From positions 3,037,501 to 3,101,500 of the forward strand of contig NC_011146.1 of assembly GCF_000020725.1 (NCBI RefSeq): DNA of 64,000 nucleotides, given 5' to 3'. Below, piece by piece: positions 1-64,000 of this stretch; position 1 is the first letter of the stretch, and each line of letters starts with the position of its first letter. This DNA comes from Citrifermentans bemidjiense Bem (lineage in GTDB: Bacteria > Desulfobacterota > Desulfuromonadia > Geobacterales > Geobacteraceae). The notes under the pieces were generated by a model. The model did not search any database. It saw only the letters and a program-made list of their open reading frames with translations, and was not told the origin of the DNA. Both the position numbers and the translations under genes were made by a program.

Positions 1-832
1 TCCAGAAGTCTCTTCTCCTGGTGCGGGCATTGCCCCAGGCAAAGTTCTCCGTGTGCCACTTTTCGTCCGTATGCAGCATCTCCTGCGGCGAGCCGATGCC
101 GGACAAGATAGTCATGACATCCTTGATGGGGTTGGCCCACCTGTACTTGATGTAGTCCGTCACCCCCTTCATCTGTTCCATAAACTCTTCAGGCCGGGCG
201 AGATAGATGTCCTTCGTTCCACGAACGGCAATTGCCTTTATCTTCTTGTCTCCCATGACAGCGCCGCCGCCGAGCCTGCTGGCGCTCGACCTTGACTGCT
301 CGATAGAAGCCGTGAAGACCCGGTTCTCGCCGGCAAGGCCTATTGCCGCCACCTGTGCTTTGGGCAGATTCAGTTCTTTGCGAATAAGCTCCTGAGTTTC
401 AACGGCGCCTCTTCCCTGCAGATGCGAGGCGTCGCGTATCTCTACCTTGTCGTTGTTGATGTACAGGTACACCCAGTTGGGCGACTTGTTCTTGAAGATC
501 ACCTTGTCGTAGCCGGCATACTTCAGTTCCGCCGCGAAAAATCCCCCCATCATGGGGTAGGCCAACGTCCCCGACTGCGGTGAAACGAAGGTGACAACGG
601 AACGGTTGGCACTGAAAGCAGGCGTAGCATTCAAAAGGCCGGTACTGAAGATAAGGTGGTTTTCAGGGTCAAACGCCTTAACCTCTGGCGGGACCCGGTC
701 CCAATGTTCCTTGATGCTGGTACCCAATCCTCCCAGATGAAGTTGCATCAGCTTGGGGTCGGTTGCTACGCGTTCGATGTTCCCCGTCGCCAGGTCGATT
801 TCCAAATAGTATCCTGCCTCTGCGTATCTCAT
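1..832 (-). CDS. AOR-family tungsten/molybdopterin oxidoreductase, BamB-like (3' part outside window)
   Basis: The frame is open from an ATG at 832 to the window edge, giving 277 residues of a family that is usually about 600-650 long. The N-terminus begins MRYAEAGYYLEIDL, followed by a TGNIERVATDP stretch, which is the typical start of BamB-type (benzoyl-CoA reductase) members of the aldehyde:ferredoxin oxidoreductase family. Around residues 180-205 it reads SIEQSRSSASRLGGGAVMGD then KKIKAIAVRG, matching the family's pterin-binding AOR_N region. The start is supported by AGAGGTG a few bases upstream. The family carries a bis-pterin W or Mo centre and a 4Fe-4S cluster; the cluster ligands lie beyond the edge. 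It sits downstream of two Moco/Tuco-type riboswitches, which fits a cofactor-dependent enzyme. The exact substrate (aromatic acyl-CoA or an aldehyde) cannot be told from this part. Confidence 0.88.
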   Translation of the reverse strand, partial: MRYAEAGYYLEIDLATGNIERVATDPKLMQLHLGGLGTSIKEHWDRVPPEVKAFDPENHLIFSTGLLNATPAFSANRSVVTFVSPQSGTLAYPMMGGFFAAELKYAGYDKVIFKNKSPNWVYLYINNDKVEIRDASHLQGRGAVETQELIRKELNLPKAQVAAIGLAGENRVFTASIEQSRSSASRLGGGAVMGDKKIKAIAVRGTKDIYLARPEEFMEQMKGVTDYIKYRWANPIKDVMTILSGIGSPQEMLHTDEKWHTENFAWGNARTRRRDFW

Positions 833-923
833 TTTCACCTCTCTTTAGATGTGCCCATTCCATGTCTTGATGTCTGTCTTATCTACCAATGCGCTCGTAA
901 CGTTCCTCCTTGGGCTATCGCTT

Positions 924-1112
924 TCATTCACTTTCTTCCACGCGGAGGCAGGTCTTGACCGAATGCTGGCAAAACCCTCCGCACGGTTCATTGATGCTGA
1001 TTCCCTGCCTGCAGATGTTTTGTTCCATTACCTTAGGGTCGACCGCCACCCGGTCTATGTTTCCCGTCAAGACGTCGACTTCGAGATAGCATCCCGCTTC
1101 TGTGTATTTCAT
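924..1112 (-). pseudogene. N-terminal relic of a second AOR-family gene
   Basis: A 62-residue frame starts MKYTEAGCYLEVDV and continues TGNIDRVAVDPKVM, clearly paralogous to the first 35 residues of the gene at 1-832 (MRYAEAGYYLEIDL, TGNIERVATDPKLM). After about residue 50 the similarity is lost and the frame stops. It keeps a strong ribosome site (GGAGG then AAAGGAAA before ATG). It lies between the riboswitches and the intact gene, so it is the first frame a read-through transcript would meet. The simplest reading is a broken duplicate. A retained short leader peptide with five cysteines is possible but less likely. Confidence 0.7.
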
Positions 1113-1231
1113 TTTCCTTTCCTCCTCCCTGTTTGATTTGGTGATCAGCCAATAAAGTCATCTTTGCGGTTGCGTCTGTTGATGAACGCTCGCGGCCGGC
1201 GCCCGACAATCGAGGTTGGGACACCCTATGA

Positions 1232-1267
1232 ATAAAAAAGGGGCGTCTCTTGGATAGAGAGGCCCCT
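1232..1267 (-). terminator. Intrinsic terminator of distal riboswitch
   Basis: On the minus strand GGGGCctCTCT pairs with AGAGacGCCCC and is followed at once by TTTTTT. The hairpin starts right after the riboswitch core, so ligand-dependent refolding could decide whether transcription continues into 1112-1. Confidence 0.82.
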
Positions 1268-1398
1268 TGACGGTTCCGGACGCACTCCGGCCGTTGGGGT
1301 CTCCTTTGCAAAAGGGAGGCACCGCCGTTTCCAGCGATACCCATAGGCCGGCCCACCCTGAGGGAGATCCCTTTTAGGCGCCACGGCTCGGAGACTGA
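1236..1398 (-). promoter_or_regulatory. Moco/Tuco-type riboswitch, promoter-distal copy
   Basis: Read on the minus strand, this segment carries the blocks CTCCGAGCC, GCGCCTAAAAGGGA, GCTGGAAACGGC, GGTGCCTCCC and AAGGAGACC in that order. As I remember the Moco RNA motif that senses molybdenum or tungsten cofactor, these are its conserved strings, and the arms around GGCCGG and CCGGCC could close the outer stems. It is followed directly by an intrinsic terminator and, about 400 nt on, by an AOR-family gene. The sequence is nearly identical to a second copy at 1464-1625. The family call is by motif recall; a covariance-model search was not possible. Confidence 0.82.
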
Positions 1399-1462
1399 TT
1401 TTCGGATTTTGGTTGCCGCTACACGCGCTCTCGCTTGGGTGCGGCTTCAAGTACAACAAACG

Positions 1463-1494
1463 CAAAAGGGGCATCTCTGGATAGAGAGGCCCCT
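1463..1494 (-). terminator. Intrinsic terminator of proximal riboswitch
   Basis: On the minus strand GGGGCctCTCT pairs with AGAGatGCCCC and is followed by TTTT. It has the same architecture as the terminator at 1232-1267, but with a shorter T run. Confidence 0.75.
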
Positions 1495-1625
1495 TGACGG
1501 TTCCGGACGCACTCCGGCCGTTGGGGTCTCCTTTGCAAAAGGGAGGCACCGCCGTTTCCAGCGATACCCATAGGCCGGCCCACCTTGAGGGAGATCCCTT
1601 TTAGGCGCCACGGCTCGGAGACTGA
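1464..1625 (-). promoter_or_regulatory. Moco/Tuco-type riboswitch, promoter-proximal copy
   Basis: This is the first riboswitch met by a leftward transcript. It carries the same ordered blocks as the copy at 1236-1398 (CTCCGAGCC, AAAAGGGA, CTGGAAACGGC, GGTGCCTCCC, AAGGAGACC) with only a few differences over about 155 bases, such as GGGTGGGCC versus AGGTGGGCC. The near identity implies a recent duplication or ongoing gene conversion. Two complete aptamer-terminator units in series would give a sharper response than one; that consequence is inference from other tandem riboswitches. Confidence 0.82.
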
Positions 1626-1716
1626 CGTTTAAGTTTTTACAGAAACAAGGACGTGTCTGGCATGAAACCCGGCCTACAGTTCTGCCTTTACCAGTCCATT
1701 AACCATTTCTGGCAAA

Positions 1717-1745
1717 AAGGTACTTTAATACCATTATACTGTCAA
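1717..1745 (-). promoter_or_regulatory. Candidate sigma-70 promoter for the riboswitch/AOR transcript
   Basis: A perfect TTGACA at 1745-1740 (minus strand) is followed after 17 bases by TACCTT at 1722-1717. Transcription would start near 1710, about 85 bases before the first riboswitch. The -35 is strong and the -10 is weak, so the exact start is uncertain. Confidence 0.45.
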
Positions 1746-1965
1746 GCAAAAATCAGTGTGCACCAGAAGGATATCCCCGCAACGGTAAATGCTGCACCTC
1801 TTTGCTCTCATGTCGGTCTGGAATCTGCCGTCAAAAAGCACTTCCCGCGGCTACTGCAGCTGTGGACAGCGCCAAAAATTGTTCTTCCGTATACGCAGGA
1901 GTTGTGTTAAATGCTTTGCCCATAACCAATCATCTCTCGGAGCTGCGCTGCTTTTCCATGTCCAC

Positions 1966-1989
1966 CGTTATATAAATTTTTATACGTCG
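1966..1989 (+). promoter_or_regulatory. ModE-box-like site upstream of the TiaS-like gene
   Basis: The site begins CGT and continues TATAT-N7-TATAC, then GTCG, over 24 bases. The ModE consensus from E. coli, as I recall it, is TATAT-N7-TAYAT flanked by CGT and AACG. The site ends 14 bases before the ATG at 2004, where a bound repressor would block transcription. A second site of the same build is at 6477-6500. No modE gene is in the window, so the regulator is inferred. Confidence 0.55.
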
Positions 1990-2003
1990 CAAGAGGACCC
2001 AGC

Positions 2004-2744
2004 ATGAAGGTTTTGATATCAATCGATGACACTGACAATTTAGAAAGCAGGGGAACTGGGGAAATAGCATCTTTGATAGCTGAGGCGCTTGAGGCAAATG
2101 GCTGGGCGAAAACTGGGATAGTGACCCGCCACCAGCTTCTAGTTCATCCGGACATACCGTATACCTCCCACAACAGTGCTATGTGCTTTCCGGCCGACCT
2201 TCAGGAAGGAGCACTGGAGCCTGTCATCGCGTTCACCTGTGGGTTTCTCGACCGTGAATGTGCAGCGGGTTCCGATCCGGGATTGTGTGTTGCTCCTTTG
2301 GAACGGCTGGGAGACGGGGCGGAGCTGATCGATTTTGGACAGAAGGCAAAACGGCAAGTGCTTACCATGCGCGACACCTATGAACTCGGTAGGCGTCTAG
2401 GGCTGCATCTTTCGGAGCATGGCGGGACAGGACAGGGGATTATCGGGGCATTGGCCGGTGCGGGATTGAGACTTTCAGGGAACGACGGACGGATGAAGGG
2501 AGCGTTGGAGTTTAGCGGCAGTAATCTCCTGCGTCTGGAGGAATTGCTGGACCATCCCCATATCGATGCGGTGCGCCCTTTTGATGGAGGAGAACTTTCC
2601 CCTGACACGCTTGTGGAGATCGGGGAAAAACCGAAGACGGTGCTGCGACATGGCTTGTCTGTCCTCTTTGTCAGCCCGCTCAGTCGCGACGGAAGCGAGG
2701 CTAACTGGCAGACCACGCATAGGAAGCAGCTTCGGGGGTATTGA
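2004..2744 (+). CDS. TiaS-like IDDTD protein, copy 1
   Basis: This 246-residue protein starts MKVLISIDDTD, and the IDDTD motif (residues 7-11) is the signature of the archaeal tRNA(Ile2) agmatinylcytidine synthetase TiaS. Further TiaS-like blocks follow: HPDIPYTSHNSAMCF (about 48-62), GSDPGLC (about 89-95) and GTGQGIIGALAGAGLRL (about 140-156). The OB-fold and zinc-ribbon parts of full TiaS, which bind tRNA, are absent. It is paralogous along its whole length to 4164-4907. AAGAGGA precedes the start. A tRNA role is unlikely because the bacterial enzyme TilS is encoded at 18534-19907. The neighbours (Mo-storage-like protein, W/Mo enzyme, ModE-like box) suggest a nucleotide-dependent role in metal or cofactor handling, which is inference. 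Confidence 0.72.
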   Translation: MKVLISIDDTDNLESRGTGEIASLIAEALEANGWAKTGIVTRHQLLVHPDIPYTSHNSAMCFPADLQEGALEPVIAFTCGFLDRECAAGSDPGLCVAPLERLGDGAELIDFGQKAKRQVLTMRDTYELGRRLGLHLSEHGGTGQGIIGALAGAGLRLSGNDGRMKGALEFSGSNLLRLEELLDHPHIDAVRPFDGGELSPDTLVEIGEKPKTVLRHGLSVLFVSPLSRDGSEANWQTTHRKQLRGY

Positions 2745-2746
2745 TC

Positions 2747-2950
2747 ATGTGGCAAGTAACCTGGAATGGAACAAGAGAATTCACCCTGGGCAATGAGAGC
2801 TGGGGGGCCGCCGCCAGTGCCGCCCTGGAATGTCAGAGCTTTGCCGAAGACGTTGAGGAGGAGCTGGTCGCCGAGGACGAACGCTCCTGCTACAACTGCC
2901 GCTACCGGCGCTGGAACGCCGCTTCGTTCACCTGCCTCGCAGCCACATGA
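2747..2950 (+). CDS. Small CxxC protein of unknown function
   Basis: This 67-residue protein begins MWQVTWNGTREFTLG two bases after the stop of the TiaS-like gene, so the two are almost certainly co-transcribed. A TTG two codons earlier overlaps that stop and is less likely. It has an acidic middle (EDVEEELVAEDE) and a cysteine cluster SCYNCRYRRW then SFTC, a CxxC plus a third cysteine about ten residues on, which suggests a metal or redox site. A fourth Cys lies near residue 29. I do not recognise the family. Confidence 0.6.
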   Translation: MWQVTWNGTREFTLGNESWGAAASAALECQSFAEDVEEELVAEDERSCYNCRYRRWNAASFTCLAAT

Positions 2951-2968
2951 GCATTGCGAACCGCAGTA

Positions 2969-3009
2969 GCAAAAATGGGGGGGTGTCCGCCGACACCCCC
3001 CATTTTTGC
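2969..3009. terminator. Bidirectional terminator between convergent Mo/W gene groups
   Basis: A long G/C arm (TGGGGGGGTGTC) pairs with GACACCCCCCA around a CGCC loop, flanked by AAAAA on the left and TTTTT on the right. It can therefore stop transcripts from 2004-2950 and from the leftward genes ending at 3036. Confidence 0.88.
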
Positions 3010-3035
3010 ACCTCTTACGGTTAAGCTAGTCACCT

Positions 3036-3245
3036 TCAGTCGTCTTCTTCCTGGTGCTTAGGCCCGCGCGGCAAATGTACCAACTCTGCTCCCACAGAGT
3101 CCGCGATGAACTTAAGCTCGCACATCCGTATGTGCTGTCCGTACACCTTGAGGTTCAGGTCCGAAACCGCCACCACGACGTGTCGTGGCTGATGGGACCC
3201 GTCCGCCATCTTCGTTCTCTCCCGGTAAAAGATTTTTCCTGACAT
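3036..3245 (-). CDS. Small conserved-looking protein of unknown function
   Basis: This 69-residue protein begins MSGKIFYRERTKM; the ATG at 3245 has GGAGG ten bases upstream, so the longer upstream frame is rejected. The rest is soluble and mixed alpha/beta in look (HVVVAVSDLNLKVYG, HIRMCELKFIADSVGAELVHL) and ends in an acidic tail EEDD. There is no signal peptide or membrane segment. Its leader (GGAAAGGAGGC then CTTTCATG) is almost the same as that of the tiny frame at 4978-5052, which points to a duplicated expression signal. It follows the molybdenum-storage-like gene by 85 bases and is probably in its operon. Function unknown. Confidence 0.65.
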   Translation of the reverse strand: MSGKIFYRERTKMADGSHQPRHVVVAVSDLNLKVYGQHIRMCELKFIADSVGAELVHLPRGPKHQEEDD

Positions 3246-3330
3246 GAAAGGGTGCCTCCTTTCCTTTTTTTCCTCCCTTGGAGGATACGGCTCTATTGTA
3301 TATCGTTGGCTGCACACAAACCAAGCCTTT

Positions 3331-4137
3331 TCAGACTGTTATCACGCTACCCACCTTCTCTCCGCGGATGGCCCTACCGATGTTGCCGGGCTTGTGGCCG
3401 TTCACGATACGGATTTCTCTTACGTTTACCATGTCCCGCAGCAGATAGAGCATCTTGCGTTCCAAAACCATGTCCTCCATGTCCCTTTTGATCAGCTCAC
3501 TGACGGTGATCTCCTCGATCAACTCCGCTTTAGGGTTGACGCGAGGGTCCTCAGTGAAAAGTCCATCAACGTTTTTCACCAGAATGCAGCTTCTTGCTCC
3601 CAGCACCTCGGCCATGAGAAGCGCCCCGGTATCCGTGCGGTGCGGAGGTATCAGCCCCGCTTCGGGAGGATGTTCATAGAGGCCGTAGGGCGGTGTGCCA
3701 TGAATAACCGGAAGGAGCTTCAGATGGAGTAAGGTGGGAAGGTCGAGAAGCTCCCCCGTCTTAACCCGGGTCCCCCCCCACTTGGAAAGCAGCAGGGTCA
3801 CGATCTCGGCATTCTGTTCGCTGATCTTGCCTGCCAGTTCTGCAAGGACTCCTGTAGGCATGCCAAGGTCGATGCCGATGTCCAAGATGTGACGCACCCT
3901 GACACCGCCTCCGGTCACCACCATCAGCTTGTGCTCCTGGGAAAGTTCACCGATCTCCTGCATCACGGGAAAGACAACCTGGCTTCCGTAGTCGATGAGC
4001 CCATGCCCCCCAATCTTGACCACGTTCAGGTCCGGAACCAAACGAAGCGTTGGCGTGCCATCCGCTCTGTGCCTTAAACCCTTTCGAACCAGCGTCTCCC
4101 CCTTAAGATGCGACTCAATTTCATGCCGTTCAGCCAT
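3331..4137 (-). CDS. Molybdenum/tungsten storage-like protein (MosA/MosB type, amino-acid-kinase fold)
   Basis: This 268-residue protein matches subunits of the Azotobacter molybdenum storage protein, which are about 270 long and pack polyoxomolybdate or tungstate clusters using ATP. Visible blocks are VVKIGG near residue 40, VTGGGVRVRHILDIGIDLGM near 75-95, IPPHRTDTGALLMAEVLGA near 165-185, LVKNVDGLFTEDPR near 190-203 and VNGHKPGNIGRAIRGEKVG at the C-terminus. The start at 4137 has AGGAGG eight bases upstream; the frame could extend 22 codons further but without a ribosome site. It starts 27 bases after the TiaS-like gene ends, so the two form an operon. Relatives in the same fold include UMP kinase, but the HRTDTG and KNVDG blocks favour storage. 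Only one subunit gene is present, so a homomer is likely (inference). Confidence 0.84.
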   Translation of the reverse strand: MAERHEIESHLKGETLVRKGLRHRADGTPTLRLVPDLNVVKIGGHGLIDYGSQVVFPVMQEIGELSQEHKLMVVTGGGVRVRHILDIGIDLGMPTGVLAELAGKISEQNAEIVTLLLSKWGGTRVKTGELLDLPTLLHLKLLPVIHGTPPYGLYEHPPEAGLIPPHRTDTGALLMAEVLGARSCILVKNVDGLFTEDPRVNPKAELIEEITVSELIKRDMEDMVLERKMLYLLRDMVNVREIRIVNGHKPGNIGRAIRGEKVGSVITV

Positions 4138-4163
4138 TGCACAACCTCCTGTATTTGCAGACT

Positions 4164-4907
4164 TCAGTACTCCCGTAACAGTTTTTTCGGCAAAGTCTCC
4201 CACCGCGCCTCACCCGCACCTATCCTCCTGGCAGACAGAAGGAGCACCGAAGCGCCTTCCCGCATCACCGTTTTGGGCTTATCCCCTATCAGGACGCACT
4301 CGTTCTCGTCTATGGCGTCCCCTGCTACAGAACGGACCGCCTCAACGTCCGCCTGCTCCAAGAGGTCACGTACCCGCCAAGATTCACCAGGCTGGGGCCC
4401 TTTCAGAGATCCCCTCATCCGGCCATCGTTCCCCCACAGACGCAACCCTACCCCGGCCAGAGCCCCGATGACGCCATCCCCGGTTCCGCCATGTTCCGAC
4501 AGGTGCACTCCGAACCGAGTTGCCAGGACCAGCGCCTCTTCCTTCGTCAGGATTTCGCCTTTCGCGCGCCGACCGAATCCAATCAGTTCCTCCCCATTGG
4601 TAATCCGGTCGAGAGCGGCGATGCAAAGCCCCGGGTCGGAACCGTCCGCACACTCACGCTCCAGGAGCCCGCTGCAAAATGTTGCTAGCTCGTCGATACG
4701 CGTCCCGTCAATATCAGCCGGAAAGCACATGGCGCTGTTATGAGAGGTGTACGGTATATCCGGGTGAACCAACAATTGGTGCCTGGTGATGAAGCTCGGG
4801 ATTCCAAAGCCATCACGCAGCATTGACTCTGCTATCAGGGCTGCAATTGCGCCAGTTCCCTTGCTGTCCATATTGTCAGTGTCATCAATTGCGAGCAGTA
4901 TTCGCAC
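4164..4907 (-). CDS. TiaS-like IDDTD protein, copy 2
   Basis: This 247-residue protein begins VRILLAIDDTD from a GTG at 4907 with GAGAG upstream, giving the same length and motif position as copy 1 at 2004. The 31-codon upstream extension overlaps another short frame and is rejected. It shares with copy 1 TRHQLLVHPDIPYTSHNSA, GSDPGLC, HLSEHGGTG, IGALAG and the C-terminal KPKTV block. It lacks TiaS's OB-fold and zinc ribbon. It is the first gene of the leftward unit that continues into the MoSto-like gene. The divergence between the two copies looks old, so they may have distinct substrates (inference). Confidence 0.72.
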   Translation of the reverse strand: MRILLAIDDTDNMDSKGTGAIAALIAESMLRDGFGIPSFITRHQLLVHPDIPYTSHNSAMCFPADIDGTRIDELATFCSGLLERECADGSDPGLCIAALDRITNGEELIGFGRRAKGEILTKEEALVLATRFGVHLSEHGGTGDGVIGALAGVGLRLWGNDGRMRGSLKGPQPGESWRVRDLLEQADVEAVRSVAGDAIDENECVLIGDKPKTVMREGASVLLLSARRIGAGEARWETLPKKLLREY

Positions 4908-4977
4908 GAAGGTTCTCTCACTATGCGTTGGGTAAGCTATAGGGGGGAAGTGTACAGCTGAATTCTTCAAATGAAAG

Positions 4978-5052
4978 TCAGTTTGCACATAATAAGACAC
5001 AAGCCCCGGACAACAGACAGTGAGGATGCGGACAAGGCTTGTTTTCTACCAT
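4978..5052 (-). CDS. Candidate 24-residue Cys-rich peptide
   Basis: The reading is MVENKPCPHPHC then LLSGACVLLCAN, with four cysteines and two histidines, a pattern suited to metal binding. Translation is supported by GGAAAGGAGG ahead of the ATG, in a leader almost identical to that of the 69-residue gene at 3036-3245. It ends 70 bases before the TiaS-like copy 2 start. It could be a decayed remnant that kept only its leader; the Cys/His spacing is the only reason to think it is functional. Confidence 0.35.
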   Translation of the reverse strand: MVENKPCPHPHCLLSGACVLLCAN

Positions 5053-5139
5053 GAAAGTACGCCTCCTTTCCTTCAACTCTGAAGCGGGTCTATGTCGTTA
5101 ACCACATCTTATGAAGTGTTTACGTTCTTTATTCAGTAA

Positions 5140-6393
5140 TTAGAAAATTATCTGGGCCTGTAGCCGGTAAATCTGGTCATCAACACCGCTACCCTTGCTC
5201 TGGTCGTGAGCGTTGGTGACATCTCCCTGAATCTTCAGGTTGTGCTTGTTAAAATAATAGGAAACCGCTGCCGACACGTCTGTGCGCTGGTCATCTGAGA
5301 CGGCGCGGTTCGGGTCGATGAAAGCGTAACGCAAAGCCACCTCAAGCGTCTGGGGAACTATGCAATAACCTGCCTGTGCATACCACCCGTGCGCACGGAC
5401 AATGCTGCCGCTGTCGCCGCCTTTCCCGCGCCCGTACAAATACTCAGTCAATGCGAAAACACCCCGCCATTTGAATGCGGCATCGGCGCCGTAGCTGTCG
5501 ATATCAACCAGTTCGCCCGTCGCAAACGCCGCAACGTTCCTGCCGAGCCAACCATTTGTTCCCGCTAAAGTGATGTTGTTGGTTTCAAAGGTGGTTGCAG
5601 CAGTCTTACGGAGGGTGTTGCCGTAGTAGTTGGCACCGATGGAGAGGAGCGGCGTCGCTGTGTCATCAAGGTCGCTTTCCGAGTAGGGCATCTTGCCGAA
5701 GGGATTGACGGTCACGCGGGCAGCGATGGCTGTGGCGGTGTTATCTCCGTTCGTTGCACGGGTCGCGCTCTGCCCGGCGCCGCCATAGGCACCTATCTCA
5801 TAGGTGCTGATCCCACCGAAGAGATCACCGCCCAATTTTGCGCCAGCATCGTAACCCGGACGGAAGGTGTCGGACGTAATGGAGCGGTCGACAAATTGCT
5901 GGCTGCCCGAGGAGTTGAGCCACTGCCTCCCGAACGGAACCTTGGTCTGTCCTGCCAGAAGCTGAACCTCATCGATGAAGCGATAGTTGAGGTAGGCGTG
6001 CTCGAGGAGCCTTGAGGAGCCTCCCGAGACGAAATCAACCTGGAGCAGGTAGGTAAGATCCTTGTTGTAGGCGTAGCCATTTATCCATAACTTCATCCTC
6101 CTGACCTCCCACCGGCTCGCGTTGGGAGTAAGGGAACTGTCTTCGCCATCGGTATAGGTGTAGCGAGTTTGGAGTCTGCCGCCGAGCGACATCTGGAACT
6201 TTTCTTCGGAGGATGTAAGTGTGAATCCTTTGCCAATTTTGTAGCTCTGAGCCTTGCTTTTGGTTACCTCCTTGTAATCCTGCTCTGTGATAACCCCCTT
6301 TTCTTTCAGAACGTCCTCCAGAGTTCTCGCTCCGACCTCCTGCCCCGCCAGCGTGGTAACCACTGCTGCAACCAGCACATATTTTCTCCTCAT
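5140..6393 (-). CDS. Outer-membrane porin, OprO/OprP (phosphate-selective porin) family
   Basis: This 417-residue protein has an N-terminal export signal (MRRKYVLVAAVVTTLAG) and a short helical region (DVLKEKGVITEQDYKEV). It then shows the porin O/P barrel pattern: GGRLQTRYTYTDG, RWEVRRMKLWINGYAY, LLQVDFVSGG, HAYLNYRF, VPFGRQWLNSSG and alternating strands. It ends in FRLQAQIIF-like sequence with a terminal Phe, as outer-membrane proteins do. A ModE-box-like site lies about 85-107 bases upstream, which suggests a link to molybdate or tungstate supply. Anion passage is typical of the family; metal-oxyanion uptake is inference from context. Confidence 0.85.
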   Translation of the reverse strand: MRRKYVLVAAVVTTLAGQEVGARTLEDVLKEKGVITEQDYKEVTKSKAQSYKIGKGFTLTSSEEKFQMSLGGRLQTRYTYTDGEDSSLTPNASRWEVRRMKLWINGYAYNKDLTYLLQVDFVSGGSSRLLEHAYLNYRFIDEVQLLAGQTKVPFGRQWLNSSGSQQFVDRSITSDTFRPGYDAGAKLGGDLFGGISTYEIGAYGGAGQSATRATNGDNTATAIAARVTVNPFGKMPYSESDLDDTATPLLSIGANYYGNTLRKTAATTFETNNITLAGTNGWLGRNVAAFATGELVDIDSYGADAAFKWRGVFALTEYLYGRGKGGDSGSIVRAHGWYAQAGYCIVPQTLEVALRYAFIDPNRAVSDDQRTDVSAAVSYYFNKHNLKIQGDVTNAHDQSKGSGVDDQIYRLQAQIIF

Positions 6394-6476
6394 TTTCTCC
6401 TCCTTTTGTTTTATTTGAAGAGTCTGGACCGCTCAGCCGGCTATCTGAGCAGATGGCGTCAAGGCTGCACCATTTC

Positions 6477-6500
6477 CGATATATAGAGGACTACACAACG
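6477..6500 (-). promoter_or_regulatory. ModE-box-like site upstream of the porin gene
   Basis: On the plus strand the site reads CGA, TATAT, seven bases, TACAC, AACG. It departs from the remembered E. coli ModE pattern (CGT-TATAT-N7-TAYAT-AACG) at only two positions outside the spacer. It lies about 84 bases upstream of the porin start. Together with the site at 1966-1989 it brackets the Mo/W module. Confidence 0.55.
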
Positions 6501-6743
6501 ATGGACCTCAAAGAGTTTAAAAAGCAAAGATGCCAGGCGTTGTGTCAGCGACGCTCATCCGACAAGAAGCTTCACGGGCAGCTCAGACACTGGACGTATG
6601 GTAAAGGCATAACAGCTGATCATATTAAAAGAATTTAAGAATTAATCAACCATATTCGACGTGACAGATTGGGGAATGGGGAATGGGGAAGGCTGAGGTG
6701 AGGAGGTATTGCAAGAGAAGCGACGCTATGCCTGCCAGATTTA

Positions 6744-6771
6744 TTGACAGCATACTGATTATATGCATAAT
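6744..6771 (+). promoter_or_regulatory. Sigma-70 promoter with candidate MarR operator for the efflux operon
   Basis: TTGACA (6744-6749), a 16-base spacer, then CATAAT (6766-6771) make a near-consensus promoter. The spacer carries an inverted repeat GCATA-N7-TATGC at 6750-6766, well placed for repression by the MarR protein encoded next. A second small repeat (GTAT-gat-ATAC) follows near 6790-6801. The rest of 6394-6895, apart from the ModE-like site and a few GGGGAAT repeats, holds nothing I can name. Confidence 0.6.
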
Positions 6772-6895
6772 GACACACCTGCCGCAGCATGGGTATGATA
6801 TACTGCCGTGATTTACAGCTGTTAAACTGCTTTGTTGCTTTGTTTTACGCGCGCCGTACTCACGGGTAACCGCTTCGAAAGAAGGGGGGCTTTAT

Positions 6896-7324
6896 ATGCC
6901 AGCAAAAACACCGATCGAGATAGAGAAGACCGTGGGATTTCTCTTGTCCAAGGCTTATCAGCGCGCCAGCCTCATCTTCAAGGAACACTTCGACGAATAC
7001 GATCTCACTCCACAACAATTCGGTCTGCTGGGTTTCTTGTGGCGCGAGGATGGGCTGAGCCAGTCCGTGCTCTCTGCTAAGAGCCAAATCGACAGAACAA
7101 CCATGGGCGGCCTGATCGACAGGCTGGAAAAAGAGGGGCTGGTGGCCAGGCAGGCGGACCCTGACGACCGCCGCGCCTATCGCATCTGCCTCACGGCAAA
7201 AGGAAAGGCGCTGCAGCCGGAACTGACGCCGCTGGCACTGAAAGCCCAGCGCAAGCTGGTAGCGAAACTGACCTCCGAAGAACAGGAAACCTTGAAGTCG
7301 CTGTTGGAAAAGATCCGCAGCTGA
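6896..7324 (+). CDS. MarR-family transcriptional regulator
   Basis: This 142-residue protein has the MarR winged-helix pattern: LTPQQFGLLGFLWREDGLSQ, a recognition helix SQIDRTTMGGLIDRLEKEGL, and the wing signature DPDDRRAYRICLTAKG. The family represses nearby transport genes and releases DNA when it binds aromatic or other small ligands. GGGGGG precedes the ATG. It is the first gene of a MarR-TolC-HlyD-DHA2 operon, ending 13 bases before the next gene, and an inverted repeat inside its own promoter fits autoregulation. Confidence 0.92.
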   Translation: MPAKTPIEIEKTVGFLLSKAYQRASLIFKEHFDEYDLTPQQFGLLGFLWREDGLSQSVLSAKSQIDRTTMGGLIDRLEKEGLVARQADPDDRRAYRICLTAKGKALQPELTPLALKAQRKLVAKLTSEEQETLKSLLEKIRS

Positions 7325-7337
7325 TCCGGGAGCTTTC

Positions 7338-8603
7338 ATGCGAAGAGCATTGATTATACTGGCATTGACGGCGCTCACTGGAACAGGCGCGGCTAGCGCC
7401 GAGACCCTCACTCTGCAGGAGTGCCTCACCAAGGCGGCTGCAAGCAGCAGGGGGCTCAAGGCCAGCACCCATGACGTGGCGATCGCGCAGGAACAGATTT
7501 CCATTGCCCGCAGCGCAAGGCTGCCGCGGGTGGACCTGCAGGCCGGGTACACCGCGCAACTGGACCCACAGGCAGTAAAATTCGGCAACATCGTCCAGGA
7601 AACACAGGATGCCCGCTACCCCTTCCTGAACCTCACCATTTACAACACCCTGTACGATTTCGGGCGCACCGGCGCCCGCGAGGCGAGAGCCCGGCTGCAG
7701 AGCGACGCGGCGCAGTTCTCCCACTTTGGCCAGGAGCAGGACCTGTTCCTGGAGGTGGTGCGCGCCTACTTCGGCATCCTCGCCGCGGAGAAGCTGGTCG
7801 GCGCTGCCAACGACGAGGTGGTCCAGATGACCGCCCACCAGAAGACGGCCCAGGCGCTGTTCGAAGAGGGCGTGGTGACGCGCAACGACCTCTTGCAGGC
7901 CGAGGTGCGGGTGGCTTCCAGCAGGCAGAACCTTTACGGAGCCCTGAACCAGATAGAAAACGGCTGGCTCTACCTGAACTACCTCACCGGCGTCCCCGCC
8001 AGTTACCGCGCCGACCTCCAGGAACAGATCGAGACTCCCCCCCTTCCCGACCAGCAGGCTGTCCCAGACCTTTCCAAGCGCGCAGAGATATCCGCTCTCA
8101 GGGCTTTGGTCAATGCGGACGAGCACGCCGTCAAAGAGGCGAAAAGCGATTATTATCCGGAGATCTTTGCCAGGTTCGGCTTGGACTATCTGGACAACAG
8201 CAAGGTACGCGAGCAAACCATTTACGCTGCGACGCTTGGGCTCAAGGTGAATCTCTTCGACGGAGCCGCCAAGGAAGCAAGGATCCGCCAGGCGGTCGAG
8301 TCACGGGCGAGAGACGAAGAGCGGATGAGGGACCTGGAAGACCGGGTGAGGCTCGAACTGTCGACGGCACAAAACGACATGAAGGTCGCGCTCACGCGGC
8401 TCAAGGTTGCCGAGAAGGCGATAGAGCAAGGAAGGGAAAACCTCCGCATCACCCGCGACCGTTACCAGGAAAAAGTCGGCACCGCCACCGAGGTTATCGA
8501 CGCCCAAACCCTCCTTACCCAGACCAGAACCGACTACTTTCGCAGCATGTTCGACCTGCAGGTAGCCGCAGCCCGGGTGAAACGGGCGACGGGAGAGCTG
8601 TAA
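7338..8603 (+). CDS. TolC-family outer-membrane efflux protein
   Basis: This 421-residue protein has a signal peptide (MRRALIILALTALTG...ASA) and two OEP repeats, each rich in long helices (ESRARDEERMRDLEDRVRLE, VRVASSRQNLYGALNQIENG). The repeats contain the typical DLLQAEVRVASS and TATEVIDAQTLLTQT turns. It would form the outer-membrane channel of the pump whose adaptor and permease are the next two genes. The length is normal for the family. Confidence 0.92.
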   Translation: MRRALIILALTALTGTGAASAETLTLQECLTKAAASSRGLKASTHDVAIAQEQISIARSARLPRVDLQAGYTAQLDPQAVKFGNIVQETQDARYPFLNLTIYNTLYDFGRTGAREARARLQSDAAQFSHFGQEQDLFLEVVRAYFGILAAEKLVGAANDEVVQMTAHQKTAQALFEEGVVTRNDLLQAEVRVASSRQNLYGALNQIENGWLYLNYLTGVPASYRADLQEQIETPPLPDQQAVPDLSKRAEISALRALVNADEHAVKEAKSDYYPEIFARFGLDYLDNSKVREQTIYAATLGLKVNLFDGAAKEARIRQAVESRARDEERMRDLEDRVRLELSTAQNDMKVALTRLKVAEKAIEQGRENLRITRDRYQEKVGTATEVIDAQTLLTQTRTDYFRSMFDLQVAAARVKRATGEL

Positions 8604-8656
8604 CGCAAAAGGCAGGACTTATCTGACGCAACCAAAATTTCTTGAGGTTCATATAA

Positions 8657-9757
8657 ATGGCTGAAGAAACAAACCAGACTACTGAAAATAACGAAACGAA
8701 TCCGGCGCCGGGCGGCGAGCGGAGGGGGCTCAACAAGAGACAGCGCGGCGGCATCGTGCTCCTCGTGATCATCGTTATCGGCGCGCTTTTAGGCGTGCAC
8801 CGCTGGGTCCGCAGCAAGACCCACATCGAGACGGACAACGCCTTCATCGAGTCGCATGTCCACTCCATCGCGAGCCGGGTTCCCGGACTGGTGCACCGGG
8901 TTGCGGTGGTGGACAACCAGTTCGTGCGCAAGGGGGACCTGCTGGTCGAACTCGACCCCTCGGACTACCGGGCGCGCGAGAACAGCGCCGCGGCTTCCGT
9001 GGAAATGGCCAAGAACGAGACCTCAGGCGACTACGCGCAAGTGGAGAGCGCCCGGGCCAACATCGGCTTGGCGGCCGCCCGCCTGGAGCAGGCTAACCTG
9101 GACCTGCGACGGGCCGAGGCCCTTTATGCCAAGGAAGTTATCCCCCGCGAGCAGTTGGAGCGTCAGCGCACCGCGCACCGTGTCGCGCAGATGCAGCTCA
9201 AGGAGGCGCAGGAAGCGGAAAGAAAGGCAAAGGCGATGATCGGCATTTCCGGCACCGGCTCCAAGGACGCCAGGGTTGCCGAGAAGCAGGCGGAGTTGGA
9301 GACCGCGCACCTGAACCTCTCCTATACCCGCATCGTCGCCCCCGGCGACGGCTTCGTGACCAGGAAGGGTGTCGAGCCGGGAAACTACGTGCAGCCGGGC
9401 CAGGCGCTGATGGCCGTGGTGCCGCTGGAGGGGGCCTGGATCACCGCGAACTACAAGGAAAGCCAACTGGCCAAGGTGCGGCCGGGGCAGAACGTCGAGT
9501 TCACCGTGGACACCTACCCGGGGCGAACCTTCACCGGAAAGGTGGAAAGCATCATGGCTGGAACCGGCGCGGCCTTCTCGCTGCTGCCGCCTGAAAACGC
9601 CACGGGGAACTACGTCAAGGTGACCCAGAGGATTCCGGTCAGGATCGCCATCGACCGCAGAAGCGACCCCGAGCACCTGTTGCGGGTCGGGATGAGCGTG
9701 GTCCCCACCATCCTCACCGGCCAGACCTTCGGCGACGTGGTCGGTTTCGGCCGCTAA
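8657..9757 (+). CDS. emrA: HlyD/EmrA-family membrane fusion protein
   Basis: This 366-residue periplasmic adaptor has one membrane anchor near residues 33-52 (GGIVLLVIIVIGALLG). A biotinyl-lipoyl half-motif follows (SRVPGLVHRVAVVDNQFVRK), then a coiled-coil hairpin (about 95-185), and a second half LSYTRIVAPGDGFVTRKGV. The barrel region and NATGNYVKVTQRIPVRI are typical of EmrA partners of DHA2 pumps. GAGG lies 11 bases before the ATG. It links the TolC-like channel to the permease at 9924. Confidence 0.92.
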   Translation: MAEETNQTTENNETNPAPGGERRGLNKRQRGGIVLLVIIVIGALLGVHRWVRSKTHIETDNAFIESHVHSIASRVPGLVHRVAVVDNQFVRKGDLLVELDPSDYRARENSAAASVEMAKNETSGDYAQVESARANIGLAAARLEQANLDLRRAEALYAKEVIPREQLERQRTAHRVAQMQLKEAQEAERKAKAMIGISGTGSKDARVAEKQAELETAHLNLSYTRIVAPGDGFVTRKGVEPGNYVQPGQALMAVVPLEGAWITANYKESQLAKVRPGQNVEFTVDTYPGRTFTGKVESIMAGTGAAFSLLPPENATGNYVKVTQRIPVRIAIDRRSDPEHLLRVGMSVVPTILTGQTFGDVVGFGR

Positions 9758-9807
9758 ACAAACCGTTACTCAGCTTTTCCTGATAGCGGCAGGCTCCTTT
9801 ATGGCAG

Positions 9808-9846
9808 CTTCACCCACCCCCAGCCCCTCCCGTCAAGGGAGGGGAG
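9808..9846. repeat. CCCTCCC hairpin repeat between efflux genes
   Basis: The segment CACCCACCCCCAGCCCCTCC then CGTCAAGGGAGGGGAG contains a CCCCTCCCg/cAAGGGAGGGG hairpin. Relatives of this GC-rich element occur near 14458, 37283 and 39955, always between genes. It is a dispersed intergenic repeat and might slightly attenuate transcription between adaptor and permease. Confidence 0.6.
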
Positions 9847-9923
9847 ACCACAAAGCACCGGCTACACCGGTGATACATTTTCCCCCTGATGCTGCGAGTT
9901 GAAGGACACCCCCTGGCGGCCCC

Positions 9924-11471
9924 ATGAAAAGCGCTGAAGAAAAGATTGTAAACAAGTGGCTCATCACCATCACGGTGATGCTGCCGGCGATCATGGAGAT
10001 CGTCGATACCTCGGTCGCGAACGTGGCGCTCCCGCACATGCAGGGGAGCCTCAACGCCGGGACCGATGAAATCACCTGGGTCCTCACCTCCTACCTGGTC
10101 AGTAACGCAGTCGTCCTCCCCATGACCGGGTGGCTCGCCCGCATGTTCGGGCGCAAAAGGTTCCTCATCACCTGCATCACCCTCTTCACCCTCGCCTCGC
10201 TTCTTTGCGGCGCCGCCCCTTCTCTGGGCATGCTGATCTTCTTCCGCGTCTTGCAAGGGGCCGCCGGCGGCGCCCTCATCCCCATGAGCCAGGCGATCAT
10301 GATGGAAACCTTCCCCCCCTATCAACAGGGAATGGCGATGGCCATCTTCGGCGTAGGCGCCATGTTCGGCCCCATCATCGGCCCGGCGTTGGGCGGCTGG
10401 ATCACCGACAACATGAGCTGGCGCTGGATCTTCTACATCAACATCCCCATCGGGGTCATCGCGGTCATCATGGCTTCCTTCTTCATCTACGACCCGAGCT
10501 ACCTGAAACGTACCAAGGTCGCCATCGACTACTGGGGGCTCGCCCTTCTCACCGTGGGGCTGGGAGCCCTGCAGATAGTGCTCGACAAAGGGCAGCAGGA
10601 CGACTGGTTCAACTCCCCTTTCATCGTCGGCTGCGCAGTGGTCACAGCAATCGCGCTTTCCGCCCTTGTTTACGTCGAATTGACCCACCCGCATCCCATC
10701 GTGAACCTGAGGCTCTTCAAGAACGTCTCCTTCTCGTCGGGGAACCTGATCATGTTCGCCGTGGGATTCTGCCTTTACAGCTCCATCATGCTGATCCCGC
10801 TGTTCCTGCAGACCCTCATGGGTTACAACGCCACCATGGCCGGCATGGTCCTCGCTCCGGGCGGCGTCGCCACCCTCATCTGCATGCCATTCGTGGGAGC
10901 GGCGATCCAGCGCTACGACGGCAGGAAGGTCGTTTTCATGGGGCTTATCATCGGGGCTACTTCCATGTTCATCATGCAGCGTTTCACCCTGCAGGCGGCC
11001 TACATGGACTTCGTCTGGCCTCGGGTGGTGCTGGGCGTGGGCCTTGCCATGATCTTCGTGCCCCTGACCACGGTCACCCTGGCAACCATTTCCAAAGAAG
11101 AGATGGGGAACGCGACCGGCATCTTCAACCTGCTCAGAAACATCGGCGGGAGCGTCGGCATAGCAATCGCGGCCACCATGCTGGCGCGTTACTCGCAGTT
11201 TTATCAGACCAACCTGGTCGCACACGTAAACCCGTACAACCCGCTGTTCCAATCCCAGCTCGCGACGCTGAAGGGGGCGCTCATGGGGCGCGGCCTCGAT
11301 CCTGTCGCTGCCGAGAAAGGGGCCATGACAGTACTTTACGGGACCGTAAGCCGGCAGGCCTACATGCTCTCCTACAACAGGATCTTCTTCATCGTCGGCT
11401 TGGCGTTCCTCATCATCATTCCGCTTTTGTTTCTGTTGAAAAAGCCCGCCAAGCACCTGCCGCCGGCGTAA
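9924..11471 (+). CDS. emrB: DHA2-family (EmrB/QacA) multidrug efflux permease
   Basis: This 515-residue protein has about 14 membrane segments and the proton-antiporter motif GWLARMFGRKRFL after segment 2. The DHA2-specific SYLVSNAVVLPMTGW comes before it, and LGGWITDNMSWRWIFYINIP around residues 150-170 is diagnostic. It works as the inner-membrane part of the EmrAB-TolC-like complex encoded by 7338-9757. The substrate is not predictable from sequence. A terminator for the operon is at 11579. Confidence 0.93.
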   Translation: MKSAEEKIVNKWLITITVMLPAIMEIVDTSVANVALPHMQGSLNAGTDEITWVLTSYLVSNAVVLPMTGWLARMFGRKRFLITCITLFTLASLLCGAAPSLGMLIFFRVLQGAAGGALIPMSQAIMMETFPPYQQGMAMAIFGVGAMFGPIIGPALGGWITDNMSWRWIFYINIPIGVIAVIMASFFIYDPSYLKRTKVAIDYWGLALLTVGLGALQIVLDKGQQDDWFNSPFIVGCAVVTAIALSALVYVELTHPHPIVNLRLFKNVSFSSGNLIMFAVGFCLYSSIMLIPLFLQTLMGYNATMAGMVLAPGGVATLICMPFVGAAIQRYDGRKVVFMGLIIGATSMFIMQRFTLQAAYMDFVWPRVVLGVGLAMIFVPLTTVTLATISKEEMGNATGIFNLLRNIGGSVGIAIAATMLARYSQFYQTNLVAHVNPYNPLFQSQLATLKGALMGRGLDPVAAEKGAMTVLYGTVSRQAYMLSYNRIFFIVGLAFLIIIPLLFLLKKPAKHLPPA

Positions 11472-11473
11472 GG

Positions 11474-11553
11474 CAATTGACAATTGACAATTGACAATTG
11501 ACAACGTTTCCTCAGTCCACCGAGTCCATTTCGTCCATAGGGTCCATGCGGTC
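11474..11553. repeat. Short tandem repeats after emrB
   Basis: CAATTGA-type units run three times (CAATTGACAATTGACAATTG, 11474-11503). They are followed by five degenerate 9-base units of the form GTCCAtngg (about 11514-11553). The first family recurs inverted at 22902-22933; the second is the same unit as the clean array at 35127-35258. Confidence 0.75.
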
Positions 11554-11578
11554 CATTGCAGCAGACAAGGCTTAAATG

Positions 11579-11614
11579 AAGAAGGCGGGGTGATTTCTCA
11601 CCCCGCCTTCTTTG
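11579..11614. terminator. Bidirectional terminator between emrB and the leftward block
   Basis: GAAGGCGGGGTGA pairs perfectly with TCACCCCGCCTTC around a TTTC loop. It is flanked by A-rich sequence on the left and TTTG on the right, so it can serve both converging transcripts. Confidence 0.85.
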
Positions 11615-11633
11615 CTTTCCCATGTAGCAGCAG

Positions 11634-11903
11634 CTACTTCTTCTTTTCTGCCTCTTCAGCGGCGCGCTTCTCGTGGGCCTCGCGGGCCTGATCCATCGCC
11701 GCCCAGTGGGCATCCCAATCCTTCTTCCTGATGAGGTGAAGCATCACGCTCCCGACGACGATGCAGACGCCGAAGAAAAACTGCATCACCCGGAAGCCGT
11801 CGGCGACTCCGTAGACCATGCAGCCTACGCCAACCAGGCCCAGCAAAAAGGGTGCGCTGAAGATGAGATCTACTACTGACTGTTTCTCCTGAGTTTCTGC
11901 CAT
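11634..11903 (-). CDS. Small inner-membrane protein of unknown function
   Basis: This 89-residue protein begins MAETQEKQSVVDLIF, with GGGGAACC upstream; the longer frame reading into the parvulin gene is a shadow. Two hydrophobic segments (APFLLGLVGVGCMVYGVADG and VMQFFFGVCIVVGSVMLHLI) are followed by a charged tail ending EEAEKKK. It is the last gene of the leftward pdxJ-parvulin run. No family recognised. Confidence 0.72.
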   Translation of the reverse strand: MAETQEKQSVVDLIFSAPFLLGLVGVGCMVYGVADGFRVMQFFFGVCIVVGSVMLHLIRKKDWDAHWAAMDQAREAHEKRAAEEAEKKK

Positions 11904-11941
11904 CGGTTCCCCTTTTACCTTGATGCCTGTGAAAGCTACCC

Positions 11942-12223
11942 TTAGGCGGTGCGGCTCATGATCTCGATCAGGTGGTAGCCGAACTGGGTCTTGACCGGCC
12001 CGAGGACCTTGCCGACTTCGCCGCTGAAAACCACTTCGTCGAATTCCCTCACCATCTGCCCCGGGCGGAACTCGCCCAGACGCCCACCCTGATTCCCCGA
12101 GGGGCAAAGGGAACTCTCGCGGGCGCAGTCGCCGAAATCGGCTCCCGATTCTATCTTGGTCTTGAGCGCTACGCACTCCTGTTCGGTAGCTACTAAAATG
12201 TGACGCGCACTAGCTTTTGTCAT
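11942..12223 (-). CDS. Parvulin-type peptidyl-prolyl isomerase, single domain
   Basis: This 93-residue protein is one rotamase domain: ASARHILVATEQE at the start, then GADFGDCARESSLC, QGGRLGEFRPGQMVREFDEV and GPVKTQFGYHLIEI. These are the core strings of PpiC/parvulin enzymes. There is no signal peptide, so it should be cytoplasmic, like E. coli PpiC (93 residues). AGGAGA precedes the ATG. It lies 40 bases after pdxJ. Confidence 0.93.
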   Translation of the reverse strand: MTKASARHILVATEQECVALKTKIESGADFGDCARESSLCPSGNQGGRLGEFRPGQMVREFDEVVFSGEVGKVLGPVKTQFGYHLIEIMSRTA

Positions 12224-12263
12224 CTGCTTCTCCTTTGTTCGATGCTTTCTTCCCGCCTGAAGC

Positions 12264-12983
12264 TCAGGCGTATCTCACCAGCTCGGACATGTCGCGCACG
12301 GCGCGGTCCAGTCCCACCAGGATGGCGCGGGACATGATGGAATGCCCGATGTTGAATTCCTCGATGCCGCCGATGGCCGCCACCTTCTTCACGTTGCTGT
12401 AGCTAAGCCCGTGCCCGGCGTTGACGCCGAGATCGAGCTTGCGGGCGAGCTTTACCGCGTTCTCTATCTTGATCAGTTCCAGTTCCTCTTCCTTCCAGCT
12501 CTTCGCCTCGGCGAAGGAGCCGGTGTGGATCTCTATATAGTCGGCGCCGATCTTGTTGGCCACCTTGATCTGGTCGGGGTCCGGATCGATGAAGAGGCTG
12601 ACGATGATCCCCCCTGCCTGCAGTTTCTCTATGGCGACCTTGAGCGCCTCCTGGTGGATGCGCACGTCGAGCCCCCCCTCGGTGGTCAGCTCGGCCCGTT
12701 TCTCCGGGACCAGGGTGCACGCCTCGGGCTTCACCGCGAGCGCTATGGCTACCATCTCGTCGGTAGCGGCCATCTCCAGGTTCAGCCTGGTCTGCACGGT
12801 CTGGCGCAGGATCTTCAGGTCGCGATCCTGGATGTGCCTGCGGTCCTCACGCAGATGGATGGTGATACCGTCGGCACCGGCGAATTCGGCGATGGCGGCG
12901 GCTGCGACCGGGTCCGGTTCCGTCCCCCCCCTCGCCTGCCGAAGCGTCGCCACGTGATCTATGTTCACTCCCAGTCTAGCCAC
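12264..12983 (-). CDS. pdxJ: Pyridoxine 5'-phosphate synthase
   Basis: This 239-residue TIM barrel condenses 1-deoxyxylulose 5-phosphate with aminoacetone phosphate in vitamin B6 synthesis. Visible family blocks are [17 protein letters not shown] (N-terminus), [57 protein letters not shown] and [14 protein letters not shown] chose the GTG at 12983, eight bases after GGAGG, over a GTG three codons earlier. It overlaps the end of glmM by eight bases, so translation is coupled. Confidence 0.96.
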
Positions 12984-14340
12984 GCGCCTCACCTCCCAGC
13001 TTCTGTGCCACGATGGAAGCTATGTCGTTGGCCCAGCAGCGAATATCCCCCTCGTCGCTTCCTTCCAGCATGATGCGCAAAAGCGGCTCCGTGCCGGAGT
13101 AGCGGATGAGGACCCTTCCCTCGCCCTTGAGCTTTTCCTCGACGTCGTTGATCAACTTCGCTATCTCGGGGACCTGCATGATGTCCGATTTCTCAGCCAG
13201 GCGGACGTTGACGAGCACCTGCGGCAGCGGTTCCATGACCAGGGCGAGCTCGGATAGACGCTTTTGGTGACGCTGCATGATGGCGAGCACCTGCAGCGCC
13301 GAAAGGACGCCGTCGCCGGTGGTGTTGTGGTCGAGGAAGATCATGTGGCCGGACTGCTCGCCCCCGAGGTTGTAGCCCCCCTTGAGCATCTCCTCCACAA
13401 CGTAACGGTCCCCGACCGCGGTCTTGATGACCTGGCCGCCGGCGCGTTTCATGGCTATGTCGAGTCCCATGTTGCTCATCACTGTCGCCACCAGCGTGTT
13501 CTGCTTCAGGATCCCTTGCCGGATCATTTCGGTCGCGCAGATCGCCATGATGCGGTCGCCGTCGACCACGTTGCCGTACTCGTCCACGAAAATGACCCGG
13601 TCGGCGTCGCCGTCGAGCGCAACGCCCAAGTCGGCGCCGTGTTCCTTCACCGCCTGGCTCATCACCTCGGGATGCAGCGATCCGCAGTCGGCGTTGATGT
13701 TGGTGCCGTTTGGCTTGACGCCGATGGAGATGACCTCCGCGCCCAGTTCCTCGAAGACGGCGGGTGCGACCTTGTAGGCGGCGCCGTTGGCGCAGTCGAG
13801 GACGATCTTAAGCCCGGAGAGATCTAGATCCTTGGGGAAGGTGCTCTTCAGGAAGACGACGAAGCGCCCCTGGGCGTCGTCGATGCGGTACGCCTTCCCC
13901 ACTTCCTTGGCGGTCGGGCGCAAGGAATCGATCCGCTTGGAGAAGATCAGCTCCTCCATCATCAGCTCGGTCTCGTCGGGAAGCTTGAAGCCGTCGCGCG
14001 AGAAGAACTTGATCCCATTGTCCTCGAAGGGGTTGTGGGAAGCGGAGATCACGACGCCTGCGTCGGCGCGCATGGAGGAGGTGATGTTGGCGATGCCGGG
14101 GGTAGGCAGCGGCCCTACCAGGAGCACGTCCACGCCCATAGAGCAGATGCCGGCCATGAGCGCGCTTTCAAGCATGTAGCCGGAGAGGCGCGTGTCCTTG
14201 CCGATCACGATACGGTGGCGTTTCTTGCCGTTTTTGAAGATGTAGGCGGCCGCGCGGCCGATCTGCATTGCCATTTCTGCAGTCATCGGATAGACGTTGG
14301 CCACACCGCGCACCCCGTCCGTTCCGAAAAGCTTCTTCAT
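12976..14340 (-). CDS. glmM: Phosphoglucosamine mutase
   Basis: This 454-residue enzyme interconverts glucosamine 6-phosphate and 1-phosphate for cell-wall precursor synthesis. It has the N-terminal [10 protein letters not shown], the phosphoserine loop [16 protein letters not shown] with Ser near 101, the metal loop DGDADR, the sugar-specificity GGEQSGH and the C-terminal phosphate-binding [12 protein letters not shown]. It follows the diadenylate cyclase genes, the widespread cdaA-cdaR-glmM arrangement, in which GlmM can bind and inhibit CdaA in Firmicutes. Confidence 0.97.
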
Positions 14341-14457
14341 AGATCACCTCATGCGATGAATTTTAGTTATTTACCTGCTGATCAGGCAGCGTTTTCCGCC
14401 ACCAATTGGGTGCTGCTCTCCCCACTTTTCCCAGGTCATCGGGAGTACCGCATTTTT

Positions 14458-14490
14458 ATCCCCCCTCCCCCTGCGGGAGGGGGAGACGGA
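14458..14490. repeat. CCCTCCC hairpin repeat upstream of glmM
   Basis: CCCCCCTCCCCCTGCGGGAG then GGGGGAG forms a compact GC hairpin just after the stop of the YbbR-domain gene. It is the same dispersed element type as at 9808, 37283 and 39955. Confidence 0.55.
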
Positions 14491-14494
14491 GAAG

Positions 14495-14878
14495 CTATTC
14501 TTTCTTCGCCAGCACCACCGTAAACGTCTCAGGGAAGATCCGCACCACCTTCAGCTCTGGGTCGAGCCCGAAAGAGCCCTGCGTCGGGGCGACAACCAGC
14601 TCACCCGGCCCAGCCGTGGAAAGATCAATCTCGCAACTGACCGGGCGCAGGGGGAGGAGCAAAAGCAGTATCTGCGGCCCCGACACGATCACCTGGAGGT
14701 TCTCCGGAGGGGGCGAGTCGGCCCACACCCCGGACGGCAACCGCTCCAGCGAGACGGGGACGTTCAACTTCATCTCCGCGGGGCGCTCCAAGATGACGCA
14801 GGACCAGATCAGCACCGCCAGGAGCACCGAGAGCGCCTTCACCCCCTTGGACCATTCATGCGACTTGGCTTGGGTCAT
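14495..14878 (-). CDS. YbbR-domain protein (CdaR-like), single domain
   Basis: This 127-residue protein has one membrane anchor (KALSVLLAVLIWSCVIL, about 13-29) and an extracytoplasmic YbbR domain (LNVPVSLERLPSGV, LQVIVSGPQILLLLLPL, FTVVL). CdaR proteins regulate CdaA; in Bacillus they carry several YbbR repeats, so this is a minimal version. Its ATG overlaps the cdaA stop by four bases (ATGA), which supports partnership. Confidence 0.85.
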   Translation of the reverse strand: MTQAKSHEWSKGVKALSVLLAVLIWSCVILERPAEMKLNVPVSLERLPSGVWADSPPPENLQVIVSGPQILLLLLPLRPVSCEIDLSTAGPGELVVAPTQGSFGLDPELKVVRIFPETFTVVLAKKE

Positions 14879-15639
14879 TTAAGCCACCTCGGTTCCACCA
14901 GTCTCCTCAGCGTTTTCCCGAGCGACGGCATGTCCACAACATCGGTCTTCTTGCCGCCGACCACGATGGAAGCAGTGCCGGTCTCCTCGGACACCACGAC
15001 GACCACCGCGTCCACCAGTTCGCTCAGCCCCATCGCAGCCCGGTGCCTGGTCCCGAGGCTCTTGCTGACCTCCAGGTTCTGGGTGAGCGGCAGGAAGCAC
15101 CCCGCCTTGGTCAGCTTGCCGTGCTGGATGATGACCGCGCCATCGTGTATCGGCGAGTAAGGTAGGAATATCGACGAGATCAGCTCGCTGGTCACCTTGG
15201 CGTCTATGTCGGTCCCCACGGCCAGATAGCTGTCCACCTGGATGGCGCGCTCGATGACGATGAGGGCTCCTATCCGCTTCTGGGCCAGCCCGGCGACGGC
15301 GAAAACAAGCTCGTCGATGACGTCGGACATCTCCACGTCCTTTTCGGTACGGCTCCTGGTCAGCGTGGCGAAGGCCTTGCGAATGTCGGTCTGGAAGACG
15401 ACGGCGAGCATGACGACGGAGGAGGCGAGGAAGAGGTCGATGAGGAGCCGGACTGTGTGCAGGGAGAAAAAACGCGCCAGAAGGTGGCCGGCCACGAGCG
15501 CCGACAGCACGGCGAGAATCCGCAGCGCCAGGACCCCCTTCAAGAGCCGCGAGAGCCGGGTGACGATCAGTATCGTAAGCGACAGGTCCAGCAGGTCCCG
15601 CAGCACGGCTATGTTTTGCAGGAATAGATTCATCCGCAC
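14875..15639 (-). CDS. cdaA: Diadenylate cyclase
   Basis: This 254-residue protein makes cyclic di-AMP from two ATP. Two to three membrane segments occupy residues 10-85, then the DAC domain shows SPIHDGAVII (DGA motif near 165) and GTRHRAAMGLSE (RHR motif near 196), both complete. The start is taken at a GTG two codons ahead of an ATG; neither has a strong ribosome site. It lies between folP and the YbbR gene. Cyclic di-AMP signalling is therefore expected in this organism in addition to other nucleotides. Confidence 0.95.
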   Translation of the reverse strand: MRMNLFLQNIAVLRDLLDLSLTILIVTRLSRLLKGVLALRILAVLSALVAGHLLARFFSLHTVRLLIDLFLASSVVMLAVVFQTDIRKAFATLTRSRTEKDVEMSDVIDELVFAVAGLAQKRIGALIVIERAIQVDSYLAVGTDIDAKVTSELISSIFLPYSPIHDGAVIIQHGKLTKAGCFLPLTQNLEVSKSLGTRHRAAMGLSELVDAVVVVVSEETGTASIVVGGKKTDVVDMPSLGKTLRRLVEPRWLK

Positions 15640-15680
15640 CAGTCGGGAAGCGTCAACGGCTTCCTGGTTTGGGCCGTGGG

Positions 15681-16516
15681 CTACATGAGCGCCCGCGCCA
15701 TGACGGCGACGTCCTTCATGGCAGCCACGTCATGCACCCTGATGATGGAGGCGCCGTGCGCGACGGACATAGCCACCGCGACAGCAGTACCGAAAATTCT
15801 CTCTCCCCCTCCCCTGCCGGTTACCGCTCCCACGAAGGACTTCCGGGACGGCCCGACCAGGATGGGAAACCCCAGTTCCCGGAACTCGGCGAGCCTCTTG
15901 ATCAGCTCCAAGTTCCCCTGGACGCTCTTGCCGAAGCCAAGCCCCGGGTCGACCACGATGCGCCCGTCGGCGATGCCTGCCTCCCGCGCGAGGGCCACGC
16001 TCTGCTCCAGGTACCTTTTCACCTCCGCCATGAGATCGTCGTAGCCGGTCTCCGCCTGCATGGTATCGGGCATGCCGCGCGTATGCATCACCACCACCCC
16101 GGCGTCGGCCTCGGCGGTGACGCGTGCCATGTCCGGATCGAACATGAGGCCGGTGACGTCGTTGACGATCTCGGCCCCGGCGGCGCACGCAGCGCGGGCG
16201 ACCTCTGCCTTGTAGGTGTCGATGGAGATGGGGAGTTGTATGCGGTGGGAGAGCGCCTCTATGACCGGGACCACCCGGTCCAGTTCCTGCGCCGCCCCAA
16301 CAGCCGGGGCGTTGGGGCGGGTGCTCTCGCCCCCGATATCGATGATGTCGGCTCCCTCGCGCTCCATCTCCTGCGCGCGCTCTATGGCTGCGTCGAGAGA
16401 GAAGAAGCGACCCCCGTCCGAAAAGGAATCGGGGGTCACGTTCAATATGCCCATGATCAGCGGGCGCTCAAGCGAAAGGGCGCGGCGGGAAAGCTGCCAC
16501 GTTTCGGGTACTGCCA

Positions 16517-16517
<1 letters not shown>
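15681..16517 (-). CDS. folP: Dihydropteroate synthase
   Basis: This 278-residue TIM barrel joins p-aminobenzoate to hydroxymethyl-dihydropterin diphosphate in folate synthesis. It has IMGILNVTPDSFSDGG near residue 21, DIGGESTRPNA, ISIDTYKAEVA, EIVNDVTGL, VVMHTRG and VDPGLGFGKS. The ATG at 16517 overlaps the ftsH stop by one base (TGATG). The upstream 103-codon extension inside ftsH is rejected. Confidence 0.96.
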
Positions 16518-18355
<1,838 letters not shown>

Positions 18356-18533
18356 GATTCCTCCCCGTTTGTTTCGTATGCTGCAAGCCCGCGACCTGCC
18401 GATGAAGTTCCGGCCGCGCTCGCGGGATGCCAAGTTTGTCTAAGAGTCGATTTTACGGCCACTTATGAGAGAGAAAAATATGCGTTCAAATGAACAAAAG
18501 GATTACCATAAAGGGTGCTGGTTGACAAGAGCT

Positions 18534-19907
18534 TTAAGGTGTAATTTCAAGAATTTCCACCCGTAAGACCGCGTCAATCCGGGGTGTCACCCGACCCCGT
18601 TCCGCAAGTCTCACCCCCGGGACCCAGGCAATTTCCCCCTCGCTCAGCAAAAGCGGTATGCGTCTGCGCAACTGCGGCGGCACCTTTTCATTTATGAAAG
18701 CGTCCTTGATTTTCTGCGCCCCGCTCATGCCCAGCGGCGTGAAACGGTCGCCGGGCCGGAAGCCGCGCAAAAGCCAAGGAAAAGGGACAGTTTCGGGAGA
18801 GAGGAAGGCGCTCCAGCGCGACCCGGTGTCGAGGCTATCCGGACGCGGCAGGCGCTCTACCAGCAGCACCCCTCCGCCAGGAAGCGGGTAGCGCCCCTCC
18901 CCCGCAACCACCTGCTCCCATAGGGGTGGTGCCTGAGCGGCGGCGTGGCCGAGGGAAAGTGAGCCGTAGCAGCGCGAAACCCGGCATGCTCCTGGGAGCG
19001 TTGCCTCTGCGTTGGGGCGGGGGGACGCGGCAAGGAGGTCGATAGCCTCCAGGTGCGCAAGGCCGATCCGCATCAGGTCGCCGCGCAGCTCCGTGAGCGC
19101 GCGCCGGTAAAGGCGCAGACGAAGGGCGCGCGGCTCCTTCATGAGCGGCTCGACCTGAAAGCGGACCTGCCCCCCCTCGGCTGAGGCGAGCCTTTGGTAG
19201 GCGGCTTGAGTGAGGCCTTCCAGCAGTTCCTCGTCGCCGGCAAGTATCTCCGCGGTGGCTGCCAGACGCTCCGAGACCTTGGGGTTGTAGCGCCTCAATA
19301 ACGGGATCAGCTCGTGACGGATGCTGTTACGAAGGATGGCGGTGTCGGCGTTGGTCGAGTCGGTCCGATAGCTTAGCTCCCGCTGTTTCAAGTACTGCTC
19401 CAGCTTTACGCGGGAGACCTGCAAGAGCGGGCGTTTCAGCTTATCGCCGGCCGTACCGGCCATGGCGGAGAGGCCTGTCCCGCCGGAACCGCGCAAGAGG
19501 CGGATCAGCACGGTCTCGGCCTGGTCGTCCTGGTGGTGCGCCAGCGCGATGCTGAAGGCCCCGTACTGCTCGGCAGTCTGCTCCAGGAAGGCGTAGCGCG
19601 CCCGGCGACCGGCGTCCTCCAGGGAGAGCCGCTCGCGGCGCGCCAGATCTGCGACGTCGCAGCTTTGGGAAACGAAGGGAAGGTGATAGTTGTCGGCGAG
19701 GGAGGCGACAAAGGCCTGGTCGGCATCCGATTCGGCGCCCCTCAGGCAGTGGTTCAGGTGGGCGACCACCAGGCGCAGCCCGCACTCCAGCCGCGTCATG
19801 ATGTCGAGAAGTGCTACAGAATCGGCCCCTCCGGACACCGCCACCACCACGGTCTCGCCCGGCTGAAAGAGGTTCTGGTTACGTACTTTGGTAACTAAGG
19901 TCTTCAA
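18534..19907 (-). CDS. tilS: tRNA(Ile)-lysidine synthase
   Basis: This 457-residue enzyme modifies the wobble C of tRNA(Ile2) to lysidine. The PP-loop SGGADS is near residue 30, followed by VAHLNHCLRG, SLEDAGRRARYAFLEQ, ALAHHQDDQAETVLIRLLRG and RNSIRHELIPLLRRYNP. The C-terminal substrate domain ends with LRGFRPGDRF and KIKDAFINEKVP. It starts from TTG with AGGAG four bases before. Its presence argues that the TiaS-like proteins at 2004 and 4164 do not do this job. Confidence 0.96.
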   Translation of the reverse strand: MKTLVTKVRNQNLFQPGETVVVAVSGGADSVALLDIMTRLECGLRLVVAHLNHCLRGAESDADQAFVASLADNYHLPFVSQSCDVADLARRERLSLEDAGRRARYAFLEQTAEQYGAFSIALAHHQDDQAETVLIRLLRGSGGTGLSAMAGTAGDKLKRPLLQVSRVKLEQYLKQRELSYRTDSTNADTAILRNSIRHELIPLLRRYNPKVSERLAATAEILAGDEELLEGLTQAAYQRLASAEGGQVRFQVEPLMKEPRALRLRLYRRALTELRGDLMRIGLAHLEAIDLLAASPRPNAEATLPGACRVSRCYGSLSLGHAAAQAPPLWEQVVAGEGRYPLPGGGVLLVERLPRPDSLDTGSRWSAFLSPETVPFPWLLRGFRPGDRFTPLGMSGAQKIKDAFINEKVPPQLRRRIPLLLSEGEIAWVPGVRLAERGRVTPRIDAVLRVEILEITP

Positions 19908-19924
19908 TAGACTCCTAAAGGTTC

Positions 19925-20155
19925 ACCCCGAAAAGGCGGAACACAGAGGTCGCTGAGGTCCACGGAGGTCACAGAGATTTTTAGGGGGGAAAGTCAAAGT
20001 CTTTAGATTTTGCTTTTCCTCTGTGCCCCTCCGTGGTTAAAGCTTTTGCTTCTGTCTTTAGGTCTAAGCTTTTCCCCAAGAAGATTTTGTTTTTCCCCTG
20101 TTTCTGTTTTTCCTCTGTGACCCTCTGTGTCCTCTGTGGTGAAAGGTTTTTGCCT
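19925..20155. repeat. CTCTGTG/CACAGAG repeat cluster
   Basis: The gap contains GAACACAGAGG, GGTCACAGAGA, CCTCTGTGCCCCTCCGTGG, CCTCTGTGACCCTCTGTG and TCCTCTGTGGTGAAAGG, facing both ways. Such degenerate 7-9 base units recur at 34280-34330 and 55892-56032. No gene or RNA is recognised here. Confidence 0.65.
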
Positions 20156-20172
20156 CTGGTTTTATCTTTGCT

Positions 20173-20685
20173 TTAGTCCTTGAGTGTGCACTCCTTCTCC
20201 CAATCGAAATAGCCGTCGCCGGTGATGTCCCAGAAGGATTCGATGCGCTGCGCGTAGTAATCGAGCTGCGAGCACTCAGCTTCGATGGCTTGGAGGAACT
20301 TCAGGGAGATGAGCTGGTGGCCGTACAGAAAACGGTAGAACTCGCGGATGCCGGCGAGGTATCCCTCGATCTCGGTGGCGAGCGGTTCCATGGTATTGAC
20401 GATGTACCAGTTGCCGGCGAACTGTCGCACAATGCCGGAACGCTCGTCGAAGAGGCTGCGCCCCTTGATGGAAACTACAAAATCCCTGACGAAGTAGTCG
20501 GCGGCGCCCGCAAGCGCGGTGGCGTCTTCGGGAGAAAGCCCGGCCATCTGACTCTCGGCGTAGAACCGGTGCAGCAGGTCGCTGCAAAGCTTGTCCACCC
20601 TCACCTCGTCTTCAAGGGTGGTCGGGACGTAATCTTTCTTGTCTATCTTCAGCACATCGAATGCTTCTTCGCAAAGCTCTGCCAT
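20173..20685 (-). CDS. Conserved-looking soluble protein of unknown function
   Basis: This 170-residue protein begins MAELCEEAFDVLKIDKKDY; the ATG at 20685 has AAGAGGAG upstream. It is mostly helical, acidic and without signal or membrane segments, with aromatic-rich stretches (ADYFVRDFVVSIKG, GIREFYRFLYGHQLISLKFL, YFDWEKECTLKD). It stands between the peptide-transporter operon and tilS, separated from both by repeat-rich gaps, so it is probably its own unit. I cannot assign a family. Confidence 0.72.
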   Translation of the reverse strand: MAELCEEAFDVLKIDKKDYVPTTLEDEVRVDKLCSDLLHRFYAESQMAGLSPEDATALAGAADYFVRDFVVSIKGRSLFDERSGIVRQFAGNWYIVNTMEPLATEIEGYLAGIREFYRFLYGHQLISLKFLQAIEAECSQLDYYAQRIESFWDITGDGYFDWEKECTLKD

Positions 20686-20711
20686 GGCGCTCCTCTTATC
20701 CTGAAATCTGT

Positions 20712-20912
20712 TCAACGTTCAACGTTCAAGGTTCAGTACGTTTTTCCTCTTGGAGCCACAACACCTTGCGGCTTCTGTGGCCGTCGATACGAAGGCCCCA
20801 ATGCAGATGACAACGTCGAACGTTGAACATCGAACCGGTGTTGTAGCCGTCGAGACGCGTGAGCCAAAAGCAGATGACAACGTCGAACGTTGAACGTCGA
20901 ACGTTGAACCGG
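20712..20912. repeat. CAACGTTCAACGTT repeat cluster
   Basis: Units of the form AACGTTCAACGTTCAAGG and its reverse (ACGTCGAACGTTGAAC) occur at about 20712-20732, 20814-20838 and 20880-20911, with a larger inverted-repeat-like layout around AAGCAGATGACAACGTCGAA, which itself appears twice. This is a non-coding degenerate repeat block. Confidence 0.65.
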
Positions 20913-20916
20913 TTTT

Positions 20917-21759
20917 TTACCTTTGCCTTCTCGGGTCCAGCGCGTCGCGGATACCTTCGCCCACCAGGTTGTAGGAGAGGACCGTGACCAGGATGGCCAC
21001 CCCCGGGAACAGGGAAAGCCACCAGGCGAACTCGATGTAGTCCTTGCCGGAGGTGAGGATGTTGCCCCAACTGGGAGTCGGCGGCTGCACCCCGATGCCG
21101 AGGAAGGAGAGCGCGGACTCGGTGAGGATGGCTCCGGCCACCCCGAGCGTCGCGGAAACCAGCACCGGGGAGAGGGCGTTGGGGAGGATGTGCCGGAAGA
21201 TGATGCGCCTATCCGACGCCCCCAGCACCCTCGCAGCGGAGACGAAGTCGCGGCTCTTCAGGGAAAGGACCTCCGCCCGCACCAGGCGCGCCACCCCCAT
21301 CCAGCCGGTAAGTCCGATGATGACCATGATGTACCAGATGGAAGGCTCCAGCATGGCGATCACCGCCAGGATCAGGAAGAAGGTGGGGAAGCAGAGCATG
21401 ATGTCCACTATCCGCATCAGCACCGAATCGACCCAGCCGCCGTAGAATCCCGCGAAGAGCCCCACCACGGTCCCGACCGCCACGGCGATACCGACCGCCA
21501 CGAAGCCGACCTTGAGCGAGACGCGCGCGCCGAAGATCACCCTGGTGAGGACGTCGCGCCCCAATTCGTCGGTGCCGAACCAGTGCGCGGCGGAGGGGGG
21601 GAGCAGCACGTGCCAGGCATCGATGGCGTCCGGGTCGTACGGGGTTATGAAGGAGGCGGCGAAGGAAAGGAGGAACAAAAGGGCAATCACCCAAAGGCCA
21701 GCCAGGGCGAAGCGGTTGGCGCTGAAGCGTTCCCAGAACTCGCGGAAAGGTCCGTTCAT
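20917..21759 (-). CDS. Peptide/nickel-type ABC transporter permease (OppC/DppC family)
   Basis: This 280-residue inner-membrane permease has N-terminal FALAGLWVIALLFLLSFAA, the family PYDPDAIDAWHVLLPPSAAHW and FGTDELGRDVLTRVIFGARVS, and the EAA loop VSAARVLGASDRRIIFRHILPN that contacts the ATPase. It ends with GIRDALDPRRQR. It starts three bases after the partner permease. No ATPase gene follows; the operon stops here. Confidence 0.94.
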   Translation of the reverse strand: MNGPFREFWERFSANRFALAGLWVIALLFLLSFAASFITPYDPDAIDAWHVLLPPSAAHWFGTDELGRDVLTRVIFGARVSLKVGFVAVGIAVAVGTVVGLFAGFYGGWVDSVLMRIVDIMLCFPTFFLILAVIAMLEPSIWYIMVIIGLTGWMGVARLVRAEVLSLKSRDFVSAARVLGASDRRIIFRHILPNALSPVLVSATLGVAGAILTESALSFLGIGVQPPTPSWGNILTSGKDYIEFAWWLSLFPGVAILVTVLSYNLVGEGIRDALDPRRQR

Positions 21760-21762
21760 GGG

Positions 21763-22743
21763 CTAGCCCCTCCCGTGCCGGATGCGGGGATCCGCGAAGG
21801 CATAGCAGAGGTCGGCCAAAAGGTTGCCGACGAGCGTGAGCCCGGCGCCGATCACGAGGATCCCCATGACCAGCGGGTAGTCGCGCGCCATGACCCCCTG
21901 GTAGAAGAGCTGCCCCATCCCGGGGATGGAGAATATGGTCTCGAAGATGACGCTGCCGCCGATCAGGGCGGGAAGCGAGAAGCCGAGGAGCGTGATCACG
22001 GGAAGCAGCGCGTTTTTCAGGGCGTGCCGGTAGATCACCACCCGCTCCTTCACCCCCTTGGCCCGGGCGGTGGTGATGTAATCCTGCGAGAGCACTTCGA
22101 GCATGGTGGAGCGCATGTAGCGGGAAAGGCCGGCGAGGCTTCCGAAGGTGGCGATGGAGATGGGAAGCAGAAGGTGCTTCGCCAGGTCCCAGAAACGGGC
22201 CAGCGTGGGAAGCGCGTCGCTGCCGAGCGAATGGATGCCCGAGATGGGGAGCCAGTTCAGCTTCACGCCGAAGAAGTACATGCAGAGCAGCGCAAGCCAG
22301 AAGGTCGGAACGGCGAACCCGGCAAAGACGAAGACCGAGATGGCGCGGTCGAGAAGCGTGTCCCGGTGCACCGCCGCGAGGATACCGATGGGGAGGGCGA
22401 GCCCGAACTCCAGGATCAGCGCGATCACGTTCAGCGAGATGGTAATGGGGATCCGTTCCTTGATCTTGTCCAGCACCGGGCGGTTGTCCGGCGCGAACGA
22501 GCGTCCGAAGTCCAGGTGCGCCAGGTTGGAAAGCCACATGCCGTACTGCACGTGGAGCGGCTTGTCGAGGCCGTAGAACTCGCGCAGCCTCGCCCTAGCC
22601 TGAGCCGAGACCTTCGGGCTCATCGCCGTCTGCATCTCGACCGGTTCCCCCGGTGCCAGATGAATCACCGTAAAGGTGATCAGCGTGATCCCGAGCAGCA
22701 GCGGGAAGAGCATGAGTATGCGTTTTATCAGGTAGTTGGTCAT
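21763..22743 (-). CDS. Peptide/nickel-type ABC transporter permease (OppB/DppB family)
   Basis: This 326-residue permease begins [20 protein letters not shown], with family strings [36 protein letters not shown] and the EAA loop [26 protein letters not shown]. The C-terminal [20 protein letters not shown] is diagnostic. It pairs with 20917-21759. The binding protein gene lies about 190 bases upstream across a repeat-filled gap. Confidence 0.95.
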
Positions 22744-22754
22744 TGATGAACCAG

Positions 22755-22935
22755 ATTAAGATAAAGATAAAGATAAAGGAGAAGCTTTTTAACACTTCAA
22801 CCTATTCGTCGATACAGATCATTCAGGATCCCCACTCTCTTTCCAGAGCGGGAAGTGCGCCATAAACAGATGAGTGGCGATAGATAGTTGTTGAGTTTTT
22901 CGTTGTCAATTGTCAATTGTCAATCGTCAATTGGT
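22755..22935. repeat. Short tandem repeats between oligopeptide genes
   Basis: AGATAAA units run three to four times at about 22756-22780, and TTGTCAA units (TTGTCAATTGTCAATTGTCA then ATCGTCAATTGG) run at 22902-22933. The second set is the reverse complement of the family at 11474. The rest of the gap shows no gene. Confidence 0.65.
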
Positions 22936-24537
22936 TCACTGTTCCACGTACCATTTGATCAAGTTATAGCTGATCCCCGCAGGTGCAGGCTCAATCCCCT
23001 TGATCCTGGAGGCGACTACCGGGAGCGCGTCCGGGACGTACAGGAAGGTGTAAGGCTGGTCCTGTGCCAGTATCTCCTGGATCCGGTAGTAGCTCTCGCG
23101 CCGTTTCCCCATATCGAAGGTGCCGCGCCCCTCCACGATCAGCCGGTCCAAATCCGGGTTCTTGTAGCCGATGAAGTTCAGCTCCTTGGGGCCGGTCTTG
23201 GACGAGTGCCAGACGTCGTAAAGGTCGGGGTCCTGGGAGATGGTCCAACCGAGCAGCACCGCCTCGAACCTACCCTTGTCGATGAAGTTGGTGAGGAAGG
23301 AGGCCCATTCCATGACGCGGATCTTGACGTCTATGCCGACCCGCTTCAGGCGCCGCTGAATGATCTGGGCGCATTTGAGCCTCTGATCGTTCCCCTGGTT
23401 GGTCATGATGGTGAAGCTCAACGGCTTGCCGTCCTTGACCAGGATGCCGTCACTCCCCATGACGTACCCTGCTTCCTTCAAGAGTGCCGCGGCGCGAGCC
23501 GGATCGTAGCCGGGGTCGGCTTCGATCTTCGGTTTCCAGGCCCAGGTCCCCGGCTTGTACGGACCATGCGCTATCTGCCCCATCCCGAGCAGGACCCCCT
23601 GGATGATCTCTTCTTTGTTGATGGCGCAGGTGAGCGCGCGGCGCACCCTGACGTCCTGGAACATGGGAAGCCGCAGGTTGTACCCCAGGTAGGTGTAAGC
23701 GGAGGCCGGATAGCGGTACTTGTTGAAACGGGACAGGAACTCGCGGCTGCCGGTCTGGCGCTGGTACTGCACCGGGGAAAGCCCCATCATGTCGATGCCG
23801 CCAGCCTTGAGCTCCATGTACATGGTGGAGTTGTCCGGGATGATGCGATAGACGTAGGGCGAGAGGTGCGGCGCCCCCTCGTAGTAATGCGGGTTCGCCT
23901 CCAGGATCAACCTCTGTCCCGGCACCCATTCCTTGAAGATGTAGGGTCCGGTACCGACCGGCTTCCTGGAGAGCGGGCTCTTGGTGATGTCCTTCCCCTC
24001 CAGAAGGTGAGCCGGCAGCACCGGCATCCCCCACGAGGCCAAGGCCGGTGCGAAGGGCTTGGCGTAACGCACCTTGAAGGTGTAAGTATCCACCGCCTCG
24101 GCGGTCTGCACCTGCTTGAAGTCCTCCGCATACGCGGTCGGCGTCTTGGGGTCGATGGTGACCTTGTAGGTGTAGAGGACGTCGCGGGAGGTGAAGTCGT
24201 GGCCGTCGTGCCACTTGACGCCGCGGCGCAGGTGGAAGGTGATGCCTAGGCCGTCGGGGGAAACCTCCCACGACTGGGCCAGGTCCCCCTCCAGCTTCAG
24301 GTTCTTGTCGTAGCGCACCAGCCCGTTGTAGACCAGGCCAGCCACATCGCTGGAGGCGGAGTCGGCGGACAGTATCGGTATCAGGTTCGAGGGCTCGCCG
24401 ATGCTGCCGGTAACAAAGGAGCTGCCGCGGGAAGCCGCCCCGCCCTGCGCGCGCGCCTTGTCCTCAGGCGCACCCTTGGCGCAACCGGCGAAGACAAGGA
24501 GGGCTAGAAGGAGGGGGAGACAGCGGGAAAAGGTCAT
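22936..24537 (-). CDS. ABC transporter peptide-type substrate-binding lipoprotein (SBP_bac_5)
   Basis: This 533-residue protein has a lipoprotein signal (LPLLLALLVFAGCAKG, lipobox FAGC) and the family hallmarks TGSIGEPSNLIPILSADSAS, LVRYDKNLKLEGDLAQSWEV, FHLRRGVKWHDGHDFTSRDV, PVGTGPYIFKEW and VRRALTCAINKEEI. It should sit in the periplasm anchored to a membrane and deliver peptides or similar ligands to 20917-22743. Its ATG overlaps the stop of the TPR gene (ATGA), so the two are coupled. Confidence 0.94.
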   Translation of the reverse strand: MTFSRCLPLLLALLVFAGCAKGAPEDKARAQGGAASRGSSFVTGSIGEPSNLIPILSADSASSDVAGLVYNGLVRYDKNLKLEGDLAQSWEVSPDGLGITFHLRRGVKWHDGHDFTSRDVLYTYKVTIDPKTPTAYAEDFKQVQTAEAVDTYTFKVRYAKPFAPALASWGMPVLPAHLLEGKDITKSPLSRKPVGTGPYIFKEWVPGQRLILEANPHYYEGAPHLSPYVYRIIPDNSTMYMELKAGGIDMMGLSPVQYQRQTGSREFLSRFNKYRYPASAYTYLGYNLRLPMFQDVRVRRALTCAINKEEIIQGVLLGMGQIAHGPYKPGTWAWKPKIEADPGYDPARAAALLKEAGYVMGSDGILVKDGKPLSFTIMTNQGNDQRLKCAQIIQRRLKRVGIDVKIRVMEWASFLTNFIDKGRFEAVLLGWTISQDPDLYDVWHSSKTGPKELNFIGYKNPDLDRLIVEGRGTFDMGKRRESYYRIQEILAQDQPYTFLYVPDALPVVASRIKGIEPAPAGISYNLIKWYVEQ

Positions 24538-26252
24538 TTTTCCCCGCTCTCCTGGCGGCAGTGCCTGATCTTCTCGGCGAGCTCGGCGTTCTGCTCGGGC
24601 TCCAGCTTCTGCAGCTTCCGGTACAGCGGGAGCGCCTTCTTATAGGAACGGGCGGCGCAGTAGGCGTCGGCGAGATGTCCGAGCACCGTGGCGTCCTCGT
24701 CGGAGAGCTCCGCTGCCCGCTCCAGTTGGGCGACCGCCTCGTTGTAGCGCTTGAGCTTGAAGTAGGTCCAGCCGAGGCTGTCCATGATGAAGCCGTCGTC
24801 CGGCTTCAGCTCGACCGCCTTCTTCAGGTAGGAAAGCGCCTCCTCGAGGTTCACCCCCATCTCCGCATAGGTGTACCCCAGGTAGTTGAGCGCGTTGGCG
24901 TCGTCCGGGGTCGCGGCGATAACCCGCTTCATCATGGCGACCGACTGCTCTTTCTGCCCGAGTTTGTCGTACAGGATGCCGAGGCGGAACAATACGCGGG
25001 GGTCGTTCTGGAGCTTGTCGTCCATGGAATTCAGCGTGTCGACCCCTTCCCGGTAGCGCTCCATCGACTCGTAGAGGCCGGCCAGATGCAGGTACGGCTC
25101 GACCCTCGAAGGCTGATCCTTAACCTCTTCCTTCAGGAGGGCGATCCCTTTCTCCGGGGTCCCCTTCTCCTTGTACAGGTAGGCCAGGTGGCCGACTGCA
25201 TCGGGATAGTAGGGAGACTCCTTGGGGACCTTCAGGAATTCGGCGATGGCCAGGTCGGCAGCATCCTTCTCTTCGTAGGCGGTGGCGAGGTAAAAGCGGA
25301 CCTGCTGGGAGGCAGGCTCTACCTCGAGGATCTCCTGGAAGGTCTTCACCGCATCGTCGTAGCGCTCCAGCTCCAGGAACAAAAGCCCGATCTTGCGGGA
25401 GTTCTCGAGGGTCTTCCCCCCCTTTTCCTGCAACAGGGCGAGCGCCTCGCTAAGCCGCTTCTGCTGGATGTAGAGCTGCGCCAGATGCTGCACGACGTTG
25501 GCGTTGGCAGGGTTGATATCGAGAAGCCCCTTGTAGCTCTCGATGGCGTCGGGGATGAGCCCCTGGGTCTCCTGCGAGATCCCCATCTCTATCAGCGCCT
25601 GCTCGAAGTCCGGCTTCAAATCGAGGGCCTTCTTGTAGTAGCCGAGCGCTTCGCGCGGCAGACGCATCTGCTCGTAGGTCTTGGCAAGGTAGTAGTAGCC
25701 GAGCGCCGAATCGGGCGAAGCCTTGACCAACGCCTTCAGGGTGTCGACCGCCTGCTCGTACTCGAAACTCTTAAGGTAATAGATGGCGACGTGGAGGTAG
25801 ACCTCTTCTTTCGTCGGGTCGAGTTCCATCACCTTCTTGTAATAGGGGATGGCCTCCTTCTCGCGCTGCATGGTCATCAGGATGTTCCCTGAAAGAAGCT
25901 GCGCCTGCAGGAAAGCGGGGTCGGTATTGATGGCGGTCTGGCTTTCGACCAGCGCCTCCTCGGGTTTATTCTGCTGCAAGAGGATCTGGGCCGCCGCCGT
26001 GTGCAGGTAGGCTGCCGCCGGGTCGGATTCCATCGCCTGGCGCAAAAGCACGAGCGCCGCATCCTGATCCCCCTCGGTGGCACGCAGACGCGCCAAGGCG
26101 AAGAGGTACATGGTGCGTCCCTCTCCGGGACCGGCCGACGGGGCCGCAACAGCCTCGAGTCCGGCCGAAGGGATCGTGCCGGCGGCGTGCTCGCTGGCGC
26201 AGGCATTAATTAACAAAGTGAGGGAAAGGAGCGCTAGACACTTCTTGGTCAT
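24534..26252 (-). CDS. Tetratricopeptide-repeat lipoprotein
   Basis: This 572-residue protein begins MTKKCLALLSLTLLINACAS, a signal with lipobox; the start at 26252 has AGGTAC nearby and replaces an 11-codon longer frame. From about residue 50 to the end it is a run of about 14 TPR units (AYLHTAAAQILLQQNKPEEA, EVYLHVAIYYLKSFEYEQA, ALNYLGYTYAEMGVNLEEA, GFIMDSLGWTYFKLKRYNEA). TPR arrays mediate protein contacts. The last repeats resemble those of outer-membrane-attached assembly factors. Its link with the transporter is positional only. Confidence 0.9.
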   Translation of the reverse strand: MTKKCLALLSLTLLINACASEHAAGTIPSAGLEAVAAPSAGPGEGRTMYLFALARLRATEGDQDAALVLLRQAMESDPAAAYLHTAAAQILLQQNKPEEALVESQTAINTDPAFLQAQLLSGNILMTMQREKEAIPYYKKVMELDPTKEEVYLHVAIYYLKSFEYEQAVDTLKALVKASPDSALGYYYLAKTYEQMRLPREALGYYKKALDLKPDFEQALIEMGISQETQGLIPDAIESYKGLLDINPANANVVQHLAQLYIQQKRLSEALALLQEKGGKTLENSRKIGLLFLELERYDDAVKTFQEILEVEPASQQVRFYLATAYEEKDAADLAIAEFLKVPKESPYYPDAVGHLAYLYKEKGTPEKGIALLKEEVKDQPSRVEPYLHLAGLYESMERYREGVDTLNSMDDKLQNDPRVLFRLGILYDKLGQKEQSVAMMKRVIAATPDDANALNYLGYTYAEMGVNLEEALSYLKKAVELKPDDGFIMDSLGWTYFKLKRYNEAVAQLERAAELSDEDATVLGHLADAYCAARSYKKALPLYRKLQKLEPEQNAELAEKIRHCRQESGEK

Positions 26253-26467
26253 GAGGTACCTGTGGTCGGTAGATTTCCGTGGCAAAAATCGAAAAAACGC
26301 GGCACCCTGTGGGATACAGTATCCTAGGGATGGCGCGGCTAATTACACGAAAAGCTAACATAAATAGGTAAAAGCGTCAAACAACAATTGCTGTATTTTA
26401 TGCTATTGCGCCTGAAATGCTCTATGATAGTATTCTGTAGTCAAATCATCGGTTTAACGGCAAAAGC

Positions 26468-28024
26468 ATGGTTCGAAAGCTTATAAAATCGCTACTTGAA
26501 GCAAAGGCTTACCCCGAGCCCACGGCCGGGGTGCGCCTCATCGAGACCCACGTTTCATTCATCTTCGTTACCGACTCCTTCGTATACAAGGTCAAAAAGT
26601 CCGTCGATTACGGTTTTCTCGACTTCACCACGCTGGAGCGCCGGCGCTTTTACTGCGAGGAAGAGGTGCGGTTGAACCGGCGCCTCTGCCCGGACCTCTA
26701 CCTGGGGGTGGTGGAACTGCGGCGCAATTCCCAAGGAGCGTCCTTTGCCGGCGGGGGCGAGCTCCTTGACTACGCGGTGAAGATGAAACGGCTCCCCGAA
26801 GAGCGGATGCTGGTGCACCTTCTGGAACGGGGGGAAGCGGGCGTCGCCGACATGGACCGGATCGCCCGGGTGGTGGCCGATTTCCATGCCAAGGCATTAC
26901 GCAGCGCACAGATAGACGCCTGCGGCCAAACCGCCGTCATCCGCCGCAACTGGGAGGAGAACTTCCGGCAGGCGGCACCATTCGCGGGGGTGACCATATC
27001 CGCCTGCGAACTTGCGGACATACGGCGCTGGGCCGAGCGGTTCCTGGAGCAAAACGAGGAGCAATTCCGTCTGCGGGTGGCCAAAGGGTACATCAGGGAG
27101 TGCGACGGCGACCTCCACTCCGGCAACATCTGCCTCACCGACAAAGTCTGCATCTTCGACTGCATCGAGTTCAACGAGCGGTTTCGCTACATAGACACCG
27201 CGGCGGACCTCTCGTTCCTGCTGATGGACCTGGAGTACGCCGGGCGCCCGGACCTGTCGGAGGCGCTCCTGTCGGCCTACCAAAAGGCCGCTGGGGATCG
27301 GGAAATAGGGAACCTGCTTCCGTTCTACAAGACCTACCGTGCCTTCGTGCGCGGCAAGGTGACCAGCTTTCTGCTGAACGACCCCGACTTACCCTCCACG
27401 GAACTTGCCGTCAAAAGGGAGACGGCCCGGCGTTATTTCCGCCTGGCCCGCGGCTATACGCTGAGGGACCGGCTCAAACCTTCCCTGGTGATCACCTGCG
27501 GCCTCATGGGAAGCGGCAAGAGCACCCTGGCCCGGGAACTCGCCCTGGAACTCGGGTTCCAGTTGCGGCGCTCGGACGTGCTGCGCAAGGAAGTAGCCGG
27601 CCTTCCGCTGCAGCCGGTGGCGGAAGAGTACCGGGGGGGCATCTACAATGCCGATATGGACCGCGCCACTTACGCAGCTCTTTTAGCCGAGGCCGAAGAG
27701 GCGCTCAAGGCGGGCAAGGGGGTGGTGGCCGACGCCACATTCCGCCGCGCCGCCGACCGGGAGGCCTTCCGGGCCTTGGCCGCGCAGCTTGGCGTTCCCT
27801 GCTACACGGTCGAGACCCGCTGCCCCGAACTTATAATCCGGCAGCGGCTGGAGGCGCGCCGCGGCGACGCAAGCGAAGTCTCAGACGCCAGGTGGGAGCA
27901 CTTCCACCGGCAACAGGCGGAGTTCGAGGCGCCGCAAGCGGGAGAGTCCATCCCGGTCGACTCCACCCTCCCCCTCTCCACCGAGGCTGACCTGGTGTTG
28001 CGCGCAATGGGGTTACTGCCATGA
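26468..28024 (+). CDS. APH-like kinase domain fused to a P-loop kinase (AAA_33)
   Basis: This 518-residue protein has two parts. The first 320 residues resemble the aminoglycoside phosphotransferase fold: VYKVKKSVDYGFLDF, FYCEEEVRLNRRL and the catalytic loop ECDGDLHSGNICL near 210, followed by CIEFNERFRYIDTAADLSFL. The second starts near 340 with a Walker A GLMGSGKST, then RRSDVLRKEV and VVADATFRRAADREAF, as in small-molecule kinases. Substrates of this two-domain family are unknown to me. It overlaps the next gene by four bases and heads the operon of the PP2C symporter. Confidence 0.85.
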   Translation: MVRKLIKSLLEAKAYPEPTAGVRLIETHVSFIFVTDSFVYKVKKSVDYGFLDFTTLERRRFYCEEEVRLNRRLCPDLYLGVVELRRNSQGASFAGGGELLDYAVKMKRLPEERMLVHLLERGEAGVADMDRIARVVADFHAKALRSAQIDACGQTAVIRRNWEENFRQAAPFAGVTISACELADIRRWAERFLEQNEEQFRLRVAKGYIRECDGDLHSGNICLTDKVCIFDCIEFNERFRYIDTAADLSFLLMDLEYAGRPDLSEALLSAYQKAAGDREIGNLLPFYKTYRAFVRGKVTSFLLNDPDLPSTELAVKRETARRYFRLARGYTLRDRLKPSLVITCGLMGSGKSTLARELALELGFQLRRSDVLRKEVAGLPLQPVAEEYRGGIYNADMDRATYAALLAEAEEALKAGKGVVADATFRRAADREAFRALAAQLGVPCYTVETRCPELIIRQRLEARRGDASEVSDARWEHFHRQQAEFEAPQAGESIPVDSTLPLSTEADLVLRAMGLLP

Positions 28025-28269
28025 AGACGACCATCAGGGAGCTGCTCGTTAAAAGGCTCAAGCTGAAGGACACCTGGGTGATCTGCTTCGTCCTCGGCAT
28101 GATCATGATGAACTACCCGTTCATCAGCATCTTCAACAAGCCCGTCTTCCCCTTCGGTATCCCGCTGCTTTACCTGTACCTGCTCTGGGGATGGATGTTC
28201 TCCATCTTCATCGTCTACCTGTTCAGCCGTGCCGCACGCAGAGACACTGACGGAAAGGGGCGCCCCTGA
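28021..28269 (+). CDS. Small two-helix membrane protein preceding the symporter
   Basis: This 82-residue protein has two hydrophobic spans (VICFVLGMIMMNYPFISIF and GIPLLYLYLLWGWMFSIFIV) and a basic C-terminus. It overlaps the kinase gene upstream (ATGA) and shares one base with the symporter start downstream (TGATG). Small DUF485- or DUF4212-like proteins often precede solute:sodium symporters, so it is probably an accessory subunit of 28269-31532 (inference). Confidence 0.78.
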   Translation: MKTTIRELLVKRLKLKDTWVICFVLGMIMMNYPFISIFNKPVFPFGIPLLYLYLLWGWMFSIFIVYLFSRAARRDTDGKGRP

Positions 28270-31200
28270 TGCTCGATGTGAACTGGGTCTGGGGCACGGC
28301 GCTCCTTTATATCGTCATCCTGTTCCTGGTCGCCTACTATGCCGACCAGAGGCAACGGGAGGGGAGGAGCATCACGGCGAATCCCGTCGTGTACGCCCTC
28401 TCCATAGCCGTCTACTCCACCTCATGGACCTTCTACGGCAGCGTCGGCAAGGCCGCGACCACGGGCATCGACTTTCTCCCCATCTACCTTGGCCCCACGC
28501 TCACCGCTTTCACCTGGTGGTTCCTGCTCAAGAAGATCGTCAGGATCTCCAAGGAAAACAACATCACCTCCATAGCCGACTTCATCAGCTCCCGATACGG
28601 CAGCTCGCAGTGGTTGGGAGCCATGATCACGGTGATCACCCTGATGGGGATCATGCCGTACATAGCCCTTCAGTTGAAGGCCGTCTCCACAGCTTTCACC
28701 ATCATCACCGGTTATCACGACTTCCACGTCGGCGTCATGGAAAGGGTCTACACCCCCTCTCCCCACCCCGGGCTCTTCACGTCGGCCCTTCTGGCCCTGT
28801 TCAGCGTGGTCTTCGGGGCCAAGCACCTTGCCTCGACCGAGCGCCACGACGGGCTGGTGGCCGCCATCGCGCTGGAGTCCCTGGTAAAGCTCGTGGCGAT
28901 GCTCGTGGTCGGCATCACCATCACCTACTTCGTCTTCGACGGCATGGGGGACATCTTCACCCGCATGTACGGTAAAGACCCGGCCCTGCTCACCCGGCTC
29001 GTCACGCTGGGGGGGACCGGCGAAAACTCCTACTCCTCCATGTTCAGCCTGCTCACCCTCTCCATGAGCGCGGTGATGCTGCTGCCGCGCCAGTTCCAGG
29101 TGATGGTGCTGGAGAACGCCGACGAAACGCACCTGAACGCTGCTTCGTGGCGCTTCCCCGCCTATATGTTCCTGATGAACCTGTTCGTGATGCCCATCGC
29201 GCTCGCCGGGGTGCTTTTGACCGGCTCCAACGTGGGGGCCGACTTCTTCGTGCTCACCCTACCCATGCAGCAGGGGTACCCGTGGCTCGCCCTGCTCGCT
29301 TTCCTCGGGGGCTTCTCCGCCTCCGCCGGCATGGTTATGGTGGAGTCCATTGCGGTCTCGACCATGCTGCTGAACCACGTGCTGATGCCGGTCGTGATCA
29401 GGTTCAAGCCGCAGTGGTGGTTCCCCAAGCTCCTCATCAACCTCAAGCGCTTCGGCATCGTACTGGTCATCCTTTTGGGCTACCTGTACCAAAGCGTGGT
29501 GGGAGAGAGCTACATGCTCGCCAACATGGGGCTCATCTCCTTCTCCGCAGCGGTCCAGTTCGCCCCGGCGCTGATAGGTGGGCTGTACTGGCCCCGGGGG
29601 AACAAGACCGGGGCGATAGCGGGTCTTTCCTGCGGGTTTGCCGTCTGGTTCTACACGCTGCTGCTCCCCTCCCTGCTGCAGGCCGGAGGATGGCAGGACG
29701 ACCTCCTTTTGCAGGGCCCGTTCGGCATCGAGTTCCTCAAGCCGCAGGCGCTTTTCTGGCTGACCGGGCTCGACCCCTACAGCCATACGCTCTTCTGGAG
29801 CATGTTCATGAACATCCTCGCCTACCTCTCCCTCTCCATCCTCCTGGGACAGGGCGAGAAGGAAAGCGAACAGATGAACCGCTTCGTCCGGGTCTTCTCC
29901 CCGGAGAACCTGGAGCCGCAGTGGGAAACCAAGCGCCTTTCCAAACCGGTCACCATCGTGCAGTTCGTGAACCTCATGTCCAAGTTCATCGGGGAGCAGC
30001 AGGCGCATACCGCCATCACCGACTACCTGGGGAACCGGGAGATAGACAGCAAGGGCGGGGTCTCCGAGTTCGAGCTCCCCAACCTGAAGCGCTTCGTGGA
30101 GAAGACGCTGGCGGGCTCTTTGGGTGGCGCCGCCGCGGGCGCCGTGGTGGAAAGCTTCCTCTCCGACATAGGCTCCCGGATGGAGCCGGTCTTCGACATC
30201 TTTTCCACCGTGCGCACCTCAAGGGATCAAAGCCGCGAGGCGCTCTCGGTGCGCCTGCGGGCCTCGGAGATCATGAACCGCTCGCTGGAGCTCGACATCA
30301 TCATGGGGGACCTGCTCGAGCTGATACTGCGGGAGTTCAAGCTCGACCTCTGCGTCATCAGGCTCTTGAACGACGAAGGGATGCTGGAGGTGCGCTGCCA
30401 CCGCGGCTATGGCGGGGAGCGCATCATCAGCGAAGGAAGGACGCTGGAGATCGACACCCACGTAGGGGAGGCCTTCCTGGGGAGGCGGACGGAATTCGTG
30501 AACGACACGGCCTTTCTCACCAAGGCCATCGCCAAGGAGATCGCCAACAGGGAAGGGATCCGCTCCTTCGCCCACATCCCCATCGCCAGCGCCGGAGCCC
30601 CCCCGGTCGGCGTCCTCTCGGTCTTCTCCAGATCCATCGTCGGGCTTTTCACCGAGCAGTTCGTGGAGCTCTTGGAGAGCCTCGCCGGGCAGCTAGCCCA
30701 GGCGGTGAACATAGTCGAAGAGCGCGAGGCGAGAGAGCGCGAAAGGCGGCAAAAGGAGGCGGCGCTCCTGGAAAACGCGCGGGTGACCCGCGACCTCGAG
30801 ATCGCCAAGCAGATCCAGCTCTCGCTCCTTCCCGAGTCCGCCCCGCGCCTCAAAGGGCTCAGCATCGCCAGCCGCTGCATCCCGGCGGCGCACGTCGGGG
30901 GAGACTACTACGACTTCTTCGAAAGGGGCGAAGGGCGGGTCGACGTCATCATGGCGGACGTCTCCGGCCACAGCGTAGGCGCCGCCTTGATCATGGTAGA
31001 GACCAGGAGCGTGCTCCGGGCCCAGATGAAGGAAACCCACTCCGCCAAAGACGTGCTTAGGCTTTTGAACGAGCTCCTCTACGACGACCTGAGCGGCGCC
31101 GAACTCTTCATCACCATGTTCTGCGCCAAGTACGACGGGACCACCCGCACGCTCTCCTACGCGAACGCAGGGCACAGCCGCCCCATCCTCTTCCGTGCCG

Positions 31201-31532
31201 GCGGGTGGGAGGAACTAGACGCAGAAGGGCTGATCCTGGGGGTCGAGCAGTCGGTCGCGTTCGAGGAGAAAAAGGTGACCTTGGAGGCGGGGGACCTGCT
31301 CCTCATCTATACCGACGGGATCATCGAGGCGGAGCACGAAACGGGCGAGCTTTTCGGAGTCGAGAGACTGTGCCGACTGGTCTCTGGACTGGCCGACCAG
31401 GAACCGGAAACGGTGATCGAGCGGGTCCTTTCAGAGGTCAATACTTACTCATGGCCCCATCCTTTACAGGATGACATTTCCATGGTAGTCATGAAGGTGT
31501 TAAAAAATGAGACAGAGACCGCCTCTTGCTAA
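28269..31532 (+). CDS. Solute:sodium symporter fused to GAF and PP2C (SpoIIE) phosphatase domains
   Basis: This 1087-residue protein combines about 13 membrane segments of the SSS/PutP family (ITANPVVYALSIAVYSTSWT, GLMGIM-like spans, residues 1-560) with cytoplasmic signalling domains. A GAF domain covers about 665-815 (SLELDIIMGDLLELILREFK, GVLSVFSRS). A short coiled coil rich in RERERRQKEAALLENAR follows, then a PP2C phosphatase from about 848 to 1080. The PP2C metal residues are all present: VGGDYYDFF, ADVSGHSVGAAL, TDGIIEAEH and LQDDISMVV. Similar N-terminal symporter sensors exist on CbrA-type kinases, where they transport or sense the solute. The output here should dephosphorylate the STAS protein encoded next. 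It is a single transmembrane input to a partner-switching system. Confidence 0.92.
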   Translation: MLDVNWVWGTALLYIVILFLVAYYADQRQREGRSITANPVVYALSIAVYSTSWTFYGSVGKAATTGIDFLPIYLGPTLTAFTWWFLLKKIVRISKENNITSIADFISSRYGSSQWLGAMITVITLMGIMPYIALQLKAVSTAFTIITGYHDFHVGVMERVYTPSPHPGLFTSALLALFSVVFGAKHLASTERHDGLVAAIALESLVKLVAMLVVGITITYFVFDGMGDIFTRMYGKDPALLTRLVTLGGTGENSYSSMFSLLTLSMSAVMLLPRQFQVMVLENADETHLNAASWRFPAYMFLMNLFVMPIALAGVLLTGSNVGADFFVLTLPMQQGYPWLALLAFLGGFSASAGMVMVESIAVSTMLLNHVLMPVVIRFKPQWWFPKLLINLKRFGIVLVILLGYLYQSVVGESYMLANMGLISFSAAVQFAPALIGGLYWPRGNKTGAIAGLSCGFAVWFYTLLLPSLLQAGGWQDDLLLQGPFGIEFLKPQALFWLTGLDPYSHTLFWSMFMNILAYLSLSILLGQGEKESEQMNRFVRVFSPENLEPQWETKRLSKPVTIVQFVNLMSKFIGEQQAHTAITDYLGNREIDSKGGVSEFELPNLKRFVEKTLAGSLGGAAAGAVVESFLSDIGSRMEPVFDIFSTVRTSRDQSREALSVRLRASEIMNRSLELDIIMGDLLELILREFKLDLCVIRLLNDEGMLEVRCHRGYGGERIISEGRTLEIDTHVGEAFLGRRTEFVNDTAFLTKAIAKEIANREGIRSFAHIPIASAGAPPVGVLSVFSRSIVGLFTEQFVELLESLAGQLAQAVNIVEEREARERERRQKEAALLENARVTRDLEIAKQIQLSLLPESAPRLKGLSIASRCIPAAHVGGDYYDFFERGEGRVDVIMADVSGHSVGAALIMVETRSVLRAQMKETHSAKDVLRLLNELLYDDLSGAELFITMFCAKYDGTTRTLSYANAGHSRPILFRAGGWEELDAEGLILGVEQSVAFEEKKVTLEAGDLLLIYTDGIIEAEHETGELFGVERLCRLVSGLADQEPETVIERVLSEVNTYSWPHPLQDDISMVVMKVLKNETETASC

Positions 31533-31599
31533 ATGTCAGCAGTTATTGCACAATAAGTCAGGCATCATAAGCATCTGACCTCAAGACAAGGAGACCGCC

Positions 31600-31941
31600 A
31601 TGAATCTAGCCAGCGAGACAAGGAAGGACGTAGTTATCTTATACGTCAAGGAAGAGAGGCTGGATGCTCACAACTCGACAGAACTTAAGAGCGCTGTGCA
31701 AAAGCTCTTCGAAGACGGAAAGAAAAACGTTCTGGTAGATCTCAAAGATGTGCGCTTCATTGACAGTTCCGGCTTGGGCGCGCCGGTATCTGGCTTCAAG
31801 AACGCCATTTCTCACCAAGGAAATCTGAAACTTTCTTCGCTGCAGTCACAGGTGAAGTCAATGTTCGAGCTGACCCGCCTGCACAGGGTGTTCGAAATCT
31901 TCCCTTCCACCGTGGAGGCTATCGAAAACTTTCAATCCTAA
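31600..31941 (+). CDS. STAS-domain anti-anti-sigma factor (SpoIIAA/RsbV type)
   Basis: This 113-residue single STAS domain has LDAHNSTELKSAVQKL, the strand LVDLKDVRFIDSSGLGAPV and the helix KSMFELTRLHRVFEIF. The conserved serine in FIDSSG (about residues 51-52) is the site phosphorylated by RsbW-type kinases and dephosphorylated by PP2C enzymes. AAGGAGA precedes the ATG. It lies between the PP2C symporter and the kinase, completing the switch. Confidence 0.94.
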   Translation: MNLASETRKDVVILYVKEERLDAHNSTELKSAVQKLFEDGKKNVLVDLKDVRFIDSSGLGAPVSGFKNAISHQGNLKLSSLQSQVKSMFELTRLHRVFEIFPSTVEAIENFQS

Positions 31942-31971
31942 AGGAAGGCAAGGTTATAAGCGAGGCGCCAG

Positions 31972-32397
31972 ATGGAAGGAAACACGATCGAGGTCGACAT
32001 AAAGGTCCCCAACAAGACCCGTTACCTGAGTCTTATCGGTAAGATCGGAGAGGACATAGCGCGGGAGCTCGAGCGCTACAGCGGCGACAAGGAGGTCCTC
32101 GCCTACCATCTGAACCTGGTGCTCACCGAGGCGATGGTGAACGCCATCAAGCACGCCGGGCCAAAGGAACCGGAGAAGCTGGTGCGCATCGTCATCACCC
32201 TGCACATGGACGACCTCACCATCAGGGTCTACGACGACGGGCAAGGTTTCGACATCAATTCGATCCCCGCCCCGAACTTCGAGGAACTGGAGGACCGGGG
32301 ACGCGGCATCTTCCTGATCCGCACCCTGATGGATTCGGTGTGCTACCGCAAGAACTGCAAGGAGAACATCCTGGAGATGAAGAAAAAGCTCTCCTGA
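31972..32397 (+). CDS. RsbW-like serine kinase (anti-sigma factor type)
   Basis: This 141-residue GHKL ATPase has LNLVLTEAMVNAIKHAG (N box), RVYDDGQGFD (G1) and RGRGIFLIRTLMDSV (G2). It should phosphorylate the STAS protein at 31600 and bind an unknown target, either a sigma factor or another output protein; no sigma gene is adjacent. GAGG lies upstream of the ATG. It is the last gene of the operon, with convergent lgt starting 13 bases on. Confidence 0.93.
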   Translation: MEGNTIEVDIKVPNKTRYLSLIGKIGEDIARELERYSGDKEVLAYHLNLVLTEAMVNAIKHAGPKEPEKLVRIVITLHMDDLTIRVYDDGQGFDINSIPAPNFEELEDRGRGIFLIRTLMDSVCYRKNCKENILEMKKKLS

Positions 32398-32410
32398 CCC
32401 ACCCCCCGCA

Positions 32411-33184
32411 TCACCCCCTTCTCAGGCGGTACAGCGCCATCAGTCCGCCGACAAGCAGCATCGGCAGGCTCAACAGTTGCCCCATCGAAAGCCCCCCGAA
32501 GAGATAACCGATCTGCTGGTCGGGCTCCCTGAAGTTCTCCAACAGAAACCTGAACAACCCGTACAAGGCAATGAAGGACCACACCACCACTCCGTCGCGG
32601 TTCACCTTGCGGGAGATGGCGTAAAGGATGAGGAACATGACCGGCCCTTCGAGCAGCGCCTCGTAAAGCTGCGAGGGGTGGCGCGGCAGCGGCCCTCCCC
32701 CCGGAAAGATCATCGCCCAGGGGACGTCGCTCACCCGGCCGTAGAGTTCGCCGTTTATGAAGTTCCCGATCCTGCCGCAGCCAAGCCCCACCGGCGCTGC
32801 AAGGAAACCGATGTCGGCCAGACGGTAAAAGCGGAGCTTATGCCTGCGGATATAGAAGATGCTTGCCAGCACCGCCCCGATAAGCCCGCCGTGAAACGAC
32901 ATCCCCCCTTCCCAGACCGCGAAGAGCTTCAGTGGGTTGGCGATGTAGTAGGCGAGGTTGTAGAACAGGATGTACCCGAACCGGCCGCCGAGGATGACCC
33001 CTACCGCCACGGTAAAGATCAGGTCCGCGACGTCGTCCTTGGTTAGAGAAAGTCCCTTTCTCCTTACGCCGGACAGGATGATGAAATAGGCCGAGATGAA
33101 ACCGATGATGTACATGAGACCGTACCAGCGGAACTCCAGCGGTCCCAGACGCAGAAACACCGGGTCGATGTTGGGAAAAGTCAT
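32411..33184 (-). CDS. lgt: Prolipoprotein diacylglyceryl transferase
   Basis: This 257-residue inner-membrane enzyme has seven hydrophobic segments and the Lgt signature GLGCGRIGNFINGELYGR near 135-152. FHGGLIG near 93-99 and PRHPSQLYEALLEG follow the signature. It transfers diacylglycerol to the lipobox cysteine, acting for example on the lipoproteins encoded at 22936, 24534, 47365 and 48766. GGAG precedes the ATG. Confidence 0.96.
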   Translation of the reverse strand: MTFPNIDPVFLRLGPLEFRWYGLMYIIGFISAYFIILSGVRRKGLSLTKDDVADLIFTVAVGVILGGRFGYILFYNLAYYIANPLKLFAVWEGGMSFHGGLIGAVLASIFYIRRHKLRFYRLADIGFLAAPVGLGCGRIGNFINGELYGRVSDVPWAMIFPGGGPLPRHPSQLYEALLEGPVMFLILYAISRKVNRDGVVVWSFIALYGLFRFLLENFREPDQQIGYLFGGLSMGQLLSLPMLLVGGLMALYRLRRG

Positions 33185-33286
33185 TTAAAGCTCCGAAAGT
33201 TTGATTCTTATCGAACGCCGACCCCGCCGGCGCCGGCAATGGGCGCAGCAGGACCGGGAAGGCGCGGGGCGAGGCGCCGCGACGCG

Positions 33287-33796
33287 CTACTTCCTGAAGT
33301 CTGCCGGGACGTCATAGCGGTCCGCGGTCGAGTTCAGCTGGTCCAGCTTTTTCTGCAGTTCCTGCATCCTTGCTTCGTTGTGCTTGATGCTGTTCTGGAT
33401 CATCAGGTAGTCGGAGCGGGACATGCGGGAGGTGTCGGCAAGCCGGGACTTGAGCGTGTCCAACTCCGTCTGGGCGCTTTGCAGGCGCGAGTTCGCCTGC
33501 TGGAACTCCCTGCGCCAGGCAAGCTCATCCTTGCCCCCGTAGGTCTTGCTCTTCTCGTTGCTCTTCTCGTTGTTTTTCGCTCCCTTTTCCTCGCCCCCCT
33601 TGGGGCTGGCCGTCTCGGATGCGGCAGCGGGAGGCTCCTCGCTTCCCAGCCTTTTGGCCTTTTTCCGGTACTTTTTCGGGACCTTCCCCAGATCCTCGGC
33701 GAAGTTAACCGTGCCGCGCTCGTCGGTCCACTCGTAGGTCTCAGCCAAAGCGGACAGCGGGTATAGCAAGAGCAAAAGCAAAAGCAGCTTCTTCAT
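33287..33796 (-). CDS. DUF4124-type exported protein
   Basis: This 169-residue protein has a signal peptide (MKKLLLLLLLLYPLSALA). A short domain follows, YEWTDERGTVNFAEDLGKVP, in which a WxDxxGxxxF core matches DUF4124. The rest is a charged linker (SPKGGEEKGAKNNEKSNEKS) and a C-terminal coiled coil (QQANSRLQSAQTELDTLKSR, HNEARMQELQKKLDQLNS). AGGAGA lies before the ATG. Periplasmic; function unknown. Confidence 0.8.
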   Translation of the reverse strand: MKKLLLLLLLLYPLSALAETYEWTDERGTVNFAEDLGKVPKKYRKKAKRLGSEEPPAAASETASPKGGEEKGAKNNEKSNEKSKTYGGKDELAWRREFQQANSRLQSAQTELDTLKSRLADTSRMSRSDYLMIQNSIKHNEARMQELQKKLDQLNSTADRYDVPADFRK

Positions 33797-33839
33797 GTCA
33801 GTCTCCTTGTGCAGATCCTGTATGGATTACGGTTAGGGA

Positions 33840-34184
33840 CTACCCTGGAGGCCACCCGAGGTTGCGTCCGGCAAGCAGGTGGAAATGGATATGGAAAACG
33901 GACTGGCCGGCGCCGGCGTTGGTATTGTTCACCAGGCGGAACCCTTCCTCGTCCATGCCGCGCTCCCGGGCGAGCTTGGCAGCCACCCGGTGGATCGCAC
34001 CGATGATCCGGTCGTCCTCAGGAGCAAGCGCCAGCGCGTTCGCGAGGTGCTTCTTGGGGATGATAAGCATGTGCAAGGGCGCCACGGGGTTGATGTCCTC
34101 GATGGCGAAGAGTTCGTCGTCCTCGTAGACCTTCTTGACGGGGATCGCGCCGCTGGCCATCTTGCAGAACAGGCAGTCGTTCAT
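33840..34184 (-). CDS. HIT-family (HINT-like) nucleotide hydrolase
   Basis: This 114-residue protein begins MNDCLFCKMASGAIPVKKVY and ends with the histidine triad VFHIHFHLLAGRNLGWPPG. It is a typical Hint-type purine nucleoside phosphoramidase or AMP-lysine hydrolase. A CxxC at residues 4-7 is common in bacterial members. AGGAGGTG precedes the ATG. Confidence 0.96.
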   Translation of the reverse strand: MNDCLFCKMASGAIPVKKVYEDDELFAIEDINPVAPLHMLIIPKKHLANALALAPEDDRIIGAIHRVAAKLARERGMDEEGFRLVNNTNAGAGQSVFHIHFHLLAGRNLGWPPG

Positions 34185-34302
34185 GTAACACCTCCTTTAA
34201 AAGTCAAACTCCAAAACCTTTAGCCAGAGAGAGAATCTGAGAGAGGAAGAGAGCTCCGGGTTGGTTTCAAACATTTCCGCGTTTCCTCTGTGACCGCTGT
34301 GG

Positions 34303-35076
34303 CTATTCCTCAGGGACCTCTGTGTTCCGGGGTTGCAGGTCCCCCTGCTTTTGCAGATGGATCAGGAACTCCTTGTTCCCCTTGGGTCCGAGGATAGGGG
34401 AATCGCACACTCCCAGTACCTTGAGCCCCAGTCCCCTGGCCAGCTCGCCGATGCTCTCCACCACCTCCTGGTGCTTCTTCTCGTCCCTGACCACCCCGCC
34501 CTTCCCCACCTGGCCGCGTCCCACCTCGAACTGCGGCTTGATGAGCGCGACCACGACGCCGTCAGGCTTGATCAGCCTCAGCGTCGGCGGAAGCACCTTG
34601 TCCAGCGAGATGAACGAAGCATCGATCACCGCCAGGTCCGGGGATTCCGGGAGCATCCCCGGCTCCAGGTGGCGGATATTGGTCTTCTCCATGCTCACCA
34701 CCCGCGAGTCCTCGCGCAGCTTCCAGGCCAGTTGCCCGTAGCCGACGTCGACCGCATAGACGCGGGTAGCGCCCCTTTGCAGCAGGCAGTCGGTGAAGCC
34801 TCCAGTCGAGGCGCCCACGTCGATGGCGCAGAGTCCGGCGACAACGATGCCGAAGCGCTCCAGCCCCTCGGCGAGCTTCAGCCCCCCGCGGCTCACATAG
34901 GGAAGTGGCTCCCCCTTGAGACGGATCTCGGCCTCGACCGGGACCATGAGCCCCGCCTTGTCGGCCAAGTGGTCGTCCACCACCACCTGCCCCGCCATGA
35001 TGAGCGCCTTGGCCCGCTCCCTGGAAGGGGCGAGCCCCCGTTCCAGCACCAGCTTGTCGAGTCTTTCCTTGGTCAA
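34303..35076 (-). CDS. tlyA: TlyA-family rRNA methyltransferase / hemolysin-like protein
   Basis: This 257-residue protein starts at TTG with GAGG upstream. Residues 1-60 form an S4 RNA-binding domain ([20 protein letters not shown]), followed by an FtsJ-type fold with [19 protein letters not shown] (AdoMet loop), [18 protein letters not shown] and [11 protein letters not shown]. TlyA methylates 2'-O of 16S/23S rRNA in mycobacteria; the same role is assumed here. Confidence 0.92.
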
Positions 35077-35126
35077 ATGAACCTCAAATCAAAAAACTAA
35101 AAGCTCAAACAAAAGCTTTCACCCCT

Positions 35127-35258
35127 GGTCCATTGGGTCCATTGGGTCCATTGGGTCCATTGGGTCCATTGGGTCCATTGGGTCCATTGGGTCCATTGGG
35201 TCCATTGGGTCCATTGGGTCCATTGGGTCCATTGGGTCCATTGGGTCCATTGGGTCCT
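35127..35258. repeat. Clean 9-bp tandem array, unit GGTCCATTG
   Basis: About 14.7 perfect copies of GGTCCATTG run head to tail over 132 bases between tlyA and the UbiD-family gene. The perfection suggests recent slippage expansion. The same unit, degenerate, occurs at 11514-11553. Frames reading it as Gly-Pro-Asn repeats are artefacts. Confidence 0.95.
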
Positions 35259-35286
35259 CTGTGGTGAGTGTCTTTGCTTTTAACAG

Positions 35287-37128
35287 CTAATACAACCCAT
35301 GCAGCGGGCCGCCTGGGGCGGCCAACTGGTCCAGCTTCCGCTCCACCGCCGGATCCTCGATGAGCGGCGGCGCGTGGTGCGGCTTGACCCTGGCATCGAT
35401 CACCAGGGGCCCCGTGCACCCCCACTGCTTGCAGACCATGCCGGCCCCGACACCGTAGATGTCGGCAGCTGGGTCGGAACGGGTGAAGGTGACCCAGAGG
35501 AAGTTGTCCAGGTGCTTTGCGGCGAACCTGCTGTCGTCGCAGACAACGATCAGCGGGAAGCTCTCCAGCCCTTCCACTCCCTCAAGCGCAGCGCAAAGCG
35601 CCTCCATCTGCGGGTCCGCCTCCCCCTTCCGGACCGTGCAGGCAGGCCCCTTGACGGCGATGACGCCGGGGAGGCAAATACATGGGTCATTGAAGCCGTC
35701 GGCCAGCCACAACGAGGAGGGGAGCTCGACCCCGAGGGTGCGGCGCTTTTCGCCGACCGCGGCGAATACCACCTTCGAGCCGCTGTTCAATCCGGAGCCG
35801 GAATAATCGAGGGTGTCGATGGTGGTAGCGGTCTGGAAATGCAGGTCGCGCTTCAGGTCGATCCGCTCCAGCACATGGCGCAGGAAAGCGGGAATGTCGT
35901 GGATGTCGAGCTGCGGCGCGTCCTCGTGGGAGGCGATCATCAGGTACTTGGCCAGGGAGAGCTGCCCCTGCCCCAGCACCGCGTTCGCGATGGTAAGAAG
36001 TTCCTGCGGAGTCCGGCGCTCGCCGTAGGGGACGTAGCGCTCGCTCCCAATGGCCAAAAGCAGCGGGTGTACGCCTGCCGCGTCGACCGCATGCACCGCC
36101 TTGACGCCCGGTATCACCGTTGGGATTAAGGGGCCGGTCAGTTCATGAATAAAGGCGCCGAAGGAGGTGTCCTCCTGCGGAGGGCGCCCCACCGTGGTGA
36201 AAGGCCAGATGGCCCCGTCGCGATGGAAGACCTCCTCGACCTGGAGCACGGGGAAGTGGTGCGCCAGGCTGTAGTAGCCGAAATGGTCGCCGAAGGGGCC
36301 TTCGGGGAGGGTCTTGTTGGGGTCGATGATGCCGGTAATGCAGAAGTCGGCCTGCGCGGGGATCGGGAGCTGCCCGGGGCGCTGCACCATCTCGATCCGG
36401 TGCCCGGCCAGCAGCCCGGCGAAGGAGAGTTCCGGCATCCCCTCGGGCAAGGGCATCACGGCAGCGACGGTCATGGAGGGTGCGCCCCCCACGAAGATGT
36501 TCACCCGCAACGGCTCGCCCCGCTCGATCGCCTCGGCATGGTGGAAGCCGATGCCGCGATGGATCTGGTAGTGCACCCCGATCTCGGCGTTTTGCCGGTA
36601 CTCGCCGCCGGAGATCTGTACCCGGTACATGCCGAGGTTGGAGTGGCGCAAGCCAGGCTGGGCCGCGCTCTCCGAGTAGACCTGCGGCAGCGTGATGAAC
36701 GCTCCGCCGTCGTCCGGCCAGGATTTAAGCTGCGGCAATTTGTCGATGGTGGTCCGGTTGGCGAGAATGGGGCCGTCGCCAACCTCCTTGGGAAGGAGGT
36801 GCCATGCGGCCGGGACCGCGCCCAACAAGGAAGCGGGGTCTTTCAGTGCCGATTTAGGATCGATCTTCAACTGCACCAGGCGTTCGACCGCCTTCAGGGT
36901 ATCCCTGAAGATGTACCTGGTCCGCTCCAGGGTGCCGAACAGGTTTCCGAGCATGGGGAAAGGGCACCCCTTCACCCGGGTGAAGAGAAGCGCGGGACCA
37001 CCCGCCTGGTACACCCTGCGCTGGATGGACCCGATCTCCAGGTCCGAAGAGAGCTCCTCGTTTATCCTGACCAGAGCGCCCGTCCGCTCCAGGTCCGCCA
37101 CGCACGCTGCCAGATTCTTATATCCCAA
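35287..37128 (-). CDS. UbiD-family prenylated-FMN decarboxylase
   Basis: This 613-residue protein starts at TTG 37128, six bases after GGAGG, giving LGYKNLAACVADLERTGALV; a 71-codon longer frame runs through repeats and is rejected. Family blocks are NLGMYRVQISG, GIGFHHAEAIERGEPLRVNI, EGPFGDHFGYYS and SFPLIVVCDDSRF. UbiD enzymes decarboxylate aromatic or polyene acids using a cofactor made by UbiX. Long members occur in quinone synthesis, for example the futalosine pathway, but the substrate here is not determined. Confidence 0.9.
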   Translation of the reverse strand: MGYKNLAACVADLERTGALVRINEELSSDLEIGSIQRRVYQAGGPALLFTRVKGCPFPMLGNLFGTLERTRYIFRDTLKAVERLVQLKIDPKSALKDPASLLGAVPAAWHLLPKEVGDGPILANRTTIDKLPQLKSWPDDGGAFITLPQVYSESAAQPGLRHSNLGMYRVQISGGEYRQNAEIGVHYQIHRGIGFHHAEAIERGEPLRVNIFVGGAPSMTVAAVMPLPEGMPELSFAGLLAGHRIEMVQRPGQLPIPAQADFCITGIIDPNKTLPEGPFGDHFGYYSLAHHFPVLQVEEVFHRDGAIWPFTTVGRPPQEDTSFGAFIHELTGPLIPTVIPGVKAVHAVDAAGVHPLLLAIGSERYVPYGERRTPQELLTIANAVLGQGQLSLAKYLMIASHEDAPQLDIHDIPAFLRHVLERIDLKRDLHFQTATTIDTLDYSGSGLNSGSKVVFAAVGEKRRTLGVELPSSLWLADGFNDPCICLPGVIAVKGPACTVRKGEADPQMEALCAALEGVEGLESFPLIVVCDDSRFAAKHLDNFLWVTFTRSDPAADIYGVGAGMVCKQWGCTGPLVIDARVKPHHAPPLIEDPAVERKLDQLAAPGGPLHGLY

Positions 37129-37439
37129 CCAACGCCTCCGCGATTTTGCCTGTAAATTAGCCGGTCTATTTTTAAAGCACCCCCGCAGCCAAGTCAACAC
37201 AAAACGCCCCCCGGCAGCGGTCGAAGCAAAACCATTGGCCACAGAGAAAATCTGAGGAATTCTGAGGAGGAGGGCTCTTTCTCGTCCCCTCCCCAGGAGG
37301 GGGAGGGTCAGGGAGGGGGAATACTGGCTCACCTCATCCACATTAAAACGAAAACTGTTCTGAAATCCCCTTTTGTGCTACTCTGCCAGCCGACTTGAAA
37401 GCCAGTCCCGCGGCATCACGAGTTTTTTGGAGAGTCTCC
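37129..37439. repeat. Divergent intergenic region with CCCTCCC hairpin repeat
   Basis: Between two divergent genes, 37283-37325 holds GTCCCCTCCCCAGGAGGGGG then AGGGTCAGGGAGGGGG, another copy of the dispersed hairpin element. The rest is low in recognisable signals; no clear promoter could be fixed for either side. Confidence 0.5.
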
Positions 37440-39929
37440 TTGCCACGCTTCACGCTTTTCAAAAAGATCCTGGTCATCACGCTGCTGCTCTCCCTGCTGC
37501 CGCTGTTCGTCTCCTCCGCCATCCTCCTGATGAACCTGCAGTCGATCAGCACCAAGTTGACCGACGAGATCTCCCGTTCGGACGACCGGCAGGCGACCCA
37601 GTCGCTGCAGATGAAGGCGCGGGACCTGGCCGAAAACATACGCGATTTCCTGCACCAGTGCGAAAGCGACCTGCTCTTTCTTTCGCGCTCCCGCCTGGAC
37701 CGCTCGACGCTGCTCGACTTCTACCAGACCCGCTTAAGCGAGGTGTGGCAGCGCGGAGCAAGCGCCACCGCGACCCAGGGAACCCACGAGTTCCGCCCCA
37801 TATACCGCTCCATAGCCATCATCGACCGCAACGGTATGGAACAATCGGCGATCCGAAACGGCCAGTTGGTCCCCAAGGAGCAACTGCGCAACGTGGCGGA
37901 CCCCGCCAACACCGAGTTCAAGAGCGAGGAGTACTTCCGGCGCGTGCGGGCACTAAAGCCCGGCGAGATCTACGTCTCGCACCTCACCGGTTTTCACGTC
38001 TCCAAGCAGGAGCAACTGGCCGGGGCCAAGGACCCGGAAAGCGCCTACGACGGTAAAGGCTACCAGGGGGGCATCCGGTTCGGCTCGCCCATCTACGACT
38101 CCAAAGGGAAGTTCTCCGGCATGGTGCTGCTGACCTTGGACCATCAGCACCTCATGGAATTCACCCAGCACATCGACCCGGGCAAGGGTTTCGGCACCCT
38201 CTTCCCCTCCTACCAAAGCGGCAACTACGCCTTTCTCTTCGACGACGAGGGGTGGATCATCACCCATCCCAAGTATTGGGACATCCGGGGGGTGGACCAG
38301 ACGGGCAGACTTGTCCCGCCTTACACGGCGGATTCGAAACAGGACGACGTCGACAGCGGCCGCATCCCCTTCAACCTAGACCACGCCGGCTTCATCCACA
38401 AAAGCTACCCCACGGTCTCCGCCGCGGTCCGCAACCGCCAGGAAGGGTTCGTCGACATCACCAACGTCGGGGGCGCCAAGAAGATCATGGCCTACGCCCC
38501 CATCTTCTACGACACCGGGGACTACGCGAGGCACGGCGTCTTCGGCGGTGTGACCATCGGGTTCCAGGTGGACCAGTTTCACGAAGCGTCCCACAAGGGG
38601 AGCCGACTGATCGATAGGCAACTGGGCGAACACCGCCGAACCAGCGCCCTCATCATCCTGGCCACCGCCCTGGTCTCGGCGCTCTCTGCCTGGCTCTTGT
38701 CCCGCGGCATCAGCATCCCGCTTCGGCAGCTAACCGAAAGCGCCGGTAAGCTTGCCGCCGGCGACAGCCACGTCAGGGTGGCGGTGAATTCCAGCGACGA
38801 AATAGGTGTCCTCGCCAATACCTTCAACTATATGGCGGACGAATTGGACTTGAGGAAGCAGAGCATACTCTCCACGCTCGACGAACTGCGCAAGTCGCGG
38901 CTGGAAATCCTCGACGAGCGCAACTTCAAGGAGAGCGTGCTGGAAAGTATCTCCAGCGGCATCGTCACCTTCTCCCCACAGGGGCGCCTCACCTCGATCA
39001 ACCGAACCGGCCGCCTGTTCCTCGGAGAGGGGCTCGCAGCAGAGACGCATTACACCGAGGTCTTCAAGGGGTGGGGCGTCCTGAACGAGCGGATCTCGCA
39101 GGTCCTTTCGAAACAGTCGGGGTACGGGCGCGAGACCTTCCGCTTCGATCACGGCCCCGGCAAGACCCATTTCGACGTGGGGTTCTTCCCCATCGGCGCC
39201 GACGCGGAGCAGGGGCTCACCGTAACGCTGAGAAACGAGACGCAGCGGGAGAACCTGCAAGAGGAGATGATGCGCCTGGACCGCCTCGCCTCGCTGGGAA
39301 AACTTTCCGCAGGCATCGCCCACGAGGTAAGAAACCCGCTCACTGGCATCTCGTTGCTTTTGGACGATCTGCACGACCAGGCAAGCTCCGGCCCGGAGGA
39401 CCGGGACCTGATCAAGAAGGCCCTGGCGGAAATCGAGCGGGTGGAAAAACTGATCAACGCGCTTTTGAACTACTCCTCGCCGGTACGCGCCGACTTCAGG
39501 GAATGTGACCTGAACCGCCTGGTCTGCGACACGGTCCTTTTGATGCGGCGCCAGTGCGAGCGGCAGAAGGTGCAGTTGAACCTGACCGAGGGAGAAGTCC
39601 CCCCGCTGCGGCTGGACCCGGAAAAGATAAAGCAGGCCGTGCTCAACATCATCAAGAACGCCCAGGAAGCGCTCCCTGAAGGAGGGCGGATCGAGGTAGT
39701 CACCTCGGTCCAGGACGGGTACGCGGTGATCGGCATCGGCGACGACGGACCAGGCATCGCCTCTCACGACCTGCCGCTCATATTCGAGCCTTTCTTCACC
39801 AGAAAAGGGGCCGGCACCGGCCTCGGACTCTCCATTACCCAGAGGATAGTCGAGGAACATCATGGGAAGGTCCGCGTGGAAACCGCACCGGGAGGAGGGA
39901 CCAGGTTCACCATCGAACTTCCTTTATAG
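37440..39929 (+). CDS. Membrane sensor histidine kinase (Cache-HAMP-PAS-HisKA-HATPase)
   Basis: The call is 829 residues from TTG 37440 (GGAGAG five bases before); a TTG 15 codons earlier is possible but has no ribosome site. A first membrane segment (ILVITLLLSLLPLFVSSAIL) is followed by a large periplasmic Cache-like sensor to about residue 400 and a second membrane span. HAMP (RGISIPLRQLTESAGKLAAG) and PAS (ESVLESISSGIVTFSPQGRL) come next. The phosphoacceptor helix is LSAGIAHEVRNPLTGISLLL with His near 626, and the ATPase boxes NIIKNAQEAL, IGDDGPGI and GTGLGLSITQ close it. It is paired with the sigma-54 activator at 40032. Confidence 0.93.
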   Translation: MPRFTLFKKILVITLLLSLLPLFVSSAILLMNLQSISTKLTDEISRSDDRQATQSLQMKARDLAENIRDFLHQCESDLLFLSRSRLDRSTLLDFYQTRLSEVWQRGASATATQGTHEFRPIYRSIAIIDRNGMEQSAIRNGQLVPKEQLRNVADPANTEFKSEEYFRRVRALKPGEIYVSHLTGFHVSKQEQLAGAKDPESAYDGKGYQGGIRFGSPIYDSKGKFSGMVLLTLDHQHLMEFTQHIDPGKGFGTLFPSYQSGNYAFLFDDEGWIITHPKYWDIRGVDQTGRLVPPYTADSKQDDVDSGRIPFNLDHAGFIHKSYPTVSAAVRNRQEGFVDITNVGGAKKIMAYAPIFYDTGDYARHGVFGGVTIGFQVDQFHEASHKGSRLIDRQLGEHRRTSALIILATALVSALSAWLLSRGISIPLRQLTESAGKLAAGDSHVRVAVNSSDEIGVLANTFNYMADELDLRKQSILSTLDELRKSRLEILDERNFKESVLESISSGIVTFSPQGRLTSINRTGRLFLGEGLAAETHYTEVFKGWGVLNERISQVLSKQSGYGRETFRFDHGPGKTHFDVGFFPIGADAEQGLTVTLRNETQRENLQEEMMRLDRLASLGKLSAGIAHEVRNPLTGISLLLDDLHDQASSGPEDRDLIKKALAEIERVEKLINALLNYSSPVRADFRECDLNRLVCDTVLLMRRQCERQKVQLNLTEGEVPPLRLDPEKIKQAVLNIIKNAQEALPEGGRIEVVTSVQDGYAVIGIGDDGPGIASHDLPLIFEPFFTRKGAGTGLGLSITQRIVEEHHGKVRVETAPGGGTRFTIELPL

Positions 39930-39954
39930 TCCCAGATTAGTGACCATCTTCCGC

Positions 39955-40000
39955 CAGTCCCCTCTCCCAGAGGGAGAGGGGACTGTGGACGGAGGGGGAG
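39955..40000. repeat. CCCTCTCCC hairpin repeat between kinase and regulator
   Basis: CAGTCCCCTCTCCCAGAGGG then AGAGGGGACTG is a perfect 14-base inverted repeat with almost no loop, followed by GGACGGAGGGGGAG. Same dispersed element class as at 9808. It could weaken read-through from kinase to regulator. Confidence 0.65.
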
Positions 40001-40031
40001 TAACCAACCAGCAGCAGCGGGAACGGGAACC

Positions 40032-41408
40032 ATGGAAAAGATACTGATAATAGACGACGAGGCCTTCATCTGCGAGAACGTGCAGCGCATCCTTTCCGGC
40101 GAAGGGTTCCTGGTCTGCGCCGCCGGGTCCGGAAAAGAGGCGCGCGACATCGTGGCCGGCGAAGAGATCGACCTGGCCCTGCTCGACCTGAACCTCGGCT
40201 CCGAGGACGGCATCGAGGTCCTCAAATCGCTCAAGGAGACGGACCCGGAACTGCTGGTGATCATCATCACCGGGTACGGCTCGGTCGAGAGCGCCGTCGA
40301 GTCCCTGCAACTGGGCGCCTTCCACTACATGAAGAAGCCCTTCAAGGCAGACGCGCTCAGGCTGATCGTCAAGCTCGCCCTGAAGACGCAGACCTTGAAG
40401 CGCGAGGTCCGCAAGCTAAAGCGCAACGACTCCCCACTCCCCGGGCGCTCCCCCATCATCGGCAAGAGCGAGGCATTTCAGGAGATGGCGGCCCAGGTGC
40501 GTGAGATCGCCCGCATCCCCTCCACCGTGCTCATCACCGGCGAATCAGGTACCGGCAAAGAGGTGGTAGCCCGCGCCATCCATGACCTCTCCGACCGCAA
40601 GGAACAAGCTTTCATTGCCATCAACTGCGCCTCCATCCCGGCCCCTCTCTTGGAGAGCGAGCTCTTCGGGCACGAGAAGGGGGCCTTCACCGGCGCCAGC
40701 GGACGTAAGAAGGGGCTCTTCGAGGAGGCGCACCACGGCACCATCTTCCTGGACGAAATCGGGGAGATGGACATGGCGATGCAGGTGAAGCTTTTGCGCG
40801 TGCTGCAGGAGAGGACCATCAGGCGAGTGGGCGCCGTCAAGGACATCGAGATAGACGCGCGGGTCATAGCCGCCACCAACCGCAACCTCGCCAAGCGGAT
40901 CGAGGAGAAGAGTTTCCGCGAAGACCTCTTCTACCGCCTCAACGTGTTTCCCATCAACATACCTCCGCTTAGGGAGCGCCCCGCAGACATAGCCGCCCTC
41001 GCCGTCTACTTCCTGGACAGCTTCAGCCGCTCCTTCGGCCGCGACTTCCGCGACGTCTCACCCGAGGCGGAGCAACTGATGGCGCAGTACGCCTGGCCCG
41101 GCAACGTCAGGGAGTTGAGGAACGTGATAGAACGGATCTGCATCATGCGCAGCGGCCCAACCCTGCTCCCGGAACATCTGCCGCAGGAGATCAGGAGCAC
41201 CGTGGCTCCCCCCCCCTTGCCGGCAGAGCTCCCCATCAGCATCGCTGCCGATCTCGGGCTCGAAGAGGCGGTGAGCGCCATCGAGAAATCGCTCATCCAG
41301 CAGGCCCTCCAGAAGACGGGGTGGAACGTGCTGCAGACGGCGGCCAACCTGAAGATCCCCCGTGGCACCCTGCGCTACAAGATGGAGAAGTACGGCCTGA
41401 TTCAATAG
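40032..41408 (+). CDS. Sigma-54-dependent response regulator (NtrC/DctD type)
   Basis: This 458-residue protein has a receiver with phospho-Asp near residue 52 (LALLDLNLGSEDG). An AAA+ domain follows with Walker A GESGTGKE (about 170), the sigma-54 contact loop GAFTGAS (about 217) and FLDEIGEMD. It ends in a Fis-type helix-turn-helix (LQKTGWNVLQTAANLKIPRG). It is immediately upstream of a TRAP operon that carries a consensus -24/-12 promoter, so it very probably activates dctPQM. Confidence 0.95.
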   Translation: MEKILIIDDEAFICENVQRILSGEGFLVCAAGSGKEARDIVAGEEIDLALLDLNLGSEDGIEVLKSLKETDPELLVIIITGYGSVESAVESLQLGAFHYMKKPFKADALRLIVKLALKTQTLKREVRKLKRNDSPLPGRSPIIGKSEAFQEMAAQVREIARIPSTVLITGESGTGKEVVARAIHDLSDRKEQAFIAINCASIPAPLLESELFGHEKGAFTGASGRKKGLFEEAHHGTIFLDEIGEMDMAMQVKLLRVLQERTIRRVGAVKDIEIDARVIAATNRNLAKRIEEKSFREDLFYRLNVFPINIPPLRERPADIAALAVYFLDSFSRSFGRDFRDVSPEAEQLMAQYAWPGNVRELRNVIERICIMRSGPTLLPEHLPQEIRSTVAPPPLPAELPISIAADLGLEEAVSAIEKSLIQQALQKTGWNVLQTAANLKIPRGTLRYKMEKYGLIQ

Positions 41409-41451
41409 CCCCCCCCTGCATCCTCATCCCCTGGCAACTATTCGCCACCTC

Positions 41452-41469
41452 GGTGGCGGATTTCAGCCA
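41452..41469. promoter_or_regulatory. Candidate activator site (inverted repeat) upstream of dctP
   Basis: CGCCACC-TC-GGTGGCG is a perfect 7-base inverted repeat about 73 bases before the -24 element. That distance suits an enhancer-binding regulator such as 40032-41408. It could instead be a weak terminator stem for that gene, but no T run follows. Confidence 0.4.
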
Positions 41470-41540
41470 CCCGTCTACCTTAAACCGATATTTCATTGTC
41501 GGCCTACCGATTAATTCAAGCACTTAGAGCAACTCATTAA

Positions 41541-41556
41541 TGGCACCCCTGTTGCA
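41541..41556 (+). promoter_or_regulatory. Sigma-54 promoter of the TRAP operon
   Basis: TGGCAC-CCCTG-TTGCA matches the sigma-54 consensus TGGCAC-N5-TTGCA, with GG and GC exactly ten bases apart. It lies 123 bases before the dctP start and immediately after an NtrC-type gene. Confidence 0.9.
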
Positions 41557-41678
41557 TTAAAACAGCGTGTCGTATACGCAGCAGCAGATTCCCCCGCACC
41601 ACTTGCGCGTCGTACCGAGTTCAAGGCGGCAGTCGCCTGGATCAGATAAGGCAGCACAAAACCCAAGGAGGAACACCT

Positions 41679-42689
41679 ATGAGTCTCAAAGCATGTCTGA
41701 AAGCATTGGCCATGGCAGCAGCGCTCGCCCTACCGCTGAACGCCGTCGCTGCGCCCGCGCCGATCGTGATCAAGTTCAGCCACGTCGTCGCACAGAACAC
41801 CCCGAAAGGTCAGGCCGCCGACTACTTCAAGAAAATTGCCGAAGAACGCACCAAGGGAAGGGTCAAGGTGGAGGTCTACCCGAACAGCCAGCTCTACAAG
41901 GACAAGGAAGAGATGGAAGCGCTGCAGCTTGGCGCCGTGCAGATGCTGGCGCCGTCTCTGGCCAAGTTCGCACCGCTGGGCGTCAGGGAGTTCGAGGTGT
42001 TCGACCTCCCCTTCATCTTCGACAACTATCAGGAGCTGCACAAGGTAACCCAGGGGCCGGTTGGCGCCAAACTCCTCAAGAAGCTCGAACCGAAGGGGAT
42101 CATCGGCCTCGCCTACTGGGACAATGGCTTCAAGGTGATGAGCGCCAACAAGCCGCTCAGGAGCGTTGCCGACTTTAAGGGGCAGAAGATGCGCATTCAG
42201 TCCTCCAAGGTGCTCGATTCCCAGATGAGAGCCATGGGCGCCATCCCGCAGGTCATGGCCTTCTCCGAGGTGTACCAGGCACTGCAGACCGGCGTCGTTA
42301 ACGGCACCGAAAACCCGCCGTCCAACCTCTACACCCAGAAGATGCACGAGGTGCAGAAGTACGTCACCCTCTCCGACCACGGCTACCTCGGTTATGCCGT
42401 CATCGTCAACAAGAAGTTCTGGGAAGGGCTGCCGGCAGATATCCGCACCACCCTCACCGCCTGCATGAAGGACGCAACGAAATTCGCCAACGACGTCGCC
42501 AAGAAGGACAATGACGAAGCTCTCGCCGGGGTGAAAAAATCCGGGCGCTCGCAGCTGATCGCCCTGACCCCGCAGGAGCGCGCCGCCTGGAAAAAGGCGA
42601 TGGACAAGGCGCACAAGGAGAACACCAGCCGCATCGGTGCCGACATCGTAAAAGAGGTCTATGCTGCAACCGGCTACACAGCCAACTAA
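41679..42689 (+). CDS. dctP: TRAP transporter solute-binding protein
   Basis: This 336-residue protein has a signal peptide (MAAALALPLNAVAAPAP) and the DctP fold: IVIKFSHVVAQNTPKGQAAD, VKVEVYPNSQLYKDKEEMEA, GLAYWDNGFKVMSANKPL, MRIQSSKVLDSQMRAMGA and VVNGTENPPSN. The arginine in the QKMRIQSS region normally binds the carboxylate of C4-dicarboxylates or related acids. AAGGAGG precedes the ATG. Confidence 0.95.
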   Translation: MSLKACLKALAMAAALALPLNAVAAPAPIVIKFSHVVAQNTPKGQAADYFKKIAEERTKGRVKVEVYPNSQLYKDKEEMEALQLGAVQMLAPSLAKFAPLGVREFEVFDLPFIFDNYQELHKVTQGPVGAKLLKKLEPKGIIGLAYWDNGFKVMSANKPLRSVADFKGQKMRIQSSKVLDSQMRAMGAIPQVMAFSEVYQALQTGVVNGTENPPSNLYTQKMHEVQKYVTLSDHGYLGYAVIVNKKFWEGLPADIRTTLTACMKDATKFANDVAKKDNDEALAGVKKSGRSQLIALTPQERAAWKKAMDKAHKENTSRIGADIVKEVYAATGYTAN

Positions 42690-42700
42690 TAGCAGCACCG

Positions 42701-42735
42701 AAAAGGCCGCTGTCCCCGAGGCAGCGGCTTTTTTC
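42701..42735 (+). terminator. Intercistronic terminator/attenuator between dctP and dctQ
   Basis: GCCGCTG pairs with CAGCGGC around TCCCCGAGG, followed by TTTTTT. It lies between the binding-protein and permease genes, where partial termination would keep the binding protein in excess (inference). Confidence 0.75.
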
Positions 42736-42761
42736 CGCCATCCGCTCCAGGAGAAGACAAC

Positions 42762-43421
42762 ATGATGAAATATCTTGATCACCTAGAGGAGGCTATCATC
42801 ACCTTCCTTATTGGTGCGGCCACCCTGGTCATTTTTCTTTCGATTCTACATCGTTATGCGGCGGGGCTTCCTATCCCGGGGCTCCAGGACTGGCTGATCG
42901 ACATCCGGTTCAGCTGGGCTCAAGAGCTTTGCATTTATATGTTCGTCTGGATGGCTAAGTTCGGGGCCGCCTACGGCGTGCGTTCCGGCATCCATGTGGG
43001 GGTGGACGTTCTGGTGAACAGGCTCCCGGCGGAGTGGCGCACGAAAGGCGTCTTGCTGTCTATTCTCTGCGGCGTCATCTTTACCGGCATCATCGGCACC
43101 CTCGGGGCCACCTTCGTCTGGGAGAACGGTCTTCACTACGCTCTCTTCCATAAGCTGGGCATCCCCACGGGAGATGTTCCGGAAGGGCCCATCACGCCGG
43201 ACCTCGAGTGGCCCACCTGGTTCATTTATTCCGCGGTTCCTCTGGGCTCCTATCTGATGTGCTTCAGGTTCCTGCAGGTCGGTTGGCGCTTCCTCAAGAC
43301 AGGAGAGCTGCCGCACAGCCACGATGAATCGCACGTAGAGGGCCTTGAGGAAGAAGCCATCGAGCATTCCCCGCTTACCCAGAGCAAACCCGATCTTGCC
43401 GCCGGAGGTACCGCAAAATGA
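42762..43421 (+). CDS. dctQ: TRAP transporter small permease
   Basis: This 219-residue membrane protein has four predicted spans (AIITFLIGAATLVIFLSILH, WAQELCIYMFVWMAKFGAAY, GVLLSILCGVIFTGIIGTLG, FIYSAVPLGSYLMCFRFLQV). The family string FSWAQELCIYMFVWMAKFGA, then YGVRSGIHVGVDVL, is clear. It is a little longer than usual owing to a polar tail. It overlaps dctM by four bases. Confidence 0.94.
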   Translation: MMKYLDHLEEAIITFLIGAATLVIFLSILHRYAAGLPIPGLQDWLIDIRFSWAQELCIYMFVWMAKFGAAYGVRSGIHVGVDVLVNRLPAEWRTKGVLLSILCGVIFTGIIGTLGATFVWENGLHYALFHKLGIPTGDVPEGPITPDLEWPTWFIYSAVPLGSYLMCFRFLQVGWRFLKTGELPHSHDESHVEGLEEEAIEHSPLTQSKPDLAAGGTAK

Positions 43422-44806
43422 GTATGGAGAACATCGCAACCTTACCTCTTATGAGCAAGCCCAAGGCCGCCGGGTGGCTGATCGGGATTGCCGCGGCGCT
43501 ACTCGCCGTCGGGTTCATCTACGGCAACGTCGGCATCGTCTTTGCGCTTCTTTTGGCGCTGATGCTGACCGGGGTGCCGGTCTCCATCGCGCTCGGCCTC
43601 ACCGTTTTGACCTTCCTCTACCTTTTGACCAACGTACCGATCGAGGCGGTCGCGCTCAAGCTGTTTACCGGGATCGAGAAGTTCGAGATCATGGCCATAC
43701 CCTTCTTCATCCTTGCTGGCAACTTCCTGACCCATGGCGGGGTGGCGCGCAAGATGATCGACTTCGCCACCAGCATGATCGGGCACCTGCACGGAGGACT
43801 CGCCCTGGCAGGTATCCTCGCCTGCGCCATGTTCGCCCTTGTCTGCGGGTCGAGCGTTGCCACAGTGGTCGCCATCGGCTCCATCATCCTGCCGGCGATG
43901 GTGCGGCACGGCTACCCCATGCGCTTCGGAGCCGGGGTCATCGTCTGCGCTGGATCTCTGGGCATCCTCATGCTGCCGTCTATTCCGAAGGTCATCTACG
44001 CCATCTCGACCAACACCTCTATCGGCGCCCTGTTCGTGGCAGGTCTGTTCCCGGGAATTCTGCTCACCATCATGCTCTGCGTGGTGACTTGGTACGTGGC
44101 GAAGAAGCGCAACTACCCGCGCCTTCCCAAGGCGACCTGGGCGGAGCGTCTGGTCGCTTTCCGGAAGAGCGTCTGGGGGCTGATGCTGGTGGTCATCATC
44201 ATCGGCGGCATCTACTCCGGCGTCTTTACTGCAACTGAAGCGGCTGCGATGTCGGCGGTCTACGCTTTCTTCATCTCGGTCTTCATCTACAAGGACATGG
44301 GGATGAAGGACGTGCCGCGCGTCCTGCTCAAGTCCGCCAACCTGAGCGCCATGCTGCTGTACATCATCACCAACGCGGTGCTGTTCTCGTTCCTGATGTC
44401 CCATGAGAATATTCCCCAAGCGATGGCCGATTGGATCCTCGGGAAGGACCTGGGCGTGGTCGCCTTCCTTATCTTCGTGAACCTTGTGCTTTTGCTGGCC
44501 GGCAACGTCATGGAGCCGTCGTCGATCATCCTCATCTTCGCACCGATCCTCTTCCCGGCTGCGATGAAACTTGGCATCGACCCGGTGCACTTCGGCATCC
44601 TGATCGACGCCAATATGGAGGTCGGCCTCTGCCATCCGCCGGTAGGCCTCAACCTGTACGTCGCCAGCGGCATCTCGAGGTTGAGTATCAGTGAGTTGAC
44701 CATGGCGGTAATGCCATGGCTCATGACGATGATCGTCTTCCTGATCATCGTCACCTATTGGCCGTCGCTGTCCATCTGGCTGCCGAAGGTTCTGGGGATG
44801 ATGTAA
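43418..44806 (+). CDS. dctM: TRAP transporter large permease
   Basis: This 462-residue protein has about 12 membrane segments. Family strings include FFILAGNFLTHGGVARKMID, GHLHGGLALAGILACAMFAL, GSSVATVVAIGSIILPAMVR, YSGVFTATEAAAMSAVYAFF and VGLCHPPVGLNLYVASGISR. It forms the sodium-driven translocation unit with DctQ. The N-terminal 30 residues are longer than in many DctM proteins. Confidence 0.95.
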   Translation: MSMENIATLPLMSKPKAAGWLIGIAAALLAVGFIYGNVGIVFALLLALMLTGVPVSIALGLTVLTFLYLLTNVPIEAVALKLFTGIEKFEIMAIPFFILAGNFLTHGGVARKMIDFATSMIGHLHGGLALAGILACAMFALVCGSSVATVVAIGSIILPAMVRHGYPMRFGAGVIVCAGSLGILMLPSIPKVIYAISTNTSIGALFVAGLFPGILLTIMLCVVTWYVAKKRNYPRLPKATWAERLVAFRKSVWGLMLVVIIIGGIYSGVFTATEAAAMSAVYAFFISVFIYKDMGMKDVPRVLLKSANLSAMLLYIITNAVLFSFLMSHENIPQAMADWILGKDLGVVAFLIFVNLVLLLAGNVMEPSSIILIFAPILFPAAMKLGIDPVHFGILIDANMEVGLCHPPVGLNLYVASGISRLSISELTMAVMPWLMTMIVFLIIVTYWPSLSIWLPKVLGMM

Positions 44807-44808
44807 CT

Positions 44809-45135
44809 ATGCCCAATCACCTCTTGATCTATGTCATCGTTGCGCTGAACGCAGGTTGCCAGGTGATGCTCATCTGGCGGCTGAAACTGGAGCGGGCCAT
44901 GAAGTGGACCTTCTGTGCCTTGTCCCTTGGCGTTCCGCTGCTGGTCGCCGTCGCTGTGCGAGTACTGGTAGCCACGGGGGTGATCCACGCCAGGGTCGCC
45001 GAGCAAAGCGGAATCGAGCACTTCGTCACCATCCTGGCCAGCGCGCTGCTCATTGCCGGACCGCTGCTGGCGACGGGTTCTGCGGTGATCTACCAAAGGA
45101 GCAAGCGAAGCGAACGGCTACTGCAGGCACAGTAG
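44809..45135 (+). CDS. Small membrane protein at the end of the TRAP operon
   Basis: This 108-residue protein begins MPNHLLIYVIVALNAGCQVM two bases after the dctM stop; the longer in-frame start lies inside dctM and is rejected. Three hydrophobic segments follow (YVIVALNAGCQVMLIWRL, FCALSLGVPLLVAVAVRVLV, VTILASALLIAGPLLATGSA). I recognise no family. Its place just before the terminator at 45155 suggests co-expression with the transporter. Confidence 0.72.
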   Translation: MPNHLLIYVIVALNAGCQVMLIWRLKLERAMKWTFCALSLGVPLLVAVAVRVLVATGVIHARVAEQSGIEHFVTILASALLIAGPLLATGSAVIYQRSKRSERLLQAQ

Positions 45136-45154
45136 CCGTATAAAGCGCTCAACC

Positions 45155-45189
45155 AAAAGGGGCCTGTCCATCCGGACAAGCCCCTTTTT
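45155..45189 (+). terminator. Terminator of the TRAP operon
   Basis: AAAAGGGGCcTGTCC pairs with GGACAaGCCCC around ATCC and is followed by TTTTT. The A run on the left lets it also act on the leftward gene ending at 45224. Confidence 0.9.
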
Positions 45190-45223
45190 CTGTACTGATA
45201 TTGCTGATGAAGGTGCCGACGAT

Positions 45224-45796
45224 TCAGCCCCAGGTTCTGAAGTTGCCGGAGTCGATGTGGACAAATCCCGGTTGGGGGTAGTAGCCGACCCCGCCGGCGG
45301 CGAGGGTCAGGGCGGAGCGGCGGATCTGGTCCAGCCCGAAGCTCGGTATGGCAAGGTCGATCGCCCTCCCTTTCATATGCAGGCTGTCCTTCGCCACGCC
45401 TTTGGATTTGCTGCGCAGCATCGCATTGTAGGCGGGGGAGCGGTAACCGGAGATGATATGGATCTCGTTGTTCCCGCCGAGCGTGTTGTCGAGCCGGTTC
45501 AGGTACTCGATCACCCTTAGGTCCATCTTGGTCATTTCGTTCGTGTAATGGCAGCGAAAGAGCCAGTTGAGCGCCTGCAGCGCCTCCTGGCAGTATTCCC
45601 CCATGGCGTTTCTGTAGGTGACGGTGAGACGCTCGTTGAGGTTGAGGTTGTACAGGGAAAGCTTCCCTTCAGCAAGAGCGCCCGCTTCGTTCCCGTCGAC
45701 AATTTTGGCAAAGGTGGATTTAGCACCCAAGAGAGTAGCGGCGAAAAAAGCCGACGACTTCAGAAACATCCTGCGGCACAGCATTGTATCTTTCAA
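45224..45796 (-). CDS. YcbK/DUF882-type peptidase M15 family protein with Tat-like signal
   Basis: This 190-residue protein begins from a TTG at 45796 (GAGGAG six bases before). It has a twin-arginine signal CRRMFLKSSAFFAATLLGA. The mature domain contains IISGYRSPAYNAMLRSKSKG, VAKDSLHMKGRAIDLAIP and GGVGYYPQPGFVHIDSGNFR. These match the zinc-binding His/Asp pattern of M15A (VanY-, YcbK-like) proteins acting on cell-wall peptides. Confidence 0.9.
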   Translation of the reverse strand: MKDTMLCRRMFLKSSAFFAATLLGAKSTFAKIVDGNEAGALAEGKLSLYNLNLNERLTVTYRNAMGEYCQEALQALNWLFRCHYTNEMTKMDLRVIEYLNRLDNTLGGNNEIHIISGYRSPAYNAMLRSKSKGVAKDSLHMKGRAIDLAIPSFGLDQIRRSALTLAAGGVGYYPQPGFVHIDSGNFRTWG

Positions 45797-46030
45797 ACAA
45801 ATCTCCTCAAAAACGGATACTTACCTCCAAGACGCCCTACCTTGCTACCATAATGCAGCCCACGATGTCAACCCGCCCGAGAAAATTCACGCTTTGCCTC
45901 TATCCTGAGCTTTTACTCAGATGTCCTCAGATTTTCTCCTTGTGAATGGTTTCAGGTTTAAGTTGCTAATGTGGCTTTTAGTGATTTTCTCTACGAGGTG
46001 GCGCCAATCCAGAGATGAACGGGACCTGCC

Positions 46031-46342
46031 ATGAAACTACCCTATGCCACGAAAACCACTGCCATGATGTCCGGAATGAGCCTGGCCGTCATGCTGTCTA
46101 CGGGTGAGCACCTTACCGGCCCGGTGAGCGCACTCTGCAGCATAACCGGAGCCATCTGGTTCCCGGTCTCCATAGCAGTATTCGTCCACGGCAAGCAGAC
46201 CATCGAATACAAGATCCAGTCGTTGCGGGGCGAACGACCCTACATCGACATCCCCAAAGACATTACCCCGCGCGCCCTGATCTGGTTTTCCTCCACCCTC
46301 GCCACCGCTTGGGCCCTGAGCCGCTGGTTCGAGCAAGGCTAA
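46031..46342 (+). CDS. Small membrane protein of unknown function
   Basis: This 103-residue protein has hydrophobic spans near 13-30 (MMSGMSLAVMLSTG), 36-55 (VSALCSITGAIWFPVSIAVF) and 83-97 (ALIWFSSTLATAWAL), with a polar loop HGKQTIEYKIQSLRGERPYI between. The ribosome site is weak (CGGGACC). A terminator follows directly at 46350. No family recognised. Confidence 0.62.
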   Translation: MKLPYATKTTAMMSGMSLAVMLSTGEHLTGPVSALCSITGAIWFPVSIAVFVHGKQTIEYKIQSLRGERPYIDIPKDITPRALIWFSSTLATAWALSRWFEQG

Positions 46343-46349
46343 CGGCACG

Positions 46350-46384
46350 AAAAAAGGGGCGGCTCTTTCCGGAGCGCCCCTTTC
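46350..46384. terminator. Bidirectional terminator
   Basis: AAAAAGGGGCG and GCGCCCCTTTCC form a stem of at least eight GC-rich pairs around GCTCTTTCCGGA. A-rich left flank and T-containing right flank serve the rightward gene ending at 46342 and possibly the leftward one ending at 46425. Confidence 0.75.
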
Positions 46385-46424
46385 CCTGCATCACCTATCG
46401 CAATCCCAACTTGTGCTTCCCTTG

Positions 46425-47126
46425 TCAGGAGTCAGACGAGGGAGTCCCGTCTCCAAGTACCTGCCTGATCGCCATTATCATCTCAACCGGAGAAAAGGGT
46501 TTCTGGATCATCTTGAAATTTTCCTTGGCCTGCAGATGGTCCGGGCGGTACCCGCTCATAAAGAGGACCTTCGCTTCAGGGTGCAACTCTTTTATCTGTC
46601 TGAAACAGGTGAGTCCGTCCTTGCGCGGCATGACCACATCCATCACCACAAGATGAATGTCGTTGTGGTTCTGCTTGTACTTCTCCAAGGCATCCTGCCC
46701 GTCTTCCGCGAGGATGACCGTATAGCCGTAGCTGGCGAGGAAGTCGGAAAGCATGTCCCTGAGCTGCTTTTCGTCATCTACAACGAGGATAGTTTCACTA
46801 CCCTGGTAGCTAGTATGCCCGTTGTTCATCATAATCTCCATGCTGCTGATCCAGTCGATCTTGCCGTAACCGCCGTCGTTCCTCAGCTTTTCAGGCGTGT
46901 TTATCCTGAGGATAAACTCCGCTTCGTAAAGAAGACTCGACGCAGTGGAATTCAGCGCACCCGCGAGAGCGAAAACAGATACAAGGCTAGGCTGTTGTTT
47001 GCCGCCCTCAAGGTTCGAGATGAATTTGCGGTCCAGGCAGCTGGCTGTGGAAAGCTTTTCCTGAGACAGGTTACGCTCTCTTCTCAGTCTTCTAATAACT
47101 ATTCCAAACGCCTCTTCAATGGTCAC
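46425..47126 (-). CDS. XRE helix-turn-helix fused to a response-regulator receiver
   Basis: The call is 233 residues from a GTG at 47126 that has GGAGG eight bases before it; an ATG nine codons earlier has no such site. Residues 1-65 form an XRE-type HTH (GIVIRRLRRERNLSQEKLST, LDRKFISNLEGGKQQPSLVS). A linker follows, then a CheY-like receiver from about 110 (ETILVVDDEKQLRDMLSDFL, phospho-Asp in LVVMDVVMPRKDG, VLFMSGYRPDHL, KPFSP). DNA-binding domains usually follow the receiver, so this order is unusual. No kinase is adjacent; an orphan two-component output is likely. Confidence 0.9.
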   Translation of the reverse strand: MTIEEAFGIVIRRLRRERNLSQEKLSTASCLDRKFISNLEGGKQQPSLVSVFALAGALNSTASSLLYEAEFILRINTPEKLRNDGGYGKIDWISSMEIMMNNGHTSYQGSETILVVDDEKQLRDMLSDFLASYGYTVILAEDGQDALEKYKQNHNDIHLVVMDVVMPRKDGLTCFRQIKELHPEAKVLFMSGYRPDHLQAKENFKMIQKPFSPVEMIMAIRQVLGDGTPSSDS

Positions 47127-47364
47127 TAATCGAGCCTCCGGTAATGTGGACATACTTTATATCAGAACTTATTTAAAATTACTGTAGACAATTAACCTCA
47201 TTACCATGAAAACACGTCAATGTAAACGTTGCAAGAACGTTACCCGATCTATTCGTGCGGCTTTTACTTCGGATCGTTCCGTGACAGATTCCCCCTCCAA
47301 TTTCTCACATACTGAAGGTGATATAATCTGCGTTTTGAAATATCAGGCAAAAAGAGGTGGAGTT

Positions 47365-48531
47365 ATGACAAGCATGCGGAAACTCGTCCTAAATGTGGCT
47401 GCGGCCTGCGCCTTGGCAGCCGTCTTTGCGTCCGTCGCCTGCAGCAGGGAGAACGGGCCATCAACGCAGGCAACGGGGTTCCCGACCAGCATCACCCTGA
47501 CGCCGGTTGCCAAGGGGCTGAAGCAGCCGACAGCCATCGCCAACGCTGGGGACGGGACCAACAGGCTGTTCATCCTGGAACAACGAGGGACGGTGCGGAT
47601 ACTGCGCAACGGCGTTCTCGGCAGCGAGCCTTTCCTCGACATTCGGCGGCAGGTAAGGTCAGGCGGGGAACAGGGGCTGCTGGGGATCGCCTTCCCCAAG
47701 CAGTTCCGCTCCGCCAAAACCTTCTACGTGAACTACACCAACAGGGTCGGCGTAGGGAACACGGTGGTAGCGAGTTTCAAAGTAAGCACAGACCCCGACC
47801 ATGCAGATAACGCCTCGAAAAGAGAGATACTTGGCATCGTCCAACCCTATGCCAACCACAACGGGGGGGAGCTGGCCTTCGGGCCCGACGGTTTTTTGTA
47901 CATAGGGACCGGCGATGGGGGGAGCGCGGGGGACCCGCACGGAAACGGGCAGAAGCGTAACACGCTGCTGGGGAAGTTGCTGAGGATAGAGGTAGGAACG
48001 GGCGCAGCCCCCTATGCCATCCCCAAGGGCAACCCCTTCGGCAACGAGATATGGGCCTACGGGCTGCGCAACCCCTGGCGCTTCTCCTTCGACCACGTGA
48101 GCGGGGACCTGTACATTGGCGATGTAGGTCAGAACGAGGTGGAGGAAATCGATTACTTGGCGACAGGCACCGGTAAGGGAGCGAACTTCGGTTGGAACGT
48201 CATGGAGGGGAGTCGCTGCTTCAAGAAGGAGAAGTGCGACAAGGCCGGCATGGTCCCGCCGGTTGCTGAATACTACCACGGCAAAGGAGACTGTTCTGTG
48301 ACCGGCGGATATGTCTACCGAGGGAAGCTGGAGCAGCTAAAGGGCATCTATCTTTACGGAGACTTCTGCAGCGGACGGATCTGGGGGCTGCGCCAAAGCG
48401 GCGGTAGATGGGTGAGCCGGCTCCTTCTTGAGACTCCATACCGGATTTCGACGTTCGGTGAGGATGAACAAGGTGAGATTTATGTAGCCGACTACGGCGA
48501 AGGCACAATCTATCGCATAGGCATCCCATAA
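47365..48531 (+). CDS. PQQ-dependent aldose (glucose/sorbosone) dehydrogenase-like lipoprotein
   Basis: The call is 388 residues from the ATG at 47365 (AAGAGGTGGAG upstream); an upstream in-frame extension is rejected. A signal with lipobox (AAVFASVACSREN) precedes a six-bladed propeller of the soluble aldose dehydrogenase family. Visible blocks are QPTAIANAGDGTNRLFILEQ, GGEQGLLGIAFPKQF, NHNGGELAFGPDGFLYIGTG, WAYGLRNPWRFSFD, GDVGQNEVEEIDYL and CSVTGGYVYRG. Such enzymes oxidise sugars in the periplasm using PQQ and calcium. Confidence 0.92.
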   Translation: MTSMRKLVLNVAAACALAAVFASVACSRENGPSTQATGFPTSITLTPVAKGLKQPTAIANAGDGTNRLFILEQRGTVRILRNGVLGSEPFLDIRRQVRSGGEQGLLGIAFPKQFRSAKTFYVNYTNRVGVGNTVVASFKVSTDPDHADNASKREILGIVQPYANHNGGELAFGPDGFLYIGTGDGGSAGDPHGNGQKRNTLLGKLLRIEVGTGAAPYAIPKGNPFGNEIWAYGLRNPWRFSFDHVSGDLYIGDVGQNEVEEIDYLATGTGKGANFGWNVMEGSRCFKKEKCDKAGMVPPVAEYYHGKGDCSVTGGYVYRGKLEQLKGIYLYGDFCSGRIWGLRQSGGRWVSRLLLETPYRISTFGEDEQGEIYVADYGEGTIYRIGIP

Positions 48532-48688
48532 ATCAGCCAATACTGAGTGAGCAAAGAAACTCTTCAGTCACAACGTGAGCGACATATGGCACAGGGATGC
48601 GAGATATCACACTGCACCTTTTCAATGAGGCAGACGCACAATTATAAAAGTTTAAATTTGCGCTTTACATAAGTAACAGGTCATGATA

Positions 48689-48764
48689 CAACTTTAATCA
48701 CCTGGTTGGTTGATTGAAGTTGTTTGACCCTACCCCCTGTTTGCCTGGCAGGGGGTTTTTTTTT
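48689..48764 (+). ncRNA. Hairpin plus terminator, possible small RNA or long 3' UTR end
   Basis: CAACTTTAATCA and TGATTGAAGTTG form a 12-pair stem with one wobble (48689-48700 with 48711-48722). A strong terminator follows at 48733-48764 (CCCCCTG-N9-CAGGGGG then nine T). The terminator is 200 bases past the last rightward gene, so either that message has a long tail or a small RNA ends here. No convincing separate promoter was found. Confidence 0.4.
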
Positions 48765-48765
48765 G

Positions 48766-49545
48766 TCACGGTAGGCCTCCTAGTCCATCAGCCATTACCC
48801 AGCTCCCCCCTGTTTCCTCGGTAAATGTCCGTAACTTCAGATACTCCTTTTTGGCAGCGTTTACCTGTCTAATTACACTTGCGGCGCGCAAGGTGAAGAC
48901 GGTGTCCATCGGCACGCCGCCACTCTTCAGCATCTTCGCTGTCCATCTGTTGCATGTATTGGTGATGAGATAATAATCTTCAGCCTTGAAGAACCTGTTT
49001 TCTCCCGTCGGGCGTCCCTGCAACGGATAGGGGCTGTTATTTCGGTCGAACGTGAAGCTTGCGCGCAATTCCTTTTTCAAATGCTGCAGACCCGTTTCCG
49101 ACAAGTTGAGCTGGATGACGCCTTTACAGTTGTAGAACGTTGCTGGAGGTGTCGGAAGGGAAACGACATGCATCACGCTCGGGTTTCTCCAAAAGACAGC
49201 CTTCAAGAAGATGGAGGCGGTGATTTTTTTCGCTTGGTAGAATTCCGCCTCACCCCAGCCGAACTCGTAGAACTGGCCGGGGTTGACATAGTGTTGGACA
49301 AAACCAAGTTCCGGTCCCAGATTTTCCTTCGACAACACGATGCCGGTGTGCCATCCGTGGGTTACCACGTAAATCGACCGCTCCTCGGCCTTTGAGGCAG
49401 GCATATATTTCCATTTATTGTCCGAGGCACATCCCGTCAGGCACGACATCAGCACGAGGAAAACAACCAGCAGCGCCCGCCCTTCTCTCAGCAGCAGGCG
49501 CTCCCAGGGCGACATCCCTGTATGTGCGAATTGTGTTTTTTTCAT
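48766..49545 (-). CDS. DUF2459 / TIGR02117-type lipoprotein
   Basis: This 259-residue protein starts at ATG 49545, five bases after GGGAGG. The long signal ends in a lipobox (LVLMSCLTGCASD). The family signature VVTHGWHTGIVLSKENLGPE, the block EFGWGEAEFYQAKKITASIF and the C-terminal YLITNTCNRWTAKMLKSGGV are present. A conserved cysteine in TCNRW resembles an NlpC-like arrangement. Function in the family is unknown. Confidence 0.87.
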   Translation of the reverse strand: MKKTQFAHTGMSPWERLLLREGRALLVVFLVLMSCLTGCASDNKWKYMPASKAEERSIYVVTHGWHTGIVLSKENLGPELGFVQHYVNPGQFYEFGWGEAEFYQAKKITASIFLKAVFWRNPSVMHVVSLPTPPATFYNCKGVIQLNLSETGLQHLKKELRASFTFDRNNSPYPLQGRPTGENRFFKAEDYYLITNTCNRWTAKMLKSGGVPMDTVFTLRAASVIRQVNAAKKEYLKLRTFTEETGGSWVMADGLGGLP

Positions 49546-49569
49546 GTGCACCTCCCGGCCTTAATAATG

Positions 49570-49745
49570 CCAGAAAGCTCTTCATTGCCTATGCCCTTGA
49601 GCTCGTTCTCAAGGTCCACCTTGGGAACGCAATGCCGACACGAAACTCCAGCTTCCCCCGGATAACAACTTGAAGCTTGCATCCTTGGGTTCCCAAGCTG
49701 GAGCTTGAGATGGGAGAGGGTGCCCGAAGGGCGGGTGAGGGAAGG
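49570..49745. repeat. Intergenic repeat with GTTCCCAAGCTGGAGCTTG units
   Basis: Between two leftward genes lie CTTGAGCTCGTTCTCAAGG, CCTTGGGAACG, CCTTGGGTTCCCAAGCTGGA then GCTTG, and GGGTGCCCGAAGGGCGGGTG. These are imperfect inverted units of a dispersed element. Nothing coding is seen. Confidence 0.5.
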
Positions 49746-49769
49746 TTTTTTGATCCCTTTTGCTTCCTT

Positions 49770-51659
49770 TCAACCAAGCCCCTTCGCCAACGCCTGATGG
49801 TGAACGATGTGCAGGGTCTTGCAAGCGCGTGTAATCGCCACGTAAAGCAGGTTCCTATCCGGCTCCGTCTGGCGGTAGTCGTACGAGCTGGGGTTGTAGA
49901 GGATGACGTGGGAGAACTCGACCCCCTTTATCGCATGAGCATGAATCACCTGGACGCCGGGCGAAAAGGATATCTCCCCCTCCGGGTGCAGCCCTTGGAC
50001 GCCGGCAAGCGCGGCATGAAGTGCCTTTACGTCTGCTTTCTTCTTGCAAATTACGCCGGCAAGAGAGCCCGGAGCAGCCTGTACTAGTCCTTCAACGATC
50101 TGCCGGATCTTCGCCATCGACTCCGCGGCGTTCTTAGTCGCGTGAAACTCAACCACGCCGGTGTGAGCCTTCGAAGTATCGACCTTCCTGCCGCTGACCT
50201 GGGCAGCGAGATCGACGATTTCCTTGGGGCAACGGTAAGAAACCGTCAGGTTCTCCTTTTCGAGCCCCTGCGAGTGGAGCTGGGCCATGACGCTCGAAAA
50301 CCCTTGGGAATCGAGGAAGCTGAGGATCTGCTGTTTCTCGTCGGCACATATGGTGATGCTGCGCGCAGGGGAAGTAGCGGCCACGATGGTACGCAGTTCG
50401 AGCGAGGAGAGGTCCTGCGCCTCATCGACCACGATGTGGTCGTAGGCGTTCAGCGCCCCCAGGACGACGGTCCCGGCAGGTCGCCGCAGTTGTGCCAGAC
50501 GCAGCAGGATGCTGATATCCGAGAAAGAGAGCACCCGCTCCTTTGCTTCGAACTTCCTTTGGGCCTCCTGCTGGAACGCCTCCCCTGAATCAGGAAACAG
50601 CGCGGCAACCACGTACTCCTGCATCAGGAAACGCCAAAGATCGGTGACTGGTTCTATCTTTGCCGTCTCCTTCACGTACTTGGCCAGCATGGCCGGCATC
50701 ATGCTGCTTTTCTTCTGCGCGCCAAAGGGGTCGTCGAAACTCGTTTTGAGCGAGTGGACACCCAGAGCGGCAAGGGCCGTCAGCGACCAGGCGCTGTAGG
50801 TATCCACCCGGACCGGTCCAAGAAGGGTATCGCTGCTCTGCTTCACGTAGTCGCGCAGCACCCGGTTGAACATGAGAACGACGCAGCGCTCCGGGCGGTA
50901 CTTCTCCGGCGCGTCGAACATGAGAAAGGAAAGCCGGTGCAGCGCCACAGTGGTCTTCCCCGCGCCGGCCGCTCCGTTTATCACCACCACCCCTTCCCTC
51001 TGCTTGGTAATAGCCCGGAACTGCTCCGGGGAGATCAGGGACGCAATCGAATCCACCATCCGGTGGTCCTCGGTCCGCTCCTTCGTATCCGCGCTCGTCT
51101 CGCAGGCCGATCCGTTGTTATGCCACTCCCCGCCGCGCAGCTCGTACACCTCCGAAGGTGTCTCGATCCGGTTCAGGGCCTTCCTGTTTATGGTCACCTT
51201 GTCCCTGCGGGTGATCACCCCTTCCCTCTCGACACCTCTGATGGTGAGTTCGTACTCCTCGCCCACGTCATAACCCTCGTAGAAGGGGCCGGTGATCTCG
51301 GCCTTTCTCCAGTCGACGATGGCGACCCGCTGACCGTCCATGAGCGTCTGGTTGCCGATCAGGTATTCTTTTCTGCCGATCCTTCGATCGTTGTCGTGGA
51401 TGCCGAGAATGCCGAAGTAAGGGGAGGCTTGCTGTGTGTATTCGTGAAGGTATTTGCGTGGAGAGTGGTGGCCGTGCTCAACCAGCTTCTCGGTGAGGTC
51501 GTTCTTCTCGTGCCACCCCACCGCGTTAAGGCGCTCCTGTTCCAGTTCCTTCGTATATGCTTCGTGCTTCGCTATCGTCCGCAGGCGGTCGACCGCGTAC
51601 CGCTCTATTGCCTCATGAATCCCGTCCAGCCGCTTCACTTCCTGTTGCACAATTTCCAT
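49770..51659 (-). CDS. UvrD-like superfamily-1 helicase (HelD-like)
   Basis: This 629-residue protein has an N-terminal coiled-coil region (QQEVKRLDGIHEAIERYAVD to about 65) and a mid domain typical of HelD/helicase-IV-like proteins. Walker A NGAAGAGKTTVALHRLSFL is near 230. DEAQDLSSLELRTI (Walker B), VSYRCPKEIVDLA and NLLYVAITRACKTLHIVHH (motif VI) follow. HelD-type enzymes recycle stalled RNA polymerase; other members act in DNA repair. The start is the ATG after GGTGGAG. Confidence 0.9.
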   Translation of the reverse strand: MEIVQQEVKRLDGIHEAIERYAVDRLRTIAKHEAYTKELEQERLNAVGWHEKNDLTEKLVEHGHHSPRKYLHEYTQQASPYFGILGIHDNDRRIGRKEYLIGNQTLMDGQRVAIVDWRKAEITGPFYEGYDVGEEYELTIRGVEREGVITRRDKVTINRKALNRIETPSEVYELRGGEWHNNGSACETSADTKERTEDHRMVDSIASLISPEQFRAITKQREGVVVINGAAGAGKTTVALHRLSFLMFDAPEKYRPERCVVLMFNRVLRDYVKQSSDTLLGPVRVDTYSAWSLTALAALGVHSLKTSFDDPFGAQKKSSMMPAMLAKYVKETAKIEPVTDLWRFLMQEYVVAALFPDSGEAFQQEAQRKFEAKERVLSFSDISILLRLAQLRRPAGTVVLGALNAYDHIVVDEAQDLSSLELRTIVAATSPARSITICADEKQQILSFLDSQGFSSVMAQLHSQGLEKENLTVSYRCPKEIVDLAAQVSGRKVDTSKAHTGVVEFHATKNAAESMAKIRQIVEGLVQAAPGSLAGVICKKKADVKALHAALAGVQGLHPEGEISFSPGVQVIHAHAIKGVEFSHVILYNPSSYDYRQTEPDRNLLYVAITRACKTLHIVHHQALAKGLG

Positions 51660-51796
51660 CAAATCTCCACCAGCAGCGTGTCTCAGACGGCATACGTCGC
51701 AGCCGTTACTTTTCGAAAGGTCGGCATTTTGTCAGATCTCGCGGCGGACATCAATCCTTTCTTGAAGGTGGGCTCCCTGAAGCGCCGTCTGCCTTC

Positions 51797-54700
51797 TCAG
51801 CGGTCCAGCATCTCCCTGACCTTGCGCAGCAGTTCCATCGGCTGAACCGGTTTCATGACCAGTTCGATCCCCTCTTCCGACACCCCTCGGTTCTGGATGA
51901 AGTCCGCGGTATAGCCGCTCGAATACAGCACCTTCACACCCGGCTGCAGCAGCGAGATCTCCTCATAGGCCTCCTTGCCGTTCTTTTTCGGCATGATCAT
52001 GTCCATGAGGATCATCGCTATCTTTTCCCTGTTGGCTGCGAACTTCTCGACGACATCCTGTCCGTCCACCGCCTGGATCACCTCATAACCGTACTGGCTA
52101 AGGATAGACACCGCGAGCTTGCGGACTTCCGCATCATCCTCGGCCAAAAGGATCGTTTCGCTTCCCCCCATCGGCGCCTGCACCGGAACGACCTGGGGAT
52201 CCGCCCCGCCCCGTTCGGCCTCCTGCACCGGCAGGTAAATCCTGAAGGTGGTGCCGTGCCCGGGCTCGCTGTAAACGTTGATGATCCCGCTATGCTGCTT
52301 GATGATGCCGTAGACGATTGCCATGCCGAGGCCGGTCCCCTTGCCGACCTCCTTCGTGGTATAGAACGGCTCGAATATCCTCTTGCGGGTCTCCTCATCC
52401 ATGCCGCTGCCGCTGTCCGACACGGTTACCACTGCATAGCGTCCCGATTCCGCTCGTCCGAACTCGTGGTCAAAGGGTGCGTCCACCGTCTGTAGCCCCG
52501 TCTCGATGGTCAGTATCCCCCCTTTGTTCATTGAATCCCGCGCATTGGTCGCTAGGTTGATCAGCACCTGCTCGAGTTGCCCCACGTCGGCGTGCACGAT
52601 GAGACGGTCCCCGTAGGTTACGGTTTTCAAGTGTATGTCCTCTCCGATGACCCTGAGGATGAATTTCTTGAAGTTCTCGATGACCTCGTTCAGGTCCACG
52701 GGTTCCAGGCAGATCACCTGCTTGCGACTGAAGGCGAGCAACCCCTTGGTAAGCTGCGCCGCACGTTCAGCCGAGGACAGGATATGATCTACCCATTCCT
52801 GCTGTTTCGTGGTGAGGTTTTCTTTCATCATGAGCATGTTGCCGTAGCCGGTGATCACCTGCAGGATGTTGTTGAAGTCGTGGGCGACGCCGCCGGCCAG
52901 TTGTCCCACCGCCTCCATCTTCTGGGACTGCCGGAGCTGTTCTTCGAGGTGGATGCGCTCGGCAAGCATCCTGGACAACTTTATGGAGGTGAAACTGAGC
53001 GTGGAAACCATCTTGGTCAGTTCGGCGTAAAATTTCATCCCCGCGTCAGCCGCTTCCCTGGTGAAACGAGGTACCCGATCCAGCGCGGCCAGGTACTGCG
53101 CCTCGTCGAACCCGTAGCGCCTCCCCTGCTCACGGAAAAACTCCAGGTCGGGCGGGTCGTCCTGGTAGAAGAACTGCCCGATGAAGACGTTGCCGAGATG
53201 CTTACCCCCCACCTCGATGGGAGTCACCATATCCCACATGTTGTTCTTGCAGCGGTAGAGTTTGTAGGTTCCCGCCGCCACCCCTTCGGTAAGGACGGTG
53301 TCGCTTTCCAGGCAGTTTTTGCATGCCTCGGGGTGGACCCTGTGGAACTTGGTGCAGATATCCTGCCACCCTACTGCAACCAGCACCTTGCCCGAGACAT
53401 CGAGAACAGCCCCCAGCATCCCGGTAATTCTGTAGAAATCCTCCATCATGGCCTGGAGCATCTCGCTGTCGATGATATCCGAGAGTTCCAGGGCGCCGAT
53501 ATCCCCTTCCGGTTCCAGGATCGCCTTTAATTTGTGCCGAACGGTCTCCTCGCTCTTTTTGAGCGCGACCTCGGCCCTACTGCGTTCCTCGACCTCCTCC
53601 TCGAGCAGCATTGTCTGCTCCTGCAGCGTTTCCTGTGCTATCTCCCGCTCAGCCAGTTCCTCCTCAAGCTGTGCGCTTTTTTTCTTCACCTCGTCCTCGA
53701 GCAGCTTCAGTTCGGTGATGTCGGTCGATATGCCGCAAAGACCATATATGGCGCCGCTTCGATCCCGGAGCGGGAGCTTCACCGTCCAATAGCTGTGCGG
53801 CTGCTCGTTCTCTGCCGCAAGGTCGGTCTCTTCCCTTTTGACCGTGAGCCCCTCCTCGAGCACCGGACGGTCGCTGAGGACTATCTCCTCCACCGATTCC
53901 GAGGAGAAAAAGGCGGCGTCGGTCTTGCCCACGATCATTTCCTCGGGTTTACCGAACAACTCGCAGACCTTGCGGTTCACATAGGTGTATCGGTAATCGG
54001 TGTCCTTTATGAAGATGTGGGCGCCGACGTTGTCGAGGATGGTGTCGAGGCGCAGCTTGCTTTCGCGTAACGCAGCCTCGGACTCTTTGCGTTCACAGCT
54101 GCGCCTGTAGAAGAAATAGGCGGCAAGGCACGCCACGAAGAGCGCGAAGGGAAGCAGGTACTTCAACATGTCTATCAATGTCGGCTCTTTGGTCTCGTAC
54201 ACGCCGAACCATTTTTGGTACAGCTTGTCGTAGTCCCCGTCAGCCTTGGCCAGGGCCAGCCCCTCGTTCAGCGCGGCGAGGAGGTCCGAGTCGCCTTTGT
54301 GCACGCCGAAGGTGAACTTCTGCGCATAACCGGCCTTGATGCCCAAGGCCCGGACGTTGTCGATGCCGAGCTCCCGCAGCGTCTGCATCCCGGCAAGCTT
54401 GCTGAGCAGCATGGCGTCGTGCTTACCGGAGGAAAGGAGCCTGAGCCCTTCACGGGCGTCGTCGACAAGCACCAGTTGTTTTTGCCATCCTTTGGAGACC
54501 GCGTATTCATGGGCCAGGTCCGATTTGAACACGATGATGGACTTCCCCGCCAGGTCCGCCTCGGAGCTGATGCTGGAGTCCCCCGTGCGCACGAAGATGG
54601 CGCCGTTGACGGTGACGTGCGGGACGCTGAAGTCGGTGTAGCGATGCCGCTCGTCGGAGGTGGCGATATTAATCAGGACGTCGACCTTCCCGTCCCTGAA

Positions 54701-54940
54701 ATCCTGGAGCAGTTCACCCCACGGCCTGACCCTCATGGTATATTTCAGCCCCGCTTCCCGGGCAACTTCCTTCCAAAGCTCCACCGCGAAACCGCCGGCA
54801 GTATCGTCGGTACTGCCGATGGAGAAGGGAGGAAAATTTTCCTCGCTGCCTACCACGAGCGTTTTCTGGAAGAGATCGGCGGCCGACGCCGTGGAGACGG
54901 AGGCAAGCAGACATGCGAAGAGGATGAGACGTTTGAGCAT
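51797..54940 (-). CDS. Hybrid sensor kinase (SBP3-PAS-PocR-HisKA-HATPase-REC)
   Basis: This 1047-residue protein has a signal peptide ([16 protein letters not shown]). A periplasmic SBP_bac_3 domain covers about 28-250 ([34 protein letters not shown]). One membrane span ([16 protein letters not shown]) is followed by PAS (about 295-410) and a coiled coil ([20 protein letters not shown]). A PocR-type sensor domain (about 475-640) carries [12 protein letters not shown] and [20 protein letters not shown]. The kinase core has [20 protein letters not shown] with His near 690, [20 protein letters not shown] and [15 protein letters not shown]-terminal receiver has phospho-Asp in [13 protein letters not shown]. 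PocR domains bind small organic ligands. It should sense both a periplasmic and a cytoplasmic signal. Confidence 0.94.
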
Positions 54941-55022
54941 TCCTGGTCCTTTAGTGATGTGAGGTTTATAGGCCGAGGCACACCGGCGACGATTGCCTCC
55001 TCAATATCCTCATAGAAGACCT

Positions 55023-55040
55023 CAGTGAATAGATTCACTG
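55023..55040. promoter_or_regulatory. Perfect 18-bp palindrome upstream of the hybrid kinase
   Basis: CAGTGAAT-AG-ATTCACTG has eight paired bases on each side, 83-100 bases upstream of the kinase start. It looks like a dimeric regulator operator; there is no T run, so it is not a terminator. The rest of 54941-55158 holds nothing I can name. Confidence 0.5.
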
Positions 55041-55158
55041 TCTCAAAGACTGGCATAAGCTGCAGAAGGCTATTAATGAGTAGAGGACCAACATAAGATA
55101 ACAGATAAAACGGACTCGTAAAGAGGCCCATGTAAGTCATAACAGCGACACACCCATA

Positions 55159-55196
55159 AACAAAGAGGCAACAGCATAAGCTGCAACCTCTTTGTT
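55159..55196. terminator. Strong bidirectional hairpin
   Basis: AACAAAGAGG and CCTCTTTGTT pair perfectly (55159-55168 with 55187-55196), with an inner CAGC-ATAA-GCTG stem. It stands alone in a 480-base gap between the kinase promoter side and the gene at 55419, so what it terminates is unclear. Confidence 0.6.
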
Positions 55197-55418
55197 CGTT
55201 CGCTCCTCAACCTTCCTCACTGGGCAAATTCAGGCTCTGCCCCCTCTCCCCCCTTTTGCAACCTTGCCGATGCAAGATCATTCCTGTATCCGCAGACGCG
55301 TCCCTCATGCCCAGGAAAGCCAGTCGTATTTTTTTCTTCGGAGCACTTGCCATTAAAATAAACCAATATAAGATTGGGGCGTGCAAGGGTGACCGACCAA
55401 CAACAGCAAGGAGGACCT

Positions 55419-55784
55419 ATGCTACAGCTATCTTTAGACCTGTCAGGTAAGCCCGCTGTGTTCCTGAGCAACTCCCTCCGCTACTACAACGGGTTGAGCA
55501 GCCTGGCGATTTACCGCAACCCTCCCGAGCAAGCAGTTTCTCTAGTGCGGCTAAAAGAGGGGGTAGATCTGTACGAGCTGAAAATGGAGGGCGCCGTAAA
55601 TTATGATCGCCTCCAGATCAAGTTACGAGACGACGCGCGGAAACAGCTCACCGATCTGTTCAAGAAAATCCTCGCCTACCTGCAGATGGTTGCGACGGAA
55701 GAAGACATCCCCGCGCTGATGCAGGCAGGGATCGAAGTGAAGGGCCGTGCTCCCAGGAAAAAGACGGTGGTTGCACCGGCATAG
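55419..55784 (+). CDS. Small soluble protein of unknown function
   Basis: This 121-residue protein begins MLQLSLDLSGKPAVFLSNSL with AAGGAGG seven bases before the ATG. It is mixed beta then alpha (LYELKMEGAVNYDRLQIKLR, DLFKKILAYLQMVATEEDIP) and ends in a basic tail (GRAPRKKTVVAPA). There is no signal or membrane segment. I recognise no family. It is followed by a repeat-filled non-coding stretch, so it is probably monocistronic. Confidence 0.7.
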   Translation: MLQLSLDLSGKPAVFLSNSLRYYNGLSSLAIYRNPPEQAVSLVRLKEGVDLYELKMEGAVNYDRLQIKLRDDARKQLTDLFKKILAYLQMVATEEDIPALMQAGIEVKGRAPRKKTVVAPA

Positions 55785-55891
55785 AGTTAAACAACACAAT
55801 CAGGTGGCAAGTTTTCGCAAAGCGCCTTCAGGAATCCCGAAAGCTTATCCGGTTCCTGAAGGCGTTTTCGTCCCCACTCCCTCAAAGGCAC

Positions 55892-56032
55892 TCACCACAG
55901 AGGTACACAGAGGTACACAGAGGTACACAGAGGAACCACAGAGGAAAGGCAATAGGCTAAATCCTGTTTTTACCACGAAAAATCTTGTGATTTTCCTGCT
56001 TCTGTTTTTCCTCTGTGATCCTCTGTGTTCGC
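55892..56032. repeat. ACAGAGGTAC direct repeats and CTCTGTG cluster
   Basis: ACAGAGGTAC occurs three times in a row (55897-55927), followed by ACAGAGGAACCACAGAGG, and then facing CCTCTGTGATCCTCTGTG at about 56009-56027. The facing halves could fold together. Same degenerate family as 19925-20155. Confidence 0.7.
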
Positions 56033-56138
56033 AGCCCCCCGCATATCAAAATTGGACAGCGGTGTTCGCGAGACGCTGCTCCCACCAACACACTCCGTAC
56101 TCCCACCCTCGTTGATTGATATCCATATGGGTTTCCTC

Positions 56139-56760
56139 GGGCCTCCGTTTCCGCTGATTAGATCTCCGTTGAGTGTAGCTGGCGTGACGTATAATCTTAA
56201 CGGTATGCCGCTTTACCTTAGTTGGAGCTCCGTTCAAGGAAGTTGGAGCGCCGTTATGTCTAGATGGCGCTCCGCTTAACTTTTTCGTAGCTCCATGCAA
56301 CATAAACGGCATGCCGCAATTTCTATTTGGCACTCCACTTTTACTAATCGGAGGTCGCAGTTTCGGTTGAGCGTCGTACCGTACAAGTAAATTGGAGCAC
56401 CAGTTAAACTAACCGGCATGCCACATAAGTTAAACAGCCCTCCACTTTTGTTAACCGGAGCACCACTTTTGTAAAACGGACCTCCATCACAGCCTATCGG
56501 TCTGCCATAAAAATGAAATCGGCGCTACCTTACAACCTATGGGAGCTCCCACTCCCCTCGAACAGACCACTGTTAAATTTATCCGGACCTCCAACTTCTT
56601 TACACGGCATGCCATCCATGGTGAACGGAGCATCAACATTTTTAAACGGCATGCCGCTTAGCTTGATCGGACCACCGGTTTTGTATATCGGAGCACCGTC
56701 TTGGTTAAGCGGAGCACCACTTTAATTGAACGGCCCTCCGTTTTAATTGAACGGCATTCC
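56139..56760. repeat. Array of about 30 units: GGNNNNCC cores phased every 21 bp
   Basis: Cores of eight bases with outer GG and CC recur at 56139, 56160, 56181, 56202, 56224, 56245, 56266, 56287, 56308, 56329, 56350 and so on to 56753. Most intervals are exactly 21 bases; the exceptions are a few of 22 or 23. Many cores are full palindromes (GGCATGCC five times, GGAGCTCC twice) and others near-palindromes (GGAGCACC, GGACCTCC). The 13-base spacers are AT-rich and often end in AAC or ATC. In one frame the units read as heptads Gly-x-Pro-x-x-x-x, but stops and frame jumps break any long frame. The array may be a decayed heptapeptide-repeat gene or a non-coding protein-binding array. Confidence 0.88.
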
Positions 56761-56834
56761 ATATTTCGGAATGCTATCTCTGCCATTGTTGAATCGCGTC
56801 CCGGGTCATCGGATCGGAGAGGGTGGAGGACTAT

Positions 56835-56934
56835 GGTGACACCTTATTTTAGCCGGAGTGGTGTCAGCCGGCGCAGTATACCTGCCGTGGGCTGCAACAT
56901 CGTCCACCGTGGTTTTGTAACCGAATGGTGTCAG
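56835..56934 (+). promoter_or_regulatory. Candidate activator sites upstream of the PEP-CTERM gene
   Basis: GGTGACACC (56835-56843), TGGTGTCAG (56859-56867) and TGGTGTCAG (56926-56934) are three related GGTGTCA-type elements, the first a near-palindrome. They lie about 100-200 bases upstream of a sigma-54 promoter, where enhancer-binding regulators attach. Assignment to such a regulator is inference. Confidence 0.4.
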
Positions 56935-57031
56935 ATATTTTTACACGATGTCTGTCGAGGATCTTTACATCTCGAGCATCGCAGAGTCCGCCTAATGTTG
57001 TAGTGGTGCAGATAGATTAGTTTTTTTTATT

Positions 57032-57047
57032 TGGCAGGTAATTTGCT
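57032..57047 (+). promoter_or_regulatory. Sigma-54 promoter of the PEP-CTERM gene
   Basis: TGGCAG-GTAAT-TTGCT fits the -24/-12 consensus, with GG and GC separated by exactly ten bases, 55 bases before the start codon. PEP-CTERM genes in several Proteobacteria are driven by sigma-54 with the PrsK/PrsR pair, so this fits known practice. Confidence 0.78.
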
Positions 57048-57101
57048 GTAGACCTGACAGCGTTAGAGCACACTATACCCCGGTTGAGGAGGAGCACAGC
57101 T

Positions 57102-57794
57102 ATGAAAAAATTGACGGCACTACTTGCAGGAGCGATGTTATCGCTGGCAGCAGGAGGGGCCAGCGCTTACACCATTAACTACAACTTCGCAGCGCCATTG
57201 CCTGTGAACGGGGGGTATAGTTCTCCGTACAGTGGCGTTCAAGTAGAAACTTTTGACTCTGCTCCGCTTTGGGCCTGGTCGGGGGACTATACTATTCGTA
57301 CCGGCTCAGCAAGTGGCGTAGCAGCTGCTCCGGCATACATGAATCCGCTGTCAACTGCCGATGCTACCCGATATATCGCAGTACCGTATAGGGATTCGAC
57401 CGGTACTGCTATAGCAACCCGGACTCAGGCGTTGCTCGGCGATACTTTTAACTATTTCGGACTCTGGTGGGGCTCTATTGATGGGGTCAACGGCGGTCTC
57501 GGAATCAACAATGTGCTCCAGTTTTATAATGCCGGTAACTTAGTTGAAACCGTCACCGGGGCCCAAGTCATTGATCCCTTAAAAGCCTCCGGCAGCTGGA
57601 CCAGCGCTGACAACAACCGGTATGTTAACCTTTTGGATCTTCCCGAGTTTGATTCATTCTCGCTCACCAGCTATGGTCGAGCCTTCGAGGCAGACAACAT
57701 CGCTGTTGGTGTAGTCCCGGAACCTTCCACCATCCTCCTCCTCGGTGGCGGTCTTGCCGGTCTTGCCTTCTGGAGAAGAAGGAAAACCGCGTAA
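57102..57794 (+). CDS. PEP-CTERM sorting-signal exported protein
   Basis: The call is 230 residues from the ATG at 57102 (GAGGAGGAG upstream); a start six codons earlier is rejected. It has an N-terminal signal (LTALLAGAMLSLAAGGASA) and ends with VVPEPSTILLLGGGLAGLAF then WRRRKTA, the PEP-CTERM motif, membrane helix and basic tail processed by exosortase. The mature part is rich in Gly, Asn, Tyr and Thr (YNFAAPLPVNGGYSSPYSGV, FNYFGLWWGSIDGVNGGLG), as in surface or matrix proteins. The gene is preceded by a sigma-54 promoter and followed by a strong terminator. No exosortase gene is in the window. Confidence 0.93.
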   Translation: MKKLTALLAGAMLSLAAGGASAYTINYNFAAPLPVNGGYSSPYSGVQVETFDSAPLWAWSGDYTIRTGSASGVAAAPAYMNPLSTADATRYIAVPYRDSTGTAIATRTQALLGDTFNYFGLWWGSIDGVNGGLGINNVLQFYNAGNLVETVTGAQVIDPLKASGSWTSADNNRYVNLLDLPEFDSFSLTSYGRAFEADNIAVGVVPEPSTILLLGGGLAGLAFWRRRKTA

Positions 57795-57807
57795 ATCTTA
57801 TCAGTAG

Positions 57808-57857
57808 TGCCGCACAAAAAGAGCCTTTATAGGAGGGAGCTCTTTTTGTGCGGCACA
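57808..57857 (+). terminator. Long-stem terminator after the PEP-CTERM gene
   Basis: TGCCGCACAAAAAGAGC and GCTCTTTTTGTGCGGCA are perfect 17-base arms around CTTTATAGGAGGGA. The internal T run lies inside the stem. An 18-base piece of the right arm recurs at 62451-62468. Confidence 0.8.
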
Positions 57858-57970
57858 TCCCCTCTCGGTAGCGAAGGCTTTTCACGCTCTTCCCCCAGGA
57901 AAAGAACCTCGCCGATGAAGCTCTGTCCTGCCCCCTCTCTCCACTCGCATTCCTAGCCATTGACAGATTA

Positions 57971-58216
57971 TTAGCCATTGATGATTTCTAACAACGTGCG
58001 GGCGTCAGCGTCACGATCGATGATGCCCTCTCCTCTTTCTGCAGCCCAAACGACTCCGCCGCGAGAGATTCCCAATAATCGCGCTACGTCTGCCCCGTTT
58101 TGCCAAGACGTGCCTGTTGCCATCCAACGTAAGTCGTCGACAACACGACCCGGACCATTCTCTCCCCCGCCTCTTTGGTAACTATTCCAGTACCGGCAGC
58201 TTCCTCTAGCCACCAA
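57971..58216 (-). pseudogene. Possible C-terminal fragment of a REP-associated (IS200-like) transposase
   Basis: An 81-residue frame contains GADVARLLGISRGGVVWAAE then RGEGI, a helix-turn-helix of the kind found at the C-terminus of REP-associated Y1 transposases (typically VARLLGIS...V..A..RGE). The N-terminal half shows no catalytic HUH or tyrosine motif and no clear start. The rest of 57858-58298 has no other feature I can name. A decayed transposase tail is my best guess, not a firm call. Confidence 0.35.
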
Positions 58217-58298
58217 GGCAATCCTGAATTTTTCGTCAGAATAACTTCAGTTGTGAAACTGGAAACTTTCTATAACATTAAAGACAAGGAGGGAGCTG

Positions 58299-58988
58299 AT
58301 GCACATTCTGGTGATCGAGGATGAGCCTAAGGTCGCGGGAGCGCTGAAGAAGGGGCTGGAGGCGGAAAACTATATGGTTTCAGTCGCCGGCAGTGGTGAG
58401 GACGGGTTCTTTCGGCTTAATACGGAGGTCTTCGACCTTGTCCTTCTTGACCTGATGCTACCGGGGCGCGATGGAATAGAGGTTCTCACCGCACTTAGAA
58501 AGCAGGGGTTCGACACGCCAGTTCTGATTCTCACTGCGCGAGATTCTGTCGATGACCGAGTCCTGGGGCTTGACAGCGGCGCCGATGACTATCTGGTGAA
58601 ACCGTTCGCCTTTCCGGAACTGCTGGCCCGGATACGCCTCGTCCTGCGCAGGGAGAAGAAAGAGAAAGAGCAGGTGTTGAAGCTCTTCCTCGCCGACCTC
58701 GACCTGGATTTGGTGACACGAAAGGTGGTGCGCCACGACCAGGAGATCGAATTGACTGCGCGGGAATTCGAACTGTTGGAGTACCTGCTGCGCTACAAGG
58801 GCAACATAGTGTCGCGTGAAATGCTGTCGAGGGACGTATGGCAGGTTAAGGATCGCTCCACGCCGCTGGATAACGTCATCGACGTCCATATTGCACGCCT
58901 TCGGCGCAAGATCGACGGTCCCTTCAAGCTGAAGCTCCTTAAGACGGTGCGGGGTCTGGGCTTCACCGTGAACGGTGAGGTGATATGA
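58299..58988 (+). CDS. OmpR/PhoB-family response regulator
   Basis: This 229-residue protein begins MHILVIEDEPKVAGALKKGL, with phospho-Asp in LVLLDLMLPGRDG (about 51), ILTARDSVDDRV and KPFAFPELLARIRLVLRR. A winged-helix C-terminal domain follows (ELTAREFELLEYLLRYKGNI, NVIDVHIARLRRKID, VRGLGFTVNG). AAGGAGGGAG lies before the ATG. It overlaps the kinase gene by four bases. Confidence 0.96.
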   Translation: MHILVIEDEPKVAGALKKGLEAENYMVSVAGSGEDGFFRLNTEVFDLVLLDLMLPGRDGIEVLTALRKQGFDTPVLILTARDSVDDRVLGLDSGADDYLVKPFAFPELLARIRLVLRREKKEKEQVLKLFLADLDLDLVTRKVVRHDQEIELTAREFELLEYLLRYKGNIVSREMLSRDVWQVKDRSTPLDNVIDVHIARLRRKIDGPFKLKLLKTVRGLGFTVNGEVI

Positions 58989-60343
58989 GCCTGAAGCTAA
59001 GCATACGCCTGCGACTGACCCTTTGGTACTCCGCAGCCCTTGCGGCAATCATCCTCTGCTTTACCCTCGGGGTCTACTGGTCGGTGCGCTCCAGTTTGCT
59101 GAGCAGCATGGATGCCCAGTTGGATCGTGACTTGGCTACGGTTACCCGGGTTGCCCGGGACCAGCCCAATGAAATAAACGAACTGGCCCAGCACGGTTCG
59201 GTCGATCTGTTCCAGGTGCGAGATGGAAATGTCGTGCTGGCGGAAACGGGGGATTGGAGCAGGGCAGCAATGGAAAAGGCTCCGCCCTCCCCGACTCACC
59301 AAAGGCCATGGTCATGGGTTGCGTCAAGCGGCCTCGGATTTCGTCTGAAGGCGTTAACGATTACGGCACCGGGGCACGCATACCTGATTACGGTCGCTGA
59401 GGACGAGGCGAACCTTCGTGCCAGTCTGAAAAGCCTCAGCACCGTCCTTTCCCTTGGAGTGCCGTTGGCGCTGGTTCTGGCGCTGATAGGCGGCTACCTC
59501 TTAGCCGGTCGCGTCTTGGCGCCCATCGAGACCATGGCGGGGAAGGCCCGAGAGATCACGGCGGATCGGCTTTCAGAGCGGCTGCCGGTCGAGCAAGATG
59601 ACGAATTCGGCAAGCTTGCCCAGGTCTTCAACCAAACCTTCGCCCGTCTGGAGGAGTCGTTCGACAGGTTGCGCCGGTTCACCTCGGACGCGTCCCATGA
59701 ACTGAGGACGCCACTCACTGCGATTCGGAGTGTGGGAGAGGTAGGGCTGCGCAAGGGTCTGGATGCCGACGCGCTGCGCGAGGTGATATCCAGCATGCTT
59801 GAAGAGGCGGACCGGCTGACCAAGCTGGTGGACAGTCTGCTGACCTTGAGCCGGGCGGAATCAGGGACGTTAAAACTGAGGCCAGAGCCGACCAACCTGG
59901 TCGCCTTGGTGTCGGAGGTCATCGAATGCCTGGAGGTGTTAGCGGAAGAGAAAGAGCAGAACATAGCACTGATGGCCAGCCAAGAAGCGGTTGCAGACAT
60001 CGACCGCGGGACGATACGCCAGGCGCTGATGAACGTCCTGGACAACGCGATTAAGTACTCACCGCAGGGAAGCCGGATAAGTGTCTGTGTCGAGGTATCT
60101 GCCGGCGAGGCTACCGTCGAGGTCAGTGACGGTGGCCCCGGTATCGCCCCCGAACACGCCAAGAAGGTATTCGACCGTTTTTACCGCATCGATAGCGGGC
60201 GCTCCCGGGAGGTGGGCGGAACTGGCTTGGGACTGGCCATCGCGAGATGGGCGGTGGAGGTAAACGGAGGGCGCATAGAATTGGAGAGCGAGCCTGGCAA
60301 GGGGAGCATCTTCAGAATCGTACTCCCGGTCCGGGAATCTTAA
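58985..60343 (+). CDS. Sensor histidine kinase partner of the OmpR-type regulator
   Basis: This 452-residue kinase has membrane span 1 (YSAALAAIILCFTLGVYWSV), a periplasmic sensor of about 125 residues, and span 2 (LGVPLALVLALIGGYLLAG). HAMP, the phosphoacceptor box RFTSDASHELRTPLTAIRSV and ATPase boxes NVLDNAIKYS, VSDGGPGIAPEHA and GGTGLGLAIARWAV follow. The form resembles heavy-metal/CusS-like kinases. The cytochrome gene starts 48 bases after it, so all three may be one unit. Confidence 0.95.
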   Translation: MSLKLSIRLRLTLWYSAALAAIILCFTLGVYWSVRSSLLSSMDAQLDRDLATVTRVARDQPNEINELAQHGSVDLFQVRDGNVVLAETGDWSRAAMEKAPPSPTHQRPWSWVASSGLGFRLKALTITAPGHAYLITVAEDEANLRASLKSLSTVLSLGVPLALVLALIGGYLLAGRVLAPIETMAGKAREITADRLSERLPVEQDDEFGKLAQVFNQTFARLEESFDRLRRFTSDASHELRTPLTAIRSVGEVGLRKGLDADALREVISSMLEEADRLTKLVDSLLTLSRAESGTLKLRPEPTNLVALVSEVIECLEVLAEEKEQNIALMASQEAVADIDRGTIRQALMNVLDNAIKYSPQGSRISVCVEVSAGEATVEVSDGGPGIAPEHAKKVFDRFYRIDSGRSREVGGTGLGLAIARWAVEVNGGRIELESEPGKGSIFRIVLPVRES

Positions 60344-60391
60344 CCATTGGTGCAGCATGATCAACAGCAATACGACAAAAGGAGGAATTTG

Positions 60392-61630
60392 ATGAGAAAA
60401 ACTGTCGCAGCAAGCATCAAAACCGGAATGGCGCTCTTACTGGCAAGCACGGCCACTGCCGCCATCGCCTTCGCGGAACCGACGACCTACCCCGAGGGGA
60501 CCGCCACTCCCTCGCAAACCTGCGGGGCGTGCCACAAGGCAATCTACCGCGAATTCGCCTTCGGCTTTGGCGGTGATATCCACTACAAGCCGACCACCAT
60601 TCCGCAGAAGGAAGGGGAGGCGATTCCCATGCCGGCCGGGGTCTCGGCCACGGCGACCGCCCACGCCTTCGCCGGCACCGAGCAGTACCCGATCCACGCC
60701 CGCGAGGCGGAGGAGGACGGGAAATCGTGCAATGTCTGCCATTACCCCGAGCCATTTGCCGTTCCGGACATCAACGTTGCCGAGATGACCAAGCCGAAGG
60801 GGCGCCCCAAGGCCACCGAAGCGGCGGGGATCACCTGCGCCAGTTGCCACCTGACTCCCGAAGGGAAGATCAGGGGGCCCCATAGCGTCAACGCTCCGCA
60901 CGAGACCGTGGCCGACCCCGCGATTCAAACCTCGGCCATGTGCGCCTACTGCCACAGCATGGGGAAACGGGTAGTCGGAAAGCAGACCCAGACCTTCCTG
61001 GAGTGGCGCGAGGATTTCAACAAGCCGGGCCTGGGCAAGCAGCAGTGCCAGGACTGCCACATGCCGCGCACCATGCGCAAGGTGGCTGAGGACTTCAACA
61101 ATCCCGAGCGTGCGGTGGCGCGCCACCTGTGGACCGGCGGACGCTCGCAGCAGAGGCTTGCCAGCGCTCTGAGCATGGCGATCAGCCAGCCTGACGCCGA
61201 CAAGCCGGCCATCACCCTCCACGTTATCAACGTGGGCGCGGGTCACTCGGTGCCGACCGGTTCCAACCGCAGAGCGATCTACCTCAACGTGGTGGTGACC
61301 GACAAGAAAGGCAAAGCGGTCGCGAACAAAGAGTGGATGTTCGCCCCCTCCTACGGCAATCGCCCGGATGACAGGAAGTTCCTTGAGGAAGACAAGAAGC
61401 GTCCTGATGCCGTCGCCGCGAGCCAGGCAGATGCTCAGGGGCCGCACGAGGCAAACATCAGGGCCGGCGAGGAGCGTATTCTCCCTTGGGCGCCGGAGCT
61501 GAAGCCCGGCGAGTACACGGTGAAAGCCCGTCTCATCTACGACCTGAACCGCTACAACGCCCGCTCTTTCAATGAAGACCAGACGGAGATCAACAGCACG
61601 ACCCTCACCATCAAAGTAAAAAAAGGATGA
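60392..61630 (+). CDS. Exported pentaheme c-type cytochrome
   Basis: The call is 412 residues from the ATG at 60392 (AAAGGAGGA upstream). It has a signal peptide (GMALLLASTATAAIAFA) and five CxxCH heme sites: CGACH, CNVCH, CASCH, CAYCH and CQDCH, all in the first 235 residues. Additional histidines (HARE, HLWTGG) may serve as distal ligands. The C-terminal 180 residues form a heme-free beta-rich domain (LHVINVGAGHSVPTGSNRRA, LPWAPELKPGEYTVKARLIY). It resembles the cytochrome c554-like multiheme group. Its position behind a two-component system suggests regulated respiration or metal reduction (inference). Confidence 0.93.
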   Translation: MRKTVAASIKTGMALLLASTATAAIAFAEPTTYPEGTATPSQTCGACHKAIYREFAFGFGGDIHYKPTTIPQKEGEAIPMPAGVSATATAHAFAGTEQYPIHAREAEEDGKSCNVCHYPEPFAVPDINVAEMTKPKGRPKATEAAGITCASCHLTPEGKIRGPHSVNAPHETVADPAIQTSAMCAYCHSMGKRVVGKQTQTFLEWREDFNKPGLGKQQCQDCHMPRTMRKVAEDFNNPERAVARHLWTGGRSQQRLASALSMAISQPDADKPAITLHVINVGAGHSVPTGSNRRAIYLNVVVTDKKGKAVANKEWMFAPSYGNRPDDRKFLEEDKKRPDAVAASQADAQGPHEANIRAGEERILPWAPELKPGEYTVKARLIYDLNRYNARSFNEDQTEINSTTLTIKVKKG

Positions 61631-61638
61631 TCAAGCTA

Positions 61639-61670
61639 CGGGGCCTGGGCGAACCAGGCCCCGTTCATTT
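61639..61670 (+). terminator. Terminator after the cytochrome gene
   Basis: CGGGGCCTGG and CCAGGCCCCG are perfect 10-base arms around GCGAA, followed by TTCATTTT. Confidence 0.85.
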
Positions 61671-61705
61671 TCAAGGCAACAGCCGGCACTCTCCAGGAGT
61701 AGCGT

Positions 61706-62434
61706 ATGAACCGTAACAAGACCCGATTTCTGTTAATGACACTGGTAGCAGTCGTGACGCTCGGAATGGACAGCTTACCGGCCCTTGCCAAGGACTCACG
61801 CATTATCGAGTTTAGCCGGGACACACCAGGAGCAGAGGCCAAGGCCTTCAGCTCCCTGATCGGTGTTTGGCACGTGGACCGGGACGGTGCCCGGACTGTG
61901 TACGCGGTGGACGGCAAGAACTGGGTACAGGGGGTCATGGCCCCAGCGGTGGGTGAAAAAGCAAAGTCGCTTTACGGGCACGGCGCTTCGGAGTTCCTGC
62001 GCAACCTGGAGAAATACCGCTACTTCCCGCTTACGGTTTTAAAGGAGGTCAAGGATTTCAAGGAGGGGATTATCGAGGTTACGTTCAAACCGGTGAGCGG
62101 CAGGATCGACCAAGCTGCTGGCATCGCTTTCAACATCAAGCCCAACGGGGATTACCTGGTCATCCGGGCCAACGCCCAAGAAGAGAACCTGGTCTTCTTC
62201 AAGCTGGACCAGGGTAGGCGCTCGACGGTGCAGTGGATTAACAAGGTGCCGGTTCCCTCGAACCGCTGGCAGACTCTGAAGGTGGTTGTCAACGGCAGGA
62301 AGATCGAGGGGTATCTGAACGGCACGAAATATGTGGATTACCTTTGGAGCGAGGACATCGACGGCAGAATAGGTCTCTGGTCCAAGGCCGACTCCTATGT
62401 CTTTTTCGACAAGGTGTCGGTGACAACCAAGTAA
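61706..62434 (+). CDS. Exported concanavalin-like (LamG/DUF1080-like) protein
   Basis: This 242-residue protein has a signal peptide (LLMTLVAVVTLGMDSLPALA). Its mature domain reads like a beta-sandwich: FKEGIIEVTFKPVSGRIDQA, AGIAFNIKPNGDYLVIRANA, NRWQTLKVVVNGRKIEGYLN and GRIGLWSKADSYVFFDKVSV. This order is seen in DUF1080/LamG-type jelly rolls that bind or cut glycans. CAGGAG precedes the ATG. A cytochrome terminator lies between it and 60392, so it has its own expression. The catalytic role is unknown. Confidence 0.78.
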   Translation: MNRNKTRFLLMTLVAVVTLGMDSLPALAKDSRIIEFSRDTPGAEAKAFSSLIGVWHVDRDGARTVYAVDGKNWVQGVMAPAVGEKAKSLYGHGASEFLRNLEKYRYFPLTVLKEVKDFKEGIIEVTFKPVSGRIDQAAGIAFNIKPNGDYLVIRANAQEENLVFFKLDQGRRSTVQWINKVPVPSNRWQTLKVVVNGRKIEGYLNGTKYVDYLWSEDIDGRIGLWSKADSYVFFDKVSVTTK

Positions 62435-62450
62435 GGCCGCCTCACGGGAA

Positions 62451-62468
62451 CTCTTTTTGTGCGGCACA
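62451..62468 (+). repeat. Copy of the right arm of the 57808 hairpin
   Basis: CTCTTTTTGTGCGGCACA is identical to 57840-57857. The left arm is degraded here (GGCCGC only), so the stem is weak. It suggests that a segment near the PEP-CTERM gene was duplicated or that this is a dispersed element. Confidence 0.7.
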
Positions 62469-62514
62469 CACCCTACCCCATAGCAACGACACCTCTTCGG
62501 CAAATCCCGCTTTG

Positions 62515-62610
62515 TAGATACGGCGAATACATCACCTTCCCCCCGGCTGCAGCAGCGCGATCTCCTACTAGGCCTCCTTGCCATTTTTTTCCGGCATGCT
62601 CATGCCCAAG
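62515..62610 (-). pseudogene. Fragment of a receiver domain, copied from a hybrid-kinase-like gene
   Basis: The sequence GCGAATACAtCACCTTC, CCGGCTGCAGCAGCG, ATCTCCT and AGGCCTCCTTGCC follows, base for base with a few changes, the stretch 51925-52010 in the receiver of the hybrid kinase. On the minus strand it reads MSMPEKNGKEA, two stops, then EIALLQPGG against [21 protein letters not shown]. It is a dead fragment of a paralog. Confidence 0.75.
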
Positions 62611-62672
62611 CTAGCGTGCCAGGTAGTAAGGGCACAAGTTTGTAGAGCGTGTGCTCGCACCGGCTGAGCCTC

Positions 62673-62701
62673 TTGCATTGTTGTAATCGTTCGACTACAA
62701 T
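62673..62701 (+). promoter_or_regulatory. Promoter and operator of the toxin-antitoxin pair
   Basis: TTGCAT (62673-62678), a 17-base spacer and TACAAT (62696-62701) form the promoter. TTGTAATCG-TT-CGACTACAA (62681-62700) is a near-perfect inverted repeat overlapping the -10, suited to autorepression by the antitoxin. Transcription would start at about 62708, the A of the toxin ATG. Confidence 0.65.
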
Positions 62702-62707
62702 AAAGCT

Positions 62708-63004
62708 ATGTATATCGTGAAAACGCTGCCTGAATTCGATGCCTGGTTAAATGGCGTCAAAGACCGCACCACTCGGTTGCGGCTGGCTCGCCGCCTTGAC
62801 AAGGTCCAGCGGGGCAATTTGGGTGACGTGAAACCTGTAGGCCGCGGCGTTTTTGAAATGCGTGAGTTCTTTGGTTCCGGTTGGCGAATGTACTACGTGG
62901 AACGTGACAAAGTCCTTATCGTTATGCTCGGTGGTGGAGACAAATCCACACAAACAGCAGATATCGCCATCGCTTTGGAGCGGGCAGACAGATTGGAGGA
63001 TTGA
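62708..63004 (+). CDS. HigB/Gp49-like addiction-module toxin (TIGR02683 type)
   Basis: This 98-residue RelE-superfamily member has FDAWLNGVKDRTTRLRLARR, KVQRGNLGDVKPVGRGVFEM, REFFGSGWRMYYVERDKVLI and MLGGGDKSTQTADIAIALE, matching phage-derived killer proteins that cleave mRNA at ribosomes. There is no Shine-Dalgarno before the ATG, and the promoter -10 ends only six bases upstream. The antitoxin follows three bases on. This toxin-first order is typical of the family. Confidence 0.92.
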   Translation: MYIVKTLPEFDAWLNGVKDRTTRLRLARRLDKVQRGNLGDVKPVGRGVFEMREFFGSGWRMYYVERDKVLIVMLGGGDKSTQTADIAIALERADRLED

Positions 63005-63007
63005 CCC

Positions 63008-63310
63008 ATGCCGAAAAAAATCGTTGTATCCGACCTGCCGGAATTCGATCTTGCTACACAGCTAAAAAATGAAGCCGACATTGCCGCGTACATCACCATG
63101 GTGATCGAAGAAGGTGACGCAGCAGAGTTGGCCCATGCTTTAGGAGTAGCCGCCCGAGCACGCGGCATGGCCGAAATTGCACAAGCTGCGGGGTTGACTA
63201 GGGAAGCGCTTTACAAAGCCCTACGTCCTGGAGCTCATCCACGCTTCGACACGATCAGCAGAGTTTGTTCCGCGCTTGGAGTCCGCCTGGTTGCACAGCC
63301 TCGCCATTAG
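63008..63310 (+). CDS. HigA-like antitoxin (TIGR02684 type)
   Basis: This 100-residue protein has an N-terminal toxin-binding part (DLPEFDLATQLKNEADIAAY, ITMVIEEGDAAELAHALGVA). A helix-turn-helix follows (MAEIAQAAGLTREALYKALR, PRFDTISRVCSALGVRL). GGAGG lies eight bases before the ATG, unlike the toxin. It should neutralise the toxin and repress the shared promoter. Confidence 0.92.
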   Translation: MPKKIVVSDLPEFDLATQLKNEADIAAYITMVIEEGDAAELAHALGVAARARGMAEIAQAAGLTREALYKALRPGAHPRFDTISRVCSALGVRLVAQPRH

Positions 63311-63763
63311 GCATTGGAGAGTTGTTTCAAGTGGAGGGGGTGAACACGTGGCGTCTTGCTTCTCTAAGTGTGGTGAACAGCACCGGGCACGACGCGGCGA
63401 AAATGCTGCTGAAGAACAAAGCAGCCTTTGGGTTGGTAATGTTGGCAGATCCTGCCTGCCACTTGGAGCGCGAAGCGCATGGCCGGAAAGACAACGAAGA
63501 TGACGTGGATTTGTAAATGTACAGGCGCGGACGCTGGCCAGTTGGTTGAGTTCCGCGCAATCGGGGCCGAAGTAAGTCGACGAAGTGACCAGCGTCCCCC
63601 TTCCCCCCCTCAGGGGCCGGTCCAGCTGTGAGTTGGGACATCATTTTGCTTGTAAAAATTCCGACACGTGATTTTCTTTACGGGTGCGTCTCCACGGGAG
63701 ATAGCTGGATAGACAGAAATGGCGGGGGATGTTACAGAAATTAAAGGTATCTGGAGGCTTAAG
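63311..63763. other. Intergenic stretch with no recognisable gene
   Basis: Frames here are short and lack family motifs. From about 63640 the base composition becomes more AT-rich, and this continues into the gene at 63764, which suggests a junction with acquired DNA. A CCCCCCTCAGGGGCCGG element at about 63605-63621 is the only structured sequence seen. Confidence 0.5.
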
Positions 63764-64000
63764 ATGACCTATCAGCCTGACGAGCAAGTGATTGGTAGCT
63801 CTGCATCCATGACAGTCAAAACAACAGGTAATCGAGTCGTCAATCCCAGCTCGCAAACAGCGCGCTATAAGACTCAGTGGTGTGCTCAATTTTATGCAGC
63901 TGCAGAACTGACACGCCGTGGTTATTTGGTATCGATGACTTTTGGTAACGCTACGGCATCAGACTTGATTGTCCAAAGCCCTGGTGGATACCCATTCACG
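63764..64000 (+). CDS. PD-(D/E)XK nuclease-like protein, N-terminal part (cut by window)
   Basis: From the ATG at 63764 (GGAGG eight bases before) the frame stays open to the edge, 79 residues. It reads KTQWCAQFYAAAELTRRGYL, VSMTFGNATASDLIVQSPGG. This is the helix-strand-turn start of a small restriction-endonuclease-like fold in which the Asp of ASDLIV would be the first catalytic acid and an ExK pair should follow beyond the edge. Codon use is more AT-rich than elsewhere in the window. The function (restriction, defence or a mobile-element factor) is open. Confidence 0.6.
   Translation, partial: MTYQPDEQVIGSSASMTVKTTGNRVVNPSSQTARYKTQWCAQFYAAAELTRRGYLVSMTFGNATASDLIVQSPGGYPFT

What the first reader, a model, noticed from the sequence alone, without database searches (positions are those of the whole stretch)
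56139..56760. Thirty GGNNNNCC cores phased at 21 bp, exactly two helical turns
About 620 non-coding-looking bases carry a strict 21-base rhythm of small palindromic cores with variable centres and AT-rich 13-base spacers. All cores would face the same side of the helix, ideal for cooperative binding by a protein. Alternatively the units are heptad codons (Gly-[Ala/Met/Pro]-Pro-x4), readable on both strands because the core is palindromic. Frame jumps of one or two bases at four places and stops at TTTAATTG argue that no long protein is made now. It is unlike CRISPR, REP or ordinary tandem repeats, since the repeated part keeps symmetry more than sequence.
Basis: partly seen in the sequence, partly recalled or inferred. 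Interest (0 to 1): 0.75.

Follow-up and report, generated by a model that had tools for sequence, protein, structure and literature searches.

The report
Helically phased repeats beside orphan genes
A 620-base stretch of a soil bacterium's chromosome carries thirty small near-palindromes two DNA turns apart, and it turns out to be one case of a wider pattern in which genes of an uncharacterised small-protein family sit beside their own array of roughly 21-base repeats.

Summary
In detail: window 56139-56760 has 30 units (21 perfect GGNNNNCC) spaced 25x21, 3x22 and 1x23 bp. The array is non-coding: phase breaks recur at the same places in most of seven diverged copies, and no intact heptad ORF was found in 277 genomes of the class. 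In most copy-to-copy comparisons the GG and CC letters evolve about half as fast as the spacers.

The array is half of something larger. It lies downstream of a 121-aa gene (55419-55784) without a recognised domain. Its family has 73 members in 9 genomes and occurs in all 19 genus genomes searched. Of the 73, 57 have a 20-22 bp (or doubled) array alongside (53 downstream, 4 upstream), against 0 downstream and 3 upstream of 352 control ORFs. Mean unit is 20.97 bp, two turns of B-DNA. Repeat sequences differ between loci, yet units are enriched for dyad symmetry. In 2 of 5 genomes tested, a distant array matches the gene-linked array of its own genome better than its orthologues.

Best reading: phased dyad sites on DNA, bound cooperatively by a dimer, probably the neighbouring gene's product. 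Binding and cellular role are untested.

The parts
56139..56760 (.). Array of 30 units, GG-N4-CC core plus about 13-bp AT-richer spacer, period 21 (a few 22, one 23)
56139..56286 (+). Left arm: most spacers begin with G and end with T
   Evidence: unit list; similar to the reverse complement of the right arm (reverse-strand self match, reverse-strand matches between copies)
56394..56760 (-). Right arm: most spacers begin with A or G and end with C, i.e. units mostly in the opposite polarity
   Evidence: unit list
55419..55784 (+). 121-aa gene (MLQLSLDLSGKPAVFL...), member of the array-linked orphan family; a GGAGG stretch lies just before its ATG
   Evidence: no Pfam family (as the 136-aa ORF from 55374), no NCBIfam family
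55823..55868 (+). 12-bp inverted repeat with an 18-base loop followed by TTTT, a possible terminator between gene and array
   Evidence: read from the sequence; the hairpin rule (loops of 3-9 bases) does not flag it
55883..56060 (.). Stretch with CACAGAGGTA repeats and matching CCTCTGTG copies, between gene and array, with no counterpart in the C. bremense locus; approximate ends; not part of the array

Best explanation
The array is a non-coding DNA element: about thirty weak dyad sites (GG-N4-CC) set two helical turns apart so that they face one side of the helix. Shown: the rhythm; slower evolution of the GG and CC letters while spacers drift at about the synonymous rate; shared breaks of reading phase; and the general linkage of roughly 21-bp arrays, each with its own repeat, to members of one orphan protein family. 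Inferred: a protein dimer binds each dyad, and neighbours cooperate through the helical phasing, so that low specificity per site is made up by number. The most likely ligand is the product of the adjacent gene (here the 121-aa protein at 55419-55784), each paralogue being matched to its own repeat; arrays elsewhere in some genomes would be further sites in trans. Which cellular process this serves is not known; my guess is a local nucleoprotein filament that represses or insulates the locus.
For: Rhythm far beyond chance. GG/CC letters differ less than spacers, e.g. window-L033 16/100 against 128/328, and also when only G/C letters are compared, 14/93 against 61/157; for window-L033 this holds in all three segments between phase breaks. 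Gene-array linkage: 57 of 73 family genes (53 downstream, 4 upstream) against 0 downstream and 3 upstream of 352 control ORFs; without the eight profile seeds 49 of 65. Mean unit 20.97 bp, 13 of 53 best lags not multiples of three. Dyad enrichment over 54 arrays, mean rank 0.287 where 0.5 is expected. Unit similarity rises with protein identity, 0.43-0.44 below 50% to 0.78 above 80%. Distant and gene-linked arrays of the same genome share 0.51 (G014) and 0.35 (G002) of their 10-mers, against 0.02-0.10 between orthologous sites of different genomes.
Against: No binding data. The family core has no recognised DNA-binding domain, and the single-sequence structure model is useless (mean pLDDT 38.6). 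A basic stretch after the core is modest: mean net charge +2.5 in 30 residues, AT-hook-like motif in 2 of 73. 14 of 73 genes show no array by the criterion and 2 had too little flank. A family gene was detected beside only 5 of the 13 array loci. G007, G006 and G009 show no clear within-genome excess of shared 10-mers. In L031-L035 the slower GG/CC rate is significant in one of three segments only, and window-L030 is not significant.
Confidence: 0.5

Rival explanations
1. RNA element: the array is transcribed and folds, as a long rod of the two inverted arms or as strings of small hairpins.
For: Consensus folding energy beats locally shuffled columns: minus strand -61.2 against -23.8 (sd 4.0), plus strand -44.1 against -18.4 (sd 4.2). 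Single sequences fold better than 12 shuffles each (output partly cut). In L069 adjacent units form a strong inverted repeat.
Against: The covariation term is not better than the shuffles' best (-1.3 against -4.3; plus strand equal to the mean). Spacer positions do not covary, and positions 8 and 20 pair less than expected. Core-core registers disagree between elements. Constant 20-22 bp period over unrelated sequences is not needed for RNA. Nothing above gathering score in Rfam at the array.
Confidence: 0.15
2. The array is DNA sites, but the ligand is a general nucleoid protein or another regulator, and the adjacent family protein does something else (for instance at the surface, as FN3-tailed members might suggest).
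For: Family core has no recognised DNA-binding fold; 34 of 73 members have C-terminal extensions over 60 aa, and fn3 is called in one by Pfam's cutoff (L094); arrays exist without the gene.
Against: One general ligand does not explain why repeat sequences differ from locus to locus and follow the protein phylogeny, nor the tight gene linkage.
Confidence: 0.2
3. Neutral or selfish repeats: minisatellites that arise by slippage or move about and happen to be tolerated beside these genes.
For: Left-arm copy number differs between close species (window 30 units, L030 41); spacers drift at about the fourfold-site rate; intergenic direct repeats are common in this species (PMC2996986, section read).
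Against: Slower change at GG and CC, period held at 20-22 bp over unrelated sequences, and linkage to one gene family.
Confidence: 0.13
4. Decayed gene for a Gly-x-Pro heptad protein.
For: GG and CC would be the constrained letters of Gly and Pro codons; several 21-bp arrays are open in more than one frame.
Against: Shared phase breaks and in-frame stops; GG/CC constraint on both sides of the breaks for window-L033; no intact heptad ORF in 277 genomes; best lags of 22, 40, 41, 43 and 44 bp in the class.
Confidence: 0.02

Closest known systems
Plasmid iterons with their Rep protein (recalled; review PMC4980987 seen only as a search listing)
   Same: Direct repeats of about two helical turns beside the gene of a small protein, each system with its own repeat.
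   Different: Chromosomal, commonly 7 or more and up to over 20 copies, dyad-enriched; family protein matches no Rep family in the libraries used; several different pairs per genome; no sign of replication function tested.
sopC-type centromere arrays of ParB/SopB (recalled)
   Same: Tandem palindromic sites at a fixed helical spacing (43 bp, twice 21.5, in sopC by recall).
   Different: No parA/parB neighbour seen, many unrelated repeats per genome.
REP/BIME palindromes with RAYT transposases (recalled; PMC2817692 and PMC8266576 seen only as listings)
   Same: Intergenic near-palindromes; one array (L120) lies beside a gene that I take by eye for a RAYT-like transposase.
   Different: Units are tandem at 20-22 bp and not dispersed copies of one palindrome; the linked family is not a transposase by the libraries used.
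Multicopy nucleotide sequences of Geobacter bemidjiensis (PMC2996986: one section and passages read)
   Same: Reports intergenic direct repeats of 6-42 nt and palindromic families in this species.
   Different: The text read mentions no phasing, no gene family and no constraint. Coordinates are in supplements that I could not read, so this array may be listed there.

Membership tests
Plasmid iteron system | Direct repeats of roughly 17-22 bp in tandem beside a gene | tested here: met
Plasmid iteron system | Adjacent gene encodes a Rep initiator | tested here: not met
   No Rep family for the 121-aa protein or relatives in Pfam, NCBIfam, PHROGs or PADLOC (NCBIfam for two proteins, PHROGs and PADLOC for five)
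Plasmid iteron system | Protein binds the repeats | not testable with these tools
   needs a binding assay
CRISPR array | Identical repeats separated by unique spacers, cas genes nearby | tested here: not met
   Cores vary and units are 21 bp; genes around the window array are a histidine kinase, the 121-aa gene and a PEP-CTERM protein
REP/BIME with RAYT | One palindrome dispersed in many copies, made by a linked transposase | tested here: not met
   One window-type array in the own genome; linked family matches no transposase
ParB/SopB centromere | Adjacent parA/parB pair | tested here: not met
   Neighbours and Pfam results show none beside the window array
Known structured RNA | Match to an Rfam model at its gathering score | tested here: not met
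   below-cutoff hits only (e.g. RF03189, 20.9 bits, cutoff 51)
Heptad-repeat protein gene | Open frame through the repeats | tested here: not met
Multicopy sequences of G. bemidjiensis (2010) | Listed in Table S6 or Figures S1-S9 of that paper | not testable with these tools

The most novel reading that the evidence does not exclude
A fast-diversifying protein-DNA recognition system in Citrifermentans/Geobacter: each genome keeps several paralogues of an orphan protein, most of them paired with a private array of dyads set two helical turns apart; protein and array (and sometimes distant satellite arrays of the same genome) change together while period and symmetry stay fixed.
Probability: 0.4. 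Interest if true: 0.9.

Novelty: categorically new. Interest (0 to 1): 0.8.

Why it matters
If the pairs are true binding partners, nature supplies dozens of parallel protein-repeat pairs with one fixed helical geometry: a test bed for how DNA recognition evolves and how weak phased sites build cooperative complexes, and a possible toolkit of orthogonal binders. It would also account for part of the unexplained intergenic repeats of Geobacter genomes.

Tried and rejected
Heptad-coding gene: rejected. Long RNA rod and adjacent hairpins: not supported. Rfam: nothing above gathering score at the array. Phage and plasmid DNA collections: no match to the array. Protein-mode hits in three Sinorhizobium plasmid records (E 0.02) and one Pseudomonas phage (E 1) look like unrelated repeats favoured by the Gly-x-Pro query. 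Dyads seen by eye in other 21-bp arrays: mostly not significant one by one, significant only over 54 arrays. A first impression of many 21-bp arrays genus-wide came from a heptad query that selects such repeats; unbiased samples held few. Constraint on the whole array against synonymous sites: slight only (two comparisons there with the G000 kinase were mis-framed and dropped). Selection on spacing through rarity of indels: not shown, since indels are rare in the flank too. Viral contigs: no relative. Single-sequence structure prediction: useless. The 17 extra loci were placed by an assumed position; one search shows truncated genes for L271 and L281, so I do not count that set.

Full report
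What is there. The window lies in a single-contig genome of 4,615,150 bases. By recall that is the size of Geobacter (Citrifermentans) bemidjiensis Bem; relative G006 is Citrifermentans bremense R1, since contig titles and lengths match its contigs. Window 56139-56760 has 30 units, 21 of them perfect GGNNNNCC, spaced 25x21, 3x22 and 1x23 bp, with lag-21 autocorrelation 0.48 against a shuffle maximum of 0.32.

Copies elsewhere. By DNA search the own genome has one such array. Of the 58 genomes (own included), G006 and G009 have three each (L030-L035). A search with L031 finds the family in 3 of 19 genus genomes, own included. Window, L030 and L033 lie downstream of the 121-aa gene. L031 and L035 share a site 3' of a histidine kinase. 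L032 lies between a sigma54-type regulator and trpE, and L034 next to a transporter gene (gene names by my reading). In the own genome the histidine-kinase site instead holds a different, AT-rich array of about 21 bp beside another family gene, and the L032 site holds about 230 bp in place of about 1.2 kb. The seven copies align unit by unit (about 470 compared positions). The two arms have opposite polarity.

Not coding. Spacings other than 21 recur at alignment column 244 in 5 of 7 copies and at columns 482-504 in 6 of 7, so reading phase was broken before most copies diverged. In-frame stops of the Gly-x-Pro frames number 3-11 on one strand and 2-14 on the other per copy. A 68-aa heptad query hit 6 of 277 genomes: the three array genomes and three weak ones. 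Of the weak ones, two lie in open frames that on inspection carry no heptads; the third holds a stop.

What is constrained. Taking unit positions from one sequence only, GG/CC letters differ less than spacers: window-L033 16/100 against 128/328; L031-L032 12/102 against 88/331; L031-L035 14/102 against 79/330; window-L030 4/100 against 25/328, not significant. With G/C letters only, window-L033 is 14/93 against 61/157. Between the phase breaks, window-L033 shows the effect in all three segments (1/28 against 37/118; 9/36 against 66/153; 6/36 against 62/153), L031-L035 clearly in the first only (2/28 against 29/117; then 6/36 against 31/153 and 5/37 against 38/152). Spacers in window-L033 drift about as fast as fourfold sites of two nearby genes (19/51 and 43/111). 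So what is kept is a spaced GG-N4-CC rather than a sequence.

RNA tests. Folding energies beat shuffles, but the covariation term does not. Spacer positions do not covary, and positions 8 and 20 pair less than expected, as a mixture of two orientations would give. Core-core registers disagree between elements; three to four of nine arrays reach p of 0.02 or less on the minus strand, at different registers. Rfam has nothing above gathering score at the array.

The gene family. A diverged array of G007 (L070) used as query found matches in 6 of 19 genus genomes. In L070, L162, L163 and L164 the neighbour is a homologue of the window's 121-aa protein, 53-60% identical. Two arrays met in evenly spaced samples, L094 and L120, lie beside longer relatives with a fibronectin-III-like end (fn3 above Pfam's cutoff in L094 only). 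A profile of the shared core, 56 positions, found 73 members in 9 genomes, and members in all 19 genus genomes and in 22 of 277 class genomes. Weak database hits for the 121-aa protein: PADLOC Drt1a, 13.2 bits, E 0.0027, over 55 residues; two PHROGs at E 0.3. I treat these as chance.

Association test. For all 73, with 2.2-kb flanks where the contig allows, I scored the best autocorrelation in 900 bp on each side. At z of 7 or more and lag 19-23 or 39-46, 53 have a downstream array and 4 an upstream one; 14 have neither and 2 had under 300 bp downstream. Several of the 14 show weaker lag-21 or 42 signals. Controls were mechanical ORFs of at least 250 aa in the random pieces of G000 and G007: 706 found, 400 drawn, 352 with full flanks; 0 have a downstream and 3 an upstream array. 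These controls often have coding flanks, so they are not matched intergenic DNA, and the families' own genes in L094 and L120 are shorter than the limit. Eight of the 73 were seeds of the profile; without them 49 of 65. In the own genome 8 of 9 members have an array by TRF. Arrays start a median 188 bp after the stop (54 TRF arrays); a hairpin-plus-T rule finds a terminator before 14 of the 54.

Properties of the class. Best lags are 21 (24 arrays), 42 (16), 41 (5), 40 (3), 43 (2), 44 (2), 22 (1); as single units the mean is 20.97 bp, equal to two turns of B-DNA at 10.5 bp (general knowledge). Unit sequences are unlike between loci, but dyads are enriched: mean rank 0.287 where 0.5 is expected (54 arrays, z -5.4); 0.268 for 40 arrays after dropping 14 orthologue partners (z -5.1). 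One by one most are not significant. Unit similarity is 0.43-0.44 for protein identity below 50%, 0.51 at 50-65%, 0.65 at 65-80%, 0.78 above 80%.

Within-genome matching. An array between an MFS-type gene and a superoxide-dismutase-type gene (names by my reading) is present in G007, G014 and G002 (L069, L161, L165). Its share of 10-mers in common with the gene-linked array of its own genome is 0.51 in G014, 0.35 in G002 and 0.07 in G007, against 0.02-0.10 between orthologous sites of different genomes. G006 (0.05-0.12) and G009 (0.02-0.05) show no such excess. So 2 of 5 genomes support concerted change, which gene conversion or a shared ligand could both cause.

Arrays without the gene. Of the 13 loci, a family gene was detected near 5 (L070, L071, L074, L077, L078). 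The other 8 have none detected with the six queries; L072 ends at a contig end and has the same unit as L071. The linkage runs from gene to array more strictly than from array to gene.

Mechanism. Shown: phased dyads, constraint on GG/CC, linkage to one gene family, similarity of arrays that follows the protein. Inferred: binding by a dimer on DNA, cooperation through helical phasing, and the neighbouring protein as ligand. The structure model is too poor to help; a basic stretch follows the core on average (net +2.5 over 30 residues). I put the whole chain at 0.5, and the gene-array linkage itself above 0.95.

Literature. The genome paper of G. bemidjiensis, in the section and passages read, notes intergenic direct repeats of 6-42 nt and leaves their meaning open; the one fibronectin passage shown concerns riboswitch-linked genes. 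Two sister papers were read in passages only. The listings of searches showed no paper on this linkage. Supplements were not readable, so I do not claim that the array is unlisted. I rate the gene-array pair categorically new because no family that I tested meets its defining features; if the 2010 supplement or an unread paper already describes the pair, that rating falls.

Noticed in passing
window 1285-1405 and 1512-1632, minus strand: Two molybdenum-cofactor riboswitch matches in tandem (62.2 and 63 bits, cutoff 36).
   Followed up: no
window 35127-35257: Perfect 9-bp repeat GGTCCATTG, 14.6 copies.
   Followed up: no
window 11474-11504 and 22903-22933: Heptanucleotide repeats CAATTGA and TTGTCAA, 4.4 copies each; the same units appear in other samples of this genome (L084, L095, L102).
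   Followed up: no
window 55883-56060: CACAGAGGTA repeats with complementary CCTCTGTG copies about 100 bp on: a possible small inverted-repeat insertion between the 121-aa gene and the array, not seen in the C. bremense locus.
   Followed up: partly
L129 3410-3700 (own genome, 3' of a histidine kinase): AT-rich array of about 21 bp (CTATTCC-like) beside a 216-aa family gene, at the site where C. bremense and G009 have a GGNNNNCC array.
   Followed up: partly
L120 14700-15300: Array of about 20.5 bp lying between a 238-aa family gene and a 332-aa gene that looks by eye like a RAYT-type transposase.
   Followed up: no
L033 1779-1847, minus strand: int-alpA RNA match beside an integrase-like gene in G009.
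   Followed up: no
L058 1-109 (end of Pseudomonas phage vB_PaeM_ZGC record): 22-bp direct repeats containing GGAGCACC at the record end, outside any annotated gene; probably unrelated.
   Followed up: no
L073, L075, L076, L079, L080, L081: Arrays of 20-21 bp with no family gene detected nearby: orphan arrays or independent repeats.
   Followed up: partly
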